NCBI GenBank assembly: GCA_030695415.1
Contig: JAUYQZ010000046.1
Coordinates: forward strand, 124,001 to 188,000
Length of the DNA stretch: 64,000 nt
Origin: Hylemonella sp.
GTDB lineage: Bacteria > Pseudomonadota > Gammaproteobacteria > Burkholderiales > Burkholderiaceae_C
Direction of reading: 5' to 3'
Part shown: positions 1 through 64,000 of the stretch, in pieces
How the letters are laid out: each line of letters opens with the position of its first letter
How positions within the stretch are numbered: position 1 is the first letter of the stretch
Notes under the pieces: model-generated
The model's database searches: none
The model's input: the letters and a program-made list of their open reading frames with translations, nothing else
What the model was told of the DNA's origin: nothing
Translations under genes and position numbers: made by a program

Positions 1-290
1 GCCACGGCGGTGCCCTGCTTGGGATCGGCGCCGTCGTCCTCGGCCATCAGCTCCAGCTTGACCTTCTTGCCGTCGATGGTGACGCCGGCGGCGTTGAGCT
101 CGTCGATCGCCATGCGCGCACCGTACTCATTGTCCTTGCCCAGGTGGGCAATCGCCCCACTGATCGGGCCAACGTGGCCAATCTTCACGACCGGCACCGC
201 AGGGGCGGCGTCCTCCTTCTTGCCGCAGGCAACCAGCAGGGCCGCAGCCGCGACGACGGCCAGAACACGATTCACTTGATTCACGGGCAT
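1..290 (-). CDS. Branched-chain amino-acid ABC transporter substrate-binding lipoprotein, N-terminal part
   Basis: The gene runs off the left window edge, so only the first ~96 residues are visible. Translation from the ATG at 288-290 gives a hydrophobic signal with a lipobox (LVAC), then a Lys/Glu linker and the opening strand VKIGHVGPISG, typical of LivJ/LivK-like type-I periplasmic binding proteins. GGAG lies 6-9 bases before the start. By family, such a protein binds leucine, isoleucine, valine or related ligands in the periplasm and feeds a LivHMGF permease. No permease is visible here, so the ligand is unknown. A start inside the hydrophobic stretch is unlikely because it would destroy the signal. 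Confidence 0.85.
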   Translation of the reverse strand, partial: MPVNQVNRVLAVVAAAALLVACGKKEDAAPAVPVVKIGHVGPISGAIAHLGKDNEYGARMAIDELNAAGVTIDGKKVKLELMAEDDGADPKQGTAV

Positions 291-395
291 GGCGAACTCC
301 ATTATTTTGAAACAGGCAGGTGGAAAAACTGACGACCGCAAGCCTACCTCAAATTGCGCCAGCCGCAACCTTACCCCCATACGGACGATGGCGAA

Positions 396-701
396 TCAGC
401 CGGCCCGGCGCACCGGCAAAGCGGTCTCGGCAGTTTCCGCGGTTACCGCCTGGGTGACGGCCTTGCGCACGGCGTTGTCCACGCGCTGGCGGATGCGCGG
501 GGCCAGCTCCTTCATCTGCTCCTGCAGGGCATCGGCCACAACCTGCTGCACCCGGGCATCCAGCGTCCGCTCCAGGTGCTGCAACACGCGCTGCACCAGC
601 GCCTCCTCCAGCTCGCCCGGGGCGCCCGGCGCGGCAGGCACATCCACCACCTCGGTCAGGGTGGGCAGGGTACGCAAGAGCTTCTTCGAAAGAGCGGGCA
701 T
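396..701 (-). CDS. Small conserved-type protein of unknown function downstream of holC
   Basis: A 101-residue ORF whose ATG overlaps the holC stop by one base (TGATG on the minus strand), so it is probably translationally coupled to it. The protein is hydrophilic and helical, rich in Glu, Gln, Arg and Ala, with an alternating pattern over residues ~30-90 that suggests an amphipathic helix or coiled coil. There is no signal peptide or membrane segment. I do not recognise a family. The overlap with holC and good codon structure support a real gene; function is unknown. Confidence 0.6.
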   Translation of the reverse strand: MPALSKKLLRTLPTLTEVVDVPAAPGAPGELEEALVQRVLQHLERTLDARVQQVVADALQEQMKELAPRIRQRVDNAVRKAVTQAVTAETAETALPVRRAG

Positions 702-1138
702 CAGTTGGCCCCCTTGAGGTTCAAATCATGGCGGACGATCTCGTAGCCGAGTTCGGTGTACTGCTTCCAGCGTCCGCGCGCCAATTGCCGGTCTTCGTCG
801 TCCAGGCTGACCACCTCGATTACCCGCTCATAGTGGTCAAAGCCGGCCGGCAGCTGTGTGCCCAGATTGAGCAGCACCTGGCGGTGCGGCAGGGCCTGCG
901 CCGGCGCCTCAGTCAGCACCACGGGTGAGGCCGCGAGCAGGCCGGGCTCGGCAGGCTGACGCACATGGGCGATGAAATCGGTCTGGGAAAAGGTCCACAA
1001 GAGCGCGTCGAGTCTGGCCAGGGCGTCGGCCGGCGCCGTGACCACCACGCGCGAACCGGTGGTCACCGCCTTGCGCAGCAGGCGGCAGGCATAGGCCAGC
1101 TTGTCCGGCGCGTTGAAATGGAAAGCGACTTCGGTCAT
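701..1138 (-). CDS. holC: DNA polymerase III subunit chi
   Basis: 145 residues, the usual length of the chi subunit. It opens with TEVAFHFN, has the early Cys-x2-Leu-Leu-Arg-Lys-Ala helix that packs against psi, and ends with the RxRWKxYxxxGYE segment typical of HolC. Chi joins the clamp loader through HolD and contacts single-strand binding protein at the replication fork. It follows pepA by 20 bases on the same strand, the common pepA-holC order of beta- and gammaproteobacteria, and overlaps the next small ORF by one base. The pepA-holC-small ORF set is probably one operon. Confidence 0.93.
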   Translation of the reverse strand: MTEVAFHFNAPDKLAYACRLLRKAVTTGSRVVVTAPADALARLDALLWTFSQTDFIAHVRQPAEPGLLAASPVVLTEAPAQALPHRQVLLNLGTQLPAGFDHYERVIEVVSLDDEDRQLARGRWKQYTELGYEIVRHDLNLKGAN

Positions 1139-1158
1139 GCTGCTGCGCGCCCTGACTC

Positions 1159-2631
1159 TCAGACCTTACGGCGGGCGGATTTGGCAGGCGGCTGCTGGGC
1201 GAGAAGGAATTCCAGCAGCAGGCCCACAGGGCGGCCGGTCGAGCCCTTGGCCGCGCCGCTCTTCCAGGCGGTGCCGGCGATGTCCAGGTGAGCCCAGGGG
1301 AACTTGGCCGTGAAGCGCTGCAGGAACTTGGCCGCCGTGATGGCGCCACCCGCGCGACCGGCCACGTTGCCCACATCGGCAAAGTTGCTCTTCAACCCTT
1401 CGGCGTAATCGTCGTCCAGCGGCATGCGCCAGCACAGATCCTGCGCAGCGTCGCCGGCGATCAACAGCTTTTGCGCCAGCTCATCACTGGGGCTGAACAG
1501 ACCGCTGCGCACCGCGCCCAGCGCGATCACGCAGGCACCGGTGAGGGTGGCGATGTCCACAACGGCCTGCGGCTTGAAACGCTCCGCGTACGTCAGCGCG
1601 TCGCACAGGATCAGGCGGCCCTCGGCGTCGGTGTTGAGGATCTCGATGGTCTGCCCGCTCATGCTGGTCACCACGTCGCCGGGCTTGATGGCGCGGCCGT
1701 CGGGCATGTTCTCGCAGCTCGGAATGAGCCCCACCACATTGATCGCGGGCTTGAGCTCGCCCAGGGCGCGGAACACGCCCAGCACGCTGGCCGCGCCACC
1801 CATGTCGAACTTCATCTCGTCCATCTCGGCCGCCGGCTTGATGGAAATGCCGCCGGTATCGAAGGAAATGCCCTTGCCCACCAAGACCGTGGGAGCCTCG
1901 GCCGCCGGTGCGCCCTTGTACTGCAGAACGATGAAGCGCAGCGGCTGCTCCGAGCCCTGCGCCACGGCCATGAAAGCGCCCATCTTGAGCTTGGCCACCT
2001 CGCGCGGGCCGAGCACCTGGCAGCTGATCTTTGGCAGTTTGGCCAGCCCGCGGGCCGCCTGCGCCAGATCGGTCGGCGTGGCATGGTTGGCCGGGCGGTT
2101 GGCCCATTCCTTGGCCAGCTCAATCCCGGCCACGGCGGCCGTGGCCCGCTCGTACTCGGCCTTGACCAAGGCCGCCTCGGGCACGGCCAGGGTCACGCGC
2201 GCCAGGCTGCGGGCCTCGGCCTTGGACTTGGTGGTGGTGTAGACATAGCTGTTGTCGGCCACGGTCTGTACGGCGGCCCGCACGGCGCCGTTCGGTGGCG
2301 CCTTGGCAAAGCCCAGCACCAGCTTCGTCACGGCCGGAGTGCCTGAGCGCAGCGCGCCCAGGGCCGCGTTCACGGCCAGCCTGACCTGGCGCGGCGTGCC
2401 CTCGCCGGCGCCCACCAGCAGCACGCGGCTGGCCTTGGCCTGGGCCGGGCGGTAAAGTGACAGCAACTTGCCGGCCTTGGTATCAAGGTCTCCGGACTTC
2501 AGGGCCTGGCCCACCAGGGCCGCCAGAGGCTCCCGACCCGGCTTGAAACCGGCGGGGACCAGAAGAATGAGGGCATCGCAGACCTGCGCGGATGCGCCGG
2601 CGAGATCGAGGGACTTGAGTTCGAAGTTCAT
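1159..2631 (-). CDS. pepA: Leucyl aminopeptidase (M17 family)
   Basis: 490 residues from the ATG at 2631, close to the ~500 expected. The reading frame stays open upstream to 2808, but the MNFELKSLDL start matches the family and carries AGGA 11-14 bases ahead. The C-terminal half has the di-metal peptidase signature NTDAEGRL and the metal-binding stretch VGKGISFDTGGISIKP with its catalytic Lys. PepA releases N-terminal residues, notably leucine, from peptides and in some bacteria also acts as a DNA-binding architectural protein. It diverges from lptF with only 22 bases between the two start codons. Confidence 0.95.
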   Translation of the reverse strand: MNFELKSLDLAGASAQVCDALILLVPAGFKPGREPLAALVGQALKSGDLDTKAGKLLSLYRPAQAKASRVLLVGAGEGTPRQVRLAVNAALGALRSGTPAVTKLVLGFAKAPPNGAVRAAVQTVADNSYVYTTTKSKAEARSLARVTLAVPEAALVKAEYERATAAVAGIELAKEWANRPANHATPTDLAQAARGLAKLPKISCQVLGPREVAKLKMGAFMAVAQGSEQPLRFIVLQYKGAPAAEAPTVLVGKGISFDTGGISIKPAAEMDEMKFDMGGAASVLGVFRALGELKPAINVVGLIPSCENMPDGRAIKPGDVVTSMSGQTIEILNTDAEGRLILCDALTYAERFKPQAVVDIATLTGACVIALGAVRSGLFSPSDELAQKLLIAGDAAQDLCWRMPLDDDYAEGLKSNFADVGNVAGRAGGAITAAKFLQRFTAKFPWAHLDIAGTAWKSGAAKGSTGRPVGLLLEFLLAQQPPAKSARRKV

Positions 2632-2653
2632 AATGGCATTTTCCTGACGAGCA

Positions 2654-3763
2654 ATGTTATTCGATTCCTCCATCCGCAAGGAGCTCGCCCGCAGCTTTGG
2701 CGCCACGTTGATCATTCTGGTCACCGTCGTCATGACCATGACGCTGATCCGGACCCTGGGCATGGCCTCGCGCGGCAGCTTCAATCCCTCGGACGTGATG
2801 CTGGTCATGGGCTACACGCTGCTGTCCTTCCTGCCCAACATCATGACGATGGGACTGTTTGTCTCCATCGTCATGACGCTGTCGCGCCTGTACTCCGACA
2901 GCGAGATGGTCATCTGGTTCTCCAGCGGCATGGGCCTGTTCAACCTGCTGCGCCCGCTGCTGCGTTTTGCGTGGCCCATCCTGCTGGCCATCGCCACCCT
3001 GGCCATGTTCGTGCTGCCCTGGTCCAACCAGCAGGTCGAGAGCATGCGCGCCCAGTACGAAAGCCGCGGCGACCTGGAACGTGTGCAACCTGGCCAGTTC
3101 CAGGAGTCGGCCGGTGGCACCCGCGTCTTCTTCATCGAGAAGAGCCTGCTCAATGAGTCCAGCGCGAAGAACGTCTTCGTCGCCACCACCGAAAACGGCA
3201 AGGAAACGGTGACCTCGGCGCGCAGCGGCTACACCGAACTCATCGGCAACGACCGCTTCCTGGTGCTCGAGAACGGCCAGCGCCTGGAGAGCAATATCGG
3301 CAAGACCGACGTGAAGATCGGCGAGTTCGAGCGCTACAAGGTCCGCGTGGCGCAGGACCCGCTGGGCGGCAAGATCGAGGTGCCGCTGGGCAACGTCTCC
3401 ACCCTGGAATTGATCCGCAACCCCAACTCCCTGCCCTATCTGGGCGAGATTTCCATGCGCCTGGGCTTCGTGCTGGCCGCGCTCAACCTGGCCGTGCTGG
3501 CGCTGGCCGCCACGCGCGTGAACCCGCGTGTGGGGCGCTCGGGCAACCTGATGTTCTCCCTGCTGCTGTTCCAGGTCTATCTGAACCTGCTGACACTGGG
3601 GCAGACCTGGATCGCCTCCGGCAAGGTCGGCTTCCTGGCCTACAACCTGCTGCTGCACGGCGGCATGCTGGCCGTCGGCCTGCTCTGGCTGGCCATGCGC
3701 CAGCACAACTGGGGCTGGCGCGTGCGCCCGCTGGCCCTCTTGCGACGGAGGGCCGCGCCATGA
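2654..3763 (+). CDS. lptF: LPS export ABC transporter permease LptF
   Basis: 369 residues, the usual LptF length. It begins with a short amphipathic stretch, then two membrane helices (about 15-35 and 55-85), a further helix near 100-120, a large periplasmic beta-jellyroll region (about 125-270) and three C-terminal helices, the LptF/LptG (YjgP/YjgQ) layout. With LptG and the LptB ATPase it extracts lipopolysaccharide from the inner membrane and passes it to LptC and the LptA bridge. Its last four bases overlap lptG (ATGA at 3760-3763). lptB is not in the window. Confidence 0.95.
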   Translation: MLFDSSIRKELARSFGATLIILVTVVMTMTLIRTLGMASRGSFNPSDVMLVMGYTLLSFLPNIMTMGLFVSIVMTLSRLYSDSEMVIWFSSGMGLFNLLRPLLRFAWPILLAIATLAMFVLPWSNQQVESMRAQYESRGDLERVQPGQFQESAGGTRVFFIEKSLLNESSAKNVFVATTENGKETVTSARSGYTELIGNDRFLVLENGQRLESNIGKTDVKIGEFERYKVRVAQDPLGGKIEVPLGNVSTLELIRNPNSLPYLGEISMRLGFVLAALNLAVLALAATRVNPRVGRSGNLMFSLLLFQVYLNLLTLGQTWIASGKVGFLAYNLLLHGGMLAVGLLWLAMRQHNWGWRVRPLALLRRRAAP

Positions 3764-4869
3764 GGACCATACGCCGCCTGATCCACGCCGAAATGTTCCA
3801 GTCGGTGGTCTTCGTCACGCTGGGTTTTCTCGCCCTGTTTGCCTTCTTCGACTTCGTCGACCAGCTGCCCGCGATCGGCCGCCCCGGGCTGGCCGCCGGC
3901 TACCAGGTGCCCCAGGCCGCCACCTACGTGGCCCTGCTGGTGCCCAACCACCTCTACGAGCTGCTGCCCATCACCGTGCTGATCGGCACCATCTACGTCA
4001 TGACGCGGCTGGCACAGAGCTCGGAATTCACCATACTGCGCACCAGCGGGCTGGGGCCCTGGCGTGCGCTGCGCATGCTGCTGAGCGCCGGGTTCACCTT
4101 CGCGTTGCTGACTTTCGTCGTCGGTGACTACCTCGCCCCCTGGGCCGACCGCACGGCCCAGTTGCTCAAGGCGCGCTACGAGGGCAAGCTCAGCGTGGGC
4201 CAGACCGGCGCCTGGCTGCGCGAGCGCGAGCCCTACGCCCAGTTTGCCGTCAACGTCGGCTCGCTCAACGCCGACGGCGACATGCGCGACGTGCGCATCT
4301 TCGAGTTCGACAACCAGAACGCCCTGGTCTCCATGACGCATGCACCGCTGGCGCGCTTCATGCCCGACGACTCCTGGCAACTGGAACAGGCCGATCGCAC
4401 TGAATTCAACGCGCCGGGCCTGGCCCTGAGCCGGGTCGAACGCACTCGCGTGCCGCTGTTCCGCTGGCCGACAGGCATCTCCGCCGAGATGGTCTCGGCC
4501 GCCGTGCTGCGCCCCGAGCGCATGAGCACCATCGACCTGTTCCAGTACATCCGTCACCTCAAGGCCAATGCCCAGACCGCCGAACGCTACGAGATCGAGT
4601 TCTGGAAAAAGGTGTTCTATCCCCTCTCCTGCCTCGTGATGGTCATGCTGGCCCTGCCCTTCGCCTACCTGCACTTCCGCAACGAAGGCATCTCCGTCTA
4701 TGTCTTCGGCGGCGTGATGGCCGGCATCAGCTTCTTTTTTCTCAACAATGTCTTCGGCTACATCGGCGAGCTCCAGCACTGGATCCCCTGGATCACCGCC
4801 GCCGCGCCCGGCATAATCTACATGCTGATCTCGCTCACCGCCTTCGGCTGGCTGGTACTCAGAAGGTAA
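3760..4869 (+). CDS. lptG: LPS export ABC transporter permease LptG
   Basis: 369 residues with the same plan as LptF: N-terminal helices (the first opening with MRTIRRLIHAEMFQSVVFVT), a periplasmic jellyroll in the middle, and three C-terminal membrane helices ending in LISLTAFGWLVLRR. LptF and LptG form the heterodimeric transmembrane part of the LPS extractor. The start overlaps the lptF stop by four bases, so the two are coupled and should be made in equal amounts, as the complex needs. The next gene starts seven bases later and may be co-transcribed. Confidence 0.95.
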   Translation: MRTIRRLIHAEMFQSVVFVTLGFLALFAFFDFVDQLPAIGRPGLAAGYQVPQAATYVALLVPNHLYELLPITVLIGTIYVMTRLAQSSEFTILRTSGLGPWRALRMLLSAGFTFALLTFVVGDYLAPWADRTAQLLKARYEGKLSVGQTGAWLREREPYAQFAVNVGSLNADGDMRDVRIFEFDNQNALVSMTHAPLARFMPDDSWQLEQADRTEFNAPGLALSRVERTRVPLFRWPTGISAEMVSAAVLRPERMSTIDLFQYIRHLKANAQTAERYEIEFWKKVFYPLSCLVMVMLALPFAYLHFRNEGISVYVFGGVMAGISFFFLNNVFGYIGELQHWIPWITAAAPGIIYMLISLTAFGWLVLRR

Positions 4870-4875
4870 TCCCTC

Positions 4876-5256
4876 ATGCAAAACCCGGCGCCGCAGCGCG
4901 GCATCATCCTCTTTGCGCATGGCTCGCGCGACCCGCAATGGCGTGCCCCCATGGAGGCCGTGGCCGTGCGCGCCGCTGCGCTCGAACCCGCCGCCGCGGT
5001 GCGCTGCGCCTACCTGGAGCTCATGGCGCCCGACCTCCCGGTCTGCGCCGGCGAGATGGTGGCGCAGGGCGTCACCGCCATCACCATCGTTCCCATGTTC
5101 CTGGGCGTGGGCCGCCATGCCCGCGAAGACCTGCCCCTGCTGGTGGCCGAGTTGCGGGCCCAGCACCCGCAGGTGAGTTTTGAGCTGCGTGCGGCCATCG
5201 GCGAAGACGAGCGCGTGATCGACATGCTGGCACGCATCGCGCTGGCCAGCAGCTGA
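4876..5256 (+). CDS. CbiX/SirB-like sirohydrochlorin chelatase (short form)
   Basis: 126 residues, the length of single-domain CbiX (CbiXS) chelatases. The start IILFAHGSRDPQW carries the conserved active-site His of the class II chelatase fold. The second half has the matching VPMFLGVGRHAREDLP motif with the second metal-binding His. Family members insert cobalt or Fe into sirohydrochlorin for cobalamin or siroheme. No cobalamin biosynthesis genes lie near, so a siroheme role, or cobalt loading elsewhere, are both possible. It starts seven bases after lptG. Which metal is used cannot be read from the sequence. Confidence 0.85.
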   Translation: MQNPAPQRGIILFAHGSRDPQWRAPMEAVAVRAAALEPAAAVRCAYLELMAPDLPVCAGEMVAQGVTAITIVPMFLGVGRHAREDLPLLVAELRAQHPQVSFELRAAIGEDERVIDMLARIALASS

Positions 5257-5319
5257 GAGGCTGAGCCGCACCCGGCTCTGCTGACCCTCCGTACAATCGC
5301 CGGGACTCTTGTGCCGCCC

Positions 5320-6012
5320 ATGATCCGTACCGCCCTTCGCAACCGCACCGTCTTCCTGCTCGTCCTGGCTGCCTCGCTGGCCATGTCCCTGCTGCCCGTG
5401 CTGTGGCCGCAGCTCGACATCGCCGTTGCCGCCTACTTCCTGCAGCCCGAGCCGCCCGTCAATCCGGCGCAGTGGATGTGGGTCGAACTCGTCAACGAAC
5501 ACGTGCCCAACATCTTTCGCGCCCTGGCCCTGCTCAGCATCACGGGCTGGATCATCGTCAGCCTGTTGCGGCGCTCGCGCCGCGCCGGCATCGCCCTGGC
5601 GTTTGTCGGCATCTCCCTGCTGCTGGGCCCGGGCTTCGTCACCTGGGCCGTCAAGGAACACACCCTGCGCGCGCGCCCCTTCGACGTGGTTCAGTTCGGC
5701 GGCGACCGCCAGTTCACCCCGGCCCTGGAGCAGGCCCAGCAATGCACCGACAACTGCGCCTTCACCAGCGGCCACGTGGCCTGCGGTTTCTTCTTCGTCT
5801 CGCTCATGCTGCTTGACCCGCGTCGCCGCTGGCGCTGGATCGCCACCGGCGTGGTGGCCGGCAGCCTGGTGGGCGTGGCGCGCATTTCTGTCGGGGCGCA
5901 CTGGCTGAGCGACGCACTCTGGGCCCTGCCCATCACCCTGCTCGCCAGCGGCCTGGTCTGGGTGGTGCTGAGTTACGTCTACAAATACGGGCAGCCGCCC
6001 GGAAAGGTGTAA
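5320..6012 (+). CDS. PAP2-family membrane phosphatase
   Basis: About 230 residues with roughly six membrane helices. All three PAP2 signature blocks are present: K-x6-RP (KEHTLRARP), the SGH block (TSGH), and R-x5-H-x3-D (RISVGAHWLSD) containing the catalytic His. The family removes phosphate from lipid or isoprenoid phosphates at the membrane face. I chose the ATG at 5320; a GTG at 5311 is the alternative. A good -10 box (TACAAT, 5292-5297) lies just upstream, so a promoter here is likely. The next gene, a UbiA-type phosphoribosyltransferase, starts four bases after the stop. This pairing suggests it dephosphorylates the lipid-linked phosphoribose (inference). Confidence 0.88.
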   Translation: MIRTALRNRTVFLLVLAASLAMSLLPVLWPQLDIAVAAYFLQPEPPVNPAQWMWVELVNEHVPNIFRALALLSITGWIIVSLLRRSRRAGIALAFVGISLLLGPGFVTWAVKEHTLRARPFDVVQFGGDRQFTPALEQAQQCTDNCAFTSGHVACGFFFVSLMLLDPRRRWRWIATGVVAGSLVGVARISVGAHWLSDALWALPITLLASGLVWVVLSYVYKYGQPPGKV

Positions 6013-6016
6013 GCCC

Positions 6017-6877
6017 ATGGCTGGCCTGCCTCCCCTGATCCGCCTGATGCGCCCGCACCAGTGGGTCAAGAACGTCTTCGTCTTCGCCGGCCTGCTGTTC
6101 AGCCAGGCCTGGCACAACGGCCCGCTGGTCGAGCGCGTGCTCTACGCCTTCCTGGCCTTTTGCTGCTTCTCCAGCCTGGTCTACATCCTCAACGACTGGC
6201 GCGACCGCGCCATCGATGCCCAGCACCCCAGCAAGCGCCTGCGCCCGCTGGCCAGCGGCGCCGTCAGCCCGCGTGACGCCCTGATACTGGCCGGCGTGCT
6301 GCTGCTGGTCGGCCTGGGCATGGCCTGGGGCAGCCGCGCGCTGCTGCTGATCCTGGCCCTGTACGTCGTGCTCAACCTGGCCTACAGCTGGCGCCTCAAG
6401 CATGTGCCGGTGGTTGACGTGTCCATCATCGCCAGCGGCTTCATGCTGCGCCTGCTGGCCGGCACCGTGGCCGTGGGTATACCGCCCTCCCGCTGGCTGC
6501 TGCTCACCGGCCTGTTCATCGCGCTCTTCCTGGGCTTTTCCAAGCGCAAGGCCGAGACCTTCCACGAACCCAGGCAGCAACGCGCAGTGCTGGAGCACTA
6601 CCCGCCCGCGCTGCTGGACACCTACATCGCTGCCACCATGACGGCTACCGTCATCACCTACGGCCTGTACGCCACCAGCATCGAAGCCATGCAACAGCAC
6701 GGCGAGCGCCTGGTCTACACCGTTCCCGTGGTGGTCTTCGGCCTGCTGCGCTATGCCTACCAGGTGCACCGCGGGCGCGGCGAGGACGTCTCCCGCGACC
6801 TGCTGCGCGACCCCTGGATCATCGCCGCCGGCATCGCCTGGCTGCTGATCTTCCTGAGCACGCGCTTCTGGCGCTGA
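6017..6877 (+). CDS. UbiA-family polyprenyl-phosphate phosphoribosyltransferase (DPPR-synthase-like)
   Basis: 286 residues with eight or nine membrane helices. The opening LIRLMRPHQWVKNVFVFAGL and the Mg/diphosphate motif N-D-x2-D-x3-D (NDWRDRAID) followed by KRLRPLASG match the decaprenyl-phosphate phosphoribosyltransferase branch of UbiA rather than quinone prenyltransferases. The later KRKAETFHEPRQQRAVLEHY block fits the same branch (Rv3806c-like). The family moves phosphoribose from PRPP onto polyprenyl phosphate, the first committed step to lipid-linked arabinose or ribose donors. It lies between the PAP2 phosphatase and further membrane glycosylation genes. The polyprenyl chain length and final sugar are unknown. 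Confidence 0.85.
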   Translation: MAGLPPLIRLMRPHQWVKNVFVFAGLLFSQAWHNGPLVERVLYAFLAFCCFSSLVYILNDWRDRAIDAQHPSKRLRPLASGAVSPRDALILAGVLLLVGLGMAWGSRALLLILALYVVLNLAYSWRLKHVPVVDVSIIASGFMLRLLAGTVAVGIPPSRWLLLTGLFIALFLGFSKRKAETFHEPRQQRAVLEHYPPALLDTYIAATMTATVITYGLYATSIEAMQQHGERLVYTVPVVVFGLLRYAYQVHRGRGEDVSRDLLRDPWIIAAGIAWLLIFLSTRFWR

Positions 6878-6889
6878 GCCGCGACGCGC

Positions 6890-7798
6890 TTGAAACTGCC
6901 CCTCAAATCCCTGCTGCTGGTGATCGGTGGCGCGGCCACCGTCTACGCCCTGGTGCTGCTGCTCAGCGGCGAACGCGCCTCCGTCCACCTGCTACAAGAG
7001 CTGCTCTCGCCCGCCGGGGCCCTGGCTGCCGCCCTGTGCCTGCTCAACTATGTGCTGCGCGGGCAGCGCTGGCGCCTGTGGATGGCGCACTACGAGCGCC
7101 CGCTGCCCCTTCTGCAAGGACTGCGCCTCTACCTCGCCGGCTACACCTTCACGCCCACGCCGGGCAATGTCGGGGAAGCTGCGCGTGGCCTGCTGCTGCG
7201 CCAACCGCTGGGTACCGCCGACAGCCTGGCGATCTTCGGCGCCGAGCGCGTGGCCGACCTGCTGGCCCTGTTGCTGCTCACGCTGCCCGGCCTGTGGTGG
7301 TTGTCGCAGCGGCCCGGTGCGGCGGCCTGGCAACTGCAGCTCATCGCCGCAGCCCTCGCCATCAGCCTCTTGTCCGCTGCCGTGCTCTACCGCTACCGCC
7401 GCACCCTGTGGCAGCGCCTGCCCTGGCTGCAGGGGGCCTGGCACTGCCTGGCGCGCCGACCCTGGACCTGGCTGGGTCTGACCCTCGTGGCCTGGGCCGC
7501 CCAGGGCCTGGCCACCTGGCTGCTGTGCCGCGCCTTCGGCCTGGGCCTGGATCCGCTGCTGGCCACCGGCTTCTATGCGCTGGCCATGGTGGGCGGCGCC
7601 CTGTCCATGCTGCCCGCGGGCCTGGGCGGCACGGAGGCGCTGCTCACCGGGCTGCTGGTGCTGCAGGGCGCCGCCCTGGCCACCGCCGTGGCCGTCACCG
7701 TGCTGGTGCGCCTGCTGACGCTCTGGCTGGCCGTGGCCATCGGCGCGCTGGCCCTCCTATATAGTGCGGCCGTCTCCAAAGATATTTCCCTGCGCTGA
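6890..7798 (+). CDS. Lysylphosphatidylglycerol-synthase-like membrane protein (UPF0104 family)
   Basis: 302 residues starting at a TTG (6890); the frame has no better upstream start and the N-terminus then has a proper first helix. About seven or eight membrane helices. The block FTPTPGNVGEAARGLLLR followed by ERVADLL is the hallmark of the LPG-synthase transmembrane domain (PF03706). The soluble acyl-tRNA-using domain of true MprF is absent. Family members of this size occur in glycolipid and hopanoid clusters, where a lipid-transport or transferase role has been proposed. The last base overlaps the next gene (TGATG). A flippase for the lipid-linked sugar is one guess from context. Confidence 0.82.
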   Translation: MKLPLKSLLLVIGGAATVYALVLLLSGERASVHLLQELLSPAGALAAALCLLNYVLRGQRWRLWMAHYERPLPLLQGLRLYLAGYTFTPTPGNVGEAARGLLLRQPLGTADSLAIFGAERVADLLALLLLTLPGLWWLSQRPGAAAWQLQLIAAALAISLLSAAVLYRYRRTLWQRLPWLQGAWHCLARRPWTWLGLTLVAWAAQGLATWLLCRAFGLGLDPLLATGFYALAMVGGALSMLPAGLGGTEALLTGLLVLQGAALATAVAVTVLVRLLTLWLAVAIGALALLYSAAVSKDISLR

Positions 7799-9333
7799 TG
7801 CCCGCCTCTCCCACCGACGCCTCCTTCAATCTGCCGCGCTGGCTGCTGGTCACCGCGCTGGCCGCGCTCGCGGTGCGCCTGTGGATCGCCCACGCCCTGC
7901 CCATCACGGGCGACGAGGCCTTCTTCTACTGGTGGGGCGTCTACCCCGACTGGGGCTACTACGACCACCCGCCCATGGTGGGCTGGCTGATCTGGCTCTT
8001 GCGCACGCTTTTCGGCGAAGCTACCTGGGCCATCCGCCTGCCGGTGGTGCTGCTGCCGCTGGCCCTGGGCGGCCTGCTCTGGTGGGCGCTCAAGCCGCTC
8101 AACCGCGAACGCGCCGCCTGGGCCGTGCTGCTGTTCTGGCTGGCGCCGATCAACTGGCTCAATGCGCTGATCACCACCGACACCCCTTTGCTCTTCTGGT
8201 CGGTGCTCTCGGTGGCCATGCTGCTGCGCGCCGAACGACGTACGCAGCTGGACGGCCGCGCCTGGGCGCTTTACGCGCTCTCGGGCTTCTTCATAGGCTG
8301 CGCCTTCCTCTCCAAGTACTTCTCGGTTGTGCTGGGCCTGGCCTATCTGGTCTATTTCGCCGGCTTCCGCCGCGAGCGCTGGCCCGCCCTGCTGCTGCTG
8401 GTGCTGTGCGCGCTGCCGGGCCCGCTCATTAACATCCTGTGGAACATGAGCCATGGCTGGCCGAACATCATGTTCAACGCCATCAACCGCAACGAAGGCG
8501 CGACCTTCGAACTGCGCAAGCCACTCACCTACCTGGGCATGCTGGCCTACCTGCTCACGCCGGCCCTGCTGTGGCTGGGCGTCAAGCATCGCAGCGTGCT
8601 CGCGGCCACGGCCCGCCAGCTGCCCCTGGTCAGCGTACTCATCGTGGTGCCCCTGCTGTTCTTCGCGCTGCTTTCGCTCAAGAAGGTGGTGGGCCTGCAC
8701 TGGGTGCTCTCCTTCTACCCCTTCGTCTTCGTGCTGCTGGCCTTCGCGCTGCCGCAGGCCGCCTTGCGTGCCTGCGCCCTGGGCCTGGCCGCTTTCACGG
8801 CCCTGCACGTGCTGCCGCTGGGCGCCATCGCGCTGACCCATGTGGAGCAATGGGCGGGCAAGCCGCGCTACTTCGCCATCGTGCGCTCCTTCAAGACGCC
8901 CGAGCTGCTGGCCCAGGTGCGTACGCCCGACTCCGTGCTCATGGCCGACGGCTATTCGCCCGCCGCCGTCTACGGCTACGTGAGCGGCCAGTACGTGCCC
9001 GTCTTCGGTCCGGGGAAGTTCCACGCGCGCCAGGACGACCTGCTGGTCGACTATTCCGTCTACCAGGGCAAGACCATCCGCGTGCTGCTGTCGGACCCAC
9101 CGGTGATGGGCGATTTCACCCCTTACTTCGACAGCGTGCAGGCCCACGCCGTGGTGCAAAGCGGCGTCACCTTCCACTACGTCGAAGGCCGCAACTTCAA
9201 CTACGAGGCCTATCGCAAAGGGGTTCTGGCCGAGGTCTTCAGTCGCTACTACCAGATCCCCACGTGGCTGCCCATGACGGGTTGCCCCTACTGCGTGCGC
9301 TACTGCGGGCAGGTCTCATGCCCGAAGCCGTGA
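7798..9333 (+). CDS. Glycosyltransferase family 39 (ArnT/PMT-like) membrane protein
   Basis: 511 residues with about 11-12 membrane helices and a C-terminal periplasmic domain of ~150 residues. After the first helix comes GDEAFFYWW with the acidic pair (D-E) that forms the GT-C active site, then the YYDHPPMVGW loop typical of ArnT-like GT39 members. Such enzymes take a sugar from a polyprenyl-phosphate carrier and attach it to a lipid or protein at the outer face of the inner membrane. Its start overlaps the preceding stop, and its last 16 bases overlap the HAD gene. It is the likely end-user of the lipid-linked sugar made by this cluster (inference). Confidence 0.88.
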   Translation: MPASPTDASFNLPRWLLVTALAALAVRLWIAHALPITGDEAFFYWWGVYPDWGYYDHPPMVGWLIWLLRTLFGEATWAIRLPVVLLPLALGGLLWWALKPLNRERAAWAVLLFWLAPINWLNALITTDTPLLFWSVLSVAMLLRAERRTQLDGRAWALYALSGFFIGCAFLSKYFSVVLGLAYLVYFAGFRRERWPALLLLVLCALPGPLINILWNMSHGWPNIMFNAINRNEGATFELRKPLTYLGMLAYLLTPALLWLGVKHRSVLAATARQLPLVSVLIVVPLLFFALLSLKKVVGLHWVLSFYPFVFVLLAFALPQAALRACALGLAAFTALHVLPLGAIALTHVEQWAGKPRYFAIVRSFKTPELLAQVRTPDSVLMADGYSPAAVYGYVSGQYVPVFGPGKFHARQDDLLVDYSVYQGKTIRVLLSDPPVMGDFTPYFDSVQAHAVVQSGVTFHYVEGRNFNYEAYRKGVLAEVFSRYYQIPTWLPMTGCPYCVRYCGQVSCPKP

Positions 9334-9953
9334 ACGGAAAGCCTTTGGTGGTCGCCGCCTTCGACTTCGACGGCACCCTGACCTGGCGCGACACCCTGCT
9401 GCCTTTCCTGCGCCGCTTGCTCGGCACACCCACCCTGCTGTGGGTGCTCTTGATGTGCAGCCCCTGGCTTATCGCCTACGCCCTGCGCCTGACCAGCAAC
9501 CACCGCGCCAAGGCGGTGCTGCTGCAGGCCAGCCTGGCCGGCCGCACGGTGGACGAGGTGAAACGCTGCGCCCAGGCTTTCGTGCGCGAGTATCTGCCCT
9601 TGCAGTGGCGCCCCTGGGCCATGCACCAGCTGGTGCAACACCAGCAGCAGGGCCACCGCTGTGTGCTCATCAGCGCCTCCACCAGCCTCTACATGCATCT
9701 CGCGGGCCAGAGCCTGGGCGTGGACGCCGTGCTCTGCACCGAGATGGAAGTGGCGGACGGCCGCTACACCGGCCGCATGGCCACGGCCAACTGCCATGGC
9801 GAGGAAAAGGTGCGGCGGCTGCAGGCCTGGCTGGCCACCGAGTTCGACGCGTCGCAGCCCGTGTTGCACGCCTATGGCGACACCTCGGGCGACCGGCCCA
9901 TGCTGAGGCTGGCCAGCGTGGCCTGGTACCGGGAAAAGCCCTGGCGGGCTTGA
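9318..9953 (+). CDS. HAD-IB family phosphatase (SerB-like)
   Basis: 211 residues from the ATG at 9318, inside the last 16 bases of the glycosyltransferase gene in another frame. HAD motif I is DFDGTLTWRDT, with the nucleophile and acid Asp pair. Motif II is LISASTS. Motif III lies around the Lys of GEEKVRRL, and motif IV is YGDTSGDRPML. The cap is the small helical IB type, as in phosphoserine phosphatases and related lipid- or sugar-phosphate phosphatases. Overlap with the membrane glycosylation genes suggests a lipid-linked or sugar-phosphate substrate, possibly alongside the PAP2 enzyme, but the sequence alone does not show which. Confidence 0.85.
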   Translation: MPEAVNGKPLVVAAFDFDGTLTWRDTLLPFLRRLLGTPTLLWVLLMCSPWLIAYALRLTSNHRAKAVLLQASLAGRTVDEVKRCAQAFVREYLPLQWRPWAMHQLVQHQQQGHRCVLISASTSLYMHLAGQSLGVDAVLCTEMEVADGRYTGRMATANCHGEEKVRRLQAWLATEFDASQPVLHAYGDTSGDRPMLRLASVAWYREKPWRA

Positions 9954-9984
9954 TCCACATCAAGTCCGCGCCCGTTGCGCTTCC

Positions 9985-9990
9985 TATAAT
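9985..9990 (+). promoter_or_regulatory. -10 box (TATAAT) immediately before the metal-efflux operon
   Basis: A perfect TATAAT hexamer ends six bases before the GTG at 9997. No good -35 is seen 16-18 bases upstream, so activation by a regulator is possible. Initiation seven bases after the hexamer would fall on or next to the GTG, implying a leaderless message or a later start codon. Confidence 0.55.
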
Positions 9991-9996
9991 CAAGAC

Positions 9997-10410
9997 GTGC
10001 AAGCCTTCACGAAATTCCATTCGCTGAACCGCTGGGCGATCGCCGTCCTGATCGGATTGCTGGCCCTCGGGCCTTTCCTGCACGGCCATCTCGGAGCGTC
10101 CCATGTCTCCGGCTTTCATCTGGATGGCATTCACGCCGTCGCCCATGCCAATGAAGCGGGCCCGGCACACAGCATGCGTGCCGTAGACGACGAATCCCCC
10201 GCACTGGGCGTGGCCACCACCCTGCCCAAACCCGACGATGACGGCAACCTGCTTCTGCAGGCCGCCTTGCTGCTGGCGACGGTACTGGGCCTGCTGCCGC
10301 GTCTGATCATCCTGCGCATCCGGCCTTCGGCCGCGGAGCCGCGAACGGTCCATGCCTACCATGACGGCTGGCCGCCTCCGGCCATGGCACCGCCCCTCCT
10401 GACCGCCTGA
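9997..10410 (+). CDS. Small His-rich membrane-associated protein, first gene of the metal efflux set (CzcI-like by position)
   Basis: 137 residues from a GTG. One hydrophobic helix lies at about 12-28, a His-rich segment at about 28-55 (GHLGASHVSGFHLDGIHAVAHA), and a second hydrophobic helix at about 85-103. It is the first gene before the RND adaptor, pump and outer-membrane factor. Small His-rich proteins in this position (CzcI, CzcE types) bind or sense metal in the periplasm, but clear homology cannot be claimed from sequence alone. The GTG sits directly after a TATAAT box, so translation may be leaderless or begin later, for example at the ATG at 10102. Confidence 0.65.
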   Translation: MQAFTKFHSLNRWAIAVLIGLLALGPFLHGHLGASHVSGFHLDGIHAVAHANEAGPAHSMRAVDDESPALGVATTLPKPDDDGNLLLQAALLLATVLGLLPRLIILRIRPSAAEPRTVHAYHDGWPPPAMAPPLLTA

Positions 10411-10488
10411 TCCCAGGCAGGCTGCGCCCTGCCCGGCCCACCGCCATGCTGCGGTGGCCTTCCTCTTTTTTCGATCCAGGAGGCGGTC

Positions 10489-11568
10489 ATGTCCCGACTG
10501 CTCATCTCTCTGCTTCTCGTGGCCGGCGCCAGCCTTGCGCCGGCCCAGGCCCAACCCGCTTTCAAGGAACTGCAGGTCGACGCCCGCCAGCAGGCCGCGC
10601 TCGGCATTCGCACCATCGCGGTCAAGCCCGCCACCACCGGGCTCTTGCTGGCCTCAGCCACCGTCACCGTGCCGCCCGGCCAGGACATCACGGTGACCGC
10701 CCCCTTTGACGGCGTGATCACGCGCATCGACGTCGGCCTGGGTGACACGGTGCGCAAAGGTGCAGCGCTGCTGTCCATCAGCAGCCCCATGCTCGCCGAT
10801 GCCCGGCGCCAGGCACGGGAGGCCCAGCTCGATGCGCTGAATGCACAAGCCGCCTTGCAGCGCGACCAGGCCATGTACGACGAAGGCCTGATCCCCGCGG
10901 CCCGGCTGCAGCTCAGCCAGAACCGCTACCGCGCCGCCGATGCGGCCCGACAGGCCCAGGAAGCCATGCTGCGCTCCACCGGCCAGGCCGGCGACGCCGG
11001 TAACGGTGACTACGCCAGCGGCACGGTGCGCGCGCCGCGCCAGGGCAGCGTGATCGAGTCGCTCCCCGGCGTGGGCCAGCGTGTGGAAGCCGGTACCGTC
11101 CTGTTCAGGATCGCCGACCTGCGGCAGCTGCAGCTCGACATCGTGCTCTCCGGCGACAAGGCGGGCCTGCTGCACCTGGGCGACAGCGTCACCGTGCCGG
11201 CTCGTGAAGCCCGCGCCACCCTCATCGGCGTCAGCCGTGCCCTGGACGCCTCGAACCAGGCCCGTGCACGGGCCCGCGTCACCACCCCCGGGCGCCTGCA
11301 GGTCGGCGAAGTCCTGTCCGTGCAGATCCAGCCCACACGCGACAAGAGCGCCGCCCCCGCCTGGCTGGTGCCTGCGCGCGCCATCGTGCTGTATCGCGGA
11401 CAGTCCTGGGTGCTGGTGGCCACGCCCCAGGGCTTCATGCCCACCCGGGTCCAGCTGCTGTCGGGCAACGACGAGCTGGCCGTCGTGGAGGGCGAGCTGG
11501 GCCCGGACCGCCAGGTCGCCCACACCGGCATCGCCTCGCTGCGCGCGCTGATGGAAAAAGGCGAGTGA
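10489..11568 (+). CDS. RND efflux periplasmic adaptor subunit (CzcB/CusB-like)
   Basis: 359 residues. A signal peptide (LLISLLLVAGASLAPAQAQ) leads to a barrel-sandwich domain split around a helical hairpin (residues ~100-160), then a beta-barrel and a membrane-proximal domain: the HlyD/MFP adaptor layout. GGAGG lies about 10 bases before the ATG. It would link the inner-membrane pump encoded next to the TolC-type channel. Its stop at 11568 is followed by the pump ATG at 11570. There is no N-terminal metal-binding His or Met cluster like that in CusB, so the metal is not defined. Confidence 0.9.
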   Translation: MSRLLISLLLVAGASLAPAQAQPAFKELQVDARQQAALGIRTIAVKPATTGLLLASATVTVPPGQDITVTAPFDGVITRIDVGLGDTVRKGAALLSISSPMLADARRQAREAQLDALNAQAALQRDQAMYDEGLIPAARLQLSQNRYRAADAARQAQEAMLRSTGQAGDAGNGDYASGTVRAPRQGSVIESLPGVGQRVEAGTVLFRIADLRQLQLDIVLSGDKAGLLHLGDSVTVPAREARATLIGVSRALDASNQARARARVTTPGRLQVGEVLSVQIQPTRDKSAAPAWLVPARAIVLYRGQSWVLVATPQGFMPTRVQLLSGNDELAVVEGELGPDRQVAHTGIASLRALMEKGE

Positions 11569-11569
11569 C

Positions 11570-14500
11570 ATGTTCAATGCCCTTATCCGCCTGAGCCTGC
11601 GGCACCGCGTGCTGGTACTGCTGCTGGCCGTGGTCCTCATGGCCGTGGGCCTGCGCGCCTGGATGCAGCTGCCCATCGACGCCTTTCCCGACATCTCCCC
11701 CACGCAAGCCAAGATCATCCTCAAGATCCCGGGCATGACGCCCGAGGAAGTGGAGCTGCGGGTCGTCAAACCGGTCGAACAGGAACTGCTGAGCATTCCG
11801 CGCAAGCGCATGGTGCGCTCGGTCTCCAAATACGGCATCGCCGACATCACACTCGACTTCGACGAAGGCGTGGACATCTACTGGGCGCGCCAGCAGGTCA
11901 ACGAACGCCTCACCGGCGTGATGGCCTACCTGCCCCCCGGCGTCAGCGGCGGGCTGGCGCCCATCACCACGCCGCTGAGCGAGCTCTACATGTTCACCGT
12001 GGAAGGCGAAGGCTACAGCCTGGCCGAACGGCGCCGCGTGCTGGACTGGGTGCTGCGCCCCGAGCTGCGCACCATTGCCGGCGTCGCCGAAGTCAACTCG
12101 CTGGGCGGCGAAGTCCAGACCTACGAGGTGGTGCCCGACAGCGCCCGCATGGCCGCGCTGGGCCTGTCCATGTCGGAGCTTCGACAGGCGCTGGGCAGCA
12201 ACAACAGCAACGACGGCGCGGGCCGGCTGACGATCGGCGAAGAATCCCTCGTGGTGCGCGTCGAAGGGGCGGTCCGCAGCCTGGGCGATCTGCGAGCCAT
12301 CCGTTTGCCGCTGCCTCGCGGCGCACAGCCGGTGCTGCTCGAAGACGTGGCCACCGTGCGCCTGGGCGCGCTCACACGCTACGGCGCCGTCACGCAGGAC
12401 GGCCGCGGCGAAGCCGTGCAGGGCCTGGTGCTGGGCCTGCGCGGCACGGACGCGCGCAAGCTGGTCGATGCCATCGCCCTGAAACTGGACGCGCTGAAAA
12501 CGCGGCTGCCCGAGGGCATGAGTATCCGCACCTTCTACAACCGCGGTGAACTCGTCACCCGGGCGGCCGACACCGTGATCAAGGCCCTGGCCGAAGCGGC
12601 GGTGCTGGTCTGCGTCGTGCTCTACCTCTTCCTCGGTGGGCTGCGCGCCGCGCTGGTCGTGGCCCTGTCGCTGCCGCTGACGCTGCTGACCACCTTCCAG
12701 CTCATGACATTCGCCGGCCTCACGGCCAACCTCATGAGCCTGGGTGGCCTGGCCATCGCCCTGGGCATGCTGGTCGACGCTTCCGTCGTGGTGGTCGAGA
12801 ACATCGAAAGCTCACCCGGCATGCCCGGTGAAGCCAGCAGCGAGCGCGTGTTGCACGCCGTGCAGCAGGTGGTCAAGCCGGTGGTGGCGGGCGTGCTCAT
12901 CATCGGCGTGGTCTTCCTGCCCCTGCTCACGCTCGAAGGACTGGAAGGCAAGCTCTTCAGCCCGGTGGCGCTGACCATCGTGATGGCACTGGCCGCCTCG
13001 CTGCTCATGGCGCTCACCGTCATCCCGGCGCTGGCCTCCCTCGTGCTGCGCCCCGAGGCGGCCCACGAGTCCGCCCTCATGCGGCGCCTGTCCACCGGCT
13101 ACGTGCGCCTGCGCGACAGCGCCTGGCGGCACCCGCGCTGGCTGGCCGGCGTGGCGCTGGGCTCCCTGGTGCTGGCCGCCGTGCTTTACGGCCTGGTCGG
13201 CAAGACCTTCATGCCCACCCTGGACGAAGGCGATATCCTGGTCCAGCTGCAGAAGGCGCCGACCATCTCGCTGGAAGCCTCGCTGGAACTCGACATCCGC
13301 GTGCAGCAGGCCATCCTGGCGGCAGTGCCGGAAGTGAAATCCATCGTGGCCCGCGCGGGCTCCGACGAACTGGGCCTGGACCCGATGGGCCTGAACGAGA
13401 CCGACACCTTCCTCGTGCTGCGCCCCAAGAGCGAATGGCGCGGCAGCAAGGAGGACATCATCCACGCGCTGCGCGATGTGCTCGACGGTTTTCCGGGCCT
13501 GGTCTACGGCTTCACCCAACCCATCGAGATGCGGGTCTCGGAGATGCTGACCGGCACGCGCGGCGACGTGGCCATCAAGCTCTTCGGCAACAACCTGGGC
13601 GAGCTGGTGGACAGCGCACAGAAAGTCGCGCGCGCCGTGCGCCAGGTCAAGGGCGCGGCCGAAGTCATCGCGCCGCGCAGCGAAGGCATGCAGTACCTGA
13701 CCGTGGCGCTCAACCGGCACGCCATCGGCCAGGCGGGCCTGAGTGTGGAAGGCGTGCAGCAGGCGCTCAAACAGCAGGTCGAGGGCGAGACCACCGGCCT
13801 GGTCAACGAGAACGGCGTACGCGTGCCGCTGGTGCTGCGCGGCGGCGACACCGTGCGCAACAGCCCCGAAGCCCTGCGCAACCTGCCCCTGCTGGGTGCC
13901 GACGGCCGCGCCTGGCGCCTGGGTGCTCTGGCCGACATCCGGCAGGTCGACGGCCCCATTCGCGTGGACCATGAACTGGGCCGGCGCCTGGCCACCATCC
14001 AGGTCTCGGTCGAGGGGCGCGACCTGGCCGGCTTCGTGCTGGACGCCCAGCGGGCCGTGGGCCAGCTGGACCTGCCGCGCGACATGCAGATCGTCTGGGG
14101 CGGCCAGTTCGAGAACCAGCAGCGCGCCGCGGCGCGCCTGGGCCTGGTCATCCCCGCTGCCATGGGCATCATCTTCCTGATCCTCACCCTCACCTTCGGC
14201 TCGGCGATGCAGGCGACCATCATCTTCCTGAACATCCCGTTTGCGCTGGTGGGCGGCGTGGTGGCGCTGGCCGTGGCCGGCGAATACCTCTCGGTGCCCG
14301 CCTCGGTCGGCTTCATCGCGCTGCTGGGCATTGCGGTGCTCAACGGCGTGGTCATGGTCACGCACTTCAACGAAAGGCGCCTGGGCGGCGAAGCCATGCA
14401 CGACGTGGTACGCCTGGGGGCGGAGCGGCGGCTGCGCCCCGTGCTGATGACCGCCATCATCACCGCCCTGGGCATGATCCCGCTGCTCTTCGCCACCGGC

Positions 14501-14695
14501 CCCGGTTCGGAAATCCAGAAGCCGCTGGCCATCGTCGTCACCGGCGGGCTGGTGAGCTCCACCCTGCTCACCCTGCTGCTGCTGCCCAAGATCTATGAAC
14601 ACCTGGGGGCGCCGGACAGCCTGGCACGACTCGCTGCCCTGCTGCGCCGTCACCGGCCCGGGCGCCCGGCCGGACTGAAGGAGGACGCGAAATGA
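11570..14695 (+). CDS. Heavy-metal-type RND efflux pump (CzcA/CusA family)
   Basis: 1041 residues, the normal length. The protein has the RND plan: a helix at 12-30, a large periplasmic loop, six helices around 335-535, a second periplasmic loop, and six more helices near the C-terminus. The fourth-helix segment GMLVDASVVVVENIES carries the Asp and Glu of the proton relay found in the heavy-metal efflux branch. It exports cations from periplasm or cytoplasm using the proton gradient. It starts one base after the adaptor stop and overlaps the outer-membrane factor by four bases. The substrate (Co/Zn/Cd, Ni, or Cu/Ag) cannot be assigned by eye. Confidence 0.92.
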   Translation: MFNALIRLSLRHRVLVLLLAVVLMAVGLRAWMQLPIDAFPDISPTQAKIILKIPGMTPEEVELRVVKPVEQELLSIPRKRMVRSVSKYGIADITLDFDEGVDIYWARQQVNERLTGVMAYLPPGVSGGLAPITTPLSELYMFTVEGEGYSLAERRRVLDWVLRPELRTIAGVAEVNSLGGEVQTYEVVPDSARMAALGLSMSELRQALGSNNSNDGAGRLTIGEESLVVRVEGAVRSLGDLRAIRLPLPRGAQPVLLEDVATVRLGALTRYGAVTQDGRGEAVQGLVLGLRGTDARKLVDAIALKLDALKTRLPEGMSIRTFYNRGELVTRAADTVIKALAEAAVLVCVVLYLFLGGLRAALVVALSLPLTLLTTFQLMTFAGLTANLMSLGGLAIALGMLVDASVVVVENIESSPGMPGEASSERVLHAVQQVVKPVVAGVLIIGVVFLPLLTLEGLEGKLFSPVALTIVMALAASLLMALTVIPALASLVLRPEAAHESALMRRLSTGYVRLRDSAWRHPRWLAGVALGSLVLAAVLYGLVGKTFMPTLDEGDILVQLQKAPTISLEASLELDIRVQQAILAAVPEVKSIVARAGSDELGLDPMGLNETDTFLVLRPKSEWRGSKEDIIHALRDVLDGFPGLVYGFTQPIEMRVSEMLTGTRGDVAIKLFGNNLGELVDSAQKVARAVRQVKGAAEVIAPRSEGMQYLTVALNRHAIGQAGLSVEGVQQALKQQVEGETTGLVNENGVRVPLVLRGGDTVRNSPEALRNLPLLGADGRAWRLGALADIRQVDGPIRVDHELGRRLATIQVSVEGRDLAGFVLDAQRAVGQLDLPRDMQIVWGGQFENQQRAAARLGLVIPAAMGIIFLILTLTFGSAMQATIIFLNIPFALVGGVVALAVAGEYLSVPASVGFIALLGIAVLNGVVMVTHFNERRLGGEAMHDVVRLGAERRLRPVLMTAIITALGMIPLLFATGPGSEIQKPLAIVVTGGLVSSTLLTLLLLPKIYEHLGAPDSLARLAALLRRHRPGRPAGLKEDAK

Positions 14696-15960
14696 AACAG
14701 CTGTCGATAGCCCTCTTCCTGCATGGCCTGTGCGCCCTGGCCGCGGCGCAGGAACGCCCCATGGTCGACCCGCTGCAGGCGATGCTGCCGCCCGCGCATC
14801 AGGTGCAGGACGTCGTGCTGCGCAGCCCGGCCACGCGCGCCGCGCTGGCCCAGCGCGATGGCCAGCTGCGCCGCGCCGATATCACCGAAAGCGGCACCGC
14901 CGAGTTCACGGCGCGGCTGAGCCAGCAAAGCCGCAGGGTTTCCGACCCCGCCGAACACTACATGGAAACCGCGATCAGCCTTGATCGTCCCGTGCGCTGG
15001 TGGGGCAAGGCCGGGCTCGATGCCGATCAGGCCGGCGCGGGCCGCAACTCGGCACGACTGGCCTATGCCGACGCCATCCACGAGACCAGCCGTGAGCTGC
15101 TGCAACTCTGGATCGAAGCCTGGCGCGCCGGCATGCGCCTGGACAACGCCCAGACCAACCTGGCGCTCGCCCAGGAACTGGAGCGCCTGGCGGCCGCACG
15201 CCTGCGACAAGGCGAGATTTCCCAGCTCGACGCCAGCCTCGCGCAGGCCGAGCTGCAGCGCGCGCAGGCCGCGCTAGACCAGTCGCGCGCCGCCCAGGCC
15301 GGGGCCATCGCACGCCTCGCGCGCAACTACCCGGGCCTGACGCTGACGCAGGCGCCCGTGCCGGATGCAGCCTGGCTCCAGACCCGCGCGGAGGCGCTGC
15401 CCGCCCTGCCCGAGCTGCGTCAGCAGTACCTGGAGCGCAACCACCAGCTCAATCTCTGGCGCAGCGAAGCGGCGCGTCTGCGCCTGCTGGCGCAACGCAC
15501 GGAGCGCGACCAGTGGCCTGACCCCACCCTAGGCGTCTACACCGCCAACGAGCGGGCCGGCACAGAGCGCATCTTCGGCGTGTCCATCAGCGTGCCGATC
15601 TCGGGCAAGCTGCGTCAGAACCATGCGCTGGCCGCCGCAGCCGATGCCCAGATCGCCGAAGACCGGGTGCGCCAGCTGGAACTCAGCCTGGGCGCCGACA
15701 TCGAGGCGCGCTACAACGGCCTGCAGCACCAGACACGCGCGGCCATCAGCGTCGGCACGGCCGCGCAAACGCAACTGTCGGCCGCCGAGAAATCACGCAA
15801 GGCTTACGCCCTGGGTGAACACACCATGACCGAACTCATCCAGAACCGTCGCCTGGCGACAGAGCAGCTCACCGGGGCCCGGCTGGCACAGATGGAAGTG
15901 CTGGAAGTCCTGGCCCTGATCGAGCTGGACCTGCACCTGATCTGGGACTTCGACGAATAG
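14692..15960 (+). CDS. TolC-family outer-membrane efflux channel (CzcC-like)
   Basis: 422 residues. A signal peptide (residues 1-19, ending LAAAQ) precedes two long coiled-coil hairpin repeats: the first around 120-200 (AQELERLAAARLRQGEISQLD) and the second around 320-400 (EKSRKAYALGEHTMTELIQNR). This twofold repeat is the mark of outer-membrane efflux proteins. There is no clear lipobox Cys, unlike many OprM-type members. It overlaps the pump gene by four bases (ATGA), completing a tripartite exporter with the two genes before it. Confidence 0.9.
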   Translation: MKQLSIALFLHGLCALAAAQERPMVDPLQAMLPPAHQVQDVVLRSPATRAALAQRDGQLRRADITESGTAEFTARLSQQSRRVSDPAEHYMETAISLDRPVRWWGKAGLDADQAGAGRNSARLAYADAIHETSRELLQLWIEAWRAGMRLDNAQTNLALAQELERLAAARLRQGEISQLDASLAQAELQRAQAALDQSRAAQAGAIARLARNYPGLTLTQAPVPDAAWLQTRAEALPALPELRQQYLERNHQLNLWRSEAARLRLLAQRTERDQWPDPTLGVYTANERAGTERIFGVSISVPISGKLRQNHALAAAADAQIAEDRVRQLELSLGADIEARYNGLQHQTRAAISVGTAAQTQLSAAEKSRKAYALGEHTMTELIQNRRLATEQLTGARLAQMEVLEVLALIELDLHLIWDFDE

Positions 15961-16015
15961 GCGGACGTACCTTGACAGCCCATCTGGCCTTCTCATGGCC
16001 GCTCAAATGGAAACC

Positions 16016-16363
16016 TCACGCAGAAGGATCACCCGGCGTGTCGCGCCTGCGCATGACAGCCCGGGTCACCGCTGCCACACTGATCCAGAGCGTGCTGCCT
16101 GCAAGCGCCGGGTATATGAGCAGGAGATCGACACGGATATTGCACTCGCCGGAGCAAAGGACCCGGGTGTACATGAGGTATTCGTAGACCGCGTAAGCGA
16201 TCCAGAGCAACGCCAGCACCAGGAACCCGGGCCTGCCAGAGGCGCGCCAGCCCAGAACCAGGGCGGCGGCAAAGAGCAAGGCGAATGGAATCGGCTGAAT
16301 CACCAGGGCATTGTTCAGGCAGGCGCGGCTGAGGGCAAGGGTGATCCAGCGCGAGAAAGGCAC
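16016..16363 (-). CDS. Small membrane protein of unknown function
   Basis: 115 residues with about three hydrophobic segments (residues ~22-38, ~45-62 and ~78-100) separated by short charged loops; Cys residues occur in the loop TRVLCSGECN. It diverges from the cysB-like gene (start 16432), with 68 bases between. It resembles the many small inner-membrane proteins of unknown role in Burkholderiales. I do not recognise a named family, and no function is proposed. Confidence 0.6.
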   Translation of the reverse strand: MPFSRWITLALSRACLNNALVIQPIPFALLFAAALVLGWRASGRPGFLVLALLWIAYAVYEYLMYTRVLCSGECNIRVDLLLIYPALAGSTLWISVAAVTRAVMRRRDTPGDPSA

Positions 16364-16431
16364 TTTCGGCTTTGCCCGCGTTCTTTAGACGCACAAGGCA
16401 TAATAAAAACCAGTCTTATCCCGAATTCGCC

Positions 16432-17385
16432 ATGAATCTGCACCAATTCCGCTTCGTCCAGGAAGCGGCCCGCCACAACCTGAACCTGACCGAGGCGGCC
16501 AAGGCGCTGCACACCTCGCAGCCAGGCGTGTCCAAGGCCATCATCGAGCTGGAAGAGGAGCTGGGCATCGACATCTTTGCCCGGCACGGCAAACGCCTCA
16601 AGCGCATCACCGAGCCGGGGCAGGAGGTGCTGAAAAGCATCGAACTCATCCTGCGCGAGGTCGGCAACCTCAAGCGCATCGGCGAGCAATACAGCAAGCA
16701 GGACAGCGGCACCCTGTCGATTGCCGCCACCCACACCCAGGCACGCTACGTGCTGCCCGAGCCGGTCGCGAAACTGCGTGCGGCCTGGCCCAAGGTCAAG
16801 CTCAGCCTGCATCAGGGCAACCCGGACCAGGTGGCGCGCATGCTGATAGACGAGGTGGCCGAGATCGGCATTGCCACCGAGTCGCTGGCTAATCACGCGG
16901 AGCTGGTCACCCTGCCCTGCTACGAATGGCAGCACATGCTGGTGCTGCCGGCCAGCCACCCGCTGGCCACCAAGGAGCGCATCTCGCTGGAAGACCTGGC
17001 CACCGAGCCGCTCATCACCTACCACCCCAGCTTCACCGGTCGCAACCGCATCGATCAGGCCTTTGCCCAGCGCAAGCTGGTGCCCAACGTGGTGCTGGAA
17101 GCCATCGACTCCGACGTGATCACCACCTACGTGAAGCTGGGCATGGGCCTAGGGCTGGTGGCCGAGATGGCGGTGCGCAAGCTGCCGGCCCAGGGCACGG
17201 GCGATGAGCTGGTGGCCCGTCCCATGGGCCAGCTCTTCGGCCAGAATGTGACCCGCGTGGCATTCAAGCGCGGCACCTACCTGCGCAACTTCATCTATGA
17301 ATTCGCTGCGCTGCTGAGCGAGCGCCTCCAGCGCGAGCTTGTGGAGCGGGCCATGCGTGGCGAAGCGACAGAATACGAACTCTGA
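16432..17385 (+). CDS. cysB: CysB-type LysR-family transcriptional regulator
   Basis: 317 residues from the ATG at 16432, which matches the family start (MNLHQFRFVQEAARHNLNLTEAA) better than the open frame back to 16372. An N-terminal winged helix-turn-helix (residues ~1-60, recognition helix around SQPGVSKAIIELEEEL) is followed by the effector-binding domain with the CysB-like T-x-TQARY-x-LP motif (residues ~99-108), which forms the inducer pocket. CysB regulators activate sulfate assimilation genes in response to O- or N-acetylserine; close paralogues (Cbl, CbpR types) control other sulfur genes. No sulfur assimilation genes lie next to it. Confidence 0.88.
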   Translation: MNLHQFRFVQEAARHNLNLTEAAKALHTSQPGVSKAIIELEEELGIDIFARHGKRLKRITEPGQEVLKSIELILREVGNLKRIGEQYSKQDSGTLSIAATHTQARYVLPEPVAKLRAAWPKVKLSLHQGNPDQVARMLIDEVAEIGIATESLANHAELVTLPCYEWQHMLVLPASHPLATKERISLEDLATEPLITYHPSFTGRNRIDQAFAQRKLVPNVVLEAIDSDVITTYVKLGMGLGLVAEMAVRKLPAQGTGDELVARPMGQLFGQNVTRVAFKRGTYLRNFIYEFAALLSERLQRELVERAMRGEATEYEL

Positions 17386-17406
17386 ATACGCGTCAATTCA
17401 CCTTGC

Positions 17407-17464
17407 CCGTTCGGGCTGAGCCTGTCGAAGCCCCGCAGCCTTTCGACAAGCTCAAGGCGAACGG
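17407..17464. repeat. Imperfect inverted repeat, REP-like intergenic palindrome
   Basis: Arms 17407-17430 and 17441-17464 pair at 19 of 24 positions around a 10-base spacer. The arm core CGGGCTGAGCCTGTCGAAG resembles an intergenic palindrome I recall as common in many Burkholderiales genomes. It lies just after the cysB-like stop, in the gap before the aminotransferase. A role in transcript-end stabilisation or termination is possible; no T-run follows. Confidence 0.65.
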
Positions 17465-17483
17465 CTCCCTTGCCCTCTGAACC

Positions 17484-18644
17484 ATGAGCACACCCCGTAC
17501 ACCTCAACTCGTCAGCCGCCTGCCCAAGGTCGGCACCACCATCTTCACCGTCATGTCCGCGCTGGCCACCGAAAAAGGTGCGGTCAACCTGGGCCAGGGC
17601 TTTCCGGATTTCGAGGGCGACCCGCGCCTCGTTGACGCCGTGACCGACGCCATGAAGCGCGGCCTGAACCAGTACCCGCCCATGACGGGTGTGCCAGCCC
17701 TGCGTGAGGCCATCGCCCTCAAGAACCAGGCGATCTACGGCCACAGCTACGACGCCAACACAGAGATCACCATCACCGCCGGCGCCACCCAGGCCATCCT
17801 CACCATCATCCTGGCCATCGTCCACCCGGGCGACGAGGTCATCGTGCTGGAGCCCTGCTACGACAGCTACGTGCCCAATATCGAGCTGGCCGGTGGCGTG
17901 GTGGTGCGCGTGCCGCTCACGCCCGGCACCTTCCGCCCCGATTTTTCAAAGATCGCTGCCGCCATCACCCCCAGGACGCGCGCCATCCTCATCAACAGCC
18001 CGCACAACCCCAGCGGCATGGTGTGGACGAAAGAGGAAATGCTGCAGCTGCAGGAGCTGCTGGACCCGACCGACATCCTGGTGATTTCCGACGAGGTCTA
18101 CGAACACATGGTGTTCGACGGCAAGCAGCATGAAAGCGCGGCGCGTTTTCCCGCGCTGGCCGCGCGCAGCTTCATCGTCAGCAGCTTCGGCAAGACCTAC
18201 CACGTCACCGGCTGGAAGGTGGGCTACGTGGCCGCGCCCGCGCCGCTCTCCGCCGAGTTCCGCAAGGTGCACCAGTTCAACGTCTTCACCGTCAACACCC
18301 CGGTGCAGCACGGCCTGGCCGCCTACATGGCCGATCCCAGGCCCTACCTGGACCTGCCCGCCTTCTACCAGCGCAAGCGAGACCTGTTCCGCGAGGGCCT
18401 GAAGAAAACCAAGTTCCGCATGCTGCCCGGCGAAGGCACCTATTTCCAGTGCGTGGACATCTCGGCCGTGAGCGACCTGAACGAGGCCGAGTTCTGCAAA
18501 TGGCTCACCACCGAGATCGGCGTGGCGGCCATCCCGCTGTCAGCCTTCTACGGCAACGGCTTCGACCAGACGGTGGTGCGCTTCTGCTTCGCCAAGAAGG
18601 ACGAGACGCTGCACACCGCGCTGGAGCGCCTGGCCAAACTGTGA
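17484..18644 (+). CDS. PLP-dependent aminotransferase, class I/II (methionine aminotransferase-like)
   Basis: 386 residues. Fold-type I features are present: the substrate region NLGQGFPDF near the start, NSPHNPSGMVW (about 171-181), SDEVYEHMVFDG with the PLP-binding Asp and Tyr, and the Schiff-base Lys in SSFGKTYHVTGWKVGY, followed by the distal carboxylate-binding Arg in VRFCFAKKDE. The pattern is closest to the YbdL/kynurenine aminotransferase-like branch, members of which prefer methionine, aromatic amino acids or their keto acids. It stands alone between the repeat and a methyltransferase. Exact substrate is uncertain. Confidence 0.87.
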   Translation: MSTPRTPQLVSRLPKVGTTIFTVMSALATEKGAVNLGQGFPDFEGDPRLVDAVTDAMKRGLNQYPPMTGVPALREAIALKNQAIYGHSYDANTEITITAGATQAILTIILAIVHPGDEVIVLEPCYDSYVPNIELAGGVVVRVPLTPGTFRPDFSKIAAAITPRTRAILINSPHNPSGMVWTKEEMLQLQELLDPTDILVISDEVYEHMVFDGKQHESAARFPALAARSFIVSSFGKTYHVTGWKVGYVAAPAPLSAEFRKVHQFNVFTVNTPVQHGLAAYMADPRPYLDLPAFYQRKRDLFREGLKKTKFRMLPGEGTYFQCVDISAVSDLNEAEFCKWLTTEIGVAAIPLSAFYGNGFDQTVVRFCFAKKDETLHTALERLAKL

Positions 18645-18660
18645 AACCGGGAGCTTGAAC

Positions 18661-19122
18661 ATGAACGAAGGTCAACGCCTGTGGCTCGGTTCGGGGCTGG
18701 TGCTGCTGCAGTTCGGCCTGCTGGCTGTGCTGGCCCTGCTGGCCTGGCCCGCGGTGGAGAACGGGGCCGTTCCGCTGGCGGCCTGGGCCGCGGCCGCGGC
18801 GGCCTTGCTGCTCTTCGGCTGGACCCTGCGCGCCAACCGCCTGGGCAACTTCAACATCCACCCCCGCCCGCGCGTGGGCGGCATGCTGGTCACCAGCGGC
18901 CCCTACGCCTGGATCCGTCACCCCATGTACACCGCCTTCCTGCTCGGCGCCTTTGCGCTGGCACGCACGGCCGACGCCGGCCCCGCCTGGCTGGTCTGGT
19001 GGGCGCTCTCGCTGGTGCTGTGGTTCAAGTCCACGCTGGAAGAACGCTGGATGCTGGCGCAGCACCCGGGTTATGCGCATTACCGCGAGCAGACCAAGCG
19101 CTTCGTGCCCTGGGTCTACTGA
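18661..19122 (+). CDS. Isoprenylcysteine carboxyl methyltransferase-like membrane protein
   Basis: 153 residues from the ATG at 18661, with GGGAG about six to ten bases before it; a TTG at 18655 is a weaker alternative. Three or four membrane helices come first, then the ICMT/PEMT signature: GGMLVTSGPYAWIRHPMYTA, then a helix, and EERWMLAQHPGYAHYREQ with the Glu-Glu pair and C-terminal Arg that bind S-adenosylmethionine. Bacterial members of this family methylate various lipid or small-molecule acceptors; the acceptor here is unknown. The 3' part is duplicated about 1.2 kb downstream. Confidence 0.85.
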   Translation: MNEGQRLWLGSGLVLLQFGLLAVLALLAWPAVENGAVPLAAWAAAAAALLLFGWTLRANRLGNFNIHPRPRVGGMLVTSGPYAWIRHPMYTAFLLGAFALARTADAGPAWLVWWALSLVLWFKSTLEERWMLAQHPGYAHYREQTKRFVPWVY

Positions 19123-19165
19123 TTGACGCAGCGACAGGACAAGAAACTTTTCTCTGCTTTCGAGC
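18814..19165 (+). repeat. Direct repeat, left copy (methyltransferase 3' end plus downstream flank)
   Basis: This segment matches 19988-20338 almost base for base, including ~40 bases past the stop codon, where the match fades. The two copies flank the cheB-like gene. Differences are mostly single substitutions, which points to an older duplication that has since diverged. Confidence 0.85.
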
Positions 19166-19261
19166 CAGGGCGATCATTTACCCAGGAGGAAAGCCGAGGC
19201 CCAACACCAGAGTTAGTCCTTCGCGCCCGGAGCAGGCGCCGTGGCCGAAGCCGTCATTCGG

Positions 19262-19876
19262 CTACCTTTCGGCTCTTGCGATTCGCACAATGGCCTTGGC
19301 GATGTCCTCGGGAGACAGCACGAAATCTACGAAGCCACTAGCGATAGCGCTTTCAGGCATGTCGGGCTGCTTTGCGGTGTCAAGGCGCTGGGCGATGGTC
19401 GTGCCCCCGACCTCCTTGATGCCGCGAAGCGCGTCTGCGCCGTCACCATCGTAGCCAGAGACAATCACGGCGATGAGCTTGCCGTCCCAGTGCTCCGTCA
19501 AGGAGCGCAAGAAGACGGTGATGACATCGGGCCAGCCCCTGGGCTTGGAAATCGGCTCCAGCCGAAAGTCGCCCTCAAGCACGTGCAGGTCGCGTTGTTC
19601 AGGGATGATGAAGACACAATCAGGCCGAATGAGAAGGCGATCAGTGATCAATTCCACCGGCATCGTCGAGAAGCGCGGGAGAGCCTTGTGAAGCTGAGTG
19701 GCGAGGGTCCTCACATGGTTGACGATCACGACAGCGACCCCCATGTCGTTCGGCAGGTTCTGCAGCAAGCGGATGTATGCGTCCAGACCGCCGGCGGAAC
19801 CGCCAACGCACACGATAGGAAATTCCCGCCCTTTGCGAACGATCCTTGTGGGTGATGTCACATCTTGCGGTGTCAT
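19262..19876 (-). CDS. cheB: Stand-alone CheB-type protein-glutamate methylesterase domain
   Basis: 204 residues, only the esterase domain; the usual N-terminal receiver domain is absent. The catalytic triad is visible: Ser27 in CVGGSAGG, His54 in VIVNH, and Asp145 in SGYDGDGADAL. The family demethylates or deamidates glutamate and glutamine side chains of chemoreceptors, or of CheR/CheB-linked kinases. No CheR, receptor or CheA is in the window. It faces away from the downstream sensor genes and is enclosed by the two copies of a duplicated methyltransferase segment. The G+C content looks lower than in its flanks. Missing REC means control by phosphorylation must come from elsewhere, if at all. 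Confidence 0.88.
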   Translation of the reverse strand: MTPQDVTSPTRIVRKGREFPIVCVGGSAGGLDAYIRLLQNLPNDMGVAVVIVNHVRTLATQLHKALPRFSTMPVELITDRLLIRPDCVFIIPEQRDLHVLEGDFRLEPISKPRGWPDVITVFLRSLTEHWDGKLIAVIVSGYDGDGADALRGIKEVGGTTIAQRLDTAKQPDMPESAIASGFVDFVLSPEDIAKAIVRIARAER

Positions 19877-19987
19877 CGAAGCAAATTCTTTGTGGCCGAG
19901 CTAAATGTTGCAGGTCACCCCATCTGTTGAAACGAGGAGATCCGACAGGATAACCCTGATATCAACATTCGATGCCAACATTTCCAT

Positions 19988-20296
19988 TTCGGCTGGACCT
20001 TCCGCGCCAAGCGGCCGGGCAACTTCAACATCCACCCCCGCCCGCGCGTGGGCGGCATGCTGGTCACCAGCGGCCCCTACGCCTGGATCCGTCACCCCAT
20101 GTACACCGCCCTGCTGCTGGGCACCTTTGCGCTGGCGCGCACGGCCGACGCCGGACCCGCCTGGCTGGCCTGGTGGGCGCTCTCGCTGGTGCTGTGGACC
20201 AAGTCCACCCTGGAAGAACGCTGGATGCTGGCGCAGCACCCGGGGTATGCGCATTCCCGCGAGCAGACCAAGCACTTCGTGCCCAGGGTCTACTGA
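19988..20296 (+). pseudogene. 5'-truncated copy of the ICMT-like methyltransferase gene
   Basis: From 19988 the sequence encodes FGWTFRAKRPGNFNIHPRP and continues in frame to a stop at 20294-20296, closely matching the intact methyltransferase from its residue ~52 onward. The N-terminal helices are missing. In frame, the stretch back to the preceding stop (about 19927) has no ATG, and the first possible start is a GTG at 20048. The SAM-binding half is preserved, so recent decay or expression as a fragment cannot be excluded. It is most simply a relic of the duplication that brackets cheB. Confidence 0.8.
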
Positions 20297-20338
20297 TCCA
20301 CACAGCGCCAGGACAGGCTGGTTTTTCTGCTTTCAACC
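19988..20338 (+). repeat. Direct repeat, right copy
   Basis: Partner of 18814-19165. Homology begins abruptly at TTCGGCTGGACC and fades about 40 bases after the stop codon, near TTTTCTGCTTTC. The sharp left junction is the best candidate breakpoint of the duplication or insertion event. Confidence 0.85.
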
Positions 20339-20544
20339 CGTCACTGACGCACAGGCCGCTAAGGCGGCCCGCCCGCAAACGGGCACTGAAGTGACGAAAA
20401 AAAGCCCTCCTTGTTCAGTCTGTCAAGGCGCAATGGGGCTGCGGCCGGCTTCTGTGCAGTAAGACCGTTCGATCGAAATTTGTTCTCAATCGATCACTGC
20501 CCCCTGCTTATACTGGTCGCAATGAGTCTTGAGTAGCGTCTTCC

Positions 20545-21636
20545 ATGGGCACGACAACCATCCTCATCGTCGATGACGAGCCGGCGAATCTGTCGCTGCT
20601 GACGCATCTGTTGCGACCGCTTTATCAGGTGCGCGCTGCCAATTCGGGCGAGAACGCACTGCGTGCGGCGACGAGCGAGCCGCGTCCGGACCTCATCCTG
20701 CTGGATGTCATGATGCCGCTGATGGATGGCAAGGAGGTTCTTGGCCGCCTTCGCAACAACCCAGCCACCGCCGACATCCCCGTGATCTTCGTCACGGCGC
20801 TCACCGATGTCGATGACGAAGAGCGCGGTCTGGCGCTGGGCGCCGCCGACTACATCGGCAAGCCGATCAAGCCGGCGCTTGTTCTGGCCAGGGTGCGCAC
20901 TCAACTCGAAGCCAAGCAGGCCCGCGACTGGCTGAAAGACAAGAACGGCATCCTGGAAGCGGAAGTATCCCGCCGGATGGTCGAGAACGACCTGACCCAA
21001 CTGGTGAGCATTCGGGCCTTGGCCCATCTGGCCGAGACGCGCGACCCCGAAACCGGCAACCACATCTTGCGGACGCAGAATTATGTTCGCGCCCTGGCGC
21101 TGGGGCTCAGGCAGCACCCCCGCTTCTCCGCCACCCTCGACCCGCACACCATTGAACTGCTGACGAAGTCGGCGCCCTTGCACGACATCGGCAAGGTCGG
21201 CATCCCGGACCACATCCTGCAGAAGCCCGGCCCCTTGACCCCGCAGGAATGGGCGATCATGAAGACCCATGCCCAGCTGGGTTTCGATGCCATCGAACGG
21301 GCCGAGACCGATGTTGCGCAGCCGGTGGCCTTTCTCTCTCTGGCCAAGGAGATTGCCCGCTGGCACCATGAGAAATGGGACGGCAGCGGCTATCCCGACG
21401 GCCTGCGTGGCGATGCGATTCCGATTTCTGCCCGCCTGATGGCCGTGGCTGACGTGTTCGATGCCTTGATCTCGCCGCGCGTCTACAAGCCCGCGATGAG
21501 TTATGACACAGCCCGCAAGATCATTGCCGAAGGCAGCGGCAGCCATTTCGATCCGGACATCGCGGCGGCCTTTCTCGAAGACTTCGATGCCATGACGGCC
21601 ATCGCCGATCAATACAAAGACAGTCAAACCTCGTAA
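20545..21636 (+). CDS. Response regulator with HD-GYP domain (RpfG-like cyclic-di-GMP phosphodiesterase)
   Basis: 363 residues. An N-terminal receiver domain (1-125) has acidic residues Asp10/Asp11, phosphoacceptor Asp54 (LLDVMMP), and the Thr and Lys of VTAL and GKPI. A linker helix leads to an HD-GYP domain (about 150-345) with HDIGK for metal binding and the full HHEKWDGSGYPDGL motif. By family, such proteins hydrolyse c-di-GMP when activated. It lies 31 bases before the first PAS sensor gene on the same strand, so the hybrid kinase two genes further on is the obvious candidate partner, via its HPt domain (inference). Confidence 0.93.
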   Translation: MGTTTILIVDDEPANLSLLTHLLRPLYQVRAANSGENALRAATSEPRPDLILLDVMMPLMDGKEVLGRLRNNPATADIPVIFVTALTDVDDEERGLALGAADYIGKPIKPALVLARVRTQLEAKQARDWLKDKNGILEAEVSRRMVENDLTQLVSIRALAHLAETRDPETGNHILRTQNYVRALALGLRQHPRFSATLDPHTIELLTKSAPLHDIGKVGIPDHILQKPGPLTPQEWAIMKTHAQLGFDAIERAETDVAQPVAFLSLAKEIARWHHEKWDGSGYPDGLRGDAIPISARLMAVADVFDALISPRVYKPAMSYDTARKIIAEGSGSHFDPDIAAAFLEDFDAMTAIADQYKDSQTS

Positions 21637-21667
21637 ACCGCAGGTTCGACAGACAGCCAAGACCGAC

Positions 21668-23944
21668 ATGGACCATCACTTGAAGCCTGGTTTATTCGAG
21701 AAGGATGGCCTGTTGTCGCTGCACGCCAGTCACCGCCCCGAAATGCGCAAGGTCGCGACGCTGGTCGCGGTCTTGCTTTCGGGTTTGCTGCTGTCGATCG
21801 CCTTGCCACCCTTTGGTGCGGCCCGTGGTATCGCCCATTACCTGCCCTTGCATACGCTGCTTGAAACGCTTGCTGTCGTGGTCGCCGTGATGGTGTCCGC
21901 CATTGCCTGGAATGTTCACACCAAGAAGACGTCCCCCAGTATCGTGCTGCTGGGGGTGGCGTTTTTGGGCGTGGGCTTGCTGGACTTTTCGCACATGCTC
22001 TCGTACGCCGGCATGCCGGATTACGTGACGCCGAGCGGGTCGGAGAAGGCGATCAATTTCTGGCTGCTGGCGCGCGCACTGGCGGCGGTGGCTCTGCTGG
22101 CTGTCGCGGTCGTGCCGTGGCGTACTTCGTCATCGCCAGTGAAGCTTTTTGTGGTGATGGCTTCCGTGCTGCCTGTGGTGGCAATAGCGCATTGGCTGAT
22201 ACTCTGGCATTCCGAATGGCTACCGCGTACCTTCATTCCCGGTGAGGGACTGACTGCTTTCAAAATATATTTTGAATACGCCATCATCGCCATCAATATT
22301 CTTGCGGCGATCGTCCTGTGGCGGCGTATGCGCCAGCCGCAACCTTTCAATGCCGTGATGCTGTTTGGTGCCGTGTGCGTGATGGCCATGGGCGAGTATT
22401 TCTTCACGCTTTATGCGGATGTGACGGACATCTACAACCTGCTCGGTCATGTCTACAAGGTCCTTGCCTATCTGCTGATTTACCGCGCGATTGTTTTCGA
22501 GACTGTCGAGCAGCCCTACCACCGGCTGAGTTTCATGCAGGCGCAGATGCAAGCCACGCTCAACGCTGTGCCAGATCTGATGTTTGAAGTGGATGAAAAG
22601 GGATTCATCCGAGATTTCCATTCCGCAGTCCCGGAGTTGCTGGCGGTTCCTCCCGAGAGGTTCTTGAACAAAACCGTTCATGAAAGTCTGCCGCAGGAAT
22701 CGGCGGACGTTGTCATGGCCGCCATCCATGATGCCGGGGTAACCGGGCGCTCACATGGAAAGCAGTACCAGCTCCAGGCGCCGCAGGGCGATAGAAAGTG
22801 GTACGAACTCTCCGTGGCACGCAAGACTGGGGATATGAATGGGGAGCATGGCTATGTCATGTTGGCGCGTGACATCACCAAGCTCAAAGAGAACGAAGCT
22901 GTTCTGAAAATGCAGGCCCAGCGATCCCAAATCCTGCTGAACCTGCCCAAGATTTCAGGTCAGATGGATGAAAAGAGTTTCATGCAGTATGCCCAGGAGC
23001 AGGTGGAAGACCTGACCGGCAGCAAGATTTCATTCATTCATCTCGTCAACCGTGGCGGCGAGGAGATCGAGCTGGTGGCTTGGTCGCGCCGCACACTCGA
23101 ACACTATTGCACTGCTGCCTACGACTCCCACTATCCACTGAGCAAGGCAGGCATCTGGGCGGACGCGCTGCGTGAAGGCAAGGCGGTCATCTTCAATGAT
23201 TACCCAAACTATCCGCATAAACGTGGGCTGCCGGAAGGTCATTCCACGCTGCAGCGACTGATCTCGGTCCCGGTGATCGAGGGCGGCGAAGTGGTGATGT
23301 TGGCGGGTGTTGGCAACAAGGATACTGACTACACCGACCTCGATTGTGAAAGCGTGCAGTTGATAGCCACAGAGATCTGGCACAACGTCAAAAGGGCCCG
23401 CAACGAAAACAAGCTCGCCCGGCTCACGCGTGCGCTGGACCGATCCAAAAACGAAATCTACCTGTTGGACCCGAAGACCTGGTTGTTCATGGATGCCAAC
23501 CAGGGTGCATTGGAGAAGACCGGCTACTCATTGAAAGAGTTGACCAGCTTGACCGTCCTGGATCTGAAGCCGGAATTCAAGCAGGAATCGTATGCGGCAT
23601 TGCTCGCGCCGCTGCTGTCTGGAGAGAAGAAATACGTCCGCCTTGAGACGAATCATCGTGCCAAGGATGGCAACTTGTACCCGGTCGAGGTTCATCTTGA
23701 AATGACCCACGATGAGCCGCCCTTGCTCATGCAGGTCGCGCTGGACATTACCGAACGCAAAAGGACGGAGTCGCTTCTGCATGAGCAACTTGACGAACTG
23801 CAACGCTGGCAGCAGGCGATGTTCGGTCGCGAGAACCGCATTATTTCGATGAAGCAGGAGATCAACGAACTGTTGGCCCGCTCCGGGCAGCCGCCGCGCT
23901 ATGCGGACCATCCGCCGGAAAAGCCGGACGGAGGTGTCAAATGA
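21668..23944 (+). CDS. MASE3-PAS-GAF-PAS membrane sensor without a visible output domain
   Basis: 758 residues. About seven membrane helices (residues ~28-270), with motifs such as FLGVGLLDFSHMLSYAGMP, match the MASE3 sensory domain. Then come a PAS domain (about 295-405), a GAF domain (about 415-575), and a second PAS domain (about 585-700) ending in the usual DITERKR. The last ~55 residues form a charged helix (ELQRW...GRE-RI...KQE-NELLA...PRYAD) repeated in the next protein. No HisKA, HATPase, GGDEF, EAL or HD domain follows. The gene overlaps the next by four bases (ATGA). It may pass its signal to the neighbouring hybrid kinase through the shared C-terminal helix. Confidence 0.85.
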   Translation: MDHHLKPGLFEKDGLLSLHASHRPEMRKVATLVAVLLSGLLLSIALPPFGAARGIAHYLPLHTLLETLAVVVAVMVSAIAWNVHTKKTSPSIVLLGVAFLGVGLLDFSHMLSYAGMPDYVTPSGSEKAINFWLLARALAAVALLAVAVVPWRTSSSPVKLFVVMASVLPVVAIAHWLILWHSEWLPRTFIPGEGLTAFKIYFEYAIIAINILAAIVLWRRMRQPQPFNAVMLFGAVCVMAMGEYFFTLYADVTDIYNLLGHVYKVLAYLLIYRAIVFETVEQPYHRLSFMQAQMQATLNAVPDLMFEVDEKGFIRDFHSAVPELLAVPPERFLNKTVHESLPQESADVVMAAIHDAGVTGRSHGKQYQLQAPQGDRKWYELSVARKTGDMNGEHGYVMLARDITKLKENEAVLKMQAQRSQILLNLPKISGQMDEKSFMQYAQEQVEDLTGSKISFIHLVNRGGEEIELVAWSRRTLEHYCTAAYDSHYPLSKAGIWADALREGKAVIFNDYPNYPHKRGLPEGHSTLQRLISVPVIEGGEVVMLAGVGNKDTDYTDLDCESVQLIATEIWHNVKRARNENKLARLTRALDRSKNEIYLLDPKTWLFMDANQGALEKTGYSLKELTSLTVLDLKPEFKQESYAALLAPLLSGEKKYVRLETNHRAKDGNLYPVEVHLEMTHDEPPLLMQVALDITERKRTESLLHEQLDELQRWQQAMFGRENRIISMKQEINELLARSGQPPRYADHPPEKPDGGVK
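23744..23912 (+). repeat. C-terminal helix module, copy 1
   Basis: 169 bases closely similar to 25795-25963, in the same reading frame. Both encode the segment from the end of the last PAS domain through the ELQRW / GREnRI / NELLA / PRYADH helix. The neighbouring PAS domains are much less alike, so this module has been either conserved for function or homogenised by gene conversion. Confidence 0.8.
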
Positions 23945-26028
23945 ACCGGCTCGATAGACTTGGCGGTGGGCTGATCGGGCCGCTGCAGCGCTCGCTCAAG
24001 ACCCGCGTCACCCTGTTCTCTCTGGCGATTTTCGTCCTCAGCCTGTGGACTCTCGCCTACTACGCGTCGACGATGCTGCGCACGGACCTGGAACAATTGC
24101 TGGGTGACCAGCAACGCTCGACCGTGGCCTTGGTGGCCGCAAACATCGATCAGGAGCTGAAGGATCGCCTGACGGCCCTGGAGCAGATCGCGGCCGACTT
24201 CGACGAGAAGGAGTTGAAGTCGCCGGCAACGCTGCAGGGCATCCTCGAACGCCGGCCGATCCTGCCCTTGCTGTTCAACGGTGGCTATTTCGTCACGGAT
24301 GCCGCAGGCATCACCACCGCCTCCGTTCCGGTCAAGGTCGGTCGCATCGGCAACAACTACTCTCTCAGCAAGAACGTTGCTGCGGCGCTGCGTGAAGGCA
24401 AGTCGGCGATTGGCGCCCTGGAAATCGGCAAGGTATTACGGATTCCGGTCTTCAGCCTGGCGGTGCCGATACACGATGCACGGGGGAAGGTCATTGGCAG
24501 TCTGGTGGGTGTGATCAACCTGGGCTCGGACAATTTTCTGGACAGGACCATCTCGAATCCCTATGGGCGAACGGGGGGCTATGTACTCGTCGACCGACAG
24601 CAGCGGATGATCGTCACCGGCACCGACAAGAGTCGCATCATGGAAGCCCTGCCGCCCGCCGGCGTCAGTCCGGAGATCGACAACTACCTGGCCGGGCGCG
24701 AGGGCTCGGCCATATTTCGCAATCCCAAGGATGTGGATCTGCTGGTCTCGGTCAAGGGCATCCAGGTGGCGGACTGGTATGTGGCCGCAACGCTGCCGAT
24801 CGCGGAGGCCTTTGCACCGATTGACGACCTTCAGCAGCGCATGCTGCTGGTCACGCTCCTGCTCACCCTGTTCGCCGGCGGACTGACGTGGTGGATGCTG
24901 CGACGCCAACTGGCGCCAATCGGCGCCGTCGTCGCCGCCCTGGAGGGCCGCCCGGCGCATGGCTTGTCGTCTGGACCGCTGCCCGTTACCAGGCTCGATG
25001 AAATCGGGCAGTTGATCAGCAGCTTCAACCGCCTGTTGGAGGCGCTCGCAATCCGGGAGCAGGCGCTGAGGGCGAGCGAGAACCGCTTCAGCCTCTTCAT
25101 GGAGTATCTTCCCGGAGCAGCGTTCATCAAGGACGAAAATGGCATCACGCTGTATGCCAACCGCTACATGATGGACATTGTTGGCGCGCGCGCCTGGCAT
25201 GGAAAATCCGCCCGGGACCTCTTCCCGCCAGAAGTGGCCGAAAAGATGATCGCCGATGATCGCCGTGTCATGGCAGCAGGGCATGCGATCACGGAGGAAG
25301 ACATCCCCAACGCGGATGGCCAGCTGCGGCATTATGAAACGCACAAGTTCACCATCCCCAGCCCAGGCCGGGTTCAACTGCTCGGCGGCATTTCCCTGGA
25401 CATCACCGAGCGCAAGCAGGCCGCGAAGGACATCCGTCTTGCCGAAGCCCGTTTCCGGGCCATCATCGAAGCATCCCCTATCCCATTTGCGCTGAACGAT
25501 TCAGCGCTGAACATCACCTACCTCAACAGCGCCGCCATCCGGACCTTTGGTTACGATCTCAAAGATATCCCGACGCTGCAAGCATGGTGGCCCAAGGCCT
25601 ATCCGGACGAAAGCTATCGCCAGGAGGTCGCAAAAGAGTGGGCCTTGCGCATCGATGCAGCACAGCGTGATGCCAAGCCATTCGTGCCGATGGAGGTGAG
25701 AATCCGGTGCAAGGATGGCAGCGAACGGACCGTGCTGGCAACGGCGACGCAGCTCGAATCGTCTTTCAACGATCTCCATGTCGTGACCCTCTACGACATC
25801 ACCGAACGCAAGAGGACGGAGTCGACGTTGCATGAACAGCTTGACGAACTGCAACGCTGGCAGCAGACGATGCTTGGCCGCGAGGGCCGCATCATTGCGC
25901 TGAAGCAGGAGGTCAACGAACTGTTGGCCCAGACGGGTCAGTCGCCGCGCTATGCGGATCATCAGCTGGCAGACCACGCTCCCGGTGTCGGCGAGCCGCC
26001 GACGCAGCCACGCGGAGATGACGCATGA
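23941..26028 (+). CDS. Periplasmic Cache-like sensor with HAMP-like linker and two PAS domains, no visible output domain
   Basis: 695 residues. Membrane helices at about 20-42 and 297-320 flank a ~250-residue periplasmic domain that looks like a double Cache sensor ([21 protein letters not shown] in the distal half). A HAMP-like linker follows (about 320-375), then two PAS domains (about 380-490 and 500-625), each closing with DITERK. The protein ends with the same ~55-residue charged helix as the preceding sensor. There is no kinase or cyclase domain. It overlaps both neighbours by four bases (ATGA at 23941 and at 26025), so all three sensors should be made together. Confidence 0.85.
25795..25963 (+). 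repeat. C-terminal helix module, copy 2
   Basis: Partner of 23744-23912, same length and frame, with scattered third-position and a few replacement changes. Confidence 0.8.
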
Positions 26029-29000
26029 AACCGATCCAAAGCCGCGATGGTGCGCTTGCCGCCGGCCGCGATGACGGCGTGCTTGAAGCAAGGCTTAGCC
26101 TGGCCTTAAGGGATTTGCTGCCGATTTTGTCGGTGACCGAAAGTATTGAAGCACTGCTCGGCTTTACGCCGGACGACTATCTTTCCGCGCGAGTTTCCCT
26201 GCCACAGCAAGTTCACCCTCACGACACCGACATCGCCGACATGCTTTTTTCGTCTGGCGATCCCGGCACGTCCGGCACCTTCAACATCCGGCTCAGGCAT
26301 GCCGATGGCCGCATACGGTGCATCCGGGGGGAGTACAGCAAGGCCGTGGGTGCAGAAGGACTGGTGCTCCATTTGCTGCTGCAGGACGCAAGAACCTTGA
26401 AGCGACCGATGCCGGATGCCTCCACGATGGTCAACTTCACGGCCATGATGGAAAACACGGATGACTACATCTATTTCAAGGATAGAAATCACGTTTTTAC
26501 CGGGTCCAGCCAGACGCTGGTGTCACTCTGCGAGCCCGCCGAACACTGGACTGATCTGCTCGGCCAGACCGACTACGACGTCTTTCCCGAAGAGTTTGCG
26601 GATATCTACTACCGACTCGAAAAGCAGATCTTCTCCGGCCTGCCGGTGGCCCACGAGGTTCAGGAGACCCTGAGCAAGGACGGCAGAAAAGGCTGGGTCG
26701 ATAACCGAAAGTACCCGATCCGGGACGAAAACGGGGAGATCATCGGCCTCTTCGGTGTTGCACGCGACGTCACCGAACGCAGGCAGGCGGAGCTGGCGGA
26801 GCGAGAGAGCAGCCATCGGTTGAGCGCCGTGATGGAGAGCCTCACGGAAGGCCTTGTCATGGCCGATCCTCAGGGGCGGGTCATCTACTGGAACCCGATG
26901 GCCCTGGCCATTAACGGCTACGCCAGTGCGGACGACTACCAGCGCCCGCTCGCCGAGTTTGCCGAAATGTTTGAATTCCGGCCACTCGAGGAGGATCGCC
27001 TGCTAACGGTCGACGAGTGGCCGATGAGCCGCGTGCTGCGTGGCGAAGTTTTGCGCGATTGGGAGGTCCGGTTGCGCCGGCTCGATCAGGGCTGGGAGAA
27101 GATCCTCGCGTATTCCGGCTGGATCATCCACAGCGTCGACGGCGAGGAGCTCGCGTTCCTCTCGATCAATGACATCACCGAGCGCAAGGGCGCCGCCCGC
27201 CAGTTGGCCGAAAGCGAATCCCGGCGGCAGGCCGAAATGCGCGCAGCCCTCGACATCCAGCGTCAGTCGTCCCGCGCGGCATTGAGCCTGATGGAAGACG
27301 CTCTTGCCGCCAAAAAACAGGCCGAGGAAAGCGAAGCGACACTGCGCAAACTGTCGCTCGCCATCGAGCAGAGTTCGGAAAGTATCGCGATCACCAACCG
27401 CGATGGGGTGATCGAGTATGTCAATGACACTTTTGTGAAGGTGACCGGCTATTCCCTCGATGAATTGACGGGAAAAAACCCTCGCGTCCTGCATTCAGGC
27501 AAGACGCCACCGGAAACCTACGCGGCGATGTGGGCCGCCCTGACGCAGGGGCAGCCATGGAAGGGCGAATTCATCAACCGCAAGAAGGACGGTACTGAAT
27601 ACACCGAGTTCGCCGTCATCACGCCGCTGCGCCAGCCCGACGGATCGATCAGCCACTACGTTGCGGTGAAGGATGACATCACCGAGAAAAAGCGTATCGG
27701 CCTCGAACTTGACCAGTACCGCAATCACCTGGAGGACATGGTTGCGCAGCGCACCGCTGAATTGAATGACACGCTGTTTGCGCTTGAGAGCGTCGGTACA
27801 GCAATCACCCGCGCCGAGGTGAACAGCGGAAAAATAATCTACGCTAACCGCTATGCCTGTGATTTTCTGGGTTACTCGCCAGAGGAAATGCTGGAGCTGA
27901 GCATTTTCGATTTCGATGCGCACATTACGGCTGAAACCTATCCCGAGGTCGCTGCCAATATCCGCATGAATCGCTTTGTGCGCTTCGAAACGGACCAACG
28001 GCACCGTGATGGTCACACTATTCCGGTCGAAATGACCGTCTACTTTCAAGAAGGCCGGGAAGGCGCGCCCGATTATTTCACTGGCTTTGGCGTCGATATC
28101 ACCCAGCGAAGGCAGCTTGCAGATTCACTGCAGAAGGCCAAAGACGCCGCCGAGGCAGCCACCGTCGCCAAGAGCGCCTTCCTGGCCAATATGAGCCACG
28201 AGATCCGCACGCCGATGAACGCCATCATCGGCCTCACCCACCTGATTCAACGCGCGGGCGCCACACCGGAGCAGGTGGACCGGCTGAGCAAGATCGACAC
28301 CGCGAGCCGGCACCTGTTGTCGATCATCAACGACATCCTCGATCTTTCCAAACTCGAGGCGAGCAAGCTGCGGCTGGAGGATTCCGACTTCAACCTGTCA
28401 GCGGTCCTGGACAACGTCGCGTCCATCATCACCCCCGCGGCACAGGAAAAAGGCCTTGCGGTCGAGATCGATCGCGACTCCGTGCCGGCCTGGCTGCGCG
28501 GCGATGCCTTGCGGCTGCGCCAGGCCTTGCTCAACTGCGCCGGCAATGCCGTCAAATTCACCGACACAGGCCGTGTCATGCTGAGCGCCAAACTCCTTAA
28601 AGACGACGGCAACGACCTGCTGGTGCGCTTCGCGGTCGCGGACACTGGCGTCGGCATCACGCCGGAAGCCATGCAGCGCTTGTTCCAGGCCTTCGAGCAG
28701 GGCGATGCCACGACCACGCGCAAGTACGGTGGCACCGGCCTCGGGCTCGCCATCACCAAGCAACTGGCGCAGATGATGGGCGGAGATGTCGGCGTCGACA
28801 GCACGCCGGGGGTGGGCAGCACCTTCTGGTTCACCGCCCGCCTGCAACGCGGCCACGGCGCCATGGCCTCCGATACGGCCAAACCCACGGACGATGCCGA
28901 GGCGCAACTGCGCCGGCTGGCCCCCGGCAAGTGGCTGCTGCTTGCCGAAGACAACGCCATCAATCGCGAAGTGGCGCTGGAGCTGCTGCACGGCACTGGT

Positions 29001-29957
29001 TTGGCCGTGGACACGGTTGCGGATGGCCGGCAAGCGTTGGAGAAAGCGGCGGCACGCGATTACGACCTGATTCTGATGGACATGCAGATGCCCGTCATGG
29101 ACGGCCTCGAAGCCACCCGCGCCATCCGCAAGCTGCCCGGCTGGGCGTCCCGGCCGATCCTGGCGATGACGGCCAATGCCTACGAGGAGGATCGGCAGGC
29201 CTGCCAGGACGCGGGGATGGATGACTTCATTGCCAAGCCGGTCGAGCCGGAGGTGCTCTTTGCCACCTTGCTGAAATGGTTGCCGCAGCAGCAGCAAGCT
29301 CAGGGCACTCACATTCCCAACGTGCCGCCAGAACATTTGCCTCAGGCTCAGCCGGCGTTGCCGAAGCAGCTGGCGGAATTTGCGGGTCTCGACACGGCCC
29401 GCGGACTGCTGGCCCTGAACGGAAACGTAAGCACCTATGTTGCGCTGTTGCGGCAGTTTGCCGCCAGCCATCGCGAGGATGCACAGCAGCTGCGCAGCGA
29501 ACTTGCAGCGGGGGATTCCGAGGCTGCCAGGCAAAGAACACACGCCCTCAAGGGGGTCGCTGCAAACCTGGGCGCCACTGCCCTGAGCTCGGCCGCGGTG
29601 GCGCTGGAATTGGATTTGCGCAACGCTGATGCAAGCAAGCTGCCGGCGCTGCTGGAGTCCCTGCAAACAGAACTCGCTGCCCTGGACGCGCTACTCGCTC
29701 AGTTGCCCGAGACAGCGGCTGGTGGTGCGCTGGCTCCCAATCCCGGCCGGGCGCGGGGGGTGCTCGAACAACTGGCCCCCCTGCTGGCCAGGGACGATAC
29801 CGTGGCAGGCGATCTGTTCGAGAGCAGCCGGCAGCTTTTGTTGGCAACGCATGGGACAACGGCGATGCAATTGGGGCGGCAAATCGCGGCTTTCGACTAT
29901 CCGGGCGCGCTGTCCACCGTGCGCAGCCTGCTGCATCAGACGCCAGACAATCAATGA
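26025..29957 (+). CDS. Soluble hybrid sensor histidine kinase: five PAS domains, HisKA, HATPase, REC, HPt
   Basis: 1310 residues with no signal peptide or membrane helix. Five PAS-like domains span about 30-705; the fourth (about 440-565) and fifth are the most canonical, and a long helix precedes the fourth. The dimerisation domain has phospho-acceptor His near 725 (NMSHEIRTP), followed by the ATPase domain with N (CAGNAVKF), G1 (DTGVGI) and G2 (GGTGLGLAI) boxes. A receiver domain (about 970-1090, phospho-Asp near 1017 in LILMDMQMP) and an HPt domain (His near 1171 in [13 protein letters not shown]) complete a His-Asp-His relay. It is coupled by ATGA overlap to two sensors lacking kinases and lies near a REC-HD-GYP protein, the likely end acceptor. 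Confidence 0.93.
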
Positions 29958-30054
29958 GGCCTGCGCCTCGCCCGCTCGGGCACCGAGGCCTTGCGCGCAG
30001 CTCAGTGCAAGCTTAAGCCCGCGCTTAGCCTGAGCTGACCTTTGCTCCGAAAGG

Positions 30055-31242
30055 TCAAAGCGCCTTCCCCAACCGCTCCACCCCCTCGCGGATCTTGTCC
30101 TCCCCCACCGTCGCAAAACTCAGGCGCAGGGTCGCGGGATCAGGGTTCGTCGCATAGAACGGGGCGCCCGGCACAAAGGCCACGCCCTTTTCGATCGCGC
30201 GTCTGGCCAGCTCGCCCGCATCCTTGAGCTTGCCGCCCGCGCCCGTGAGCCGGGCCCAGAAGAACAGGCCACCACCGGGCTGGGTGAATTCAATGGCGTC
30301 GCCCAGTTCCTTCTTCAGGCACTCGCCCATGGTCCTGGCACGGCCGGCGTAGACCTCACGCACATGGGCCAGGGTGGCGGGCATACGGCCGGCCTTGAGG
30401 TATTGCGCGGCGGTGGCCTGGGCAAAAGTGCTGGTGTGGGCGTCGCTGAACTGCTTGCACATCGTCGCCTTGGCCAGCAGCTCCGGCGGGGCGATCATCC
30501 AGCCCACGCGCAGGCCCGGAGACAGCACCTTGCTGAGTGAACCGCAGTGCACCAGCCAGTCGCGGCTGCCGGGCACCTGGGCCGTGAGGGCCAGCAGGCT
30601 CGCCGGCGGGGCCTTGCCGAAATAGAGGTCGCCATAGGGATCGTCCTCGATCACCACGGTTTTCGTCTTCACGGCCAGTTCCAGGATGCGCTTGCGGCGC
30701 TCCAGGCTCAGGGTAGCGCCGCTGGGGTTGCCGAAGGTGGGGATGAGGTAGACGAAACGGGGTTTGTGTTCGGAGATCAGCTGTTCGAGCTTGTCGACCT
30801 GTACGCCGTCAGCGTCGATGGGCGCGCCGATGACCTGGGCGCCGTAAAGGCGGAAGCACTGGATGGTGGCGAGGAAGGTGGGCGCCTCCACGATGACCTT
30901 GGCGCCGGGGTCCACCAGGGTCTTGCCGATCAGGTCCAGCGCCTGCTGGCTGCCGGTGGTCACGATGAGCCCGTCGGGGTTGACCTGCACGCCCTTGCTG
31001 CCCATGAAGGCGGCGAGCTGTTCGCGCAAGGGGTTGTAGCCTTCGGTGGCGCCGTACTGCAGGGCGGCACCGGGTTCTTCGCTCAGCGCTTTCATGGACG
31101 CTTCGCGGATGCCGTCCACGTCGAACATGGCGCTGTCGGGAAAGCCACCGGCAAAGGAGATGATGCCGGGCTTGCCCAGCAGCTTGAAGAGTTCGCGGAT
31201 GGCGGAGGTTTCGACGTTGTTGAGGCGTTCGGCGAATTGCAT
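30055..31242 (-). CDS. PLP-dependent aminotransferase (2-aminoadipate / MocR-domain-like, LysN type)
   Basis: 395 residues from the ATG at 31242 (MQFAERLNNVETSAIRELF), which fits the family start; the frame is open to 31287. It has FAGGFPD near residue 30, the PTFGNPSGATLS loop, EDDPYGDLYF and the Schiff-base Lys in GSLSKVLSPGLRVGW, with the substrate-carboxylate Arg near the end (TLRLSFATV). This is the 2-aminoadipate / aromatic aminotransferase branch of class I. It converges with the hybrid kinase gene; 97 bases lie between. Substrate choice cannot be read by eye. Confidence 0.88.
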   Translation of the reverse strand: MQFAERLNNVETSAIRELFKLLGKPGIISFAGGFPDSAMFDVDGIREASMKALSEEPGAALQYGATEGYNPLREQLAAFMGSKGVQVNPDGLIVTTGSQQALDLIGKTLVDPGAKVIVEAPTFLATIQCFRLYGAQVIGAPIDADGVQVDKLEQLISEHKPRFVYLIPTFGNPSGATLSLERRKRILELAVKTKTVVIEDDPYGDLYFGKAPPASLLALTAQVPGSRDWLVHCGSLSKVLSPGLRVGWMIAPPELLAKATMCKQFSDAHTSTFAQATAAQYLKAGRMPATLAHVREVYAGRARTMGECLKKELGDAIEFTQPGGGLFFWARLTGAGGKLKDAGELARRAIEKGVAFVPGAPFYATNPDPATLRLSFATVGEDKIREGVERLGKAL

Positions 31243-31311
31243 GGGGTTCTCGGGAGGAAAGAAACGACTCCCCCGATTCTCCGTCAAACCGACCCGCCCC
31301 CGCCGGGCGCC

Positions 31312-33072
31312 CTACTTCGTCGGCAGCGGCAGCGACTTGCCTTCGGACGCTGCGGGCACGGCCACGCCCAGCCACTGCGAGACGGTGGGTGCGATGTCCA
31401 CCACCTCCACCCGCTCGTCCACGCGGCCGGGTTTCACCCAGCGCGGGCCCCAGGCCAGGATGGGCACGTTGGTGTCATACGGATACGGCGAGCCGTGCGT
31501 GGCGATGCTGGTGCTGGACTGGAACATCCAGTAGGGCTTGAGAACGTATTGCACGTCGCCCGACACATCAACATGCCAGGCACGCTGCATGGCGCCGAAG
31601 AAGGGGCCGTCGATGCGGCTGCCCGCAGCCAGTTCACCCCGGGTGTAGGCGGCAGCGATGCCGGGCTCTTCCATCAGCAGGGCGCGCGCGACTTCGGCCA
31701 CTTCGTCCGGGTCCACGCGCTGCTGCGTAATGAGCTGTTTGTTCAGCAGCAGGGCCGAGCCCGAGAAGCTCACCCACTTGCCGGCGCCGAACTCTTCTTC
31801 CAGCCCATTGTTGACCCGCGTGAGCAGCTGGCTGCCGACGATGCGGCCCGAGCGCAGGCCCTGCTGGGCGGTGAACTCGGGCGCGGGCATGAAACCGTGG
31901 TCGGCGGTGAGCGTGGCGATGTAGTTGTCGCGGCCCAGGGTGGCGTCCAGGTGCTTGAAGAAGTCCTGCAGCATGCGGTCGAGCTGCAGCAGGTGGTCGT
32001 GCGAGAAACGCGACTCGGCGCTGAAGCGGTGGTTGATGTAGTCGTGGCCCGAGAGGCTGATGGCCAGGATGTCGGGCACGTTGTCCTTGCCCAGGCCTTC
32101 GCCCGCGATGGCAGCGCGCGCGAAGTCCAGGGTGAGCTGGTCGGCGTAGGGGCTGCGCAGCAGCTGGCTGTAATAGGCCGAACCGGGCGCCTCGTCACTG
32201 GGCGCGCCCATCATCATGGGCAGCGCGGCGGCCTTCTGGCCGTACCAGGGCTGGCGGTCGGGCAGCGAACGGGCGTAGGCCTCGTCGGGCAGCAGGGCTT
32301 TCCACTCTTTCTTGAACCAGCGGTCGGCCGGCTTGGCGGCGTTGAAGGCGGTGACCCAGGCCGGATGCTGCGGCATGTAGAAGGTGCTGCTGGCAAAAAA
32401 GCCTGTCTGCGTCATGTACATGTAGGCGGTGCCAGTCTGGCCCGCGGGCAGGATGGCGCCGCGGTCCTTGCCCGAGATGCCGATGACCTTGGCGCGCGGG
32501 TCGGCGCGCTTGAGCACGTCGCCCACGGTCTCGACCTTGAGGTTCTTGGGGCTGGTGCCGTCCAGCGGCTGGGTCTTGTGGCCGATGTAGGTCGCGGTGG
32601 TGTCACCGGTGCAGTACTCGGGCGCGCCGGTGATGGCGTCGCGCCATTCGTTGGCGATGATGCCGTGGCGGTGCGGGTAGGCGCCGCTGAGCACAGTGGC
32701 GTGGCCGGCGCCGGTGACGGTGAAGGCGTGGCCGTAGTGCGCGTCGCTGAACCAGGCGCCACGGTCCAGAAAGCGGGCCAGACCATCCGGAGCCAGCTGG
32801 TCGCGGTAGGCCAGCATCTGGCGCTGCGGCAGGCCGTCCACCACCAGGAAAACCAGCAGGCGCGGGCGGTTCGTGGCCGTGACCGGCGGCGCCACCGGCA
32901 GGGCCGCCGGCGCGGCAGCCGGTGCGACCACGGCGGGCACGGGCGCGGACGCCGCCGGCGCAGCGACGACGGGCGGATCGGAAGGCGCAACGCTCTGGCA
33001 AGCGGTCAGTACGGCCGCCAGCCCACCGGCGAGGCACAGGCGCAGAACGCGCGAGAGGACACGGGGCTTCAT
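31312..33072 (-). CDS. PafA-like alkaline phosphatase family lipoprotein
   Basis: 586 residues. A signal ending in a lipobox (LTAC) is followed by a Pro/Ala-rich linker of ~40 residues, then the alkaline phosphatase superfamily fold. VDGLPQ gives the first metal Asp. FTVTGAGHATVLSG carries the Thr nucleophile typical of PafA rather than the Ser of PhoA. SLSGHDYINH and TADHGFMP supply further metal ligands. Such enzymes release phosphate from monoesters in the periplasm or at the membrane surface. It is 69 bases ahead of the aminotransferase on the same strand. No Pho box was identified. Confidence 0.87.
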   Translation of the reverse strand: MKPRVLSRVLRLCLAGGLAAVLTACQSVAPSDPPVVAAPAASAPVPAVVAPAAAPAALPVAPPVTATNRPRLLVFLVVDGLPQRQMLAYRDQLAPDGLARFLDRGAWFSDAHYGHAFTVTGAGHATVLSGAYPHRHGIIANEWRDAITGAPEYCTGDTTATYIGHKTQPLDGTSPKNLKVETVGDVLKRADPRAKVIGISGKDRGAILPAGQTGTAYMYMTQTGFFASSTFYMPQHPAWVTAFNAAKPADRWFKKEWKALLPDEAYARSLPDRQPWYGQKAAALPMMMGAPSDEAPGSAYYSQLLRSPYADQLTLDFARAAIAGEGLGKDNVPDILAISLSGHDYINHRFSAESRFSHDHLLQLDRMLQDFFKHLDATLGRDNYIATLTADHGFMPAPEFTAQQGLRSGRIVGSQLLTRVNNGLEEEFGAGKWVSFSGSALLLNKQLITQQRVDPDEVAEVARALLMEEPGIAAAYTRGELAAGSRIDGPFFGAMQRAWHVDVSGDVQYVLKPYWMFQSSTSIATHGSPYPYDTNVPILAWGPRWVKPGRVDERVEVVDIAPTVSQWLGVAVPAASEGKSLPLPTK

Positions 33073-33243
33073 GGGCGGGCGTGAGGGTGGACAGCGATGC
33101 CAAGGATCATCCCATGAAATTTGCGCCCGGCGCCGGGCGGGCGCATGGACCTGATGGACAATGCTGTAACCGGAGATTTCCGCCCTTGCCGCCAGCGTGA
33201 CCTGCCGTCACACTGGCCCCACACGCGACACCAGGATGCCCCC

Positions 33244-34050
33244 ATGTCCGACCTTTCCGCCTTCTTCCAGTCCGTCAAGCTGCCGGTGATGCCGGAGGTG
33301 GCGCACGCCCTGATCCGCACCCTGCACGACGAGGACGTGTCCATCACGCAGGTGCGTGACCTGGTCGCCAAGGACCCGGTGCTCACCGCCAAGCTGCTGC
33401 GCACCGCCAACAGCGCGGCCATGGGCATGCGCCGCGAGATCGGCACGCTGGACGCGGCCATCTCCATGGTGGGCCTGTCGCAGGTGCGCACGCTGGCGCT
33501 GACGGCCTGCATGAACGTGGCCTTCCCCGTGGTGCCCGGCCTGGACCGCACCGATTTCTGGCGAAACAGCATGGCCTGTGCCGGCTACGCTCAGTGGCTG
33601 GCCGGCGGCATCGGACTGGACGCCCAGCAGGCCTGGCTGGCCGGCATGATGCTGCGCCTGGGCGAGCTGCTGATCGTGCAGGCCAAGCCCGAGGCCCTGG
33701 CCGTGCTGGAACGCCAGCCGCAGATCCCCGGCGATCGCTGGGCGCGTGAACAGCAGTTGCTGGGCTTCACCGAGGCCCAAGTCACGGCCGAACTGGCACA
33801 CCGCTGGCATTTCCCGGCCGACATCGTGCACGGGCTCAACGCCTCCTCGGCCCCGCTGGCCTCGCAGCCGCTGTCGCAACTCGCCGGCGTGGTGCACCTG
33901 GCCAGCCGCCTGGCTGACATGGCTTTCAGCGACCCCGAGATCGTGGACGCGCTGCCGCAGGACGTGGTGTCCGCGCTGGACCTGAACCTGGACTGGATGC
34001 GCAGCAAGCTGCCCTCGCGCGACAGCTTCCTCGACATCTCCACGCTTTGA
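33244..34050 (+). CDS. HDOD domain protein
   Basis: 268 residues from the ATG at 33244; the longer frame from 33121 lacks family-like sequence. The HDOD core runs from about residue 8 to 200: LPVMPEVAHAL near the start, then VAKDPVLTAKLLRTANSAA, ISMVGLSQVRTLAL and the LAGMMLRLGELL segment where the HD pair of true phosphodiesterases is degenerate. HDOD proteins are signalling scaffolds linked to c-di-GMP, chemotaxis and stress control; no enzymatic activity is expected. A second HDOD gene lies at 62231-63058 and two HD-GYP genes are in the window. It is transcribed divergently from the phosphatase. Confidence 0.88.
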   Translation: MSDLSAFFQSVKLPVMPEVAHALIRTLHDEDVSITQVRDLVAKDPVLTAKLLRTANSAAMGMRREIGTLDAAISMVGLSQVRTLALTACMNVAFPVVPGLDRTDFWRNSMACAGYAQWLAGGIGLDAQQAWLAGMMLRLGELLIVQAKPEALAVLERQPQIPGDRWAREQQLLGFTEAQVTAELAHRWHFPADIVHGLNASSAPLASQPLSQLAGVVHLASRLADMAFSDPEIVDALPQDVVSALDLNLDWMRSKLPSRDSFLDISTL

Positions 34051-34117
34051 TTTACCCCGTTTGGGTTGCGCCCCTCGACCGGGCGCAGTTCAGGCCCGTC
34101 GCCACGCCCGCTGAGAC

Positions 34118-34756
34118 ATGAACGCCGCCGCCATCCGCTCCTTCTTCGCCACGCTTAAGGCCGCCAACCCGCAACCCGTCACCGAACTCGAATACACCTC
34201 GGTCTTCGAGTTGCTGACCGCGGTGCTGCTCTCGGCCCAGGCCACCGACGTGGGCGTGAACAAGGCCACGCGAAAGCTGTTCCCCGTGGCGAACACCCCG
34301 CAAAAGATCCTGGACCTGGGGCTCGACGGGCTGGAGAGTTACATCAAGACCATTGGCCTGTACCGCAGCAAGGCGAAACACCTGATGGAAACCTGCCGCA
34401 TCCTGGTGGAACGCCACGGCGGCCAGGTGCCGCGCACACGTGAGGCGCTCGAAGCCCTGCCCGGCGTGGGCCGCAAGACCGCCAACGTGGTGCTCAACAG
34501 CGCCTTCGGCGAGCCGACCATGGCGGTCGACACCCACATCTTCCGCGTGGGCAACCGCACTGGTCTGGCGCCGGGCAAGACACCTTTTGAGGTGGAGATG
34601 CAGCTCCTGCAGCGCGTGCCGCCCGAGTTCCTGGTGGATGCGCACCACTGGCTGATCCTGCACGGGCGCTATGTGTGCCAGGCGCGCAAGCCGCAGTGCT
34701 GGCAGTGCAGCGTGGCGGCGTACTGCGACTTCAAACCCAAGACACCCGCCCCATGA
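34118..34756 (+). CDS. nth: Endonuclease III, DNA glycosylase/AP lyase
   Basis: 212 residues, full length. The helix-hairpin-helix LPGVGRKTANVVL carries the catalytic Lys, and the Asp of MAVDTHIFRV is the second catalytic residue. The C-terminal [4Fe-4S] ligands are spaced C-x6-C-x2-C-x5-C (CQARKPQC, CWQC, CSVAAYC), as in Nth. The enzyme removes oxidised pyrimidines and nicks the abasic site in base excision repair. Its stop overlaps the btuF-like start (ATGA at 34753-34756), so the repair gene and the B12 binding protein are probably co-translated. Confidence 0.96.
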   Translation: MNAAAIRSFFATLKAANPQPVTELEYTSVFELLTAVLLSAQATDVGVNKATRKLFPVANTPQKILDLGLDGLESYIKTIGLYRSKAKHLMETCRILVERHGGQVPRTREALEALPGVGRKTANVVLNSAFGEPTMAVDTHIFRVGNRTGLAPGKTPFEVEMQLLQRVPPEFLVDAHHWLILHGRYVCQARKPQCWQCSVAAYCDFKPKTPAP

Positions 34757-35628
34757 GCTGGCACCGCCCTGCCCTGGCGCTGCTGCTGGCCCTGGCCGCC
34801 GGCACGCTGAGGGCCGAACCCGTCAGTGTGCAGGACGATGGCGGGCGTTCCATCACCCTGAGCGGCCCGGCGCTGCGCATCGTGGCCCTCGCCCCGCACC
34901 TCACGGATCTGCTGCTGGCCATCGGCGCCGCGGATCTGCTGGTGGGCGTGAGCCGCCACAGCGCGCCCGATCCGGCGCGCTGGCCCGTGGTGGGCGACGC
35001 GCACAGCCTGAACCTGGAAGCCATCGCGGCGTTGCGGCCCGACCTGGTGCTGGCCTGGCAAAGCGGCACCCCACAACGCCAGCGCGATGCCCTGCGCCAG
35101 CTGGGCCTGCCGGTGTACGAGAGCGAAATCCGCAGTGTCGAGGCCATGGCGCGGAGCCTGCGCCGGCTGGGTACGCTCACCGGCCGCACGGCGCGCGCCG
35201 ACACCGCGGCCACCCAACTGCTGCAGGACTGGCAGGCGCTGCAGGCGCGCTACCAGGGCGCACGGCCGGTACGGGTGTTCTACCAGGTATGGGACGCGCC
35301 GCTGATGACTTTCAACGGCCAGCACCTCGTCAGCCAGGCGATGCGCGCCTGCGGCGGCGTGGGCGGCTTCGACGCGCTGCGCCCGCTGACCCCCACGGTG
35401 AGCCGCGAAGCCGTGCTGGCCTACCAGCCGCAGCTGCTGCTCACCGGCCACGGCATGGCCAGTCTGGACGCCTGGCGTGCGTGGTCGCAACTCGACGCCG
35501 TGCGCCTGGGCCAACTGGTGCAGGTGAACGGCGATGCGCTCACGCGCATGAGCCCGGCCTTCGTGCCGGCGGCGGCCGAGCTGTGTGCCGCCATCGATGC
35601 TGCGCGGCGTCAGCTGCCGGCGCGCTAG
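34753..35628 (+). CDS. btuF: BtuF-like cobalamin ABC transporter substrate-binding protein
   Basis: 291 residues. A signal peptide (RPALALLLALAAGTLRAEP) leads into the class III binding-protein fold: IVALAPHLTDLLLAIGAADLLVGVS in the first lobe, a long linking helix (about 135-175), and LTGHGMASLDAWR-type sequence in the second lobe. This is the BtuF/FecB-like layout. It converges on the btuD gene of a B12 uptake operon, with only four bases between the stops, which supports cobalamin or another corrinoid as ligand. It overlaps nth by four bases, so it appears to be expressed separately from the riboswitch-controlled operon. Confidence 0.85.
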   Translation: MSWHRPALALLLALAAGTLRAEPVSVQDDGGRSITLSGPALRIVALAPHLTDLLLAIGAADLLVGVSRHSAPDPARWPVVGDAHSLNLEAIAALRPDLVLAWQSGTPQRQRDALRQLGLPVYESEIRSVEAMARSLRRLGTLTGRTARADTAATQLLQDWQALQARYQGARPVRVFYQVWDAPLMTFNGQHLVSQAMRACGGVGGFDALRPLTPTVSREAVLAYQPQLLLTGHGMASLDAWRAWSQLDAVRLGQLVQVNGDALTRMSPAFVPAAAELCAAIDAARRQLPAR

Positions 35629-35632
35629 GCGA

Positions 35633-36367
35633 TCAGTCGCGCGGCAGCCAGCGGCCCTCAACGCAGCGCCAGTCGCAGCCATAGGTGCGGGCCAGGGTCT
35701 CCTCGCCCAGCACGTCTTCCACCGGGCCGGCACGCCACTGCCCCTCGTCCATCAGGGCAATCACATGCGTGGCCGCCTGCTGCACCCAGGCGATGTCGTG
35801 CGCACTGATGACCATGGCCTGCTGCGTCTGCGCGCGCAGCCAGTGCGCCAGCTGGCGCTGGTGCGCCGGGTCCTGGAAACTCACCGGTTCATCCAGCAGC
35901 CACAGCGGCGTGCCCTGCGCAGCCACGCCGGCCAGGCCCACGCGCTGGCGCTCCCCGCCCGACAGGCGGGTGATCGGTCGATCGCGCAGCGGCAGCAGGT
36001 CCAGCGCGCCCAGTAATCCGCTCAGGTCCTTGTCGTTTGCGGGGGGTGCCGGCGCGTGCAGGGCCAGCCATTCGCTCACTGTCAGCTCGAAACGGTCAAA
36101 GGCCTGCTGCGGCAGGTAGGCCCGCAGGCGGGCCGCACGCGCGGGCTCGCACAATGCGGCGACATCGCCCTGCAGCGTGATGAGGCCGCTTTGCAGGGGC
36201 ACCGGCAAGCCGGACAGGGCACGCAGCAGCGTGGACTTGCCAGCCGCGTTGCGCCCGATCACGCACCAGCGCTCGCCCGCCTGCACGGTGAAGCTGAGCG
36301 CGTGCAGCAGCGTGCGCCCCGCCGCGGCCAGGCTCAGTGACGCCACGGACAGCGGGACCGGGTTCAC
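35633..36367 (-). CDS. btuD: Cobalamin ABC transporter ATP-binding protein
   Basis: 244 residues from a GTG at 36367 that overlaps the btuC stop (GTGA); GGGAGG lies ~5-10 bases upstream, supporting this start over the longer open frame. Walker A is GRNAAGKST, the signature motif LSGGERQR, Walker B LWLLDEP and the switch His is in SAHD. The Q-loop region (YLPQQ) is also present. With BtuC it forms the importer that carries B12 from periplasmic BtuF to the cytoplasm. It is the last gene of the btuB-btuF2-btuC-btuD operon. Confidence 0.92.
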   Translation of the reverse strand: MNPVPLSVASLSLAAAGRTLLHALSFTVQAGERWCVIGRNAAGKSTLLRALSGLPVPLQSGLITLQGDVAALCEPARAARLRAYLPQQAFDRFELTVSEWLALHAPAPPANDKDLSGLLGALDLLPLRDRPITRLSGGERQRVGLAGVAAQGTPLWLLDEPVSFQDPAHQRQLAHWLRAQTQQAMVISAHDIAWVQQAATHVIALMDEGQWRAGPVEDVLGEETLARTYGCDWRCVEGRWLPRD

Positions 36368-37281
36368 CTTGCCTCCCGGGCCAGGAAATAGACGAAGAGC
36401 GGCGCGCCGATCAGGGCCATGACCGCGCCCACGGGCAGCTCCAGCGGCCAGGCGAGCTGGCGCGCGGCCGTGTCGGCCAGCACCAGCAGCGCACCTCCGC
36501 CCAGCGCGCTGAGCCAGGCCAGTTGGCGCGTGGCCCGCACCCCGGCCAGCCGCAGCGCCTGCGGCACCACCAGGCCGACAAAGCCGATCGCGCCGGCCAC
36601 AGACACGGCTGCTGCGGTGGCCAGGCAAGCCAGCAGCAGCAGTTCCCGGCGCAGCTGGCGCACGGGCTCACCCAGCAGCCATGCGGCTTCGCTGCCCAGC
36701 AAGAGCCGGTCCACGGCACGCGCACGCCAAAGGAACCAAGCCACGAACAGGACGGCCAGCGCGAGCGCCCATCGCGCATCACCGGCGCCGGAGAGATCGC
36801 CCACCAGCCAGAAGATGGCGCCGCGCAGGCCGGCATCCGGGGCCAGCGTGAGCAGCAGCGTGGCCAGCGCGCTGAAGATGGCGGCCAGCATGGCGCCGGC
36901 CAGGATCAGACGGACCGAGGCATCGTCCTCCCGCGCGTTCACAGCGCCCAGCCAATGACCGTGCGACAGCGCCAGCAGCAACAGGCCGGCGCCCAGCGCG
37001 CCCAGCGCGGCGCCCAGCCACAGCAAGCCACCGAGCAGCAAGGCCCCGATGGCGCCCAGGGCCGCACCGCTGGAGGTGCCGAGCACATAGGGATCGGCCA
37101 GGGGGTTGCGCAGCAGCACCTGCATGGCCAGGCCGGCCAGGGCCAGCAAGGCGCCCACACTGAATGCGGCCAGCACCCGCGGCGCGCGCAGCGTCCAGAG
37201 CAGCTCGGGCGCCGCTCCGGCCAAGGCCAGGACGATCACACCCAGCGTCAGCAGCGGAAGCCCCCAGACGACGCGTTTCAT
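36364..37281 (-). CDS. btuC: Cobalamin ABC transporter permease (FecCD family)
   Basis: 305 residues from the ATG at 37281; the longer frame upstream lies inside the preceding gene. About nine or ten membrane helices. FecCD family motifs include LRAPRVLAAFSVGALLALAG, NPLADPYVLGTSSGAALGA and, near the end, GAIGFVGLVVPQALRL, the cytoplasmic coupling region that meets BtuD. It overlaps both neighbours by four bases, so stoichiometric expression with BtuD and the second binding protein is likely. Confidence 0.93.
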   Translation of the reverse strand: MKRVVWGLPLLTLGVIVLALAGAAPELLWTLRAPRVLAAFSVGALLALAGLAMQVLLRNPLADPYVLGTSSGAALGAIGALLLGGLLWLGAALGALGAGLLLLALSHGHWLGAVNAREDDASVRLILAGAMLAAIFSALATLLLTLAPDAGLRGAIFWLVGDLSGAGDARWALALAVLFVAWFLWRARAVDRLLLGSEAAWLLGEPVRQLRRELLLLACLATAAAVSVAGAIGFVGLVVPQALRLAGVRATRQLAWLSALGGGALLVLADTAARQLAWPLELPVGAVMALIGAPLFVYFLAREAR

Positions 37282-38078
37282 GCCCTTGCCCCCCAGGCCA
37301 TGATGCGCTGGTGCAGCTGCTCCACACCGTCGCTCAGCGCGGCTGGGCCGGGCTGCAGGATGTCGGCGGACTTGATATCGAAGATCTGCCGGTCTCGCAC
37401 CGCCGGCACCTCCTGCCAGCCAGGGCGCGCAGCGACCTTCTCGGGGCGGAATTTCTTGCCACACCAGGAGCCGATGATGATGTCGGGGCTGCGGCGCGCG
37501 ATCTCCAGCGGATCGGCCACGATGCGGTCCTTGCCCAGTGACTGGGACGCCAGCTCGGGAAAGACGTCGTCGCCACCGGCGATGCCGATGAGCTCGGACA
37601 CCCAGCGGATGGCACTGATGGGCGGCTCATCCCATTCCTCGAAGTAGACGCGGGGGCGGCGCGGCAGGGTCGCCGCCGCTGCGCGGATGGCGTCGAGCCG
37701 CGCCTGCAGGGCGGCGATGCGCTGCAGACCGGGCTCGGCCTGCCCCACCATGGCGGCGACCTGGTACATCATGGAAAAAATTTCGGCCACGCTGCGCTGG
37801 TTGAAGATGGTGACCTGCACCCCATGGCGGATCAGCGCCGATGCGATATCGGCCTGCAGATCGGAAAAGCCGAACACGCAGTCGGGCTGCAGCGCCAGTA
37901 TCTTGTCGATCTTCGCGCTGAGAAAGGCACTGACGCGCGGCTTCTCCTGCCGCGCACGCGGCGGACGTACCGTGTACCCCGAGATGCCCACGATGCGCCG
38001 CTCCTCACCCAGCAGGTACAGCCACTCCGTCGTCTCCTCGGTGAGGCAGACGATGCGTTGGGGGCCGTGGTCCTGCAT
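37278..38078 (-). CDS. Second BtuF-like cobalamin-binding protein, no visible signal peptide
   Basis: 266 residues. The fold is that of class III binding proteins: RIVCLTEETTEWLYLLGEERRIVGIS, a central helix (about 120-145), and SPDIIIGSWCGKKF in the second lobe. Unlike the other btuF here, it begins MQDHGPQRIV with no hydrophobic signal, and no in-frame extension supplies one. It lies between btuB and btuC in the riboswitch operon. Either the true start has been missed, or the protein is exported by other means, or it acts in the cytoplasm. The role is therefore less certain than the family. Confidence 0.8.
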   Translation of the reverse strand: MQDHGPQRIVCLTEETTEWLYLLGEERRIVGISGYTVRPPRARQEKPRVSAFLSAKIDKILALQPDCVFGFSDLQADIASALIRHGVQVTIFNQRSVAEIFSMMYQVAAMVGQAEPGLQRIAALQARLDAIRAAAATLPRRPRVYFEEWDEPPISAIRWVSELIGIAGGDDVFPELASQSLGKDRIVADPLEIARRSPDIIIGSWCGKKFRPEKVAARPGWQEVPAVRDRQIFDIKSADILQPGPAALSDGVEQLHQRIMAWGARA

Positions 38079-38091
38079 GGTGACGGGTACT

Positions 38092-39969
38092 TTAGCGTTG
38101 CTGGTAGGCCAGCGTCACCCACATGCCGAAGGGCGGGGTGTTGTAGCCGTAGGCCAGTTGGTAGGGCCGGTCGAATGCGTTCTCCAGCTTGAAGCGCAGC
38201 GACCATTCCTTGTCGAGCGCGCGCGAGGCGTACAGGGCCAGGGTGGAATATCCCGCCAGCGTCTTACCCGGTGCACCGCTGTCGTAGCGGTCATCCGACG
38301 CATTCAGCTTGACGCCGGCCGTGGTCAGGCCGAAGCTGCGCCAGACGTCCAGCGAACCGTAATGGCGGGCACGGCGGGCCAGGCGGGTGCCATCGCTCTC
38401 GTTCCAGGGATCCTGCGCCACCAGCGCGTAGCGTACCTTGGTGTCCTGCCACTGTGTGCTGCCACTGAGTTCCAGACCCTGGTTACGCACCTTGCCGATA
38501 TTGACGGGCGTGTACGGCGAGACAGACTGCCAGTAGATGGCATCGGTGGTGCGGGTGTTGAAGGCCACCATGCGGAAGGTATCGGCACCGCTTGCGTAGG
38601 CCACCCCTGCTTCCTCGCTCAGATGCGTCTCGGGCTTGAGGTCGATGTTGTTGGACAGTTCCCCGGCGCTGGGCGCACGAAAACCGGTGGAGACGCTGGC
38701 CGTCAGGCGCCAGACCTCGGTCAACCGATAGCCCAGCCCCAGCAGACCCGAAGTGTTGTCCCACGTCTTGGCGAAGCTGGTGTCGGCCTTGCTCACCCGG
38801 ACGCTGTCCTGGCGAAGGTTACCCTGCAGGGACCACGCCCCCAAGGACTGGTTCAACCCCACGAAATAGCCGTTGAGCTGGCGGCTGGCGCGATAGCCGG
38901 AAGAGGTGGCATCAGCCGTGTAGAACTCGTCACCCGACTCGACGCCGAAGTTGAACACCCGGTCACGCCCTGCGCTGTAGGTGTTGAACCAGCGCACCGC
39001 GGTTTGCTGGCCCATGTTCAGCCCGGAATCGTAGGCACCGCGATTGGGCAGGTCGTTCTTGAAGTCGCGCATCTCGAAATTGGTGCGGCTCAGGTCCAAG
39101 CGGCTATTCCAGTCGGCGTTGAGCTGGCCCTGAGCAAAGACATTGAGGGTGGAATTCTCACGGCGCAGCAGGTGCCGGTCGCTGGCAATCGCCGGGCTGG
39201 AACCGTTGTCGTAGGCCACATCGGAGCGGATCAGACTCGCGTAGGCCCCGAGCGTCAGGTCTTTTGAAACGCGCTTGCTCAGCTTGCCGGAGAAATGCGT
39301 GCGATCGACGGCATCGTTGTCAGGATTCACCCTGGCGCTCTGCGCGGAATTCATGGCCGAGAAACCATCGGTGCGATCACCTCCCAGATCGAAGCGGTAC
39401 GAGATGTCATCGTGCTGGCCGGCATATCCGGCCGTCACGGCCTGGGTGTTGCGGCTGCCAAGGGTGGCCGAGCCATAGGCGCCAGATTGTCCGTCCAGCT
39501 TGCGCGTGAAGATCTGAAGTACGCCGCCGACAGCCGCCTCGCCATACAGGCCGCTGGCGTTGCCGCGCAGCAGCTCAATGCGCTCAATCTGCTGCAGGGG
39601 CAGGTCAATCGCCGTCAGGTTGCCCCAGCCATCGACCATGGTGCGCACACCATCGATCATGACTACCAGATTGGTACTCGCGGCACCACGCAGAAAAAAG
39701 GAAGTGACGTTGCCGGGACCACCGTTGCGGCCGAATTCGAAACCGGCCTCGCCCTGCAGCAGATCGGCCAGCGAGACCGCCTGGGAGCGGTCAATGTCTT
39801 CCCGGGTGATGAGGGTGACCGACGGCAGCACGTCGGCCAGCGGCTGCTCGACGCGGGCAGCGGTCACCACGGTCGCAGGGAGTTGGGAGGGTTGCGCCAG
39901 CACGGGCCATGGCGATGCAGCGAGGCTGGACAGGACGACCAGGCACGTCTTTCGGAAACGGGTTTTCAT
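38092..39969 (-). CDS. btuB: TonB-dependent outer-membrane cobalamin receptor
   Basis: 625 residues. The signal peptide (about 1-25, ending PVLAQ) precedes a TonB-box-like stretch (ATVVTAARV) and the plug domain (about 40-150) with NLVVMIDGVR, IERIELLRGNASGLYGEAAVGGVLQIFT, the standard plug-to-barrel sequence. The rest is a beta-barrel of alternating aromatic strands. A cobalamin riboswitch upstream makes vitamin B12 the expected ligand. It is the first gene of the operon, 13 bases before the second binding protein. The C-terminus ends YQQR, not the usual Phe. Confidence 0.92.
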   Translation of the reverse strand: MKTRFRKTCLVVLSSLAASPWPVLAQPSQLPATVVTAARVEQPLADVLPSVTLITREDIDRSQAVSLADLLQGEAGFEFGRNGGPGNVTSFFLRGAASTNLVVMIDGVRTMVDGWGNLTAIDLPLQQIERIELLRGNASGLYGEAAVGGVLQIFTRKLDGQSGAYGSATLGSRNTQAVTAGYAGQHDDISYRFDLGGDRTDGFSAMNSAQSARVNPDNDAVDRTHFSGKLSKRVSKDLTLGAYASLIRSDVAYDNGSSPAIASDRHLLRRENSTLNVFAQGQLNADWNSRLDLSRTNFEMRDFKNDLPNRGAYDSGLNMGQQTAVRWFNTYSAGRDRVFNFGVESGDEFYTADATSSGYRASRQLNGYFVGLNQSLGAWSLQGNLRQDSVRVSKADTSFAKTWDNTSGLLGLGYRLTEVWRLTASVSTGFRAPSAGELSNNIDLKPETHLSEEAGVAYASGADTFRMVAFNTRTTDAIYWQSVSPYTPVNIGKVRNQGLELSGSTQWQDTKVRYALVAQDPWNESDGTRLARRARHYGSLDVWRSFGLTTAGVKLNASDDRYDSGAPGKTLAGYSTLALYASRALDKEWSLRFKLENAFDRPYQLAYGYNTPPFGMWVTLAYQQR

Positions 39970-40054
39970 GAGAATGAACCATTGACAAAGCCCTCACCGT
40001 CTTCCCCGACAGTGCATGGGCGGCACGGCGCCACGCAGGCGTGACGCCACTTCA

Positions 40055-40250
40055 TTGGCCGGTATCCGGGCTGGTGGAAACAACCTCCATCGCCTTCCCG
40101 GTTGCTTGTTCAGGGCATCCAGTGGCTGATTGATGGAAGCGGAACCTTGCGGTTCGTCCACTTACCGTTGCGGGGGCAGCGCAGGTTGGGCTCACCGTGA
40201 CGGCTCACCTTCCTGCTTCCCGTTGAACTGCGGCATGTGAACCACACCGC
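40055..40250 (-). promoter_or_regulatory. Cobalamin (AdoCbl-type) riboswitch upstream of btuB
   Basis: Read on the minus strand, the leader contains the conserved core GCTGCCCCCGCAACGGTAAG (40162-40180 region), then GCCACTGG (40119-40126), GGGAAGGCG (40091-40099) and the B12 box CCAGCCCGGATACCGGCC (40057-40074), all in the order and spacing of the cobalamin riboswitch. About 85 bases follow before the btuB ATG and include GC-rich inverted repeats that could form the expression platform. When cobalamin is plentiful the element should shut down btuB-btuF2-btuC-btuD. Exact ends are approximate. Confidence 0.93.
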
Positions 40251-40312
40251 AAGCACCAACATGAAAGATTTTACGTTCGAAATCTTGCGTCAACCCTACA
40301 ATCGCAACACCT

Positions 40313-40543
40313 ATGTCGAACCTGTCCCAAATCGAGCAACTCGCCGAGCGCGTCGAGCGCCTGCTGGTTCGCCACGAGGAACTGCAGCGCACCAACGAGC
40401 TGTTGATCGACCAGGTCGATGCGTTGACGGCCGAACGCGACCAGCTCAAGTCTCGCCTGGGCGCGGCGCGCACCCGCGTCGACGCCCTGCTGGAACGCCT
40501 GTCCGAGCCCGCCGAGACCGACGGCCACAAGGACGCGCCATGA
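40313..40543 (+). CDS. Small coiled-coil protein upstream of zapA
   Basis: 76 residues, almost entirely one coiled coil: heptads run from IEQLAERVERLL through LLIDQVDALTAERDQLKSRL to about residue 65. This is the short protein commonly found just ahead of zapA in betaproteobacteria (TIGR02449-like) and it resembles ZapB in size and character. It overlaps zapA by four bases (ATGA at 40540-40543), so a joint role at the division ring is plausible. It is transcribed divergently from the btuB riboswitch leader. Confidence 0.82.
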   Translation: MSNLSQIEQLAERVERLLVRHEELQRTNELLIDQVDALTAERDQLKSRLGAARTRVDALLERLSEPAETDGHKDAP

Positions 40544-40869
40544 AACAGCTCGAGGTGCAGATCATGGGGCAGAGCTATCTGCTGGGCTGCCCCGAAGGCG
40601 GCGACGCCAGCCTGCTCGAAGCCGTGGAACGCGTGGACACCGCCATGTGCAAGATCCGCGACGCCGGCAAGGTCAAGGCCCGCGACCGTATTGCCGTGCT
40701 GGCCGCGCTGAATCTGGCGTTCGAGTTGAGCGATCGCGGCACGAGCACGTCGGCGCCTGTGCCGCGTGCAAAAGCCCCTGCGGGCAACGTCGGGGATACC
40801 GACGCCGCACTGGGCGCCCTGATCGAACGGCTCGATGCGGCGTTGGGCCAGGACGGGCAGCTCATCTGA
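40540..40869 (+). CDS. zapA: Cell division protein ZapA
   Basis: 109 residues from the ATG at 40540. The N-terminal globular part (LEVQIMGQSYLLGCPEG) is followed by LLEAVERVDTAMCKIRDAGKVKARDRIAVLAALNLA, the ZapA signature, and a C-terminal coiled coil (about 75-109). ZapA bundles FtsZ filaments at midcell. A longer frame back to 40237 exists but lacks family sequence and runs through the coiled-coil gene. The 6S RNA gene follows, the usual zapA-ssrS order in proteobacteria. Confidence 0.92.
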   Translation: MKQLEVQIMGQSYLLGCPEGGDASLLEAVERVDTAMCKIRDAGKVKARDRIAVLAALNLAFELSDRGTSTSAPVPRAKAPAGNVGDTDAALGALIERLDAALGQDGQLI

Positions 40870-41028
40870 AACACCCCCGTGGCTGGCCCACTGCGTGTGG
40901 CCAGGCCTCCCACCCTCAAGGGGGCAACACCGGTGGCCCGGCCAAGCCGGTTCCACGGTGTTCCGCATCAAAGCCTCTCGCGCGTCGAACAGCGCAAATA
41001 TTCCGCCACCATTGCTTCGTCAGCCAAC

Positions 41029-41034
41029 TACAAT
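41029..41034 (+). promoter_or_regulatory. -10 box for 6S RNA (TACAAT)
   Basis: TACAAT sits seven bases before the predicted 5' end of 6S RNA at about 41041. The -35 region is weak. Initiation here matches the first base of the terminal stem. Confidence 0.6.
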
Positions 41035-41040
41035 GACCTG

Positions 41041-41210
41041 GTCTGCAATGCCATCGGGCTTTAAATTCCTTGAACCAATGCTCATTGAGCCCGGGCTTGG
41101 AAATTGCCTGGCTAGCGTGATCGTCTCGCGTCAGATGAACCCAAAGCCAACGCTGACCTCGCCCACCTGAACCCCGGTTCAGGATGCGGCCCGGTGGCAC
41201 TTGCAGACAC
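41041..41210 (+). ncRNA. ssrS: 6S RNA
   Basis: The segment between zapA and the TauE gene has the 6S RNA layout. Its ends pair: GTCTGCAATGCCATCGGGC (41041-41059) with the arm at 41189-41208, one bulged base and one G-U pair over ~19 pairs. Inside, a 3' stretch CACCTGAACCCCGGTTCAGG (41164-41183) resembles the conserved 3' hairpin of Escherichia coli 6S RNA, and the centre can form the open bubble that mimics a melted promoter. 6S RNA binds sigma-70 RNA polymerase in stationary phase. Position directly after zapA strengthens the call. Exact 3' end is approximate. Confidence 0.88.
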
Positions 41211-41244
41211 CTACACTCCGCGCCCCTGCCGTCCGCCCTCCCCG

Positions 41245-42045
41245 ATGTTTCTTGAACCCCAGTTGATCGTCGAACTGGCCCTGATGGGCGTGTGTGCCGG
41301 TTTTCTGGCGGGCCTGCTGGGCATCGGCGGCGGCATGATCATGGTGCCCTTCATGACCATCATCCTGGAGGCCAAGGGCTTTCCCGATGAGTACGTGGTG
41401 AAGATGGCGGTGGCCACCTCGCTGGCGACGATCTGCTTCACCTCCCTCTCCTCGGTGCGCGCGCACCACAAGCACGGTGCCGTGCTGTGGCCGGTGGCGC
41501 GCCTGCTGGCGCCGGGCATCCTGGTGGGCGCGCTGATCGGCGCGCAGATCGCCGCCGCGCTGCCCACGCGCATCCTGGGCCTGGTGTTCTCGCTCTTCAT
41601 CGCCTACTCGGCCACCCAGATGTTCCTGGACCGCAAGCCCAAGCCCTCGCGCACGCTGCCCGGCGGCCTGGGCATGTTCGGCATGGGCAATCTGATCGGC
41701 TTGCTCTCCTCGGTGGTGGGCGCCGGCGGGGCCTTCGTCTCGGTGCCCTTCATGACCTGGTGCAACGTCAAGATCCACCAGGCCGTGGCCACCTCGGCCG
41801 CGCTGGGCTTCCCGATCGCGCTGGCCGGCACCCTGGGCTATATCTGGGCCGGGCGCGGCCTGCCCGACATGCCGCCGGGTGCCTTTGGTTACCTGTACCT
41901 GCCCGGCCTGCTGGTGATCGCCACCACCAGCATCCTGACCGCGCCGCTGGGAGCGCGTACGGCGCACCGCATGGACATCCGTCCGCTCAAGCGGGCCTTC
42001 GCTGTGGTGCTCTACCTGCTGGCAGCCTACTTTCTGATGCGTTGA
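41245..42045 (+). CDS. TauE/SafE-family membrane exporter
   Basis: 266 residues from the ATG at 41245; an earlier GTG at 41194 lies inside the 6S RNA and is rejected. About eight membrane helices in two halves, each with the family GIGGG-type motif: AGFLAGLLGIGGGMIMVPFM in the first and LSSVVGAGGAFVSVPFM in the second. The family (also called sulfite exporter or DUF81) moves sulfite, sulfoacetate or other organic anions. The oxalate locus begins just downstream, so a carboxylate substrate is possible, but nothing in the sequence decides this. Confidence 0.85.
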   Translation: MFLEPQLIVELALMGVCAGFLAGLLGIGGGMIMVPFMTIILEAKGFPDEYVVKMAVATSLATICFTSLSSVRAHHKHGAVLWPVARLLAPGILVGALIGAQIAAALPTRILGLVFSLFIAYSATQMFLDRKPKPSRTLPGGLGMFGMGNLIGLLSSVVGAGGAFVSVPFMTWCNVKIHQAVATSAALGFPIALAGTLGYIWAGRGLPDMPPGAFGYLYLPGLLVIATTSILTAPLGARTAHRMDIRPLKRAFAVVLYLLAAYFLMR

Positions 42046-42125
42046 TGACGCCGACCTGATGGATCAGGGCCGATAATCCCGGCTGCAAATTAGCCCGCAC
42101 TTCATCGACGAGGGGACCCCATCAC

Positions 42126-43061
42126 ATGCGTATTGCCATCATTGGCCAACAGGATTTCGGCAAGGCCGTGCTTGAAGCCTTCCTGGCACGCGGCGACGAA
42201 GTCGCCGGCGTGTTCTGCAAACCGGAAAAGCCGGGCGAGAAGCCCGATGCCCTGCGCGCCGCGGCCGAAGCCGCAGGCCTCAAGGTCTTCCAGTTACCCA
42301 GCCTCAAGAATCCGGAAGCAGAGCAGGCCCTGCGCGAGCTGAACGTGGACCTCGGCATCATGGCCTACGTGCTCCAGTTCGCACCACAGTCCTTCGTGAG
42401 CATCCCGAAGCATGGCACCATCCAGTACCACCCTTCCCTGCTGCCGAAGTACCGCGGCCCTTCGTCCATCAACTGGCCGATCGCGCGCGGCGACACCCAG
42501 ACCGGTCTGACCATCTTCCGCCCCACCGACGGGCTGGACGAGGGCCCGGTGATCCTGCAGAAGACCTGCCCCATCGGCCCCGACGACACGCTGGGCGACG
42601 TCTACTTCAAGCACCTCTTTCCCCAGGGCGTGGCTGCCATGCTGGAAGCCGCCGATCTGGTGCTGGCCGGCAAGCACAGGGAAGTGACGCAGGACGAAGG
42701 CCAGGCCAGCTACGAAGGCTGGTTCAAAGGCGAGGAGTCGAAGATCAACTGGGCCAACCACGTGGACCAGGTCTACAACCTCATCCGCGCGTGCAACCCG
42801 GCGCCCGGCGCCTGGTGCGAACTGGGCGGTGTGAAGGTCTCAGTCTACGATTGCCGCAAGCATCCCGTGCGCACTTTTGGTGCGGTGCGCGGCAAGCCCG
42901 GTGAGGTGGTGCAGATCACGGATCAATCCCTCTTCATCAATGCCCAGGGCGGCACGATCGAGGTGCTGCGTCTCAAACCCGAAGGGGGCAAGAAGATGGA
43001 AGCCGGCGAGTTCGCCCGCATCCAGGGATTGCAGGCGGGCGGTGAGAAGAAGGCCGGCTGA
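42126..43061 (+). CDS. Formyltransferase resembling the hydrolase domain of 10-formyl-THF dehydrogenase
   Basis: 311 residues, the length of both Fmt and the N-terminal hydrolase domain of 10-formyltetrahydrofolate dehydrogenase (ALDH1L). The start MRIAIIGQQDFGKAV, the block HGTIQYHPSLLPKYRGPSSI with catalytic His102, and TDGLDEGPVILQK with Asp138 match the ALDH1L hydrolase (His106, Asp142) more closely than tRNA-Met formyltransferase. The C-terminal domain (about 205-300) is present. There is no acyl-carrier or dehydrogenase domain. GAGGGG precedes the start and a strong terminator follows. Beside formyl-CoA genes it may hydrolyse 10-formyl-THF or move formyl groups between folate and CoA-derived formate; this is inference. 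Confidence 0.83.
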   Translation: MRIAIIGQQDFGKAVLEAFLARGDEVAGVFCKPEKPGEKPDALRAAAEAAGLKVFQLPSLKNPEAEQALRELNVDLGIMAYVLQFAPQSFVSIPKHGTIQYHPSLLPKYRGPSSINWPIARGDTQTGLTIFRPTDGLDEGPVILQKTCPIGPDDTLGDVYFKHLFPQGVAAMLEAADLVLAGKHREVTQDEGQASYEGWFKGEESKINWANHVDQVYNLIRACNPAPGAWCELGGVKVSVYDCRKHPVRTFGAVRGKPGEVVQITDQSLFINAQGGTIEVLRLKPEGGKKMEAGEFARIQGLQAGGEKKAG

Positions 43062-43095
43062 CGGCCTGGGTCGCGTACTCGCAAATGCAATCCGA

Positions 43096-43121
43096 GGGCA
43101 GCCTATGGCTGCCCTTTTTTT
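43096..43121 (+). terminator. Rho-independent terminator after the formyltransferase gene
   Basis: Perfect 8-bp stem GGGCAGCC / GGCTGCCC (43096-43103 with 43107-43114), 3-base loop TAT, and a run of seven T from 43115. Confidence 0.92.
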
Positions 43122-43357
43122 CACGCGCACCGCTTGGCGTGCCCGCCAGCGCCATCAAACATAAGAGCGCGTTGATGCATGGCCGAGCGAAAGTGAATTT
43201 TCAACACACAGCCAGCGCATTAGCATGCATGATTGCGTCTCGTGCGCGGATATTTCAATCGGAAAAACACGCCACAAGCGAGACCGAAAGAAGGCCCGAC
43301 GCATACGCAATACCCCCACTCGGAAAAACCCTAGGGCTCGCGAAAAATCCCGGAAAG

Positions 43358-43371
43358 TTGACCGCAATCAA
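43358..43371. promoter_or_regulatory. FNR-like operator upstream of tctC (TTGACCGCAATCAA)
   Basis: Inverted half-sites TTGAC and ATCAA, four bases apart, fit the FNR/Crp-type consensus TTGAT-N4-ATCAA with one change. It lies 118 bases ahead of the tctC start. The same element with a perfect palindrome stands upstream of oxc (48331-48344), next to a Crp/Fnr-family gene. No clear -10 was found at class II spacing. Confidence 0.6.
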
Positions 43372-43488
43372 GAGCAATTTTGCGAGAAAATTTCACAGTT
43401 GGGTCAGATCGGTTGCCGCAAGGTGGTCGAGAGACAAACGCAGAGTGGTCTTTCAATTGACAGACGTTCCATCAACAGGAGACAAGAC

Positions 43489-44511
43489 ATGAAGAACCTT
43501 CAAACCAAACTGAGAGGCCGAGTGGTGGCCGCGGCCGCCGCCGTCATCGCGGCGGCCGGCCTGAGCGCCTCGCTGCCGGCCCTGGCCTGGGAGCCGACCA
43601 AGCCGGTCGAGTTCGTGGTGCCCGCCGGCACGGGCGGCGGTGCCGACCAGATGGCCCGCCTGATGCAGGGCATCGTCATCAAGCACAACCTGATGAAGCA
43701 GTCCCTGATCGTGGTGAACAAGTCGGGTGGCGCTGGCGCCGAAGGCTTCCTCTCGGTCAAGGAAGCCAAGGGCGATCCGCACAAGATCATCATCACCCTC
43801 TCCAACCTGTTCACCACGCCGATGGCCACCGGTGTTCCCTTCAACTGGAAGGAAATGACCCCCGTCTCCATGATGGCGCTGGACCAGTTCGTGCTGTGGG
43901 TCAATGCCGAGAAGCCGTACAAGACGGCCAAGGAATACCTGGATGCTGTGAAGGCCGCTGGCCCGAACAAGATGAAGATGGGCGGCACGGGCTCCAAGCA
44001 GGAAGACCAGATCCTGACCGTCGGCATGGAAAAGGCCACCGGCACCAAGTTCATCTACATCCCCTTCAAGGGCGGTGGCGAGGTGGCCGTGCAGCTGGTC
44101 GGTGGTCACGTTGACTCCAGCGTGAACAACCCGGCTGAAGCGGTGGCCCAATGGCGTGCCGGCAAGCTGCGCGCCCTGTGCGTTTTCGACGACACCCGCA
44201 TGCCCTACAAGGCCAAGGTCACCGACACCCAGTCCTGGAACGACATCCCGACCTGCAAGGAAGCGGGCGTGCCGGCTGACTACGTCATGCTGCGCGGCAT
44301 CTTCACGTCCCCCGGCGTCACGGCCGACCAGATCAAGTACTACGTTGATCTGATGCAGAAGATCCGTGCCACTCCGGACTGGAAGGAGTACATGGAAAAG
44401 GGTGCCTTCAACCAGACCTTCATGACCGGTGCTGAGTTCACCAAGTGGCTGACCGCTGCTGAAGACAACCACCGCGCGCTCATGCAGGAAGCCGGCTTCC
44501 TGGCCAAGTAA
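43489..44511 (+). CDS. Tripartite tricarboxylate transporter substrate-binding protein (TctC/Bug family)
   Basis: 340 residues from the ATG at 43489 (AACAGGAGAC upstream). A signal peptide (about 1-33, ending PALAW) precedes the Bug fold: EFVVPAGTGGGADQMARLM near residue 45, and IIITLSNLFTTP, both typical ligand-binding beta-strand-to-helix loops, then GGTGSKQEDQ and VGGHVDSSVNNPAEA. Bug proteins capture small carboxylates in the periplasm. Its place with oxalate genes suggests oxalate, formate or a related acid. It is first in an operon with TctB- and TctA-like genes; an intercistronic hairpin follows it. Confidence 0.88.
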   Translation: MKNLQTKLRGRVVAAAAAVIAAAGLSASLPALAWEPTKPVEFVVPAGTGGGADQMARLMQGIVIKHNLMKQSLIVVNKSGGAGAEGFLSVKEAKGDPHKIIITLSNLFTTPMATGVPFNWKEMTPVSMMALDQFVLWVNAEKPYKTAKEYLDAVKAAGPNKMKMGGTGSKQEDQILTVGMEKATGTKFIYIPFKGGGEVAVQLVGGHVDSSVNNPAEAVAQWRAGKLRALCVFDDTRMPYKAKVTDTQSWNDIPTCKEAGVPADYVMLRGIFTSPGVTADQIKYYVDLMQKIRATPDWKEYMEKGAFNQTFMTGAEFTKWLTAAEDNHRALMQEAGFLAK

Positions 44512-44521
44512 GACGACAACA

Positions 44522-44551
44522 GCGGGTCCGGCCACACGCGCCCGGACCCGC
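44522..44551 (+). other. Intercistronic hairpin between tctC and tctB
   Basis: A perfect 10-bp stem GCGGGTCCGG / CCGGACCCGC (44522-44531 with 44542-44551) with a 10-base loop. No T-run follows, so it is not a standard terminator. It starts 11 bases after the tctC stop. Such hairpins often protect the upstream binding-protein message and lower downstream expression, giving more binding protein than permease. Confidence 0.7.
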
Positions 44552-44658
44552 ATTTCCCGGAACCTCCGCAACTGCATAGTGGGACGGTCGCCAGCCGAGA
44601 CTGGCGCTGACCCGAGTTTTTTGCCGCCTGAAATTTTCTTATCCGCACTTAACTCGTC

Positions 44659-45180
44659 ATGGAATCGAACATGGAAACACACGAAGGCGAACGCACCGGC
44701 GTAGCCACCAACATCATCGACGCGGCCGTTGCGGTCTTGGTCATCATCATGGGTGGCGTTGTCATCTATGGCAGCCGCAAGCTGGGTTCCGAGTGGACCA
44801 GTGACGGCCCCGGCGCTGGCTACTTCCCCTTTTACATCGGCCTCATCCTCTGCATCTCCGGCATTGGCGTGCTGTACCAGGCCCTGGCTGGCAAGGTCAA
44901 GAACACCGAGGTGTTCGTCGATGGCGAGTCCTTCAAGCGCGTGCTGTCGGTGCTGTTGCCGGCAGCTGTTTACGTCGGCTTCATCCAGGTCCTGGGCATC
45001 TACGTGTCCTCGGCGCTCTACATCGCGCTCTTCATGATCATCCTGGGCAAGTACGGCTGGCTCAAGAGCGTGATCATCGCCCTGGCCGTCAACGCCCTCT
45101 TTTTCATGATGTTTGAAGTCTGGTTCAAGGTGCCCTTGCACAAGGGCTCGCTCGATCCGCTCGCCTTCCTGGGCTATTGA
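44659..45180 (+). CDS. Tripartite tricarboxylate transporter small membrane subunit (TctB family)
   Basis: 173 residues from 44659 (a second ATG at 44671 is possible). Four membrane helices: about 20-38, 55-75, 95-115, and 125-155, with the typical GPGAGYFPFYIGLILCISG motif after the first. TctB is the small subunit that pairs with TctA. It lies 32 bases before the TctA gene. Family assignment is by topology and this motif. Confidence 0.85.
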   Translation: MESNMETHEGERTGVATNIIDAAVAVLVIIMGGVVIYGSRKLGSEWTSDGPGAGYFPFYIGLILCISGIGVLYQALAGKVKNTEVFVDGESFKRVLSVLLPAAVYVGFIQVLGIYVSSALYIALFMIILGKYGWLKSVIIALAVNALFFMMFEVWFKVPLHKGSLDPLAFLGY

Positions 45181-45212
45181 GCACCTACGCAGAATAACGG
45201 AGATCAGAAAAA

Positions 45213-46742
45213 ATGGAAGAAATCAACGCACTGTTCCAGGGCTTCGCCACAGTGATGACGCCCATGAACTTTTTGCTCATGGTGGTCGGAATCATCCTCG
45301 GCGTGCTCATCGGCGTGCTGCCGGGTTTGGGCGGCGCCAACGGCGTGGCCATCCTGCTGCCGCTGACCTTCAGCATGAACCCGACTTCGGCCATCATCAT
45401 GCTGTCCTGCATCTACTGGGGCGCCCTCTTCGGCGGCGCCATCACGTCGATCCTGTTCAACATTCCGGGGGAACCCTGGTCGGTGGCCACCACCTTTGAC
45501 GGCTATCCCATGGCCCAGAAGGGCAACGCAGGCGAAGCGCTGACCGGCGCCTTCACCTCGTCCTTCATCGGCGCCTTCGTGGCCGTGGTGATGATCACCT
45601 TCATGGCGCCGCTGGTCGCCAAATTCGCCCTGAAATTCGGCCCGCCCGAGTTCTTCTCGGTCTATCTGCTGACCTTCTGCAGCTTCGTCGGCATGGGCAA
45701 GGGTTCGCCCTTCAAGATCCTGGCTTCCATGACCATCGGCTTTGCCCTGGCCTCGGTCGGCATGGACACCGTGACCGGCCAGCTGCGCCTGACCTTCGGC
45801 TTCTCCGAGCTGATGCGCGGTTTCGACTTCCTGATCGCGGTGATCGGCCTGTTCGGTATCGGTGAGATCCTGCTGTCCATGGAAGAAGGCCTGGCCTTCT
45901 CCGGCAAGAGCGCCAAGATCGATGCCAAGATCGTGCTGCAGACCTGGAAGAAGCTGCCCAAGTACTGGGCCACGTCGGTCCGCAGTTCCTTGATCGGCAT
46001 CTGGATGGGCATCACCCCCGGTGGCGCCACCCCGGCGTCCTTCATGGCCTACGGTATCGCCAAGAAGGTGTCCCCCAACGGCTCCAAGTTCGGCACCGGC
46101 GAGCTCGAAGGCATCGTGGCGCCGGAGACCGCCGCCCACGCGGCCGGTACCGCCGCCCTGCTGCCCATGCTGGCTCTTGGTATCCCGGGTTCGCCCACGG
46201 CGGCCGTGCTGCTGGGTGGCCTGCTGATCTGGGGTCTGCAACCCGGCCCGCTGCTTTTCGTCGAGCAGAAGGATTTCGTCTGGGGCCTGATTGCTTCCAT
46301 GTACCTGGGCAACCTGGTGGGCCTGCTGGTGGTGCTGACCACCGTGCCGCTGTTCGCCTCGATCCTGCGCATCCCCTTCTCGATCATCGCCCCGGTGATC
46401 ATCGTGATCTGCGCGATCGGCGCCTACACCGTGCACAACGCCATGCTCGATATCTGGTTCATGCTGCTGTTCGGCGTGGTGGGCTACGTGTTCAAGAAGC
46501 TCGATTACCCGATCGCACCGCTGGTGCTGGCCCTGGTGCTGGGCGACAAGGCCGAGGACTCCTTCCGCCAGGCCATGCTGGTCTCGCAGGGTGAGATGTC
46601 GATCATGTTCTCCAACCCGCTGGTGGGCTCGATCACCACCCTCGCCCTGCTGCTGCTCTTCTGGCCGGTCATCTCCAAGGTGATCGCCCTGATCAAGCCG
46701 CCCAAGAAGGACGAGTTCGCCGACCAGCGCGGCGTGGACTGA
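45213..46742 (+). CDS. Tripartite tricarboxylate transporter large membrane subunit (TctA family)
   Basis: 509 residues with about 12 membrane helices. TctA hallmarks: GVLIGVLPGLGGANGVAILLPLTF near residue 40, YWGALFGGAITSILFNIPGEP, then GITPGGATPASFMAYG and ALGIPGSPTAAVLLGGLLIWGL in the second half. These glycine/proline loops form the paired substrate sites. The subunit drives ion-coupled uptake of the carboxylate delivered by TctC. The gene is followed after 22 bases by a cytidylate-kinase-like/BON gene in the same operon. Confidence 0.92.
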   Translation: MEEINALFQGFATVMTPMNFLLMVVGIILGVLIGVLPGLGGANGVAILLPLTFSMNPTSAIIMLSCIYWGALFGGAITSILFNIPGEPWSVATTFDGYPMAQKGNAGEALTGAFTSSFIGAFVAVVMITFMAPLVAKFALKFGPPEFFSVYLLTFCSFVGMGKGSPFKILASMTIGFALASVGMDTVTGQLRLTFGFSELMRGFDFLIAVIGLFGIGEILLSMEEGLAFSGKSAKIDAKIVLQTWKKLPKYWATSVRSSLIGIWMGITPGGATPASFMAYGIAKKVSPNGSKFGTGELEGIVAPETAAHAAGTAALLPMLALGIPGSPTAAVLLGGLLIWGLQPGPLLFVEQKDFVWGLIASMYLGNLVGLLVVLTTVPLFASILRIPFSIIAPVIIVICAIGAYTVHNAMLDIWFMLLFGVVGYVFKKLDYPIAPLVLALVLGDKAEDSFRQAMLVSQGEMSIMFSNPLVGSITTLALLLLFWPVISKVIALIKPPKKDEFADQRGVD

Positions 46743-46764
46743 CAGTAGACAGGAGAAATACAAC

Positions 46765-47598
46765 ATGCCCGTAATTGCACTGACCCAAGGAATGGGCTCG
46801 CTGGCCCAGGATGTCGCCGAGAAACTTGCGGCTGACCTCGGCCTGCAGAGCCTGGAGCACGAGGTGGCGGCCCGGGTGGCCGACAAGATGCACGTCTCCA
46901 AGAGCCTGATCAACCGTCTGCGCAGCGGCAAGGCCGGCCTGATCGAAGGCCTGCGTGCCGACAAGGAGGCCATGGCGCTTTACACCGCCGAGGAAGTGCT
47001 CGACGCCGCCGCGCGCGGCAATGTCGTCATCCGCGGCTGGGGCGCTACTCAGCTGCTGCGCGCCGTGCCCCACATCCCGTGCATCCGCATCATGCGTCCG
47101 CTCGAGCAGCGGGTCGAATGGCTGATGAAAAAGCTGGAGACGGATGACCGCGACCTGGCCCGGGCCGAGATCCAGCGCAGCGACCAGGCCAATGCCGCAC
47201 GCATGCACGATCAGTTCGGCGTGAACTGGGGTGACCCGGTGCTGTTCGACGCGGTGCTGAACACCGAGCGTCTGAGCGTGGACAGTTGTGTCGACCAGAT
47301 CAAGAACCTGCTCAAGCGCCCCGAGTTTGCCGAGACCCCGGCATCGAAGACGCTGCTGCAGTGCATGGCGCTCAGCGCCCGGGTGCGGGTCGCCCTGTCG
47401 ACACACGCGGAAACGCATGCGGTCGATGTCTCGATTTCCTGCCTGGATGGCCGCGTGACGCTGGCTGGCATCGTCGCCGACGACACCGAGAAGGCCGCGG
47501 CACTTCGTGTTGCCGAGGGCGTGGCCGGCGTGAAGTCGGTCGACAGTCAACTGCGCGCGTTCTCCGACGCCCGGCACTTCCCCACCAACCGCCGTTGA
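46765..47598 (+). CDS. Cytidylate-kinase-like protein with C-terminal BON domain
   Basis: 277 residues. Residues ~1-190 resemble the cytidylate-kinase-like family (PF13189): VIALTQGMGSLAQDVAEKLAADLG at the start, ARGNVVIRGWGATQLLR, and IRIMRPLEQRVEWLM. The phosphate-binding loop is weak, with no GK[S/T] (only GMGSLAQ). Residues ~200-277 look like a BON domain (VDVSISCLDGRVTLAGIVADDTEKAAALRVAEGVAGVKSVDSQL). There is no signal peptide, so a BON domain here is cytoplasmic, unusual for the family. It follows TctA by 22 bases after AGGAG and is likely an accessory or sensory factor of the transporter operon. Function is unknown. Confidence 0.75.
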   Translation: MPVIALTQGMGSLAQDVAEKLAADLGLQSLEHEVAARVADKMHVSKSLINRLRSGKAGLIEGLRADKEAMALYTAEEVLDAAARGNVVIRGWGATQLLRAVPHIPCIRIMRPLEQRVEWLMKKLETDDRDLARAEIQRSDQANAARMHDQFGVNWGDPVLFDAVLNTERLSVDSCVDQIKNLLKRPEFAETPASKTLLQCMALSARVRVALSTHAETHAVDVSISCLDGRVTLAGIVADDTEKAAALRVAEGVAGVKSVDSQLRAFSDARHFPTNRR

Positions 47599-47608
47599 AC
47601 GACGGCCC

Positions 47609-47635
47609 GCCGTGCCGACCCCGCGTCGGCACGGC
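47609..47635. other. Strong palindromic hairpin between convergent genes
   Basis: Perfect 11-bp stem GCCGTGCCGAC / GTCGGCACGGC (47609-47619 with 47625-47635), 5-base loop. No T-run on either strand, so termination, if any, would be weak or Rho-assisted. It lies between the kinase/BON gene and the convergent Crp/Fnr gene. Confidence 0.6.
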
Positions 47636-47650
47636 CCCCTCCCCTGCCTA

Positions 47651-48259
47651 TCAGATCTTGCCGCGCTGCTTGAGCCGGCTGAGCGTCTCTGCCGAGAGGT
47701 TCATGTAGGCCGCGAGTTCCTTCTTCGGGATGCGGTCGAAAAGTTCAGCGTGCTTTCGCACGAAACGATGCACACGCCCCGGCGCATCGAGCAAGTGCAG
47801 CGTGATGGTGTGCGCCATGATCTCGCTCATCAGATTCATGACGCAGTACTCGAACAGGCGTTTTTCCTCAGGGTGCCGCTCCAGGAATCCGATCCACTCG
47901 GGCATGGGCAGCTTGACCACCCTCGCCTTCGTGACGCAAACAATGCTGTAGGGCGCGGGCGTCTTCAGACACCATGCGGCGTAGCTGGTTTCCATCTCGC
48001 GTTCAGCGGCAAAGCGCAGGATCATTTCCTTGCCCTGGGCGTTGGCCACCACCCGCTTGAGCACCCCGTCCAGGATGAAGTACTGCTCCATATCGTGCAC
48101 ACCCTGGTGCAGCAGGAAGTCTCCCTTGCTGCAATCCACCACCGTGAGGTGCCGCTCCAACTCCTCGTGCGACGCCGCACTCATGCCCTTGAGCACATTG
48201 TTCTGGCGGACTTGAACCCGAATGATGTTCTTTTCCGGATGATTTTCGATGGCTGTCAT
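47651..48259 (-). CDS. Short Crp/Fnr-family transcriptional regulator
   Basis: 202 residues. An N-terminal cyclic-nucleotide-binding-like barrel (about 20-125: KGDFLLHQGVHDMEQYFILDG) and a dimer helix precede the helix-turn-helix KKELAAYMNLSAETLSRLKQ. Recognition residues Glu191, Ser194 and Arg195 match the E-x2-SR pattern that reads TTGA half-sites in FNR. The protein stops right after the recognition helix, without the usual wing. It lacks the FNR Cys cluster for an Fe-S centre, so oxygen sensing by that route is unlikely. It diverges from oxc across a palindrome and probably controls the oxalate genes; the ligand is unknown. Confidence 0.88.
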   Translation of the reverse strand: MTAIENHPEKNIIRVQVRQNNVLKGMSAASHEELERHLTVVDCSKGDFLLHQGVHDMEQYFILDGVLKRVVANAQGKEMILRFAAEREMETSYAAWCLKTPAPYSIVCVTKARVVKLPMPEWIGFLERHPEEKRLFEYCVMNLMSEIMAHTITLHLLDAPGRVHRFVRKHAELFDRIPKKELAAYMNLSAETLSRLKQRGKI

Positions 48260-48330
48260 GGTCCAGGGATCGCGCTTTCGCGCCCGTAGCGGGTCGGCCT
48301 GCGAGGGAGGCCGGATATTTGTCCCGAAAA

Positions 48331-48344
48331 TTGACCGTGGTCAA
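48331..48344. promoter_or_regulatory. Perfect FNR-like operator between the regulator and oxc (TTGACCGTGGTCAA)
   Basis: Half-sites TTGAC and GTCAA around CGTG. If TATCAT at 48367-48372 is the oxc -10, transcription would start near 48379 and the palindrome centre would lie at about -41.5, the classical class II activator position. It may also autoregulate the divergent Crp/Fnr gene. The same element, slightly changed, occurs upstream of tctC. Confidence 0.7.
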
Positions 48345-48366
48345 TGGCGAAACGGAAATGGATTTC

Positions 48367-48372
48367 TATCAT
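48367..48372 (+). promoter_or_regulatory. Candidate -10 box of oxc (TATCAT)
   Basis: TATCAT with a T-rich flank; four of six consensus bases. The call rests mainly on its spacing from the upstream FNR-like palindrome. The 5' leader to the oxc ATG would be about 160 bases. Confidence 0.4.
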
Positions 48373-48541
48373 AACCCCGCAGTACACGTTCAGCCCTGTC
48401 CAGCTTATGACTTCGGTCACGTTGCACCGCTCCAACCCCGAATGCGCGCTCCCGGGGTTGCCCAGATTTGAGGAGCCGCAGGTATTCGCCAGCCTGGCCA
48501 CCCGATTTCCCTAGACGTCCAACACCGAGAGAGACTTCAAC

Positions 48542-50284
48542 ATGTCCAACGACGCTCAATCCAGAGAACTGACTGACGGTTTCCACCTGGTCATCGATGC
48601 TCTGAAACTCAACGGCATCAAAAACATCTACGGCCTGCCGGGCATTCCGGTCACGGATCTGACCCGCATGATGCAGGCTGAAGGCCTGCGCGTGATTTCC
48701 TTCCGCCACGAAGCCAACGCCGGCAACGCTGCCGCCATCGCCGGCTTCATGAACGGCGCCGAGGGCGTGCCCGGCATCTGCCTGACGGTGTCCGCCCCCG
48801 GCTTCCTGAACGGCCTGGTTGCACTGGCCAACGCCACCACCAACTGCTGGCCCATGATCCTGATCTCCGGCTCCTCCGAGCGCGAAATCGTCGACCTGCA
48901 GCAGGGTGACTATGAAGAGATGGACCAGCTGGCCATCGCCAAGCCCCTGTGCAAGGCCGCCTACCGCGTGCTCAACGCCGAAGACATCGGCGTGGGCATC
49001 GCCCGCGCCATCCGCTCCGCCGTTTCCGGCCGCCCGGGCGGTGTCTACCTGGACCTGCCCGCCAAGCTGTTCTCGCAAGCCATGGACGCCGCCGCCGGCA
49101 AGGCTTCGCTGATCAAGGTGGTTGATCCGGTGCCGCGCCAGATCCCCGGACCCGACGCTGTCAAGCGCGCGCTGGACCTGCTCAAGGGCGCCAAGAAGCC
49201 CCTGATCCTGCTGGGCAAGGGCGCCGCTTACGCCCAGGCCGATGCCGACATCAAGGCCCTGGTCGAGAAGACCGGTATCCCCTACCTGCCCATGTCCATG
49301 GCCAAGGGCCTGCTGCCCGACACGCACGAGCAGTCTGCTGCAGCTGCCCGTTCCTACGTGCTGCCGGAAGCCGACGTGGTGCTGCTGATCGGTGCGCGCC
49401 TGAACTGGCTGCTGTCGCATGGCAAGGGCAAGACCTGGGGCGGCAAGGACCACAAGGACGCCGGTGGCCAGAAGTTCATCCAGATCGACATTTCGCCCAC
49501 CGAAGCCGACAGCAACGTGGCCATTGATGCCCCGCTGGTGGGTGACATCGGCTCCTGCGTCTCCGCCCTGCTCGCTGGCATCGGCTCCAACTGGGCCAAG
49601 CCCCCGGCCGAGTGGACCAACGCGATCACCGAACGCAAGACGAAGAACGTCGCCAAGATGGCCGAGACCCTGGCCAAGGATCCCAAGCCGATGAACTTCC
49701 ACAGCGCCCTGAACGTGGTGCGCGACATCGTCAAGGCCAACCCCGACGCCATGCTGGTCAACGAAGGCGCCAACGCGCTGGACTTCACCCGCTCCATCGT
49801 CGACATGTACAAGCCGCGCAAGCGTCTGGACGTGGGCACCTGGGGCGTGATGGGCATCGGCATGGGCTTTGCCGTCGCTGCCGCCGTCGAATCCGGCCAA
49901 CCGGTGATCGCCATCGAGGGTGACAGCGCCTTCGGTTTCAGCGGCATGGAAGTCGAGACCATCTGCCGCTACAACCTGCCGGTGTGCGTGGTCATCATGA
50001 ACAACAACGGCGTCTACCGCGGCACCGACGTGAACCCGACCGGCGGCGCTGATGTGGCCCCCACCGTGTTCGTCAAGGGCGCGCGTTACGACAAGCTCAT
50101 GGAAGCCTTCGGCGGTGTGGGCGTCCACGCCACCACCCCGGCAGAACTGCGCAAGGCGATGGAAGAAGCCATCAAGTCGCGCAAACCCACCCTCATCAAT
50201 GCCGTCATCGACGAAACCGCCGGCACCGAGAGCGGCCGCATCACCAGCCTGAACCCGGCCAGTGTTGCGACCAAGAAGCACTGA
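48542..50284 (+). CDS. oxc: Oxalyl-CoA decarboxylase
   Basis: 580 residues, close to the Oxalobacter enzyme. It is a thiamine-diphosphate enzyme with three domains: PYR (about 1-190, catalytic Glu57 in RHEANAG), central nucleotide-fold (about 195-360, binding ADP as activator in known enzymes) and PP (about 370-560) with the cofactor motif [13 protein letters not shown]...MNNNGVYRG. It converts oxalyl-CoA to formyl-CoA and CO2 in the cytoplasm. The formyl-CoA transferase gene follows 33 bases later. Codon use is very regular, consistent with high expression. Confidence 0.96.
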
Positions 50285-50317
50285 TTTCACAAGCGCAACC
50301 CACAAGGAGAAATGCAC

Positions 50318-51592
50318 ATGTCTGGAAACCAACCCCTCAAGGGCATCAAGATCATCGACTTCACGCACGTGCAAGCCGGCCCGGCCTGCACCCAGCTGCT
50401 GGCCTGGTTCGGCGCTGACGTGATCAAGGTCGAGCGCCCGGGCGCCGGCGACGTCACCCGCAGCCAGCTGCGCGACATCCCCGATGCCGACGCACTCTAC
50501 TTCACGATGCTCAACAGCAACAAGCGTTCGCTGACGCTGGACACCAAGACGGCCGAGGGCAAGGAAGTGCTCGAGAAGCTGATCAAGAAGTCCGACGTCA
50601 TGGTCGAAAACTTCGGCCCCGGCGCGCTCGATCGCATGGGCTTCACCTGGGAGTACATCCAGAAGCTCAACCCCGGCATGGTCCTGGCTTCGGTCAAGGG
50701 CTTCAGCGATGGCCACCACTACGAAGACCTGAAGGTCTACGAAAACGTGGCCCAGTGCGCCGGCGGCTCCGCCTCGACCACCGGCTGGTGGAAGGGCGAG
50801 AACTCCCAGCCGACCATCTCCGCTGCGGCTCTGGGTGACTCCAACACCGGCATGCACCTGGCTATCGGCATCCTGACCGCCATCATCGGCCGCCAGCAGA
50901 CCGGCAAGGGCCAGAAGGTGGCCGTGTCCATGCAGGACGCCGTGCTCAACCTGTGCCGCGTGAAGATGCGCGACCAACAGCGCCTGGAGCGCCTGGGCTA
51001 CCTGGAAGAGTATCCCCAGTATCCGCACGAGATGGAAGCGTTCAAGGACCGTGTGACCCCGCGTGGCGGCAACGCCGGCGGCGGCGGCCAGCCGGGCTGG
51101 ATCCTGAAGTGCAAGGGCTGGGAGACCGACCCCAACGCCTACATCTATTTCACGGTGCAGGGCCACGCCTGGGAGCCGATCTGCGACGCGCTGGGCAAGC
51201 CGGAGTGGAAGACCGACCCCAAGTACACCACCCCGAAGGCTCGCCAGCCGCACATCATGGACATTTTCGCCACCATCGAAAACTTCATCAAGGACAAGAC
51301 CAAGTTCGAAGCGGTGGACATCTTCCGCAAGTTCGACATTCCTTGCGCCCCGGTGCTGTCCATGAAGGAACTGCTGGTTGACGAGTCGCTGCGCAAGAGC
51401 GGCTCCATCGTGGAAGTGCCCCACCCCGTGCGCGGCAGCTACTTCACCATTGGCAGCCCGATCAAGTTCTCGGACCTCAAGCCCGAAGTCACTGCCTCCC
51501 CGCTGCTGGGCGAGCACACCGACCAAGTACTGGCCGAGCTGGGTTACAGCAAGGACCAGATCGTGGCCATGCACGGCAAGAAGGCGGTCTGA
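50318..51592 (+). CDS. frc: Formyl-CoA:oxalate CoA-transferase
   Basis: 424 residues from the ATG at 50318, which is eight bases from AAGGAG (50304-50309); the ATG at 50312 is too close. Class III CoA-transferase with catalytic Asp174 in [14 protein letters not shown], the substrate region TTGWWKG, and the mobile glycine loop [11 protein letters not shown], all as in Frc/YfdW. It moves CoA from formyl-CoA to oxalate, yielding oxalyl-CoA for Oxc and free formate. It is downstream of oxc in the same transcription unit, and a strong terminator ends the unit. Confidence 0.95.
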
Positions 51593-51613
51593 GCCCCTTC
51601 CCCCGCACATGAA

Positions 51614-51641
51614 AACGGCGCCTTCGGGCGCCGTTTTTTTT
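51614..51641 (+). terminator. Rho-independent terminator after oxc-frc
   Basis: Perfect 9-bp stem AACGGCGCC / GGCGCCGTT (51614-51622 with 51627-51635), tetraloop TTCG, and a run of eight T (51634-51641). Confidence 0.95.
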
Positions 51642-51739
51642 GCCGCCGCCGCAGATCCCCGGTCGACCGGCCCGCTTGGGTTTTCTCCTCTGTCAGCATG
51701 TATCAGCGGGGCCCGTTGTCAGCATAAAAAACGACGATA

Positions 51740-51755
51740 TTTCAATGCGTTGAAA
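51740..51755. promoter_or_regulatory. Palindrome TTTCAATGCGTTGAAA at the promoter of the second frc
   Basis: Six-base inverted arms with a four-base centre, ending five bases before a TATAAT. It covers the -35 region, which is otherwise poor. The half-sites differ from the TTGAC-type operator upstream of oxc and tctC, so a different regulator is likely. Confidence 0.5.
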
Positions 51756-51759
51756 CCCC

Positions 51760-51765
51760 TATAAT
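51760..51765 (+). promoter_or_regulatory. -10 box of the second frc (TATAAT)
   Basis: Perfect hexamer in an AT-rich stretch, 73 bases before the start codon. No consensus -35 at proper spacing; the palindrome occupies that place. Confidence 0.6.
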
Positions 51766-51837
51766 GCGTGAGTCATATAGAAGACTAGCTTCTTCTATTC
51801 ATAAGAGTTTTTTATCATTGGAACCAGGAGTTCATTC

Positions 51838-53085
51838 ATGACCAAGGCCCTCGAAGGCGTCCGCATCCTCGACTTCACGCACGTGCAGTCGGGGCCCACC
51901 TGCACCCAGTTGCTGGCGTGGTTCGGCGCGGACGTCATCAAGGTGGAAAAGGCCGGTGAAGGTGATGCCACGCGCGGACAGCTGCGTGACGTCGAAGGTG
52001 CCGACAGCCTGTACTTCACCATGCTCAACCACAACAAGCGCTCCATCACCCTGGACACCAAGAATCCCAAGGGCAAGGAAGTGCTGGTCAAGCTGATCAA
52101 GGAATGCGACGTCATGGTCGAGAACTTCGCCCCTGGCGCGCTTGACCGCATGGGCTTCCCCTGGGAGAAGATCCAGGAGATCAACCCCCGCATCATCCTG
52201 GCCTCGGTCAAGGGCTTCGGCCCCGGGCCCTACGTCGATTGCAAGGTCTACGAGAACGTGGCCCAGTGCACCGGCGGCGCGGCCTCCACCACGGGCGACC
52301 CGGACGGCCTGCCCATGGTGACGGGCGCCCAGATCGGCGACAGCGGCACCGGCCTGCATCTGGCCCTGGGCATCGTCACCGCCCTGTACCAGCGCGAGAA
52401 GACCGGCCGCGGCCAGAAGGTGCTGGCTGCCATGCAGGACGCCGTGCTGAACCTGTGCCGCGTCAAGCTGCGCGACCAGCAGCGCCTGGAGCGCACCGGC
52501 GAACTGCGCGAATACCCGCAGTACCCCGACATCGAGTTTGGCGAAGCCGTGCCGCGCGCCGGCAACGCCTCGGGCGGCGGCCAGCCCGGCTCCATCCTGA
52601 AGTGCAAGGGATGGCAGAAGGATCCCAACGCCTACATCTACTTCATCACGCAGGGCGCCGTCTGGCCGGCCATCTGCAAGATCATCGGCGAGGAAGACTG
52701 GATCACCAACCCGCACTTCGCCACGCCGCAGGCCCGCCTGCCGCACCTGAAGATGATCTTCGCGCGCATCGAGGAGTGGACCAAGACCAAGACCAAGTTC
52801 GAGGCGATGGACATCCTCAACGAGTTCGACATCCCCTGCGGCCCCATCCTCTCCATGAAGGAGATCGCCGAGGACCAGTCGCTGCGCGACACGGGCACCA
52901 TCGTGGAAGTCGATCACCCGGTGCGTGGCAAGTACCTGAGCGTGGGCAACCCCATCAAACTTTCGGACAGCCCGACCGAGGTGACCCGTTCGCCGCTGCT
53001 GGGTGAGCACACCGACGAGGTTCTGAGGCAGATGGGCTACAGCTCGGCCCAGCTCGAGGAACTGCGCGCCGCCAAGGCCATCTGA
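51838..53085 (+). CDS. Second formyl-CoA transferase-like CoA-transferase (class III)
   Basis: 415 residues. Close overall to the first Frc but with its own promoter. Catalytic Asp168 is kept ([14 protein letters not shown]). Two substrate-pocket differences stand out: TTGDPDG instead of the aromatic TTGWWKG, and the glycine loop reads [11 protein letters not shown] instead of [11 protein letters not shown]. These may change donor or acceptor choice, for instance using another acyl-CoA with oxalate. ACCAGGAG lies just before the start. Convergent with the HD-GYP gene across a shared terminator. Confidence 0.88.
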
Positions 53086-53121
53086 TCCATCGTACGGGTC
53101 TGCCACACGCAGGCCCGGGAT

Positions 53122-53151
53122 AAAAAATGCCAGGGAACCCCTGGCATTTTT
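53122..53151. terminator. Bidirectional terminator between frc2 and the HD-GYP gene
   Basis: Stem ATGCCAGGG / CCCTGGCAT (53127-53135 with 53139-53147) flanked by A6 on the left and T5 on the right, so it can end transcription from both sides. Confidence 0.92.
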
Positions 53152-53172
53152 CATGGGCGAACGGTTGTGGAA

Positions 53173-54444
53173 TCAGGCGTCTTGCAGGGGCGCCGGGCCC
53201 GAGCTGTCGAAGTAATAGGCAATCCGCTGGCGCGGCCCCAGGTAATCCAGCGCATCAGCCGGCAGGCCGGCGGGCTTGAGGCTGCGACGGATACCGATGC
53301 CAGGCTGGCTTTCCAGGTCCAGGATCAGCGCCTCGTGCTTGGGCACCGAGGGCTCATGGACGATCACGCGGGGCTTGAGCGGCCGCACGGAATTGACCGA
53401 GACGACCAGCGCGTAGCGCCCGTCGATCAGCTGCACCACGGAGCCGGGTGGATAGACCCCCATCATGCGGATGAAGGCGCTCAGCACCATGTTGTCGAAG
53501 CGCGCCTTGTGCTGGGCGAACAGGAGTGACAGCGCCTCGTGCGGGGTGAGCGCCGTCGCCAGACGCGGCGGATTGCACAGATTGTCATAGCGGTTCACCA
53601 GCGCCAGGATGCGCGCCGGCATGGTGATGTCGTCACCCGGCGGGCGCATGGGGAAACCGGTGCCATCCGCCAGCTCGTGGTGCTGGGCAATGGCCATCAG
53701 CGCACCTTCGCTGAGCTGCATGCGCTTGGCAATGGCCACGCCCTTGCTGACGTGCTCCTGGTAGAGCTTGAAGTCCTCGATGGAGAAACCCTCCTCGAAC
53801 CAGCGCAGGCGCTGAGGCAGCTGCAGCTTGCCGACGTCGTGCAGGAAGGCACCCACACCCAGGTCCAGAAGGGACTGCCCGCTCAGGCCCATGGCCCGTC
53901 CCAGCAGCAGGCTCATGACCGTGACGTTGACCGGGTGCATGGCGGCGCGCTCTCCCACGCCCTCGGAAAGCAGACGGATCGCGGACTCACCATCGCAGCC
54001 CATCTCCTGCACGAATGTCGAGATCATGGCCACGCATTGATCGCGCACGGCGAGCGGCTGGTCCAGCACCTGCTCCTGCACCCTTCGATACTGCTGCTGG
54101 GCCAGGCCGAATTTCTGCTCGCAGGCATTCAGGGTCTTCTGCTGCGCCTCGATCCGAGCGGCGCGGCGCTGGCGGAACTCGCGCTCCCGCGCGAGGGCAC
54201 GCGCAGCGGCCGCTTCGTCCATGGCCGGCTGGCTCGGCAGGGCCTCCGCCGGCGCATCGCTCTTGCCTGGCACATAGCGCACCTGCTTGAGGCCCAGGCT
54301 GCGTATGGTTTCGATCTGGCGGGAGGACGTGATCTTGAAGCTGCCGGTCGGAAAAGGATGCGACATCCAGCCCAGTTCGAGCTCGATGTAGAGCCCGATG
54401 CGCAATTCGTTGATATCGATCAGTTCGGAATCGGAAGACTTCAT
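53173..54444 (-). CDS. HD-GYP domain protein with N-terminal DUF3391
   Basis: 423 residues from the ATG at 54444 (MKSSDSELIDINELRIGLYIELELGW). The start is the DUF3391 domain seen in c-di-GMP phosphodiesterases of Pseudomonas and Burkholderiales. A long charged helix (about 85-130) leads to the HD-GYP domain (about 155-330) with FLHDVGK and HHELADGTGFP, where GYP is replaced by GFP. A C-terminal beta-rich tail follows. Expected to hydrolyse c-di-GMP in the cytoplasm. It converges with frc2 and is read from its own promoter. Confidence 0.88.
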   Translation of the reverse strand: MKSSDSELIDINELRIGLYIELELGWMSHPFPTGSFKITSSRQIETIRSLGLKQVRYVPGKSDAPAEALPSQPAMDEAAAARALAREREFRQRRAARIEAQQKTLNACEQKFGLAQQQYRRVQEQVLDQPLAVRDQCVAMISTFVQEMGCDGESAIRLLSEGVGERAAMHPVNVTVMSLLLGRAMGLSGQSLLDLGVGAFLHDVGKLQLPQRLRWFEEGFSIEDFKLYQEHVSKGVAIAKRMQLSEGALMAIAQHHELADGTGFPMRPPGDDITMPARILALVNRYDNLCNPPRLATALTPHEALSLLFAQHKARFDNMVLSAFIRMMGVYPPGSVVQLIDGRYALVVSVNSVRPLKPRVIVHEPSVPKHEALILDLESQPGIGIRRSLKPAGLPADALDYLGPRQRIAYYFDSSGPAPLQDA

Positions 54445-54657
54445 AAGAATGGGGTGGCTGCCCACCCTTGAAAACTTCGATGCAGCAGCCGGCACTAATT
54501 TTATGCCAAGGGCAGCCTTTTTGAGGACGGAAGCCTTTGGAGAATCAAGGACTTAGCTACACATCCTGCAGCAAGGTGGGAGCTTGCATCCGCTCAAGAC
54601 CGTCGATGCGGCAACGGAATATCATGGCCCCACGCGCTCACCGCCCACCGGATACCG

Positions 54658-55383
<726 letters not shown>

Positions 55384-55396
55384 CGAGGCACAAACG

Positions 55397-57760
55397 ATGA
55401 AGGCGCTGGACCGCAAGCTGCTGCGCGACCTGCGGCTCATGTGGAGCCAGGCCATCACCATCGCCCTGGTGGTGGCCAGCGGCGTGGCCGGCTTCATCGC
55501 CAGCTTCAGCGCCTACGACGCGCTGTCCTGGTCGCGCGAGGTCTACTACACGGAATCGCGCTTTGCCGACGTCTTTGCCAGCCTCAAGCGGGCGCCGCTG
55601 GCGCTGGAACGCCAGCTCGCCGCCCTGCCCGGCGCGGCGCACGTGGAAACCTCGTTGACGCAGATCGTGCAGGTGGACATTCCCCATGTGTCCGACCCCA
55701 TCATCGGCCGCCTGGTCGGTATTGACCTGCTGACGCTGCCGCGTCTGAACCGTATCCACCTGCGCGAAGGCCGCATGCCCGTCACGCAGCGCGGCAGCGG
55801 CCTGGAAGTCCTGGTCTCGGAGGGCTTCGCCATCGCCCGCAAGCTGCAGGCCGGCGACCGTATCCATGCCCTGGTCAACGGCAAGCGCGAGGAACTGCTG
55901 ATCACCGGCATCGCCCTCTCACCCGAGTACATCTTCGCCGGCCTGGGGGGTTCGCCCGACCTGCGCGGCTTCGGCGTCTTCTGGCTGGACCGCCACGCCC
56001 TGGCCGCGGCCTACAACATGGAGGGAGCCTTCAACCAGGTCGCGGTGCGACTGGCCCCCGGCGCCAGCGAGGGCCGCGTGATCGACGGCCTGAACCGCCT
56101 GCTCGCGCCTTACGGGGGCATCAGCGCGCACGGCCGTGACGAGCAGATGTCACACATGATCCTGAACTCCGAGATCAAGGAACAGCGCGTCATGGGCACC
56201 GTGCTGCCCAGCATCTTCCTGGCCGTGGCCGCCTTCCTGCTGAACGTGGTGCTGAGCCGCCAGATCGCCACCCAACGCGAACAGATCGCTGCGCTCAAGG
56301 CGCTGGGTTACGACAACCGTGCCATTGCTGCGCACTACGTCAAACTGGTGCTGGTCATCGTCATCCTGGGCGTGCTGATCGGCATGGGCGTGGGCGCCTG
56401 GCTGGGCAACTGGTTCTCTGGCCTGTATGCCGAGGTGTTCCGTTTCCCCGAGCTGCGCCACCGCGTGCGGCCCGAGCTGGCCCTGGCCGCCACTGCCATC
56501 ACCCTGGCCGCGGCGCTGGGTGCCACCTGGCGCGCGATTGCCGCGACCGTGCGGCTGGCCCCGGCCGAGGCCATGCGCCCGCCGGCACCGGGGCGCTTTC
56601 GCCCCAGCTTCGTCGAGACCTGGGGCCTGCGCGGCTTCTTCAGCCCGGCCGTGCGTATGGTGCTGCGCACCATGCAGCGCCGCCCCTTGCGCACCGCGCT
56701 CACCATCCTGGGCATCGCCGCCTCGATGGCCATCGTCATCAGCGGCACTTTCTGGCGCGACACCATCGACCTGCTGCTGCACACCCAGTTCCGCCTGGTG
56801 CTGCGCGGCGACGTCATCGTCAGCCTGGTGGAAGCGGCACCCGCGCCCGTTTCCTACGAGGTGGCGCGGCTGCCGCACGTGACGGCCGTGGAAGGCGTGC
56901 GCAGCGTGCCGGCCCGCCTGGTCCACGGGCAACACCATTGGCGCGGCAGCGTGCAGGGGCGGGCCGCAGAGCCGCAGTTGCAGCGCATCGTGGACGTGGC
57001 CCACCAGAGTTTTTCCCCACCGCAGGACGGACTGCTGCTGACCGACCGCCTGGCCGAGCGCCTGCACATCAAGCCGGGCCAGACGGTGCGCGTGGAACTG
57101 CTCGAAGGCCGGCGCCAGGTGCTGGAGCTGCCGGTCATGGGCACCGTGCAGGAGATGATGGGCATGGGTGCCTACATCGAACGCCGCAGCCTCAACCGCC
57201 TGCTGCAGGAAGGTGACCACGTGAACGTGATCGCCATCTCGGTGGAGCGCGGCCACGAGCCCGAACTGCTGGAGCGGCTCAAGAACCTGCCGCGCGTGGC
57301 GGCGGCTTTCAGCAAATCCGTGATGCTGCGCAACATCGAGGAGATCACCGCGCGCAACGTGCTGGTCTTCAGCGCCATCCTCACCGTCTTCGCCAGCATC
57401 ATCGCCGTGGGGGTGGTCTACAACCATGCGCGCATCGCGCTGGCCGAACGCGCCTGGGAACTGGCCAGCCTGCGGGTGCTGGGCTTCACGCGCGGGGAAG
57501 TCTCGACCTTCCTGCTGGGCGAACTGGCGCTGGAGATCCTGATCGCCATCCCGCTGGGTCTGGTGGCCGGCTACTGGCTGGCTGCGGGTATCGTGCAGCT
57601 GATCAAGACCGACGAGTTCTTCTTCCCGCTCATCATCCAGCCTCCCACCTACGCCTACGCTGCCATCGTCGTGGTGGCCGCCGGCGTGGCGAGCGCACTG
57701 ATCGTGCGCCGGCGCATCGATACGCTGGATCTGGTGGGCGTGCTGAAGACACGAGAATAG
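55397..57760 (+). CDS. ABC transporter permease with two FtsX domains
   Basis: 787 residues from the ATG at 55397; the longer open frame upstream overlaps the ATPase gene. Two repeats of the MacB-periplasmic plus FtsX arrangement: a helix at about 15-40, periplasmic region about 45-250, helices about 265-400; then a second helix near 430-455, periplasmic region and three C-terminal helices. This ten-helix duplicated form resembles LolE/YbbP-type permeases more than single MacB. It couples with the preceding ATPase and the following adaptor. The exported molecule is unknown. Confidence 0.88.
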   Translation: MKALDRKLLRDLRLMWSQAITIALVVASGVAGFIASFSAYDALSWSREVYYTESRFADVFASLKRAPLALERQLAALPGAAHVETSLTQIVQVDIPHVSDPIIGRLVGIDLLTLPRLNRIHLREGRMPVTQRGSGLEVLVSEGFAIARKLQAGDRIHALVNGKREELLITGIALSPEYIFAGLGGSPDLRGFGVFWLDRHALAAAYNMEGAFNQVAVRLAPGASEGRVIDGLNRLLAPYGGISAHGRDEQMSHMILNSEIKEQRVMGTVLPSIFLAVAAFLLNVVLSRQIATQREQIAALKALGYDNRAIAAHYVKLVLVIVILGVLIGMGVGAWLGNWFSGLYAEVFRFPELRHRVRPELALAATAITLAAALGATWRAIAATVRLAPAEAMRPPAPGRFRPSFVETWGLRGFFSPAVRMVLRTMQRRPLRTALTILGIAASMAIVISGTFWRDTIDLLLHTQFRLVLRGDVIVSLVEAAPAPVSYEVARLPHVTAVEGVRSVPARLVHGQHHWRGSVQGRAAEPQLQRIVDVAHQSFSPPQDGLLLTDRLAERLHIKPGQTVRVELLEGRRQVLELPVMGTVQEMMGMGAYIERRSLNRLLQEGDHVNVIAISVERGHEPELLERLKNLPRVAAAFSKSVMLRNIEEITARNVLVFSAILTVFASIIAVGVVYNHARIALAERAWELASLRVLGFTRGEVSTFLLGELALEILIAIPLGLVAGYWLAAGIVQLIKTDEFFFPLIIQPPTYAYAAIVVVAAGVASALIVRRRIDTLDLVGVLKTRE

Positions 57761-57784
57761 AAACATCAAGCCAGGGAAACAAGC

Positions 57785-59002
57785 ATGAATCTCTCCAGAA
57801 GAAAACTGTGGACCGGCGGCGGCCTGCTGCTGGCCGTGTTGCTGCTGGTCTGGGCCTTCTGGCCACGGGCCACCGAAGTGGAACTGGGCGCGGTGAGCCG
57901 CGGCCCTTTCGAGCGCGCCGTGCAGGAAGACGGCAAGACCCGTCTGCGCGAACGCTACGTCGTGTCCACGCCGCTCACCGGCCGCGTGCAGCGCCTGGCG
58001 CTCAAGCAGGGCGACACGGTGGCGCGCGACGGCGTTCTGGCCACGCTGTGGCCCGTCATGCCCGGCCTGCTGGACGAGCGCTCCCGCCAGGAGCAGAACG
58101 AACGCATCGGTGCCATGGAAGCCGCCGTGCGCCGCGCCAGCGCCAATGTGGAGCGAGCCCGGGCCGCGCTGGACCAGGCCGTGGCCGACCTCAAGCGCAG
58201 CGAGACGCTGGCGCAACAGGGCTTCGTCTCACCGACGCAGAACGAGACCGGTCGCCTGACTGTTCGTCTGCGCCAGAAGGAACTGGACAGCGCGCGCCAG
58301 GAAGCAGACGCCACCGGCCACGAACTGGCGCAGGCCCGCATCGCCATCCGCACCTTCAGCCAGGGCACCACCACCGCGCAGCGCAGCTGGGCCATCAAGG
58401 CGCCCGTCACCGGCAAGGTGCTCAAGGTCAGCCAGCAGAGCGAAGGCCTGGTGCAGGCCGGCACCCCGCTGCTGGAGCTGGGTGACCCCGGCGACCTGGA
58501 AGTGGTGGTCGATCTGCTGACCGAAGACGCCGCCCAGGTCAAGCCTGGCACGCCGGCCACGCTAGCCAACTGGGGCGGCCCGCAGCTGCTGCAGGCGCGT
58601 GTGCGCCTGGTGGAGCCCTCCGCCTACACCAAGGTGTCCGCCCTGGGCGTGGAGGAGCAGCGCGTGAATGTGGTGCTGGACATCCTCTCGCAGCGCGAGC
58701 AATGGCTCTCTCTGGGTGACGGGTACAAGGCCGATGTGCGCATCGTGGTCCAGACCGAGAAGGATGCGCTGAAGGTCCCGGTCAGCGGGCTTTTCCCCTC
58801 CGGCGCCCGCGCCGCGCTCTACGTCCTGGAAGGCGGCCGCGCCCGCCTGCACGAGCTGGAGGTGCTGGCGCGCAACGGCAGCGAGGCCTGGGTCAGGACC
58901 GAGCTGGCGCCGGGCACGCCGGTGATCCTTTTTCCGCCGAGCAGCCTGCGCGACGGGCAGCGCGTGCAGGCCCTGGCCGCCAGATCAGCATCACGGCCAT
59001 GA
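57785..59002 (+). CDS. HlyD/MacA-type periplasmic adaptor
   Basis: 405 residues. An uncleaved N-terminal helix (about 11-28) anchors the protein; a lipoyl half-motif follows (VSTPLTGRVQRLALKQGDTVARDGVL), then a helical hairpin (about 100-190), the second lipoyl half (IKAPVTGKVLKVSQQSEGLV) and beta-barrel domains. It would bridge the FtsX-type permease and an outer-membrane channel such as TolC; none is encoded alongside, so a shared channel is likely. Its end overlaps the next small lipoprotein gene by four bases (ATGA at 58999-59002). Confidence 0.88.
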   Translation: MNLSRRKLWTGGGLLLAVLLLVWAFWPRATEVELGAVSRGPFERAVQEDGKTRLRERYVVSTPLTGRVQRLALKQGDTVARDGVLATLWPVMPGLLDERSRQEQNERIGAMEAAVRRASANVERARAALDQAVADLKRSETLAQQGFVSPTQNETGRLTVRLRQKELDSARQEADATGHELAQARIAIRTFSQGTTTAQRSWAIKAPVTGKVLKVSQQSEGLVQAGTPLLELGDPGDLEVVVDLLTEDAAQVKPGTPATLANWGGPQLLQARVRLVEPSAYTKVSALGVEEQRVNVVLDILSQREQWLSLGDGYKADVRIVVQTEKDALKVPVSGLFPSGARAALYVLEGGRARLHELEVLARNGSEAWVRTELAPGTPVILFPPSSLRDGQRVQALAARSASRP

Positions 59003-59214
59003 CAGGGCCCATGCGCCATCCTTACCTCCTCCTGCCGGGCCTTCTGGTCAGCCTGATGCTGGCCGGCTGCACCGCGCGCGCCTGGTACGAAGGCGCCAGG
59101 GCCGGCGCCGAGAGCGAATGCCGCCGCCAGGCACCCGGTGCCTACGAAGACTGCATGAGCCGCGTCAACCGCCAGACCTACGAGGACTACGAACGGGAGC
59201 GCCAGCGCAAGTAG
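58999..59214 (+). CDS. Small lipoprotein of unknown function
   Basis: 71 residues. Signal peptide with lipobox LAGC (mature Cys near residue 24), then a short acidic and Arg-rich tail containing two Cys (ESECRRQ, EDCMSR). Overlap with the adaptor gene suggests it belongs to the exporter set, perhaps as an outer-membrane or adaptor-associated factor. No named family recognised. Confidence 0.72.
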   Translation: MTGPMRHPYLLLPGLLVSLMLAGCTARAWYEGARAGAESECRRQAPGAYEDCMSRVNRQTYEDYERERQRK

Positions 59215-59233
59215 CTGGCGCGGCCGCCGGAAC

Positions 59234-60019
59234 TCAAGCCCGCGGCACGGACGAGCGATCACCCAGCCAGTGCTGCACCTGGGCAATGACCCAGGCCGGC
59301 TCATCCAGGGGCAGATCGTGACCGGCCGTCGGATGCAGTTGCAGTGTGCAGCCCCAGCGCTGGGCCACCGCGGACGAGCAGCGCACATCGACCAGTCCAT
59401 CCTGCTTGCTGGCCAGCAATAGAAGACGCGTGGCCGGCGGCTCGTTCCGCACCCGGTAGCGCGCCGCGGCCAGCAACTGGCGCAGCGCATTGCCCGGGTT
59501 TACCGGGCGAGACTGGCGCACGGCGATCCAGTCGGGCAGCACGGCAGCCCGTTCAACGGCACGGTTGCTGGTCAGGCGCAGGATGGCCTGCTCCCACCCC
59601 GCCGGCGTGGCGCGGCCCAGGACCAGACCCAGCAGGCGACCATAGTTGCGCGGACGCAAGCGATGGAAAAAAGGACTGAAGGGCCGCAAGCTGGTGTTGA
59701 TCAGCACACACCCTGCCACCTGCCCCGGTGCCTGGTAGGCCCACTCCGTGGCCACCATGGCGCCCAGAGACATGGCCAGCAGGTACACAGGGCCCTGCAC
59801 GCCGCGCTGCGACAGTTCGGCACGGCAGCTGGCCACCATGGCCGAGACATCGGCCGGGCTGCGCTGCGTGTGCCACTGGCCATTGCCCGGCAGGTCCAGC
59901 GTCAGCACGCGCGACTGCGGCAGGGCTCGCCGCAAAGCCTCGACGAAACCGCCCCAATGCGCCGCTTCGCGGGTCAGGCCGCGCAGCAGGATCCAGGTCG
60001 GACCTGCCGCCTCAGTCAT
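59234..60019 (-). CDS. Alpha/beta hydrolase
   Basis: 261 residues. Features of the fold: LLRGLTREAAHWGGFVEAL (oxyanion region), the nucleophile elbow AMSLGAM with Ser, Asp in KQDGLVDVR, and His in AGHDLPLDEP. The substrate is unknown. Its start overlaps the end of the M14 carboxypeptidase gene by eight bases, so the two are co-expressed; a joint role in peptide or amide ester breakdown is only a guess. Confidence 0.85.
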   Translation of the reverse strand: MTEAAGPTWILLRGLTREAAHWGGFVEALRRALPQSRVLTLDLPGNGQWHTQRSPADVSAMVASCRAELSQRGVQGPVYLLAMSLGAMVATEWAYQAPGQVAGCVLINTSLRPFSPFFHRLRPRNYGRLLGLVLGRATPAGWEQAILRLTSNRAVERAAVLPDWIAVRQSRPVNPGNALRQLLAAARYRVRNEPPATRLLLLASKQDGLVDVRCSSAVAQRWGCTLQLHPTAGHDLPLDEPAWVIAQVQHWLGDRSSVPRA

Positions 60020-61112
60020 ACCACTCCTGCAGCGCCAGCGCGCGCTGGCCCGCGCGCGCGTCGAACGCCGGTTGCCACAACCTGTGGCTGGCCGCGGCGC
60101 GCACCAGGAAATCCAGCAGCGCGGTATGGCGCCGCAGAACGCGCTGCTGGCGATGCTCGATCAGCGGGTTGAAGATGCCCTTCACCGAGAACAGCTGGCG
60201 CGGGTTCTTCTTGATCCACAGCCATGAACCCATCTCCAGCGTGAGCGGCAGGAACACGCGCCCCGGGTCCTCACCGGCCTGTCGGTAAAGATGGTCCCAC
60301 AGGTCGCCGTGTGCCAGGTACTGTCGGCTCTGCGGCTCGAAGATGTACTGGTGGTGGCTGTGGGTCTGGAGAAAGATCTCCTTGAGCGCGCGCATCTCGG
60401 CCAGGTGCTCGATCGGTTCGCGTGTGTGGGCGTAGGGAAACCAGATGCGGTCACGCACGCCAAAGCCGGAATGGCAGTCGAGGGCGATGCTGAACCGGCG
60501 CGCCAGCAGTTCCGCGCGGACGATCCCGCACAGCGCCTCGCTCTCCAATTCCATCGGATCGCCGACCCGGCCACGGTACCAAGGCAGGCCACGGCTGCGC
60601 CGCTGGCCGCCGACGAGAAACGGCACGGCGTCACTCGCGTCCACGGGCGCATTACGCATCAGGTCCACGCCATTCGGGTTGGCGCGTGTGCCCAGCAGCA
60701 TGCCACCCGGGTTGACGATGGGCACGAAAACCAGTCGGACCGATTCCAGCTGCTGCTGGAAGGACCGGTCCCACTGCAGCCGCTGCACCACCTGCTGCAG
60801 ATAAGCCAGCACCACCGCCGAGCCGATTCTCTCCAGACCATGCACGCCACCAAAAAACCCCACGGCCGGCACCTGCGGGTCGGGATTGCCCAGCGCGATG
60901 GCATGGATGGGCAGCTGGCGCCCATCCGGCGCCAGCACCTGCTGCAACACCCGCACGTCGAGCTGCGCACCGCCCAGCTCGATGATCCTCTCGAGGGCTT
61001 CCAGTTCAGGGAGTTTTTGCGTGGACACGTGGCGGCAGTCTCTGGTGTCGAAAGATCCGGGGGCGTGCCGGGGAGCATAGCGCACCCCTTCGGCGCGGCG
61101 CCCTGCGCGCAT
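60012..61112 (-). CDS. M14-family zinc carboxypeptidase-like protein
   Basis: 366 residues by the longest frame; a GTG at 61028 (VSTQKLPELEALERII) may be the true start. Zinc ligands H-x2-E occur in GGVHGLERIG and the third His in DCHSGFG. The general acid region includes LTLEMGSWLWIKK, with Glu placed as the M14 catalytic base. The type resembles succinylglutamate desuccinylase/aspartoacylase or M14 subfamilies that act on small peptides. No signal peptide, so a cytoplasmic enzyme. It overlaps the alpha/beta hydrolase gene. Confidence 0.82.
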   Translation of the reverse strand: MRAGRRAEGVRYAPRHAPGSFDTRDCRHVSTQKLPELEALERIIELGGAQLDVRVLQQVLAPDGRQLPIHAIALGNPDPQVPAVGFFGGVHGLERIGSAVVLAYLQQVVQRLQWDRSFQQQLESVRLVFVPIVNPGGMLLGTRANPNGVDLMRNAPVDASDAVPFLVGGQRRSRGLPWYRGRVGDPMELESEALCGIVRAELLARRFSIALDCHSGFGVRDRIWFPYAHTREPIEHLAEMRALKEIFLQTHSHHQYIFEPQSRQYLAHGDLWDHLYRQAGEDPGRVFLPLTLEMGSWLWIKKNPRQLFSVKGIFNPLIEHRQQRVLRRHTALLDFLVRAAASHRLWQPAFDARAGQRALALQEWYD

Positions 61113-61176
61113 GACATCAAACCGTCATGGTGGCACGCTAAGGTAACGCCATTGTCATTCTTTACAGGAGCAAGAC

Positions 61177-61305
61177 ATGCTCTGGAAACTGTTCCGGCTC
61201 CAGTCCCTGCTGGACGCGCTCTTCGACGACACGTGGCTCAGCCTCGGCGTGGATGACATGGATGCCCAGGACCATGAAACGCCTGCGCCGCTCCACCTGG
61301 CCTGA
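61177..61305 (+). CDS. Very small ORF (42 residues), unknown
   Basis: Begins MLWKLFRLQSLLDAL and ends PLHLA. A strong AGGAG lies at 61166-61170, well spaced from the ATG, which supports translation. It is followed by an overlapping small ORF in another frame. No family recognised; could be a leader peptide or a small membrane-associated protein. Confidence 0.5.
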   Translation: MLWKLFRLQSLLDALFDDTWLSLGVDDMDAQDHETPAPLHLA

Positions 61306-61408
61306 TCCCCTGCGCTGGCTGCCCCTGTGCGCAGCCATCGTCTGGGGGCTGCTTGAGTTCCTGGCGCTGCAGCGCTCGCGCTACACCAGCCGGCGCATGC
61401 GTTCATGA
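61274..61408 (+). CDS. Very small single-helix membrane protein (44 residues), unknown
   Basis: One hydrophobic helix (about 15-32, WLPLCAAIVWGLLEFLAL) follows a basic N-terminus and precedes a basic tail, so it is probably inserted in the inner membrane. It overlaps the preceding 42-residue ORF by 32 bases in a different frame, which suggests translational coupling. No family recognised. Confidence 0.5.
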   Translation: MKRLRRSTWPDPLRWLPLCAAIVWGLLEFLALQRSRYTSRRMRS

Positions 61409-61499
61409 TGCTTTTCCTTTTCTCGTCTTGCCAGATCTTTCACTGTGAGGCACCGGCGGATCCCCGGTGCTGTCACTGCCGGAGTGCGACAATCTTTTC

Positions 61500-62135
61500 A
61501 TGAATGACCGTCCCCAGACCCTGGGCGAAGAAATCGCTAACAGCGTGAGCCACGGCCTGGCCCTGTTGGCCGCCCTGGTCGCCACGCCCATCCTGATCGT
61601 GGCGGTCAGCCCGCTGAGCGCGACCGACATCGTGGGTGCCTGCGTGTTCGCCGCCACCATGATCCTGCTCTATTTCACCTCCACGCTTTACCATGCCCTG
61701 CCACCGGGCCGCGCCAAGAACGTCTTCCTCAAGCTCGACCACGGCGCCATCTACCTCTTTATCGCCGGTAGCTACACGCCGTTTGCATTGGGCGTCATGG
61801 GCGGCGCCTGGGGCTGGACGCTGTTTGGTCTGGTATGGGCCATGGCCTTGCTGGGCGTGACGCTCAAGGCTTTTGACCGCCTCTCGCATCCCTGGCTGTC
61901 CACCGGCCTCTACCTGCTCATGGGCTGGCTGGTGCTGATCGCCGCGGTGCCGCTCGTCGAACGGGTCCCCACGGCCGGCCTGACGCTGCTGGTCGCCGGT
62001 GGCCTGGCCTACACCCTGGGCGTGGTCTTCTTCGTCCTGGATTCTCGGGTCCGCTACGCCCATGCCATCTGGCACGGCTTCGTTGCCGCAGGCACGGGCC
62101 TGCACTACTTCGCGGTACTGGGCTACGCAGCCTGA
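61500..62135 (+). CDS. Hemolysin-III / PAQR-family membrane protein
   Basis: 211 residues from the ATG at 61500 (MNDRPQTLGEEIANSVSHGLALL). Seven membrane helices. Conserved His residues of the family are in NSVSHG, STLYHAL, DHGAIYL and HAIWHGFVAAG, where they bind zinc in related PAQR proteins. The hemolysin label is historical; the role in Gram-negative bacteria (YqfA) is unclear and linked to membrane lipid homeostasis. It converges with the HDOD gene. Confidence 0.85.
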   Translation: MNDRPQTLGEEIANSVSHGLALLAALVATPILIVAVSPLSATDIVGACVFAATMILLYFTSTLYHALPPGRAKNVFLKLDHGAIYLFIAGSYTPFALGVMGGAWGWTLFGLVWAMALLGVTLKAFDRLSHPWLSTGLYLLMGWLVLIAAVPLVERVPTAGLTLLVAGGLAYTLGVVFFVLDSRVRYAHAIWHGFVAAGTGLHYFAVLGYAA

Positions 62136-62230
62136 GCCGGGGTGAACCGCCAGCCGCGTGGCGCTGAAGGCGGCAGTCTGCCCGTCCCTTACCGGGGAAC
62201 GGAGCCGCGATCAACCGTTGACGCCCGCTG

Positions 62231-63058
62231 CTAGTCGAGAAAGAGCTGGGCTTCCTGGCTGGACGCCCAATCGACCGGCGCATGGGCCAGCACCACGCCC
62301 ACGTCCAGGCCGAGGGCCAGGGCCGTCTTGTCAGGAAAGCTCACGGCGAGCTTGCTTTCCGAATACCCCATCTCGTGGGCACGGCAGCGCCACGCCGCCA
62401 CATGCAGAATGCCCGCCATGGGCTCGTACCCCTCGCGTTCGAAGGGGGCATCGTGATGCTCCAGCGTTTCCACCAAGACCTCGGGCAGCTTCCAGGCCCG
62501 AGCAAATCCCGCACCGACCTGGGCATAGCAGTAGCCCAGCAGCTCGTGCTCGGTACGCGCCCGGTTGGGCGCGAAGACATTGATGCGCTGGTTGAGCTGC
62601 TCCATCTCCTGCGGCATGCCGCGATGCATGACGAGTTCTCCCAGGGCGTGGACCAGGCCCACCGTGTAGGGCGAGACCCCCACGTTCAACTTTCTCGCCA
62701 GAAGCTGGGTCACTCTTGCCGTGTCGAGGCTGAAGCGCCAGAACTGCTTCATGTCCACGCCTCCCACCTTGCGAAAGGCACTGGTCATGGCGGCTTCGAT
62801 CGTCATGTCCCGAACCGGCCGCAGACCCAGGATGCCCAGGGCCTCGCTCACGGTGCCGACACGGCGGCTGAGCTGGAAACGTGCGGAATTGGCCACCATG
62901 AGGAGGCGCGCGGTCATCACCGGATCCATGCTCAGCAGACTGCTCACGCGCTGCGCGTCAGGCTCCTGGGCATTGAGTTCGGTCAGCGCCAGCGCGATCA
63001 CGCGGGGAATGCTGGGCAGGGCCACGGGCGATGCAATCAGGGACTGGATATCCATCAT
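62231..63058 (-). CDS. HDOD domain protein
   Basis: 275 residues, starting MMDIQSLIASP (the second ATG is equally possible). The HDOD core (about 8-205) has LPSIPRVIALALTELN, LLSMDPVMTARLLMVANSARF, LGILGLRPVRDMTIEAAM and GLVHALGELV, with the HD residues degenerate as usual. It is similar in plan to the HDOD protein at 33244-34050 but not a close copy. Likely a signalling adaptor. The 95 bases to the convergent hemolysin gene contain no strong terminator. Confidence 0.87.
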   Translation of the reverse strand: MMDIQSLIASPVALPSIPRVIALALTELNAQEPDAQRVSSLLSMDPVMTARLLMVANSARFQLSRRVGTVSEALGILGLRPVRDMTIEAAMTSAFRKVGGVDMKQFWRFSLDTARVTQLLARKLNVGVSPYTVGLVHALGELVMHRGMPQEMEQLNQRINVFAPNRARTEHELLGYCYAQVGAGFARAWKLPEVLVETLEHHDAPFEREGYEPMAGILHVAAWRCRAHEMGYSESKLAVSFPDKTALALGLDVGVVLAHAPVDWASSQEAQLFLD

Positions 63059-63385
63059 GTTGTCAAAACCTACGTGTCAGGTTCCGCCTCGCACATCGCG
63101 ATGCATCCCCGGAGATCAGATGCCGTCCTCGGGTGCAAGTCCAGCATGGATCCAGGCCATCTTAATTTCAATCTTCTGGCACGCAAGCGATCTTCGCCAA
63201 TATTCCTCCGAATGATGACGCAAAAGCGTGAAAATGTTCTGGATGACCATGAGCCCGACGCGCCAGAATCCCGACCTGCCCGGGGAAGACTGCGTTCGGA
63301 ACGCGCCGCCGCTGGGGCGACTCATTCACCCAGACATTGACCTGGCGCCCACGCCAGCAGCTGGCTCTGGGATCCACCGACATTC
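63059..63385. other. 327-base intergenic region without supported genes
   Basis: Between the HDOD gene and the MFS exporter, both reading outward, so promoters for both should be here. I see no consensus -10/-35 pair, repeat or hairpin with a T-run. A 69-residue minus-strand frame (63116-63325) has no recognisable features and is not called. Confidence 0.6.
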
Positions 63386-64000
63386 ATGACCACCAGCTTC
63401 TTTCGCGCCGCGCTCATCCTCGGCCTGCTCTCGGCCATCGGCCCCTTCGCCATCGACATGTACCTGCCGGCGCTGCCCTCCATCGGGCAGAGTCTGGGCG
63501 CTTCCATCGGCGCCGTGCAGGGCAGCCTGATGGCCTTCTTCATCGCGCTGGGCATCGGACAGCTGATCTACGGCCCGGTCTCCGACATGGTCGGCCGCAA
63601 GCCGCCGCTGTATTTCGGCCTCGCGCTGTTCGCCATCGGCAGTGTGGGCTGCGCGCTCGCACCCGACATCCATACCCTGATTGCCATGCGCTTCGTGCAG
63701 GGCCTGGGCGCCTGCGCCTGCAGCGTGGTGCCGCGCGCCGTGGTGCGCGACCTCTACACGGGCCACGAGGCGCTGCGCCTGATGTCCACACTCATGCTGG
63801 TCTTCAGCGTCTCGCCCATCCTCGCGCCGCTGGTCGGCAGCCTGCTGATCGAGTGGCAGGGCTGGCGCAGCGCCTTCTGGTTCATGCTGGTGATCGGCCT
63901 GCTGGGCCTGCTGCTGATGGCTACGCAAATGCGCGAGACCCGCCCGCCCGCGCAACGCGCTGGCAGCAGCTGGGGCCAGGCCTTCCGGGGCTATGCCACC
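63386..64000 (+). CDS. MFS multidrug exporter (Bcr/CflA type), N-terminal part
   Basis: Runs off the right window edge; 205 residues visible from the ATG at 63386. The first helix with FAIDMYLPALPSIGQSLG is the signature of the drug:H+ antiporter DHA1 Bcr/CflA group, followed by the MFS loop motif GPVSDMVGRKPPLYFG and six visible helices. Such proteins export bicyclomycin, sulfonamides or other compounds. Substrate unknown. Confidence 0.88.
   Translation, partial: MTTSFFRAALILGLLSAIGPFAIDMYLPALPSIGQSLGASIGAVQGSLMAFFIALGIGQLIYGPVSDMVGRKPPLYFGLALFAIGSVGCALAPDIHTLIAMRFVQGLGACACSVVPRAVVRDLYTGHEALRLMSTLMLVFSVSPILAPLVGSLLIEWQGWRSAFWFMLVIGLLGLLLMATQMRETRPPAQRAGSSWGQAFRGYAT

Follow-up and report, generated by a model that had tools for sequence, protein, structure and literature searches.

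How a bacterium that breaks down oxalate brings this acid into the cell, and whether uptake and breakdown are controlled together, is the question raised by a locus of Hylemonella sp. in which oxalate genes lie beside a tripartite transporter and a regulator of the Crp/Fnr family. The window is the whole stretch of 64,000 nucleotides that was analyzed. Judged from sequence comparison, a dedicated regulator quite probably controls both oxc–frc–frc and tctCBA, with TctCBA importing oxalate for breakdown by Frc and Oxc. The product of the gene at 47651–48259 would be this dedicated regulator of oxalate use. It is predicted to bind TTGACC-N2-GGTCAA–type sites ahead of oxc–frc–frc and of the run tctCBA–kinase/BON, and it would activate at least the oxc promoter from approximately −41.5, a class II geometry. 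Oxalate inside the cell, or one of its products (for example, oxalyl-CoA), is probably the trigger. TctC would take oxalate in the periplasm, TctBA would move it inward by ion-driven symport, and Frc and Oxc would convert it to formate and CO2.

Apart from the regulator gene, which is on the minus strand, all features named here lie on the plus strand. The tct run consists of tctC (43489–44511; PF03401, 108.7 bits) encoding a periplasmic substrate-binding protein, tctB (44659–45180; PF07331) encoding a small membrane subunit, tctA (45213–46742; PF01970, 497 bits) encoding a large membrane subunit, and, as its last member, a gene for a cytidylate kinase–like protein with a BON domain (46765–47598; PF13189 and PF04972). 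The regulator of 202 amino acids (PF00027) is encoded divergently from oxc (48542–50284, with the ATG at 48542). Oxc, the oxalyl-CoA decarboxylase, scores 981 bits against TIGR03254 (cut-off 739), and two copies of frc for formyl-CoA transferase, at 50318–51592 and 51838–53085, score 716 and 719 bits against TIGR03253 (cut-off 504). With these equivalogs above their cut-offs, the locus belongs to the Frc/Oxc oxalate pathway. Ahead of the tct run lies a formyltransferase-family gene, fmt (42126–43061; PF00551 and PF02911), whose best solved relatives are hydrolase domains of 10-formyl-tetrahydrofolate dehydrogenase (197 bits). In 27 of 52 fmt-bearing loci, frc and fmt are adjacent on the same strand, and fmt is possibly an accessory oxalate gene.

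Tripartite tricarboxylate transporters (TTTs) are ion-driven importers. TctCBA belongs to them because PF01970, PF07331, and PF03401 are all matched above cut-off by proteins encoded together; all three subunits match TTT families only, and the major facilitator superfamily (MFS) model of OxlT (TIGR04259) is not matched. The AlphaFold2 model of TctC (pLDDT 84) has 4x9t as its top fold match (TM 0.80). The TTT loop signature is P-F-x-A-G-G-x-x-D, with P, G, G, and D most conserved, and its Phe packs on the ligand chain (both from PMC5812351). In the window, the loop reads PAGTGGGAD; P, G, G, and D are kept, and the Phe position is occupied by Ala. The same holds for 77 of 83 TctC proteins linked to oxc and for all 14 linked to the synthetase. 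Among the genome's 50 TctC proteins, that of the window has the second lowest score; the loop pattern occurs in 16 of 30 other TctC loci, eight of these 16 with Phe. As a reporter of the ligand, the TctC pocket was tried and set aside: model and fold search confirm the family and leave the ligand unnamed, and the loop Ala is suggestive only.

Gene neighborhoods also bear on the substrate. Close homologues of TctA number 81 and occur in 80 of 299 family genomes. Oxc lies within 10 kb of 33 of the 81, and a homologue of oxalyl-CoA synthetase within 10 kb of 34, the latter linkage characterizing a sister clade (34/42); 14 of the 81 are near neither, several of them at contig ends. The comparison within the family sample (n = 299) gives 69/80 versus 22/219 genomes, uncorrected for kinship. 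The best solved relatives of the synthetase homologue are oxalate–CoA ligases (435 and 419 bits), with malonyl-CoA synthetase at 220. In a TctA tree built from 58 of 111 rows, oxc-linked and synthetase-linked forms fall into one set of 54, apart from four paralogue rows; within that set, which also takes in the long rows L181 and L183, the synthetase-linked rows do not form a single clade. In some loci without tct, an OxlT-type gene occupies the spot beside the regulator, and all six such antiporters tested exceed the TIGR04259 cut-off. Within 3 kb of the regulator, the named set of loci (n = 78) has tct in 57, oxlT in nine, and neither in 12 (for seven of these 12, the sequence available there extends for less than 2.5 kb); the family set (n = 51) has tct in 33, oxlT in 11, neither in four, and three in which the regulator is not in the stretch.

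These gene links are direct observations, and oxalate as the substrate of TctCBA, which the original prediction had put forward alongside a related carboxylate, is the reading they favor: the transporter is linked to both oxc and the oxalyl-CoA synthetase homologue, is exchanged with OxlT-type antiporters, and in two distant genomes (G580 and G495) accompanies oxc–frc even though regulator and site are absent. The strongest rival, although unlikely, accepts the regulon and has TctCBA carry glyoxylate, glycolate, tartronate, or another C2–C3 acid, with oxalate using another carrier. In line with it, tctCBA and oxlT occur together in two loci (L042 and L112) and in G580 and G495, which have oxc–frc–tctCBA–oxlT, and the pocket model does not discriminate between ligands. 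Furthermore, the pocket motif differs in L181, one of the 14 close TctA homologues that lie away from oxc and the synthetase gene, and its neighbors look, by eye, like glyoxylate-type genes; other small acids may, thus, be carried within the wider clade. Against a small-acid substrate stand the linkage of the clade to two different oxalate-activating enzymes and the replacement of tctCBA by OxlT-type genes beside the same regulator.

Oxalate import by TctCBA would be tied to breakdown through two DNA sites, and both predicted copies are present by sequence match: TTGACCGCAATCAA at 43358–43371, 131 bases ahead of the tctC ATG (43489), and TTGACCGTGGTCAA at 48331–48344, between the divergent regulator and oxc. 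The latter had been called a perfect palindrome; its 6-base arms, TTGACC and GGTCAA, are perfect, but the site as a whole is not strictly so because its GT center is not self-complementary. The 43358 site is an imperfect palindrome. In the window, TTGACNNNNRTCAA has three strand-matches (two sites) versus a shuffle mean of 0.17, with one of 100 shuffles reaching three, and TTGACCNNGGTCAA has one match versus 0.01 in shuffles. The looser pattern has 19 sites (28 strand-matches) genome-wide, the reversed pattern having three; the evidence from this single genome is, thus, modest, and the sites exceed chance only modestly. In the 4-kb surroundings of the 17 remaining sites (16 stretches, open reading frames named by eye), some sites precede unrelated genes, and no further oxalate genes were seen. 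Scored with a weight matrix derived from 108 sites of oxc and tctC promoters, the two window sites come first and joint fourth among the 19 and are, hence, not set cleanly apart.

The case for the sites is strong because they are conserved across species. In the named set, consisting of 78 loci around regulator orthologues plus the window (79), TTGA-N6-TCAA lies upstream of oxc in 69/69, of tctC in 46/52, and of the regulator in 77/79, with reversed controls at 0. It precedes frc2 in 24/66, exclusively in the distant group, in which frc is the first gene of a separate unit, and fmt in 0/43. In the family set of 51 oxc genomes, which are partly the same as in the named set, the site lies upstream of oxc in 48/50, of tctC in 30/30, and of the regulator in 48/48. 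Most oxlT genes are without it (present in 6/15), as is tauE (1/16), and it is absent before genes internal to the block (tctB 0/32, tctA 0/32, frc1 0/37, and frc2 0/42); all these counts come from overlapping and related loci and genomes and ignore phylogeny. A lack of conservation before oxc and tctC in relatives had been proposed as one result that would refute the idea; the outcome instead favors one regulon for oxc–frc and tctCBA. Where the locus is split, the sites go with the genes: in G029, tctCBA is away from oxc, yet TTGACC-N2-GGTCAA lies 41 or 86 bases ahead of its start, and in G603, oxc on a contig separate from the regulator still has its site.

The promoters differ in geometry. 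The sequence TATCAT (48367–48372), offset by 36 from the site start, is the probable −10 box of oxc and would place the site center near −41.5. Across species, 59 of 63 oxc promoters have TANNNT at 34 to 39 bases past the start of the site, compared with one and four of 63 in control windows, and a −10 box at fixed spacing is found in 23 of 24 frc2 promoters but in only two of 45 tctC promoters. The predicted −41.5 geometry, thus, holds for oxc and fails for tctC, and the arrangement of a class II activated promoter, a site near −41.5 with a fixed −10 box, is seen at oxc and frc2 and not at tctC.

The regulator, by its sequence, is a short Crp/Fnr-family protein and not FNR itself. Its N-terminal domain is cNMP-binding–like (PF00027, 34.0 bits, cut-off 27.5); HTH_Crp_2 is matched weakly (13.2 bits versus a cut-off of 27), and the solved relative 3dn7 aligns to the C terminus. 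FNR has a Glu-x2-Ser-Arg recognition helix, conserved cysteines that hold a 4Fe-4S cluster, and the consensus site TTGAT-N4-ATCAA. The recognition residues expected from the earlier reading are in place: Glu191, Ser194, and Arg195 belong to an ETLSR motif invariant in 26/26 aligned orthologues. None of the invariant or nearly invariant columns of these 26 is a cysteine, and most sites read TTGACC…GGTCAA, so the label FNR-like applies to the recognition residues only.

That a general FNR/Anr-type oxygen regulator, rather than the product of the neighboring gene, binds the sites, oxalate use being simply oxygen-controlled, is very improbable. TTGAC-N4-RTCAA does overlap the FNR consensus, a genomic match lies 5 bases ahead of a gene that by eye is ccoN-like, a usual FNR/Anr target, and genome G000 has 14 matches to the cNMP-binding domain. 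However, in a phylum sample, five of 28 outside oxc genomes have the site, and all five have the regulator, which was found in none of the 13 searched whole among the 23 without the site; an exception, G052, has the site before oxc and no regulator found in an assembly of 340 contigs. Moreover, most oxc promoters carry the extended core TTGACC/GGTCAA. That the sites are kept solely by common ancestry of the block, without joint function, is barely credible: the kinship behind the counts allows for it, but the 14 bases are preserved between flanks that vary, the site is kept where the block is split, and genes within the block are without it.

The shared site beside the regulator in many freshwater and soil bacteria suggests that TctCBA, and not the known antiporter, brings in oxalate. 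If so, import that depends on a binding protein would account for the use of low oxalate levels by aerobes, tctCBA would clearly mark genomes capable of oxalate uptake, a transporter family of largely unknown range would gain a substrate, and the small regulator could perhaps serve as a component of an oxalate sensor. A bolder generalization is speculative and rather doubtful. Herein, aerobic Betaproteobacteria, and some relatives of G580 and G495, would rely mainly on a dedicated TTT for oxalate uptake, a new substrate class for the family, and this transporter would have been combined during evolution with at least two enzymes that activate oxalate (Frc/Oxc and an oxalyl-CoA synthetase); the Crp/Fnr-type protein would sense oxalate or oxalyl-CoA without heme, iron–sulfur cluster, or cAMP; and the formyltransferase-like neighbor would be the long-missing formyl-CoA hydrolase (EC 3.1.2.10) or a formyl donor to tetrahydrofolate.

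Neither an oxalate TTT nor an oxalate Crp/Fnr regulator is described in the titles and abstracts of the literature searched, a weak negative since subscription papers were mostly outside it; oxalate has no occurrence in the main text of the TTT review (PMC5812351), and neither oxalate nor tripartite occurs in PMC12543098. Compared with known TTTs, such as the TctCBA citrate system and those with the binding proteins BugD/BugE, MatC, AdpC, and TphC, the window likewise has TctC, TctB, and TctA domains in order, and the fold of its TctC also matches TphC, BugD, and others. PanE2 of Methylobacterium extorquens is described as a putative oxalyl-CoA reductase (PMC8411744). The sister tctCBA clade resembles this system in being neighbored by a PanE-like reductase and the oxalyl-CoA synthetase homologue; this pair was not found in the window's loci, and the window uses Frc/Oxc instead of PanE2-type reduction. 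With FNR/Anr and other Crp/Fnr regulators, the regulator shares the cNMP-binding–like domain, E-x2-S-R, TTGA half-sites, and the −41.5 geometry at oxc. Unlike FNR/Anr, it is without conserved cysteines, stops right after the recognition helix, and has putative sites with a TTGACC/GGTCAA core in a local oxalate regulon. OxlT, the oxalate:formate antiporter of the MFS, also serves Frc/Oxc breakdown, and in some relatives its gene neighbors the same regulator; it is a one-protein antiporter, whereas TctCBA consists of three parts, among them a periplasmic binding protein, and has an unrelated fold.

The 14-base sites at positions 43358-43371, before tctC, and 48331-48344, between oxc (48542-50284, forward strand) and the divergent regulator gene (47651-48259, reverse strand), lie in the window sequence exactly where the original prediction placed them. 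The pattern TTGACNNNNRTCAA gives three strand-matches in the window against a shuffle mean of 0.17, three being reached by 1 of 100 shuffles. A genome-wide motif scan finds 19 such sites in the whole 3.7-Mb genome (G000), one of which lies 5 bases upstream of a gene resembling ccoN by eye. Judged from this genome alone, the site finding would be no better than a fair guess.

The sites are kept in relatives. A regulator search of genome contigs yielded 78 named loci (all Betaproteobacteria so far as titles show), in which the 350 bases before each tblastn-projected gene start were scanned, starts close to contig ends being left out. With the window included, TTGA-N6-TCAA precedes oxc in 69/69 cases, tctC in 46/52, and the regulator gene in 77/79; the conservation before oxc and tctC on which the predicted regulon depended thus holds. 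The same stretches read backwards as a control give 0 matches. Most Comamonadaceae-type loci have a single site common to oxc and the regulator, and gene order is altered in a distant group (about L073-L113). Overall, frc has its own site in 24 of 66 scored loci and the formyltransferase-family gene in none of 43. In a family set of 51 oxc genomes among 299, partly common to the named set, the site precedes oxc in 48/50, tctC in 30/30 and the regulator in 48/48; within units it is absent (tctB 0/32, tctA 0/32, first frc 0/37, second frc 0/42, formyltransferase 0/11, kinase/BON 0/18), and a TauE/SafE-type permease gene has it in 1/16. The two oxc genes lacking it are that of L122, where tctCBA-oxc-frc share one strand with a tctA-oxc gap of 149 bases and a site before tctC, and that of L134, the regulator being absent from its genome (G049).

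Site and regulator also travel together. In G029, no transporter adjoins the regulator at the oxc locus, and tctCBA, on a separate contig, still carries TTGACC-N2-GGTCAA 41 or 86 bases upstream of the start. Phylum-wide, oxc occurs in 30 of 398 sampled genomes, 28 apart from G000 and G042; five of the 28 have the site before oxc, and the regulator adjoins in four. In the fifth, G603, the regulator lies on a different contig, near an frc-formyltransferase pair preceded by TTGA-N6-TCAA at a distance of about 0.5 kb. Whole-genome searches of 13 of the 23 site-less genomes found no regulator (0/13). Against the pairing, G052 has the site before oxc, yet the regulator was not found in its 340-contig assembly. 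With sites conserved, accompanying the regulator and persisting in split loci (G029, G603), the single putative oxalate regulon of oxc-frc and tctCBA, as originally proposed, is well supported by comparative evidence.

Sequence flanking the sites varies among promoters. A TANNNT box follows the start of the site by 34-39 bases in 59 of the 63 distinct oxc promoters (against 1/63 and 4/63 in control windows) and in 23 of 24 frc promoters, versus only 2 of 45 before tctC. This spacing argues well for predicted activation from about -41.5 at oxc and frc, and not at tctC; the proposed centre near -41.5 hence stands for oxc and does not extend to tctC. The regulator (202 residues) has a cNMP-binding-like domain by Pfam, its Crp-type helix-turn-helix scoring 13.2, under the cut-off of 27. 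Kept in 26 orthologues are S189, E191-T-L-S-R195 and the charged or polar sensor-domain residues R69, K77, R82 and T91-S92-Y93; oxalate or oxalyl-CoA may be the ligand sensed.

The three tct genes (tctC, tctB and tctA), oxc and both copies of frc are confirmed in the window by Pfam and NCBIfam, with a formyltransferase-family gene before tctC and a cytidylate-kinase-like/BON gene after tctA. The latter fusion (46765-47598) closes the tct run here and in some relatives; others are without it. G000 has 50 TctC-family genes and only 3 TctA genes, and the window TctC is an outlier among the 50.

Gene context suggests that TctCBA likely imports oxalate. Where tct is missing, an OxlT-type protein often stands beside the regulator: within 3 kb, the named set has tct in 57, oxlT in 9 and neither in 12, and the family set 33, 11 and 4, with three lacking the regulator in the stretch. 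All six such OxlT-type proteins tested exceed the TIGR04259 cut-off. Close TctA homologues (E up to 1e-190) number 81 in 80 of the 299 family genomes. Of these, 33, with 81-100% identity, have oxc no more than 10 kb away; another 34 (72-80%), a sister clade, have an acyl-CoA synthetase gene within that distance, and 34 of the 42 matches to the synthetase are near TctA. The best solved relatives of the L166 synthetase are 5ie0 (435 bits), an oxalate-CoA ligase of the Arabidopsis (plant) type, and 6qjz (419 bits), an oxalyl-CoA synthetase, followed by malonyl-CoA synthetase (220 bits); the L166 protein reaches no NCBIfam cut-off in the best 25 of 103 families. Synthetase and a PanE-like reductase co-occur in 14 of the 17 sister loci examined, and none of 14 synthetase-bearing sister loci has the site before tctC. 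G580 and G495, which kinship places outside the class and which are probably Alphaproteobacteria, have oxc-frc, tctCBA (TctA 75%) and oxlT in one neighbourhood with neither regulator nor site. Genome co-occurrence is 69/80 versus 22/219 among the 299 genomes, a count that ignores kinship. Counting against oxalate, 14 of the 81 homologues are near neither oxc nor the synthetase, and some loci have both transporters.

In G000 a gene passes the NCBIfam cut-off for the alpha subunit of formate dehydrogenase; formate from Frc/Oxc can therefore be oxidised, making exit by antiport unnecessary. The formyltransferase-family protein (42126-43061; also L074-L113, and L296 of G603) resembles the hydrolase domain of 10-formyl-THF dehydrogenase. 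Its gene adjoins frc on one strand in 27 of 52 loci bearing it, as well as in G603. It is a candidate formyl-CoA hydrolase, an activity that, according to PMC10192776, lacks a known gene. Directly before it lies the TauE/SafE-type permease gene (41254-42045), possibly an anion exporter; the two are one-strand neighbours in 19 cases among L036-L163. In three loci (L073, L074, L178), a thiamine-diphosphate enzyme replaces oxc beside the regulator, TctCBA and Frc, its best matches, PRK05858 and 2-hydroxyacyl-CoA lyase, both falling under cut-off. PanE-like reductase and fumarylacetoacetase-family genes occur near oxc loci (L048, L055, L065-L070, some of L114-L160) and in sister tct loci, which hints at a side branch that reduces oxalyl-CoA.

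Unlike iron-sulphur FNR, the regulator has no conserved cysteine among its 26 orthologues and is therefore not of that type. The papers searched take OxlT as the oxalate transporter. Compared with these systems, oxalate is a new substrate assignment and the regulator with its site a new pair, both within known families.
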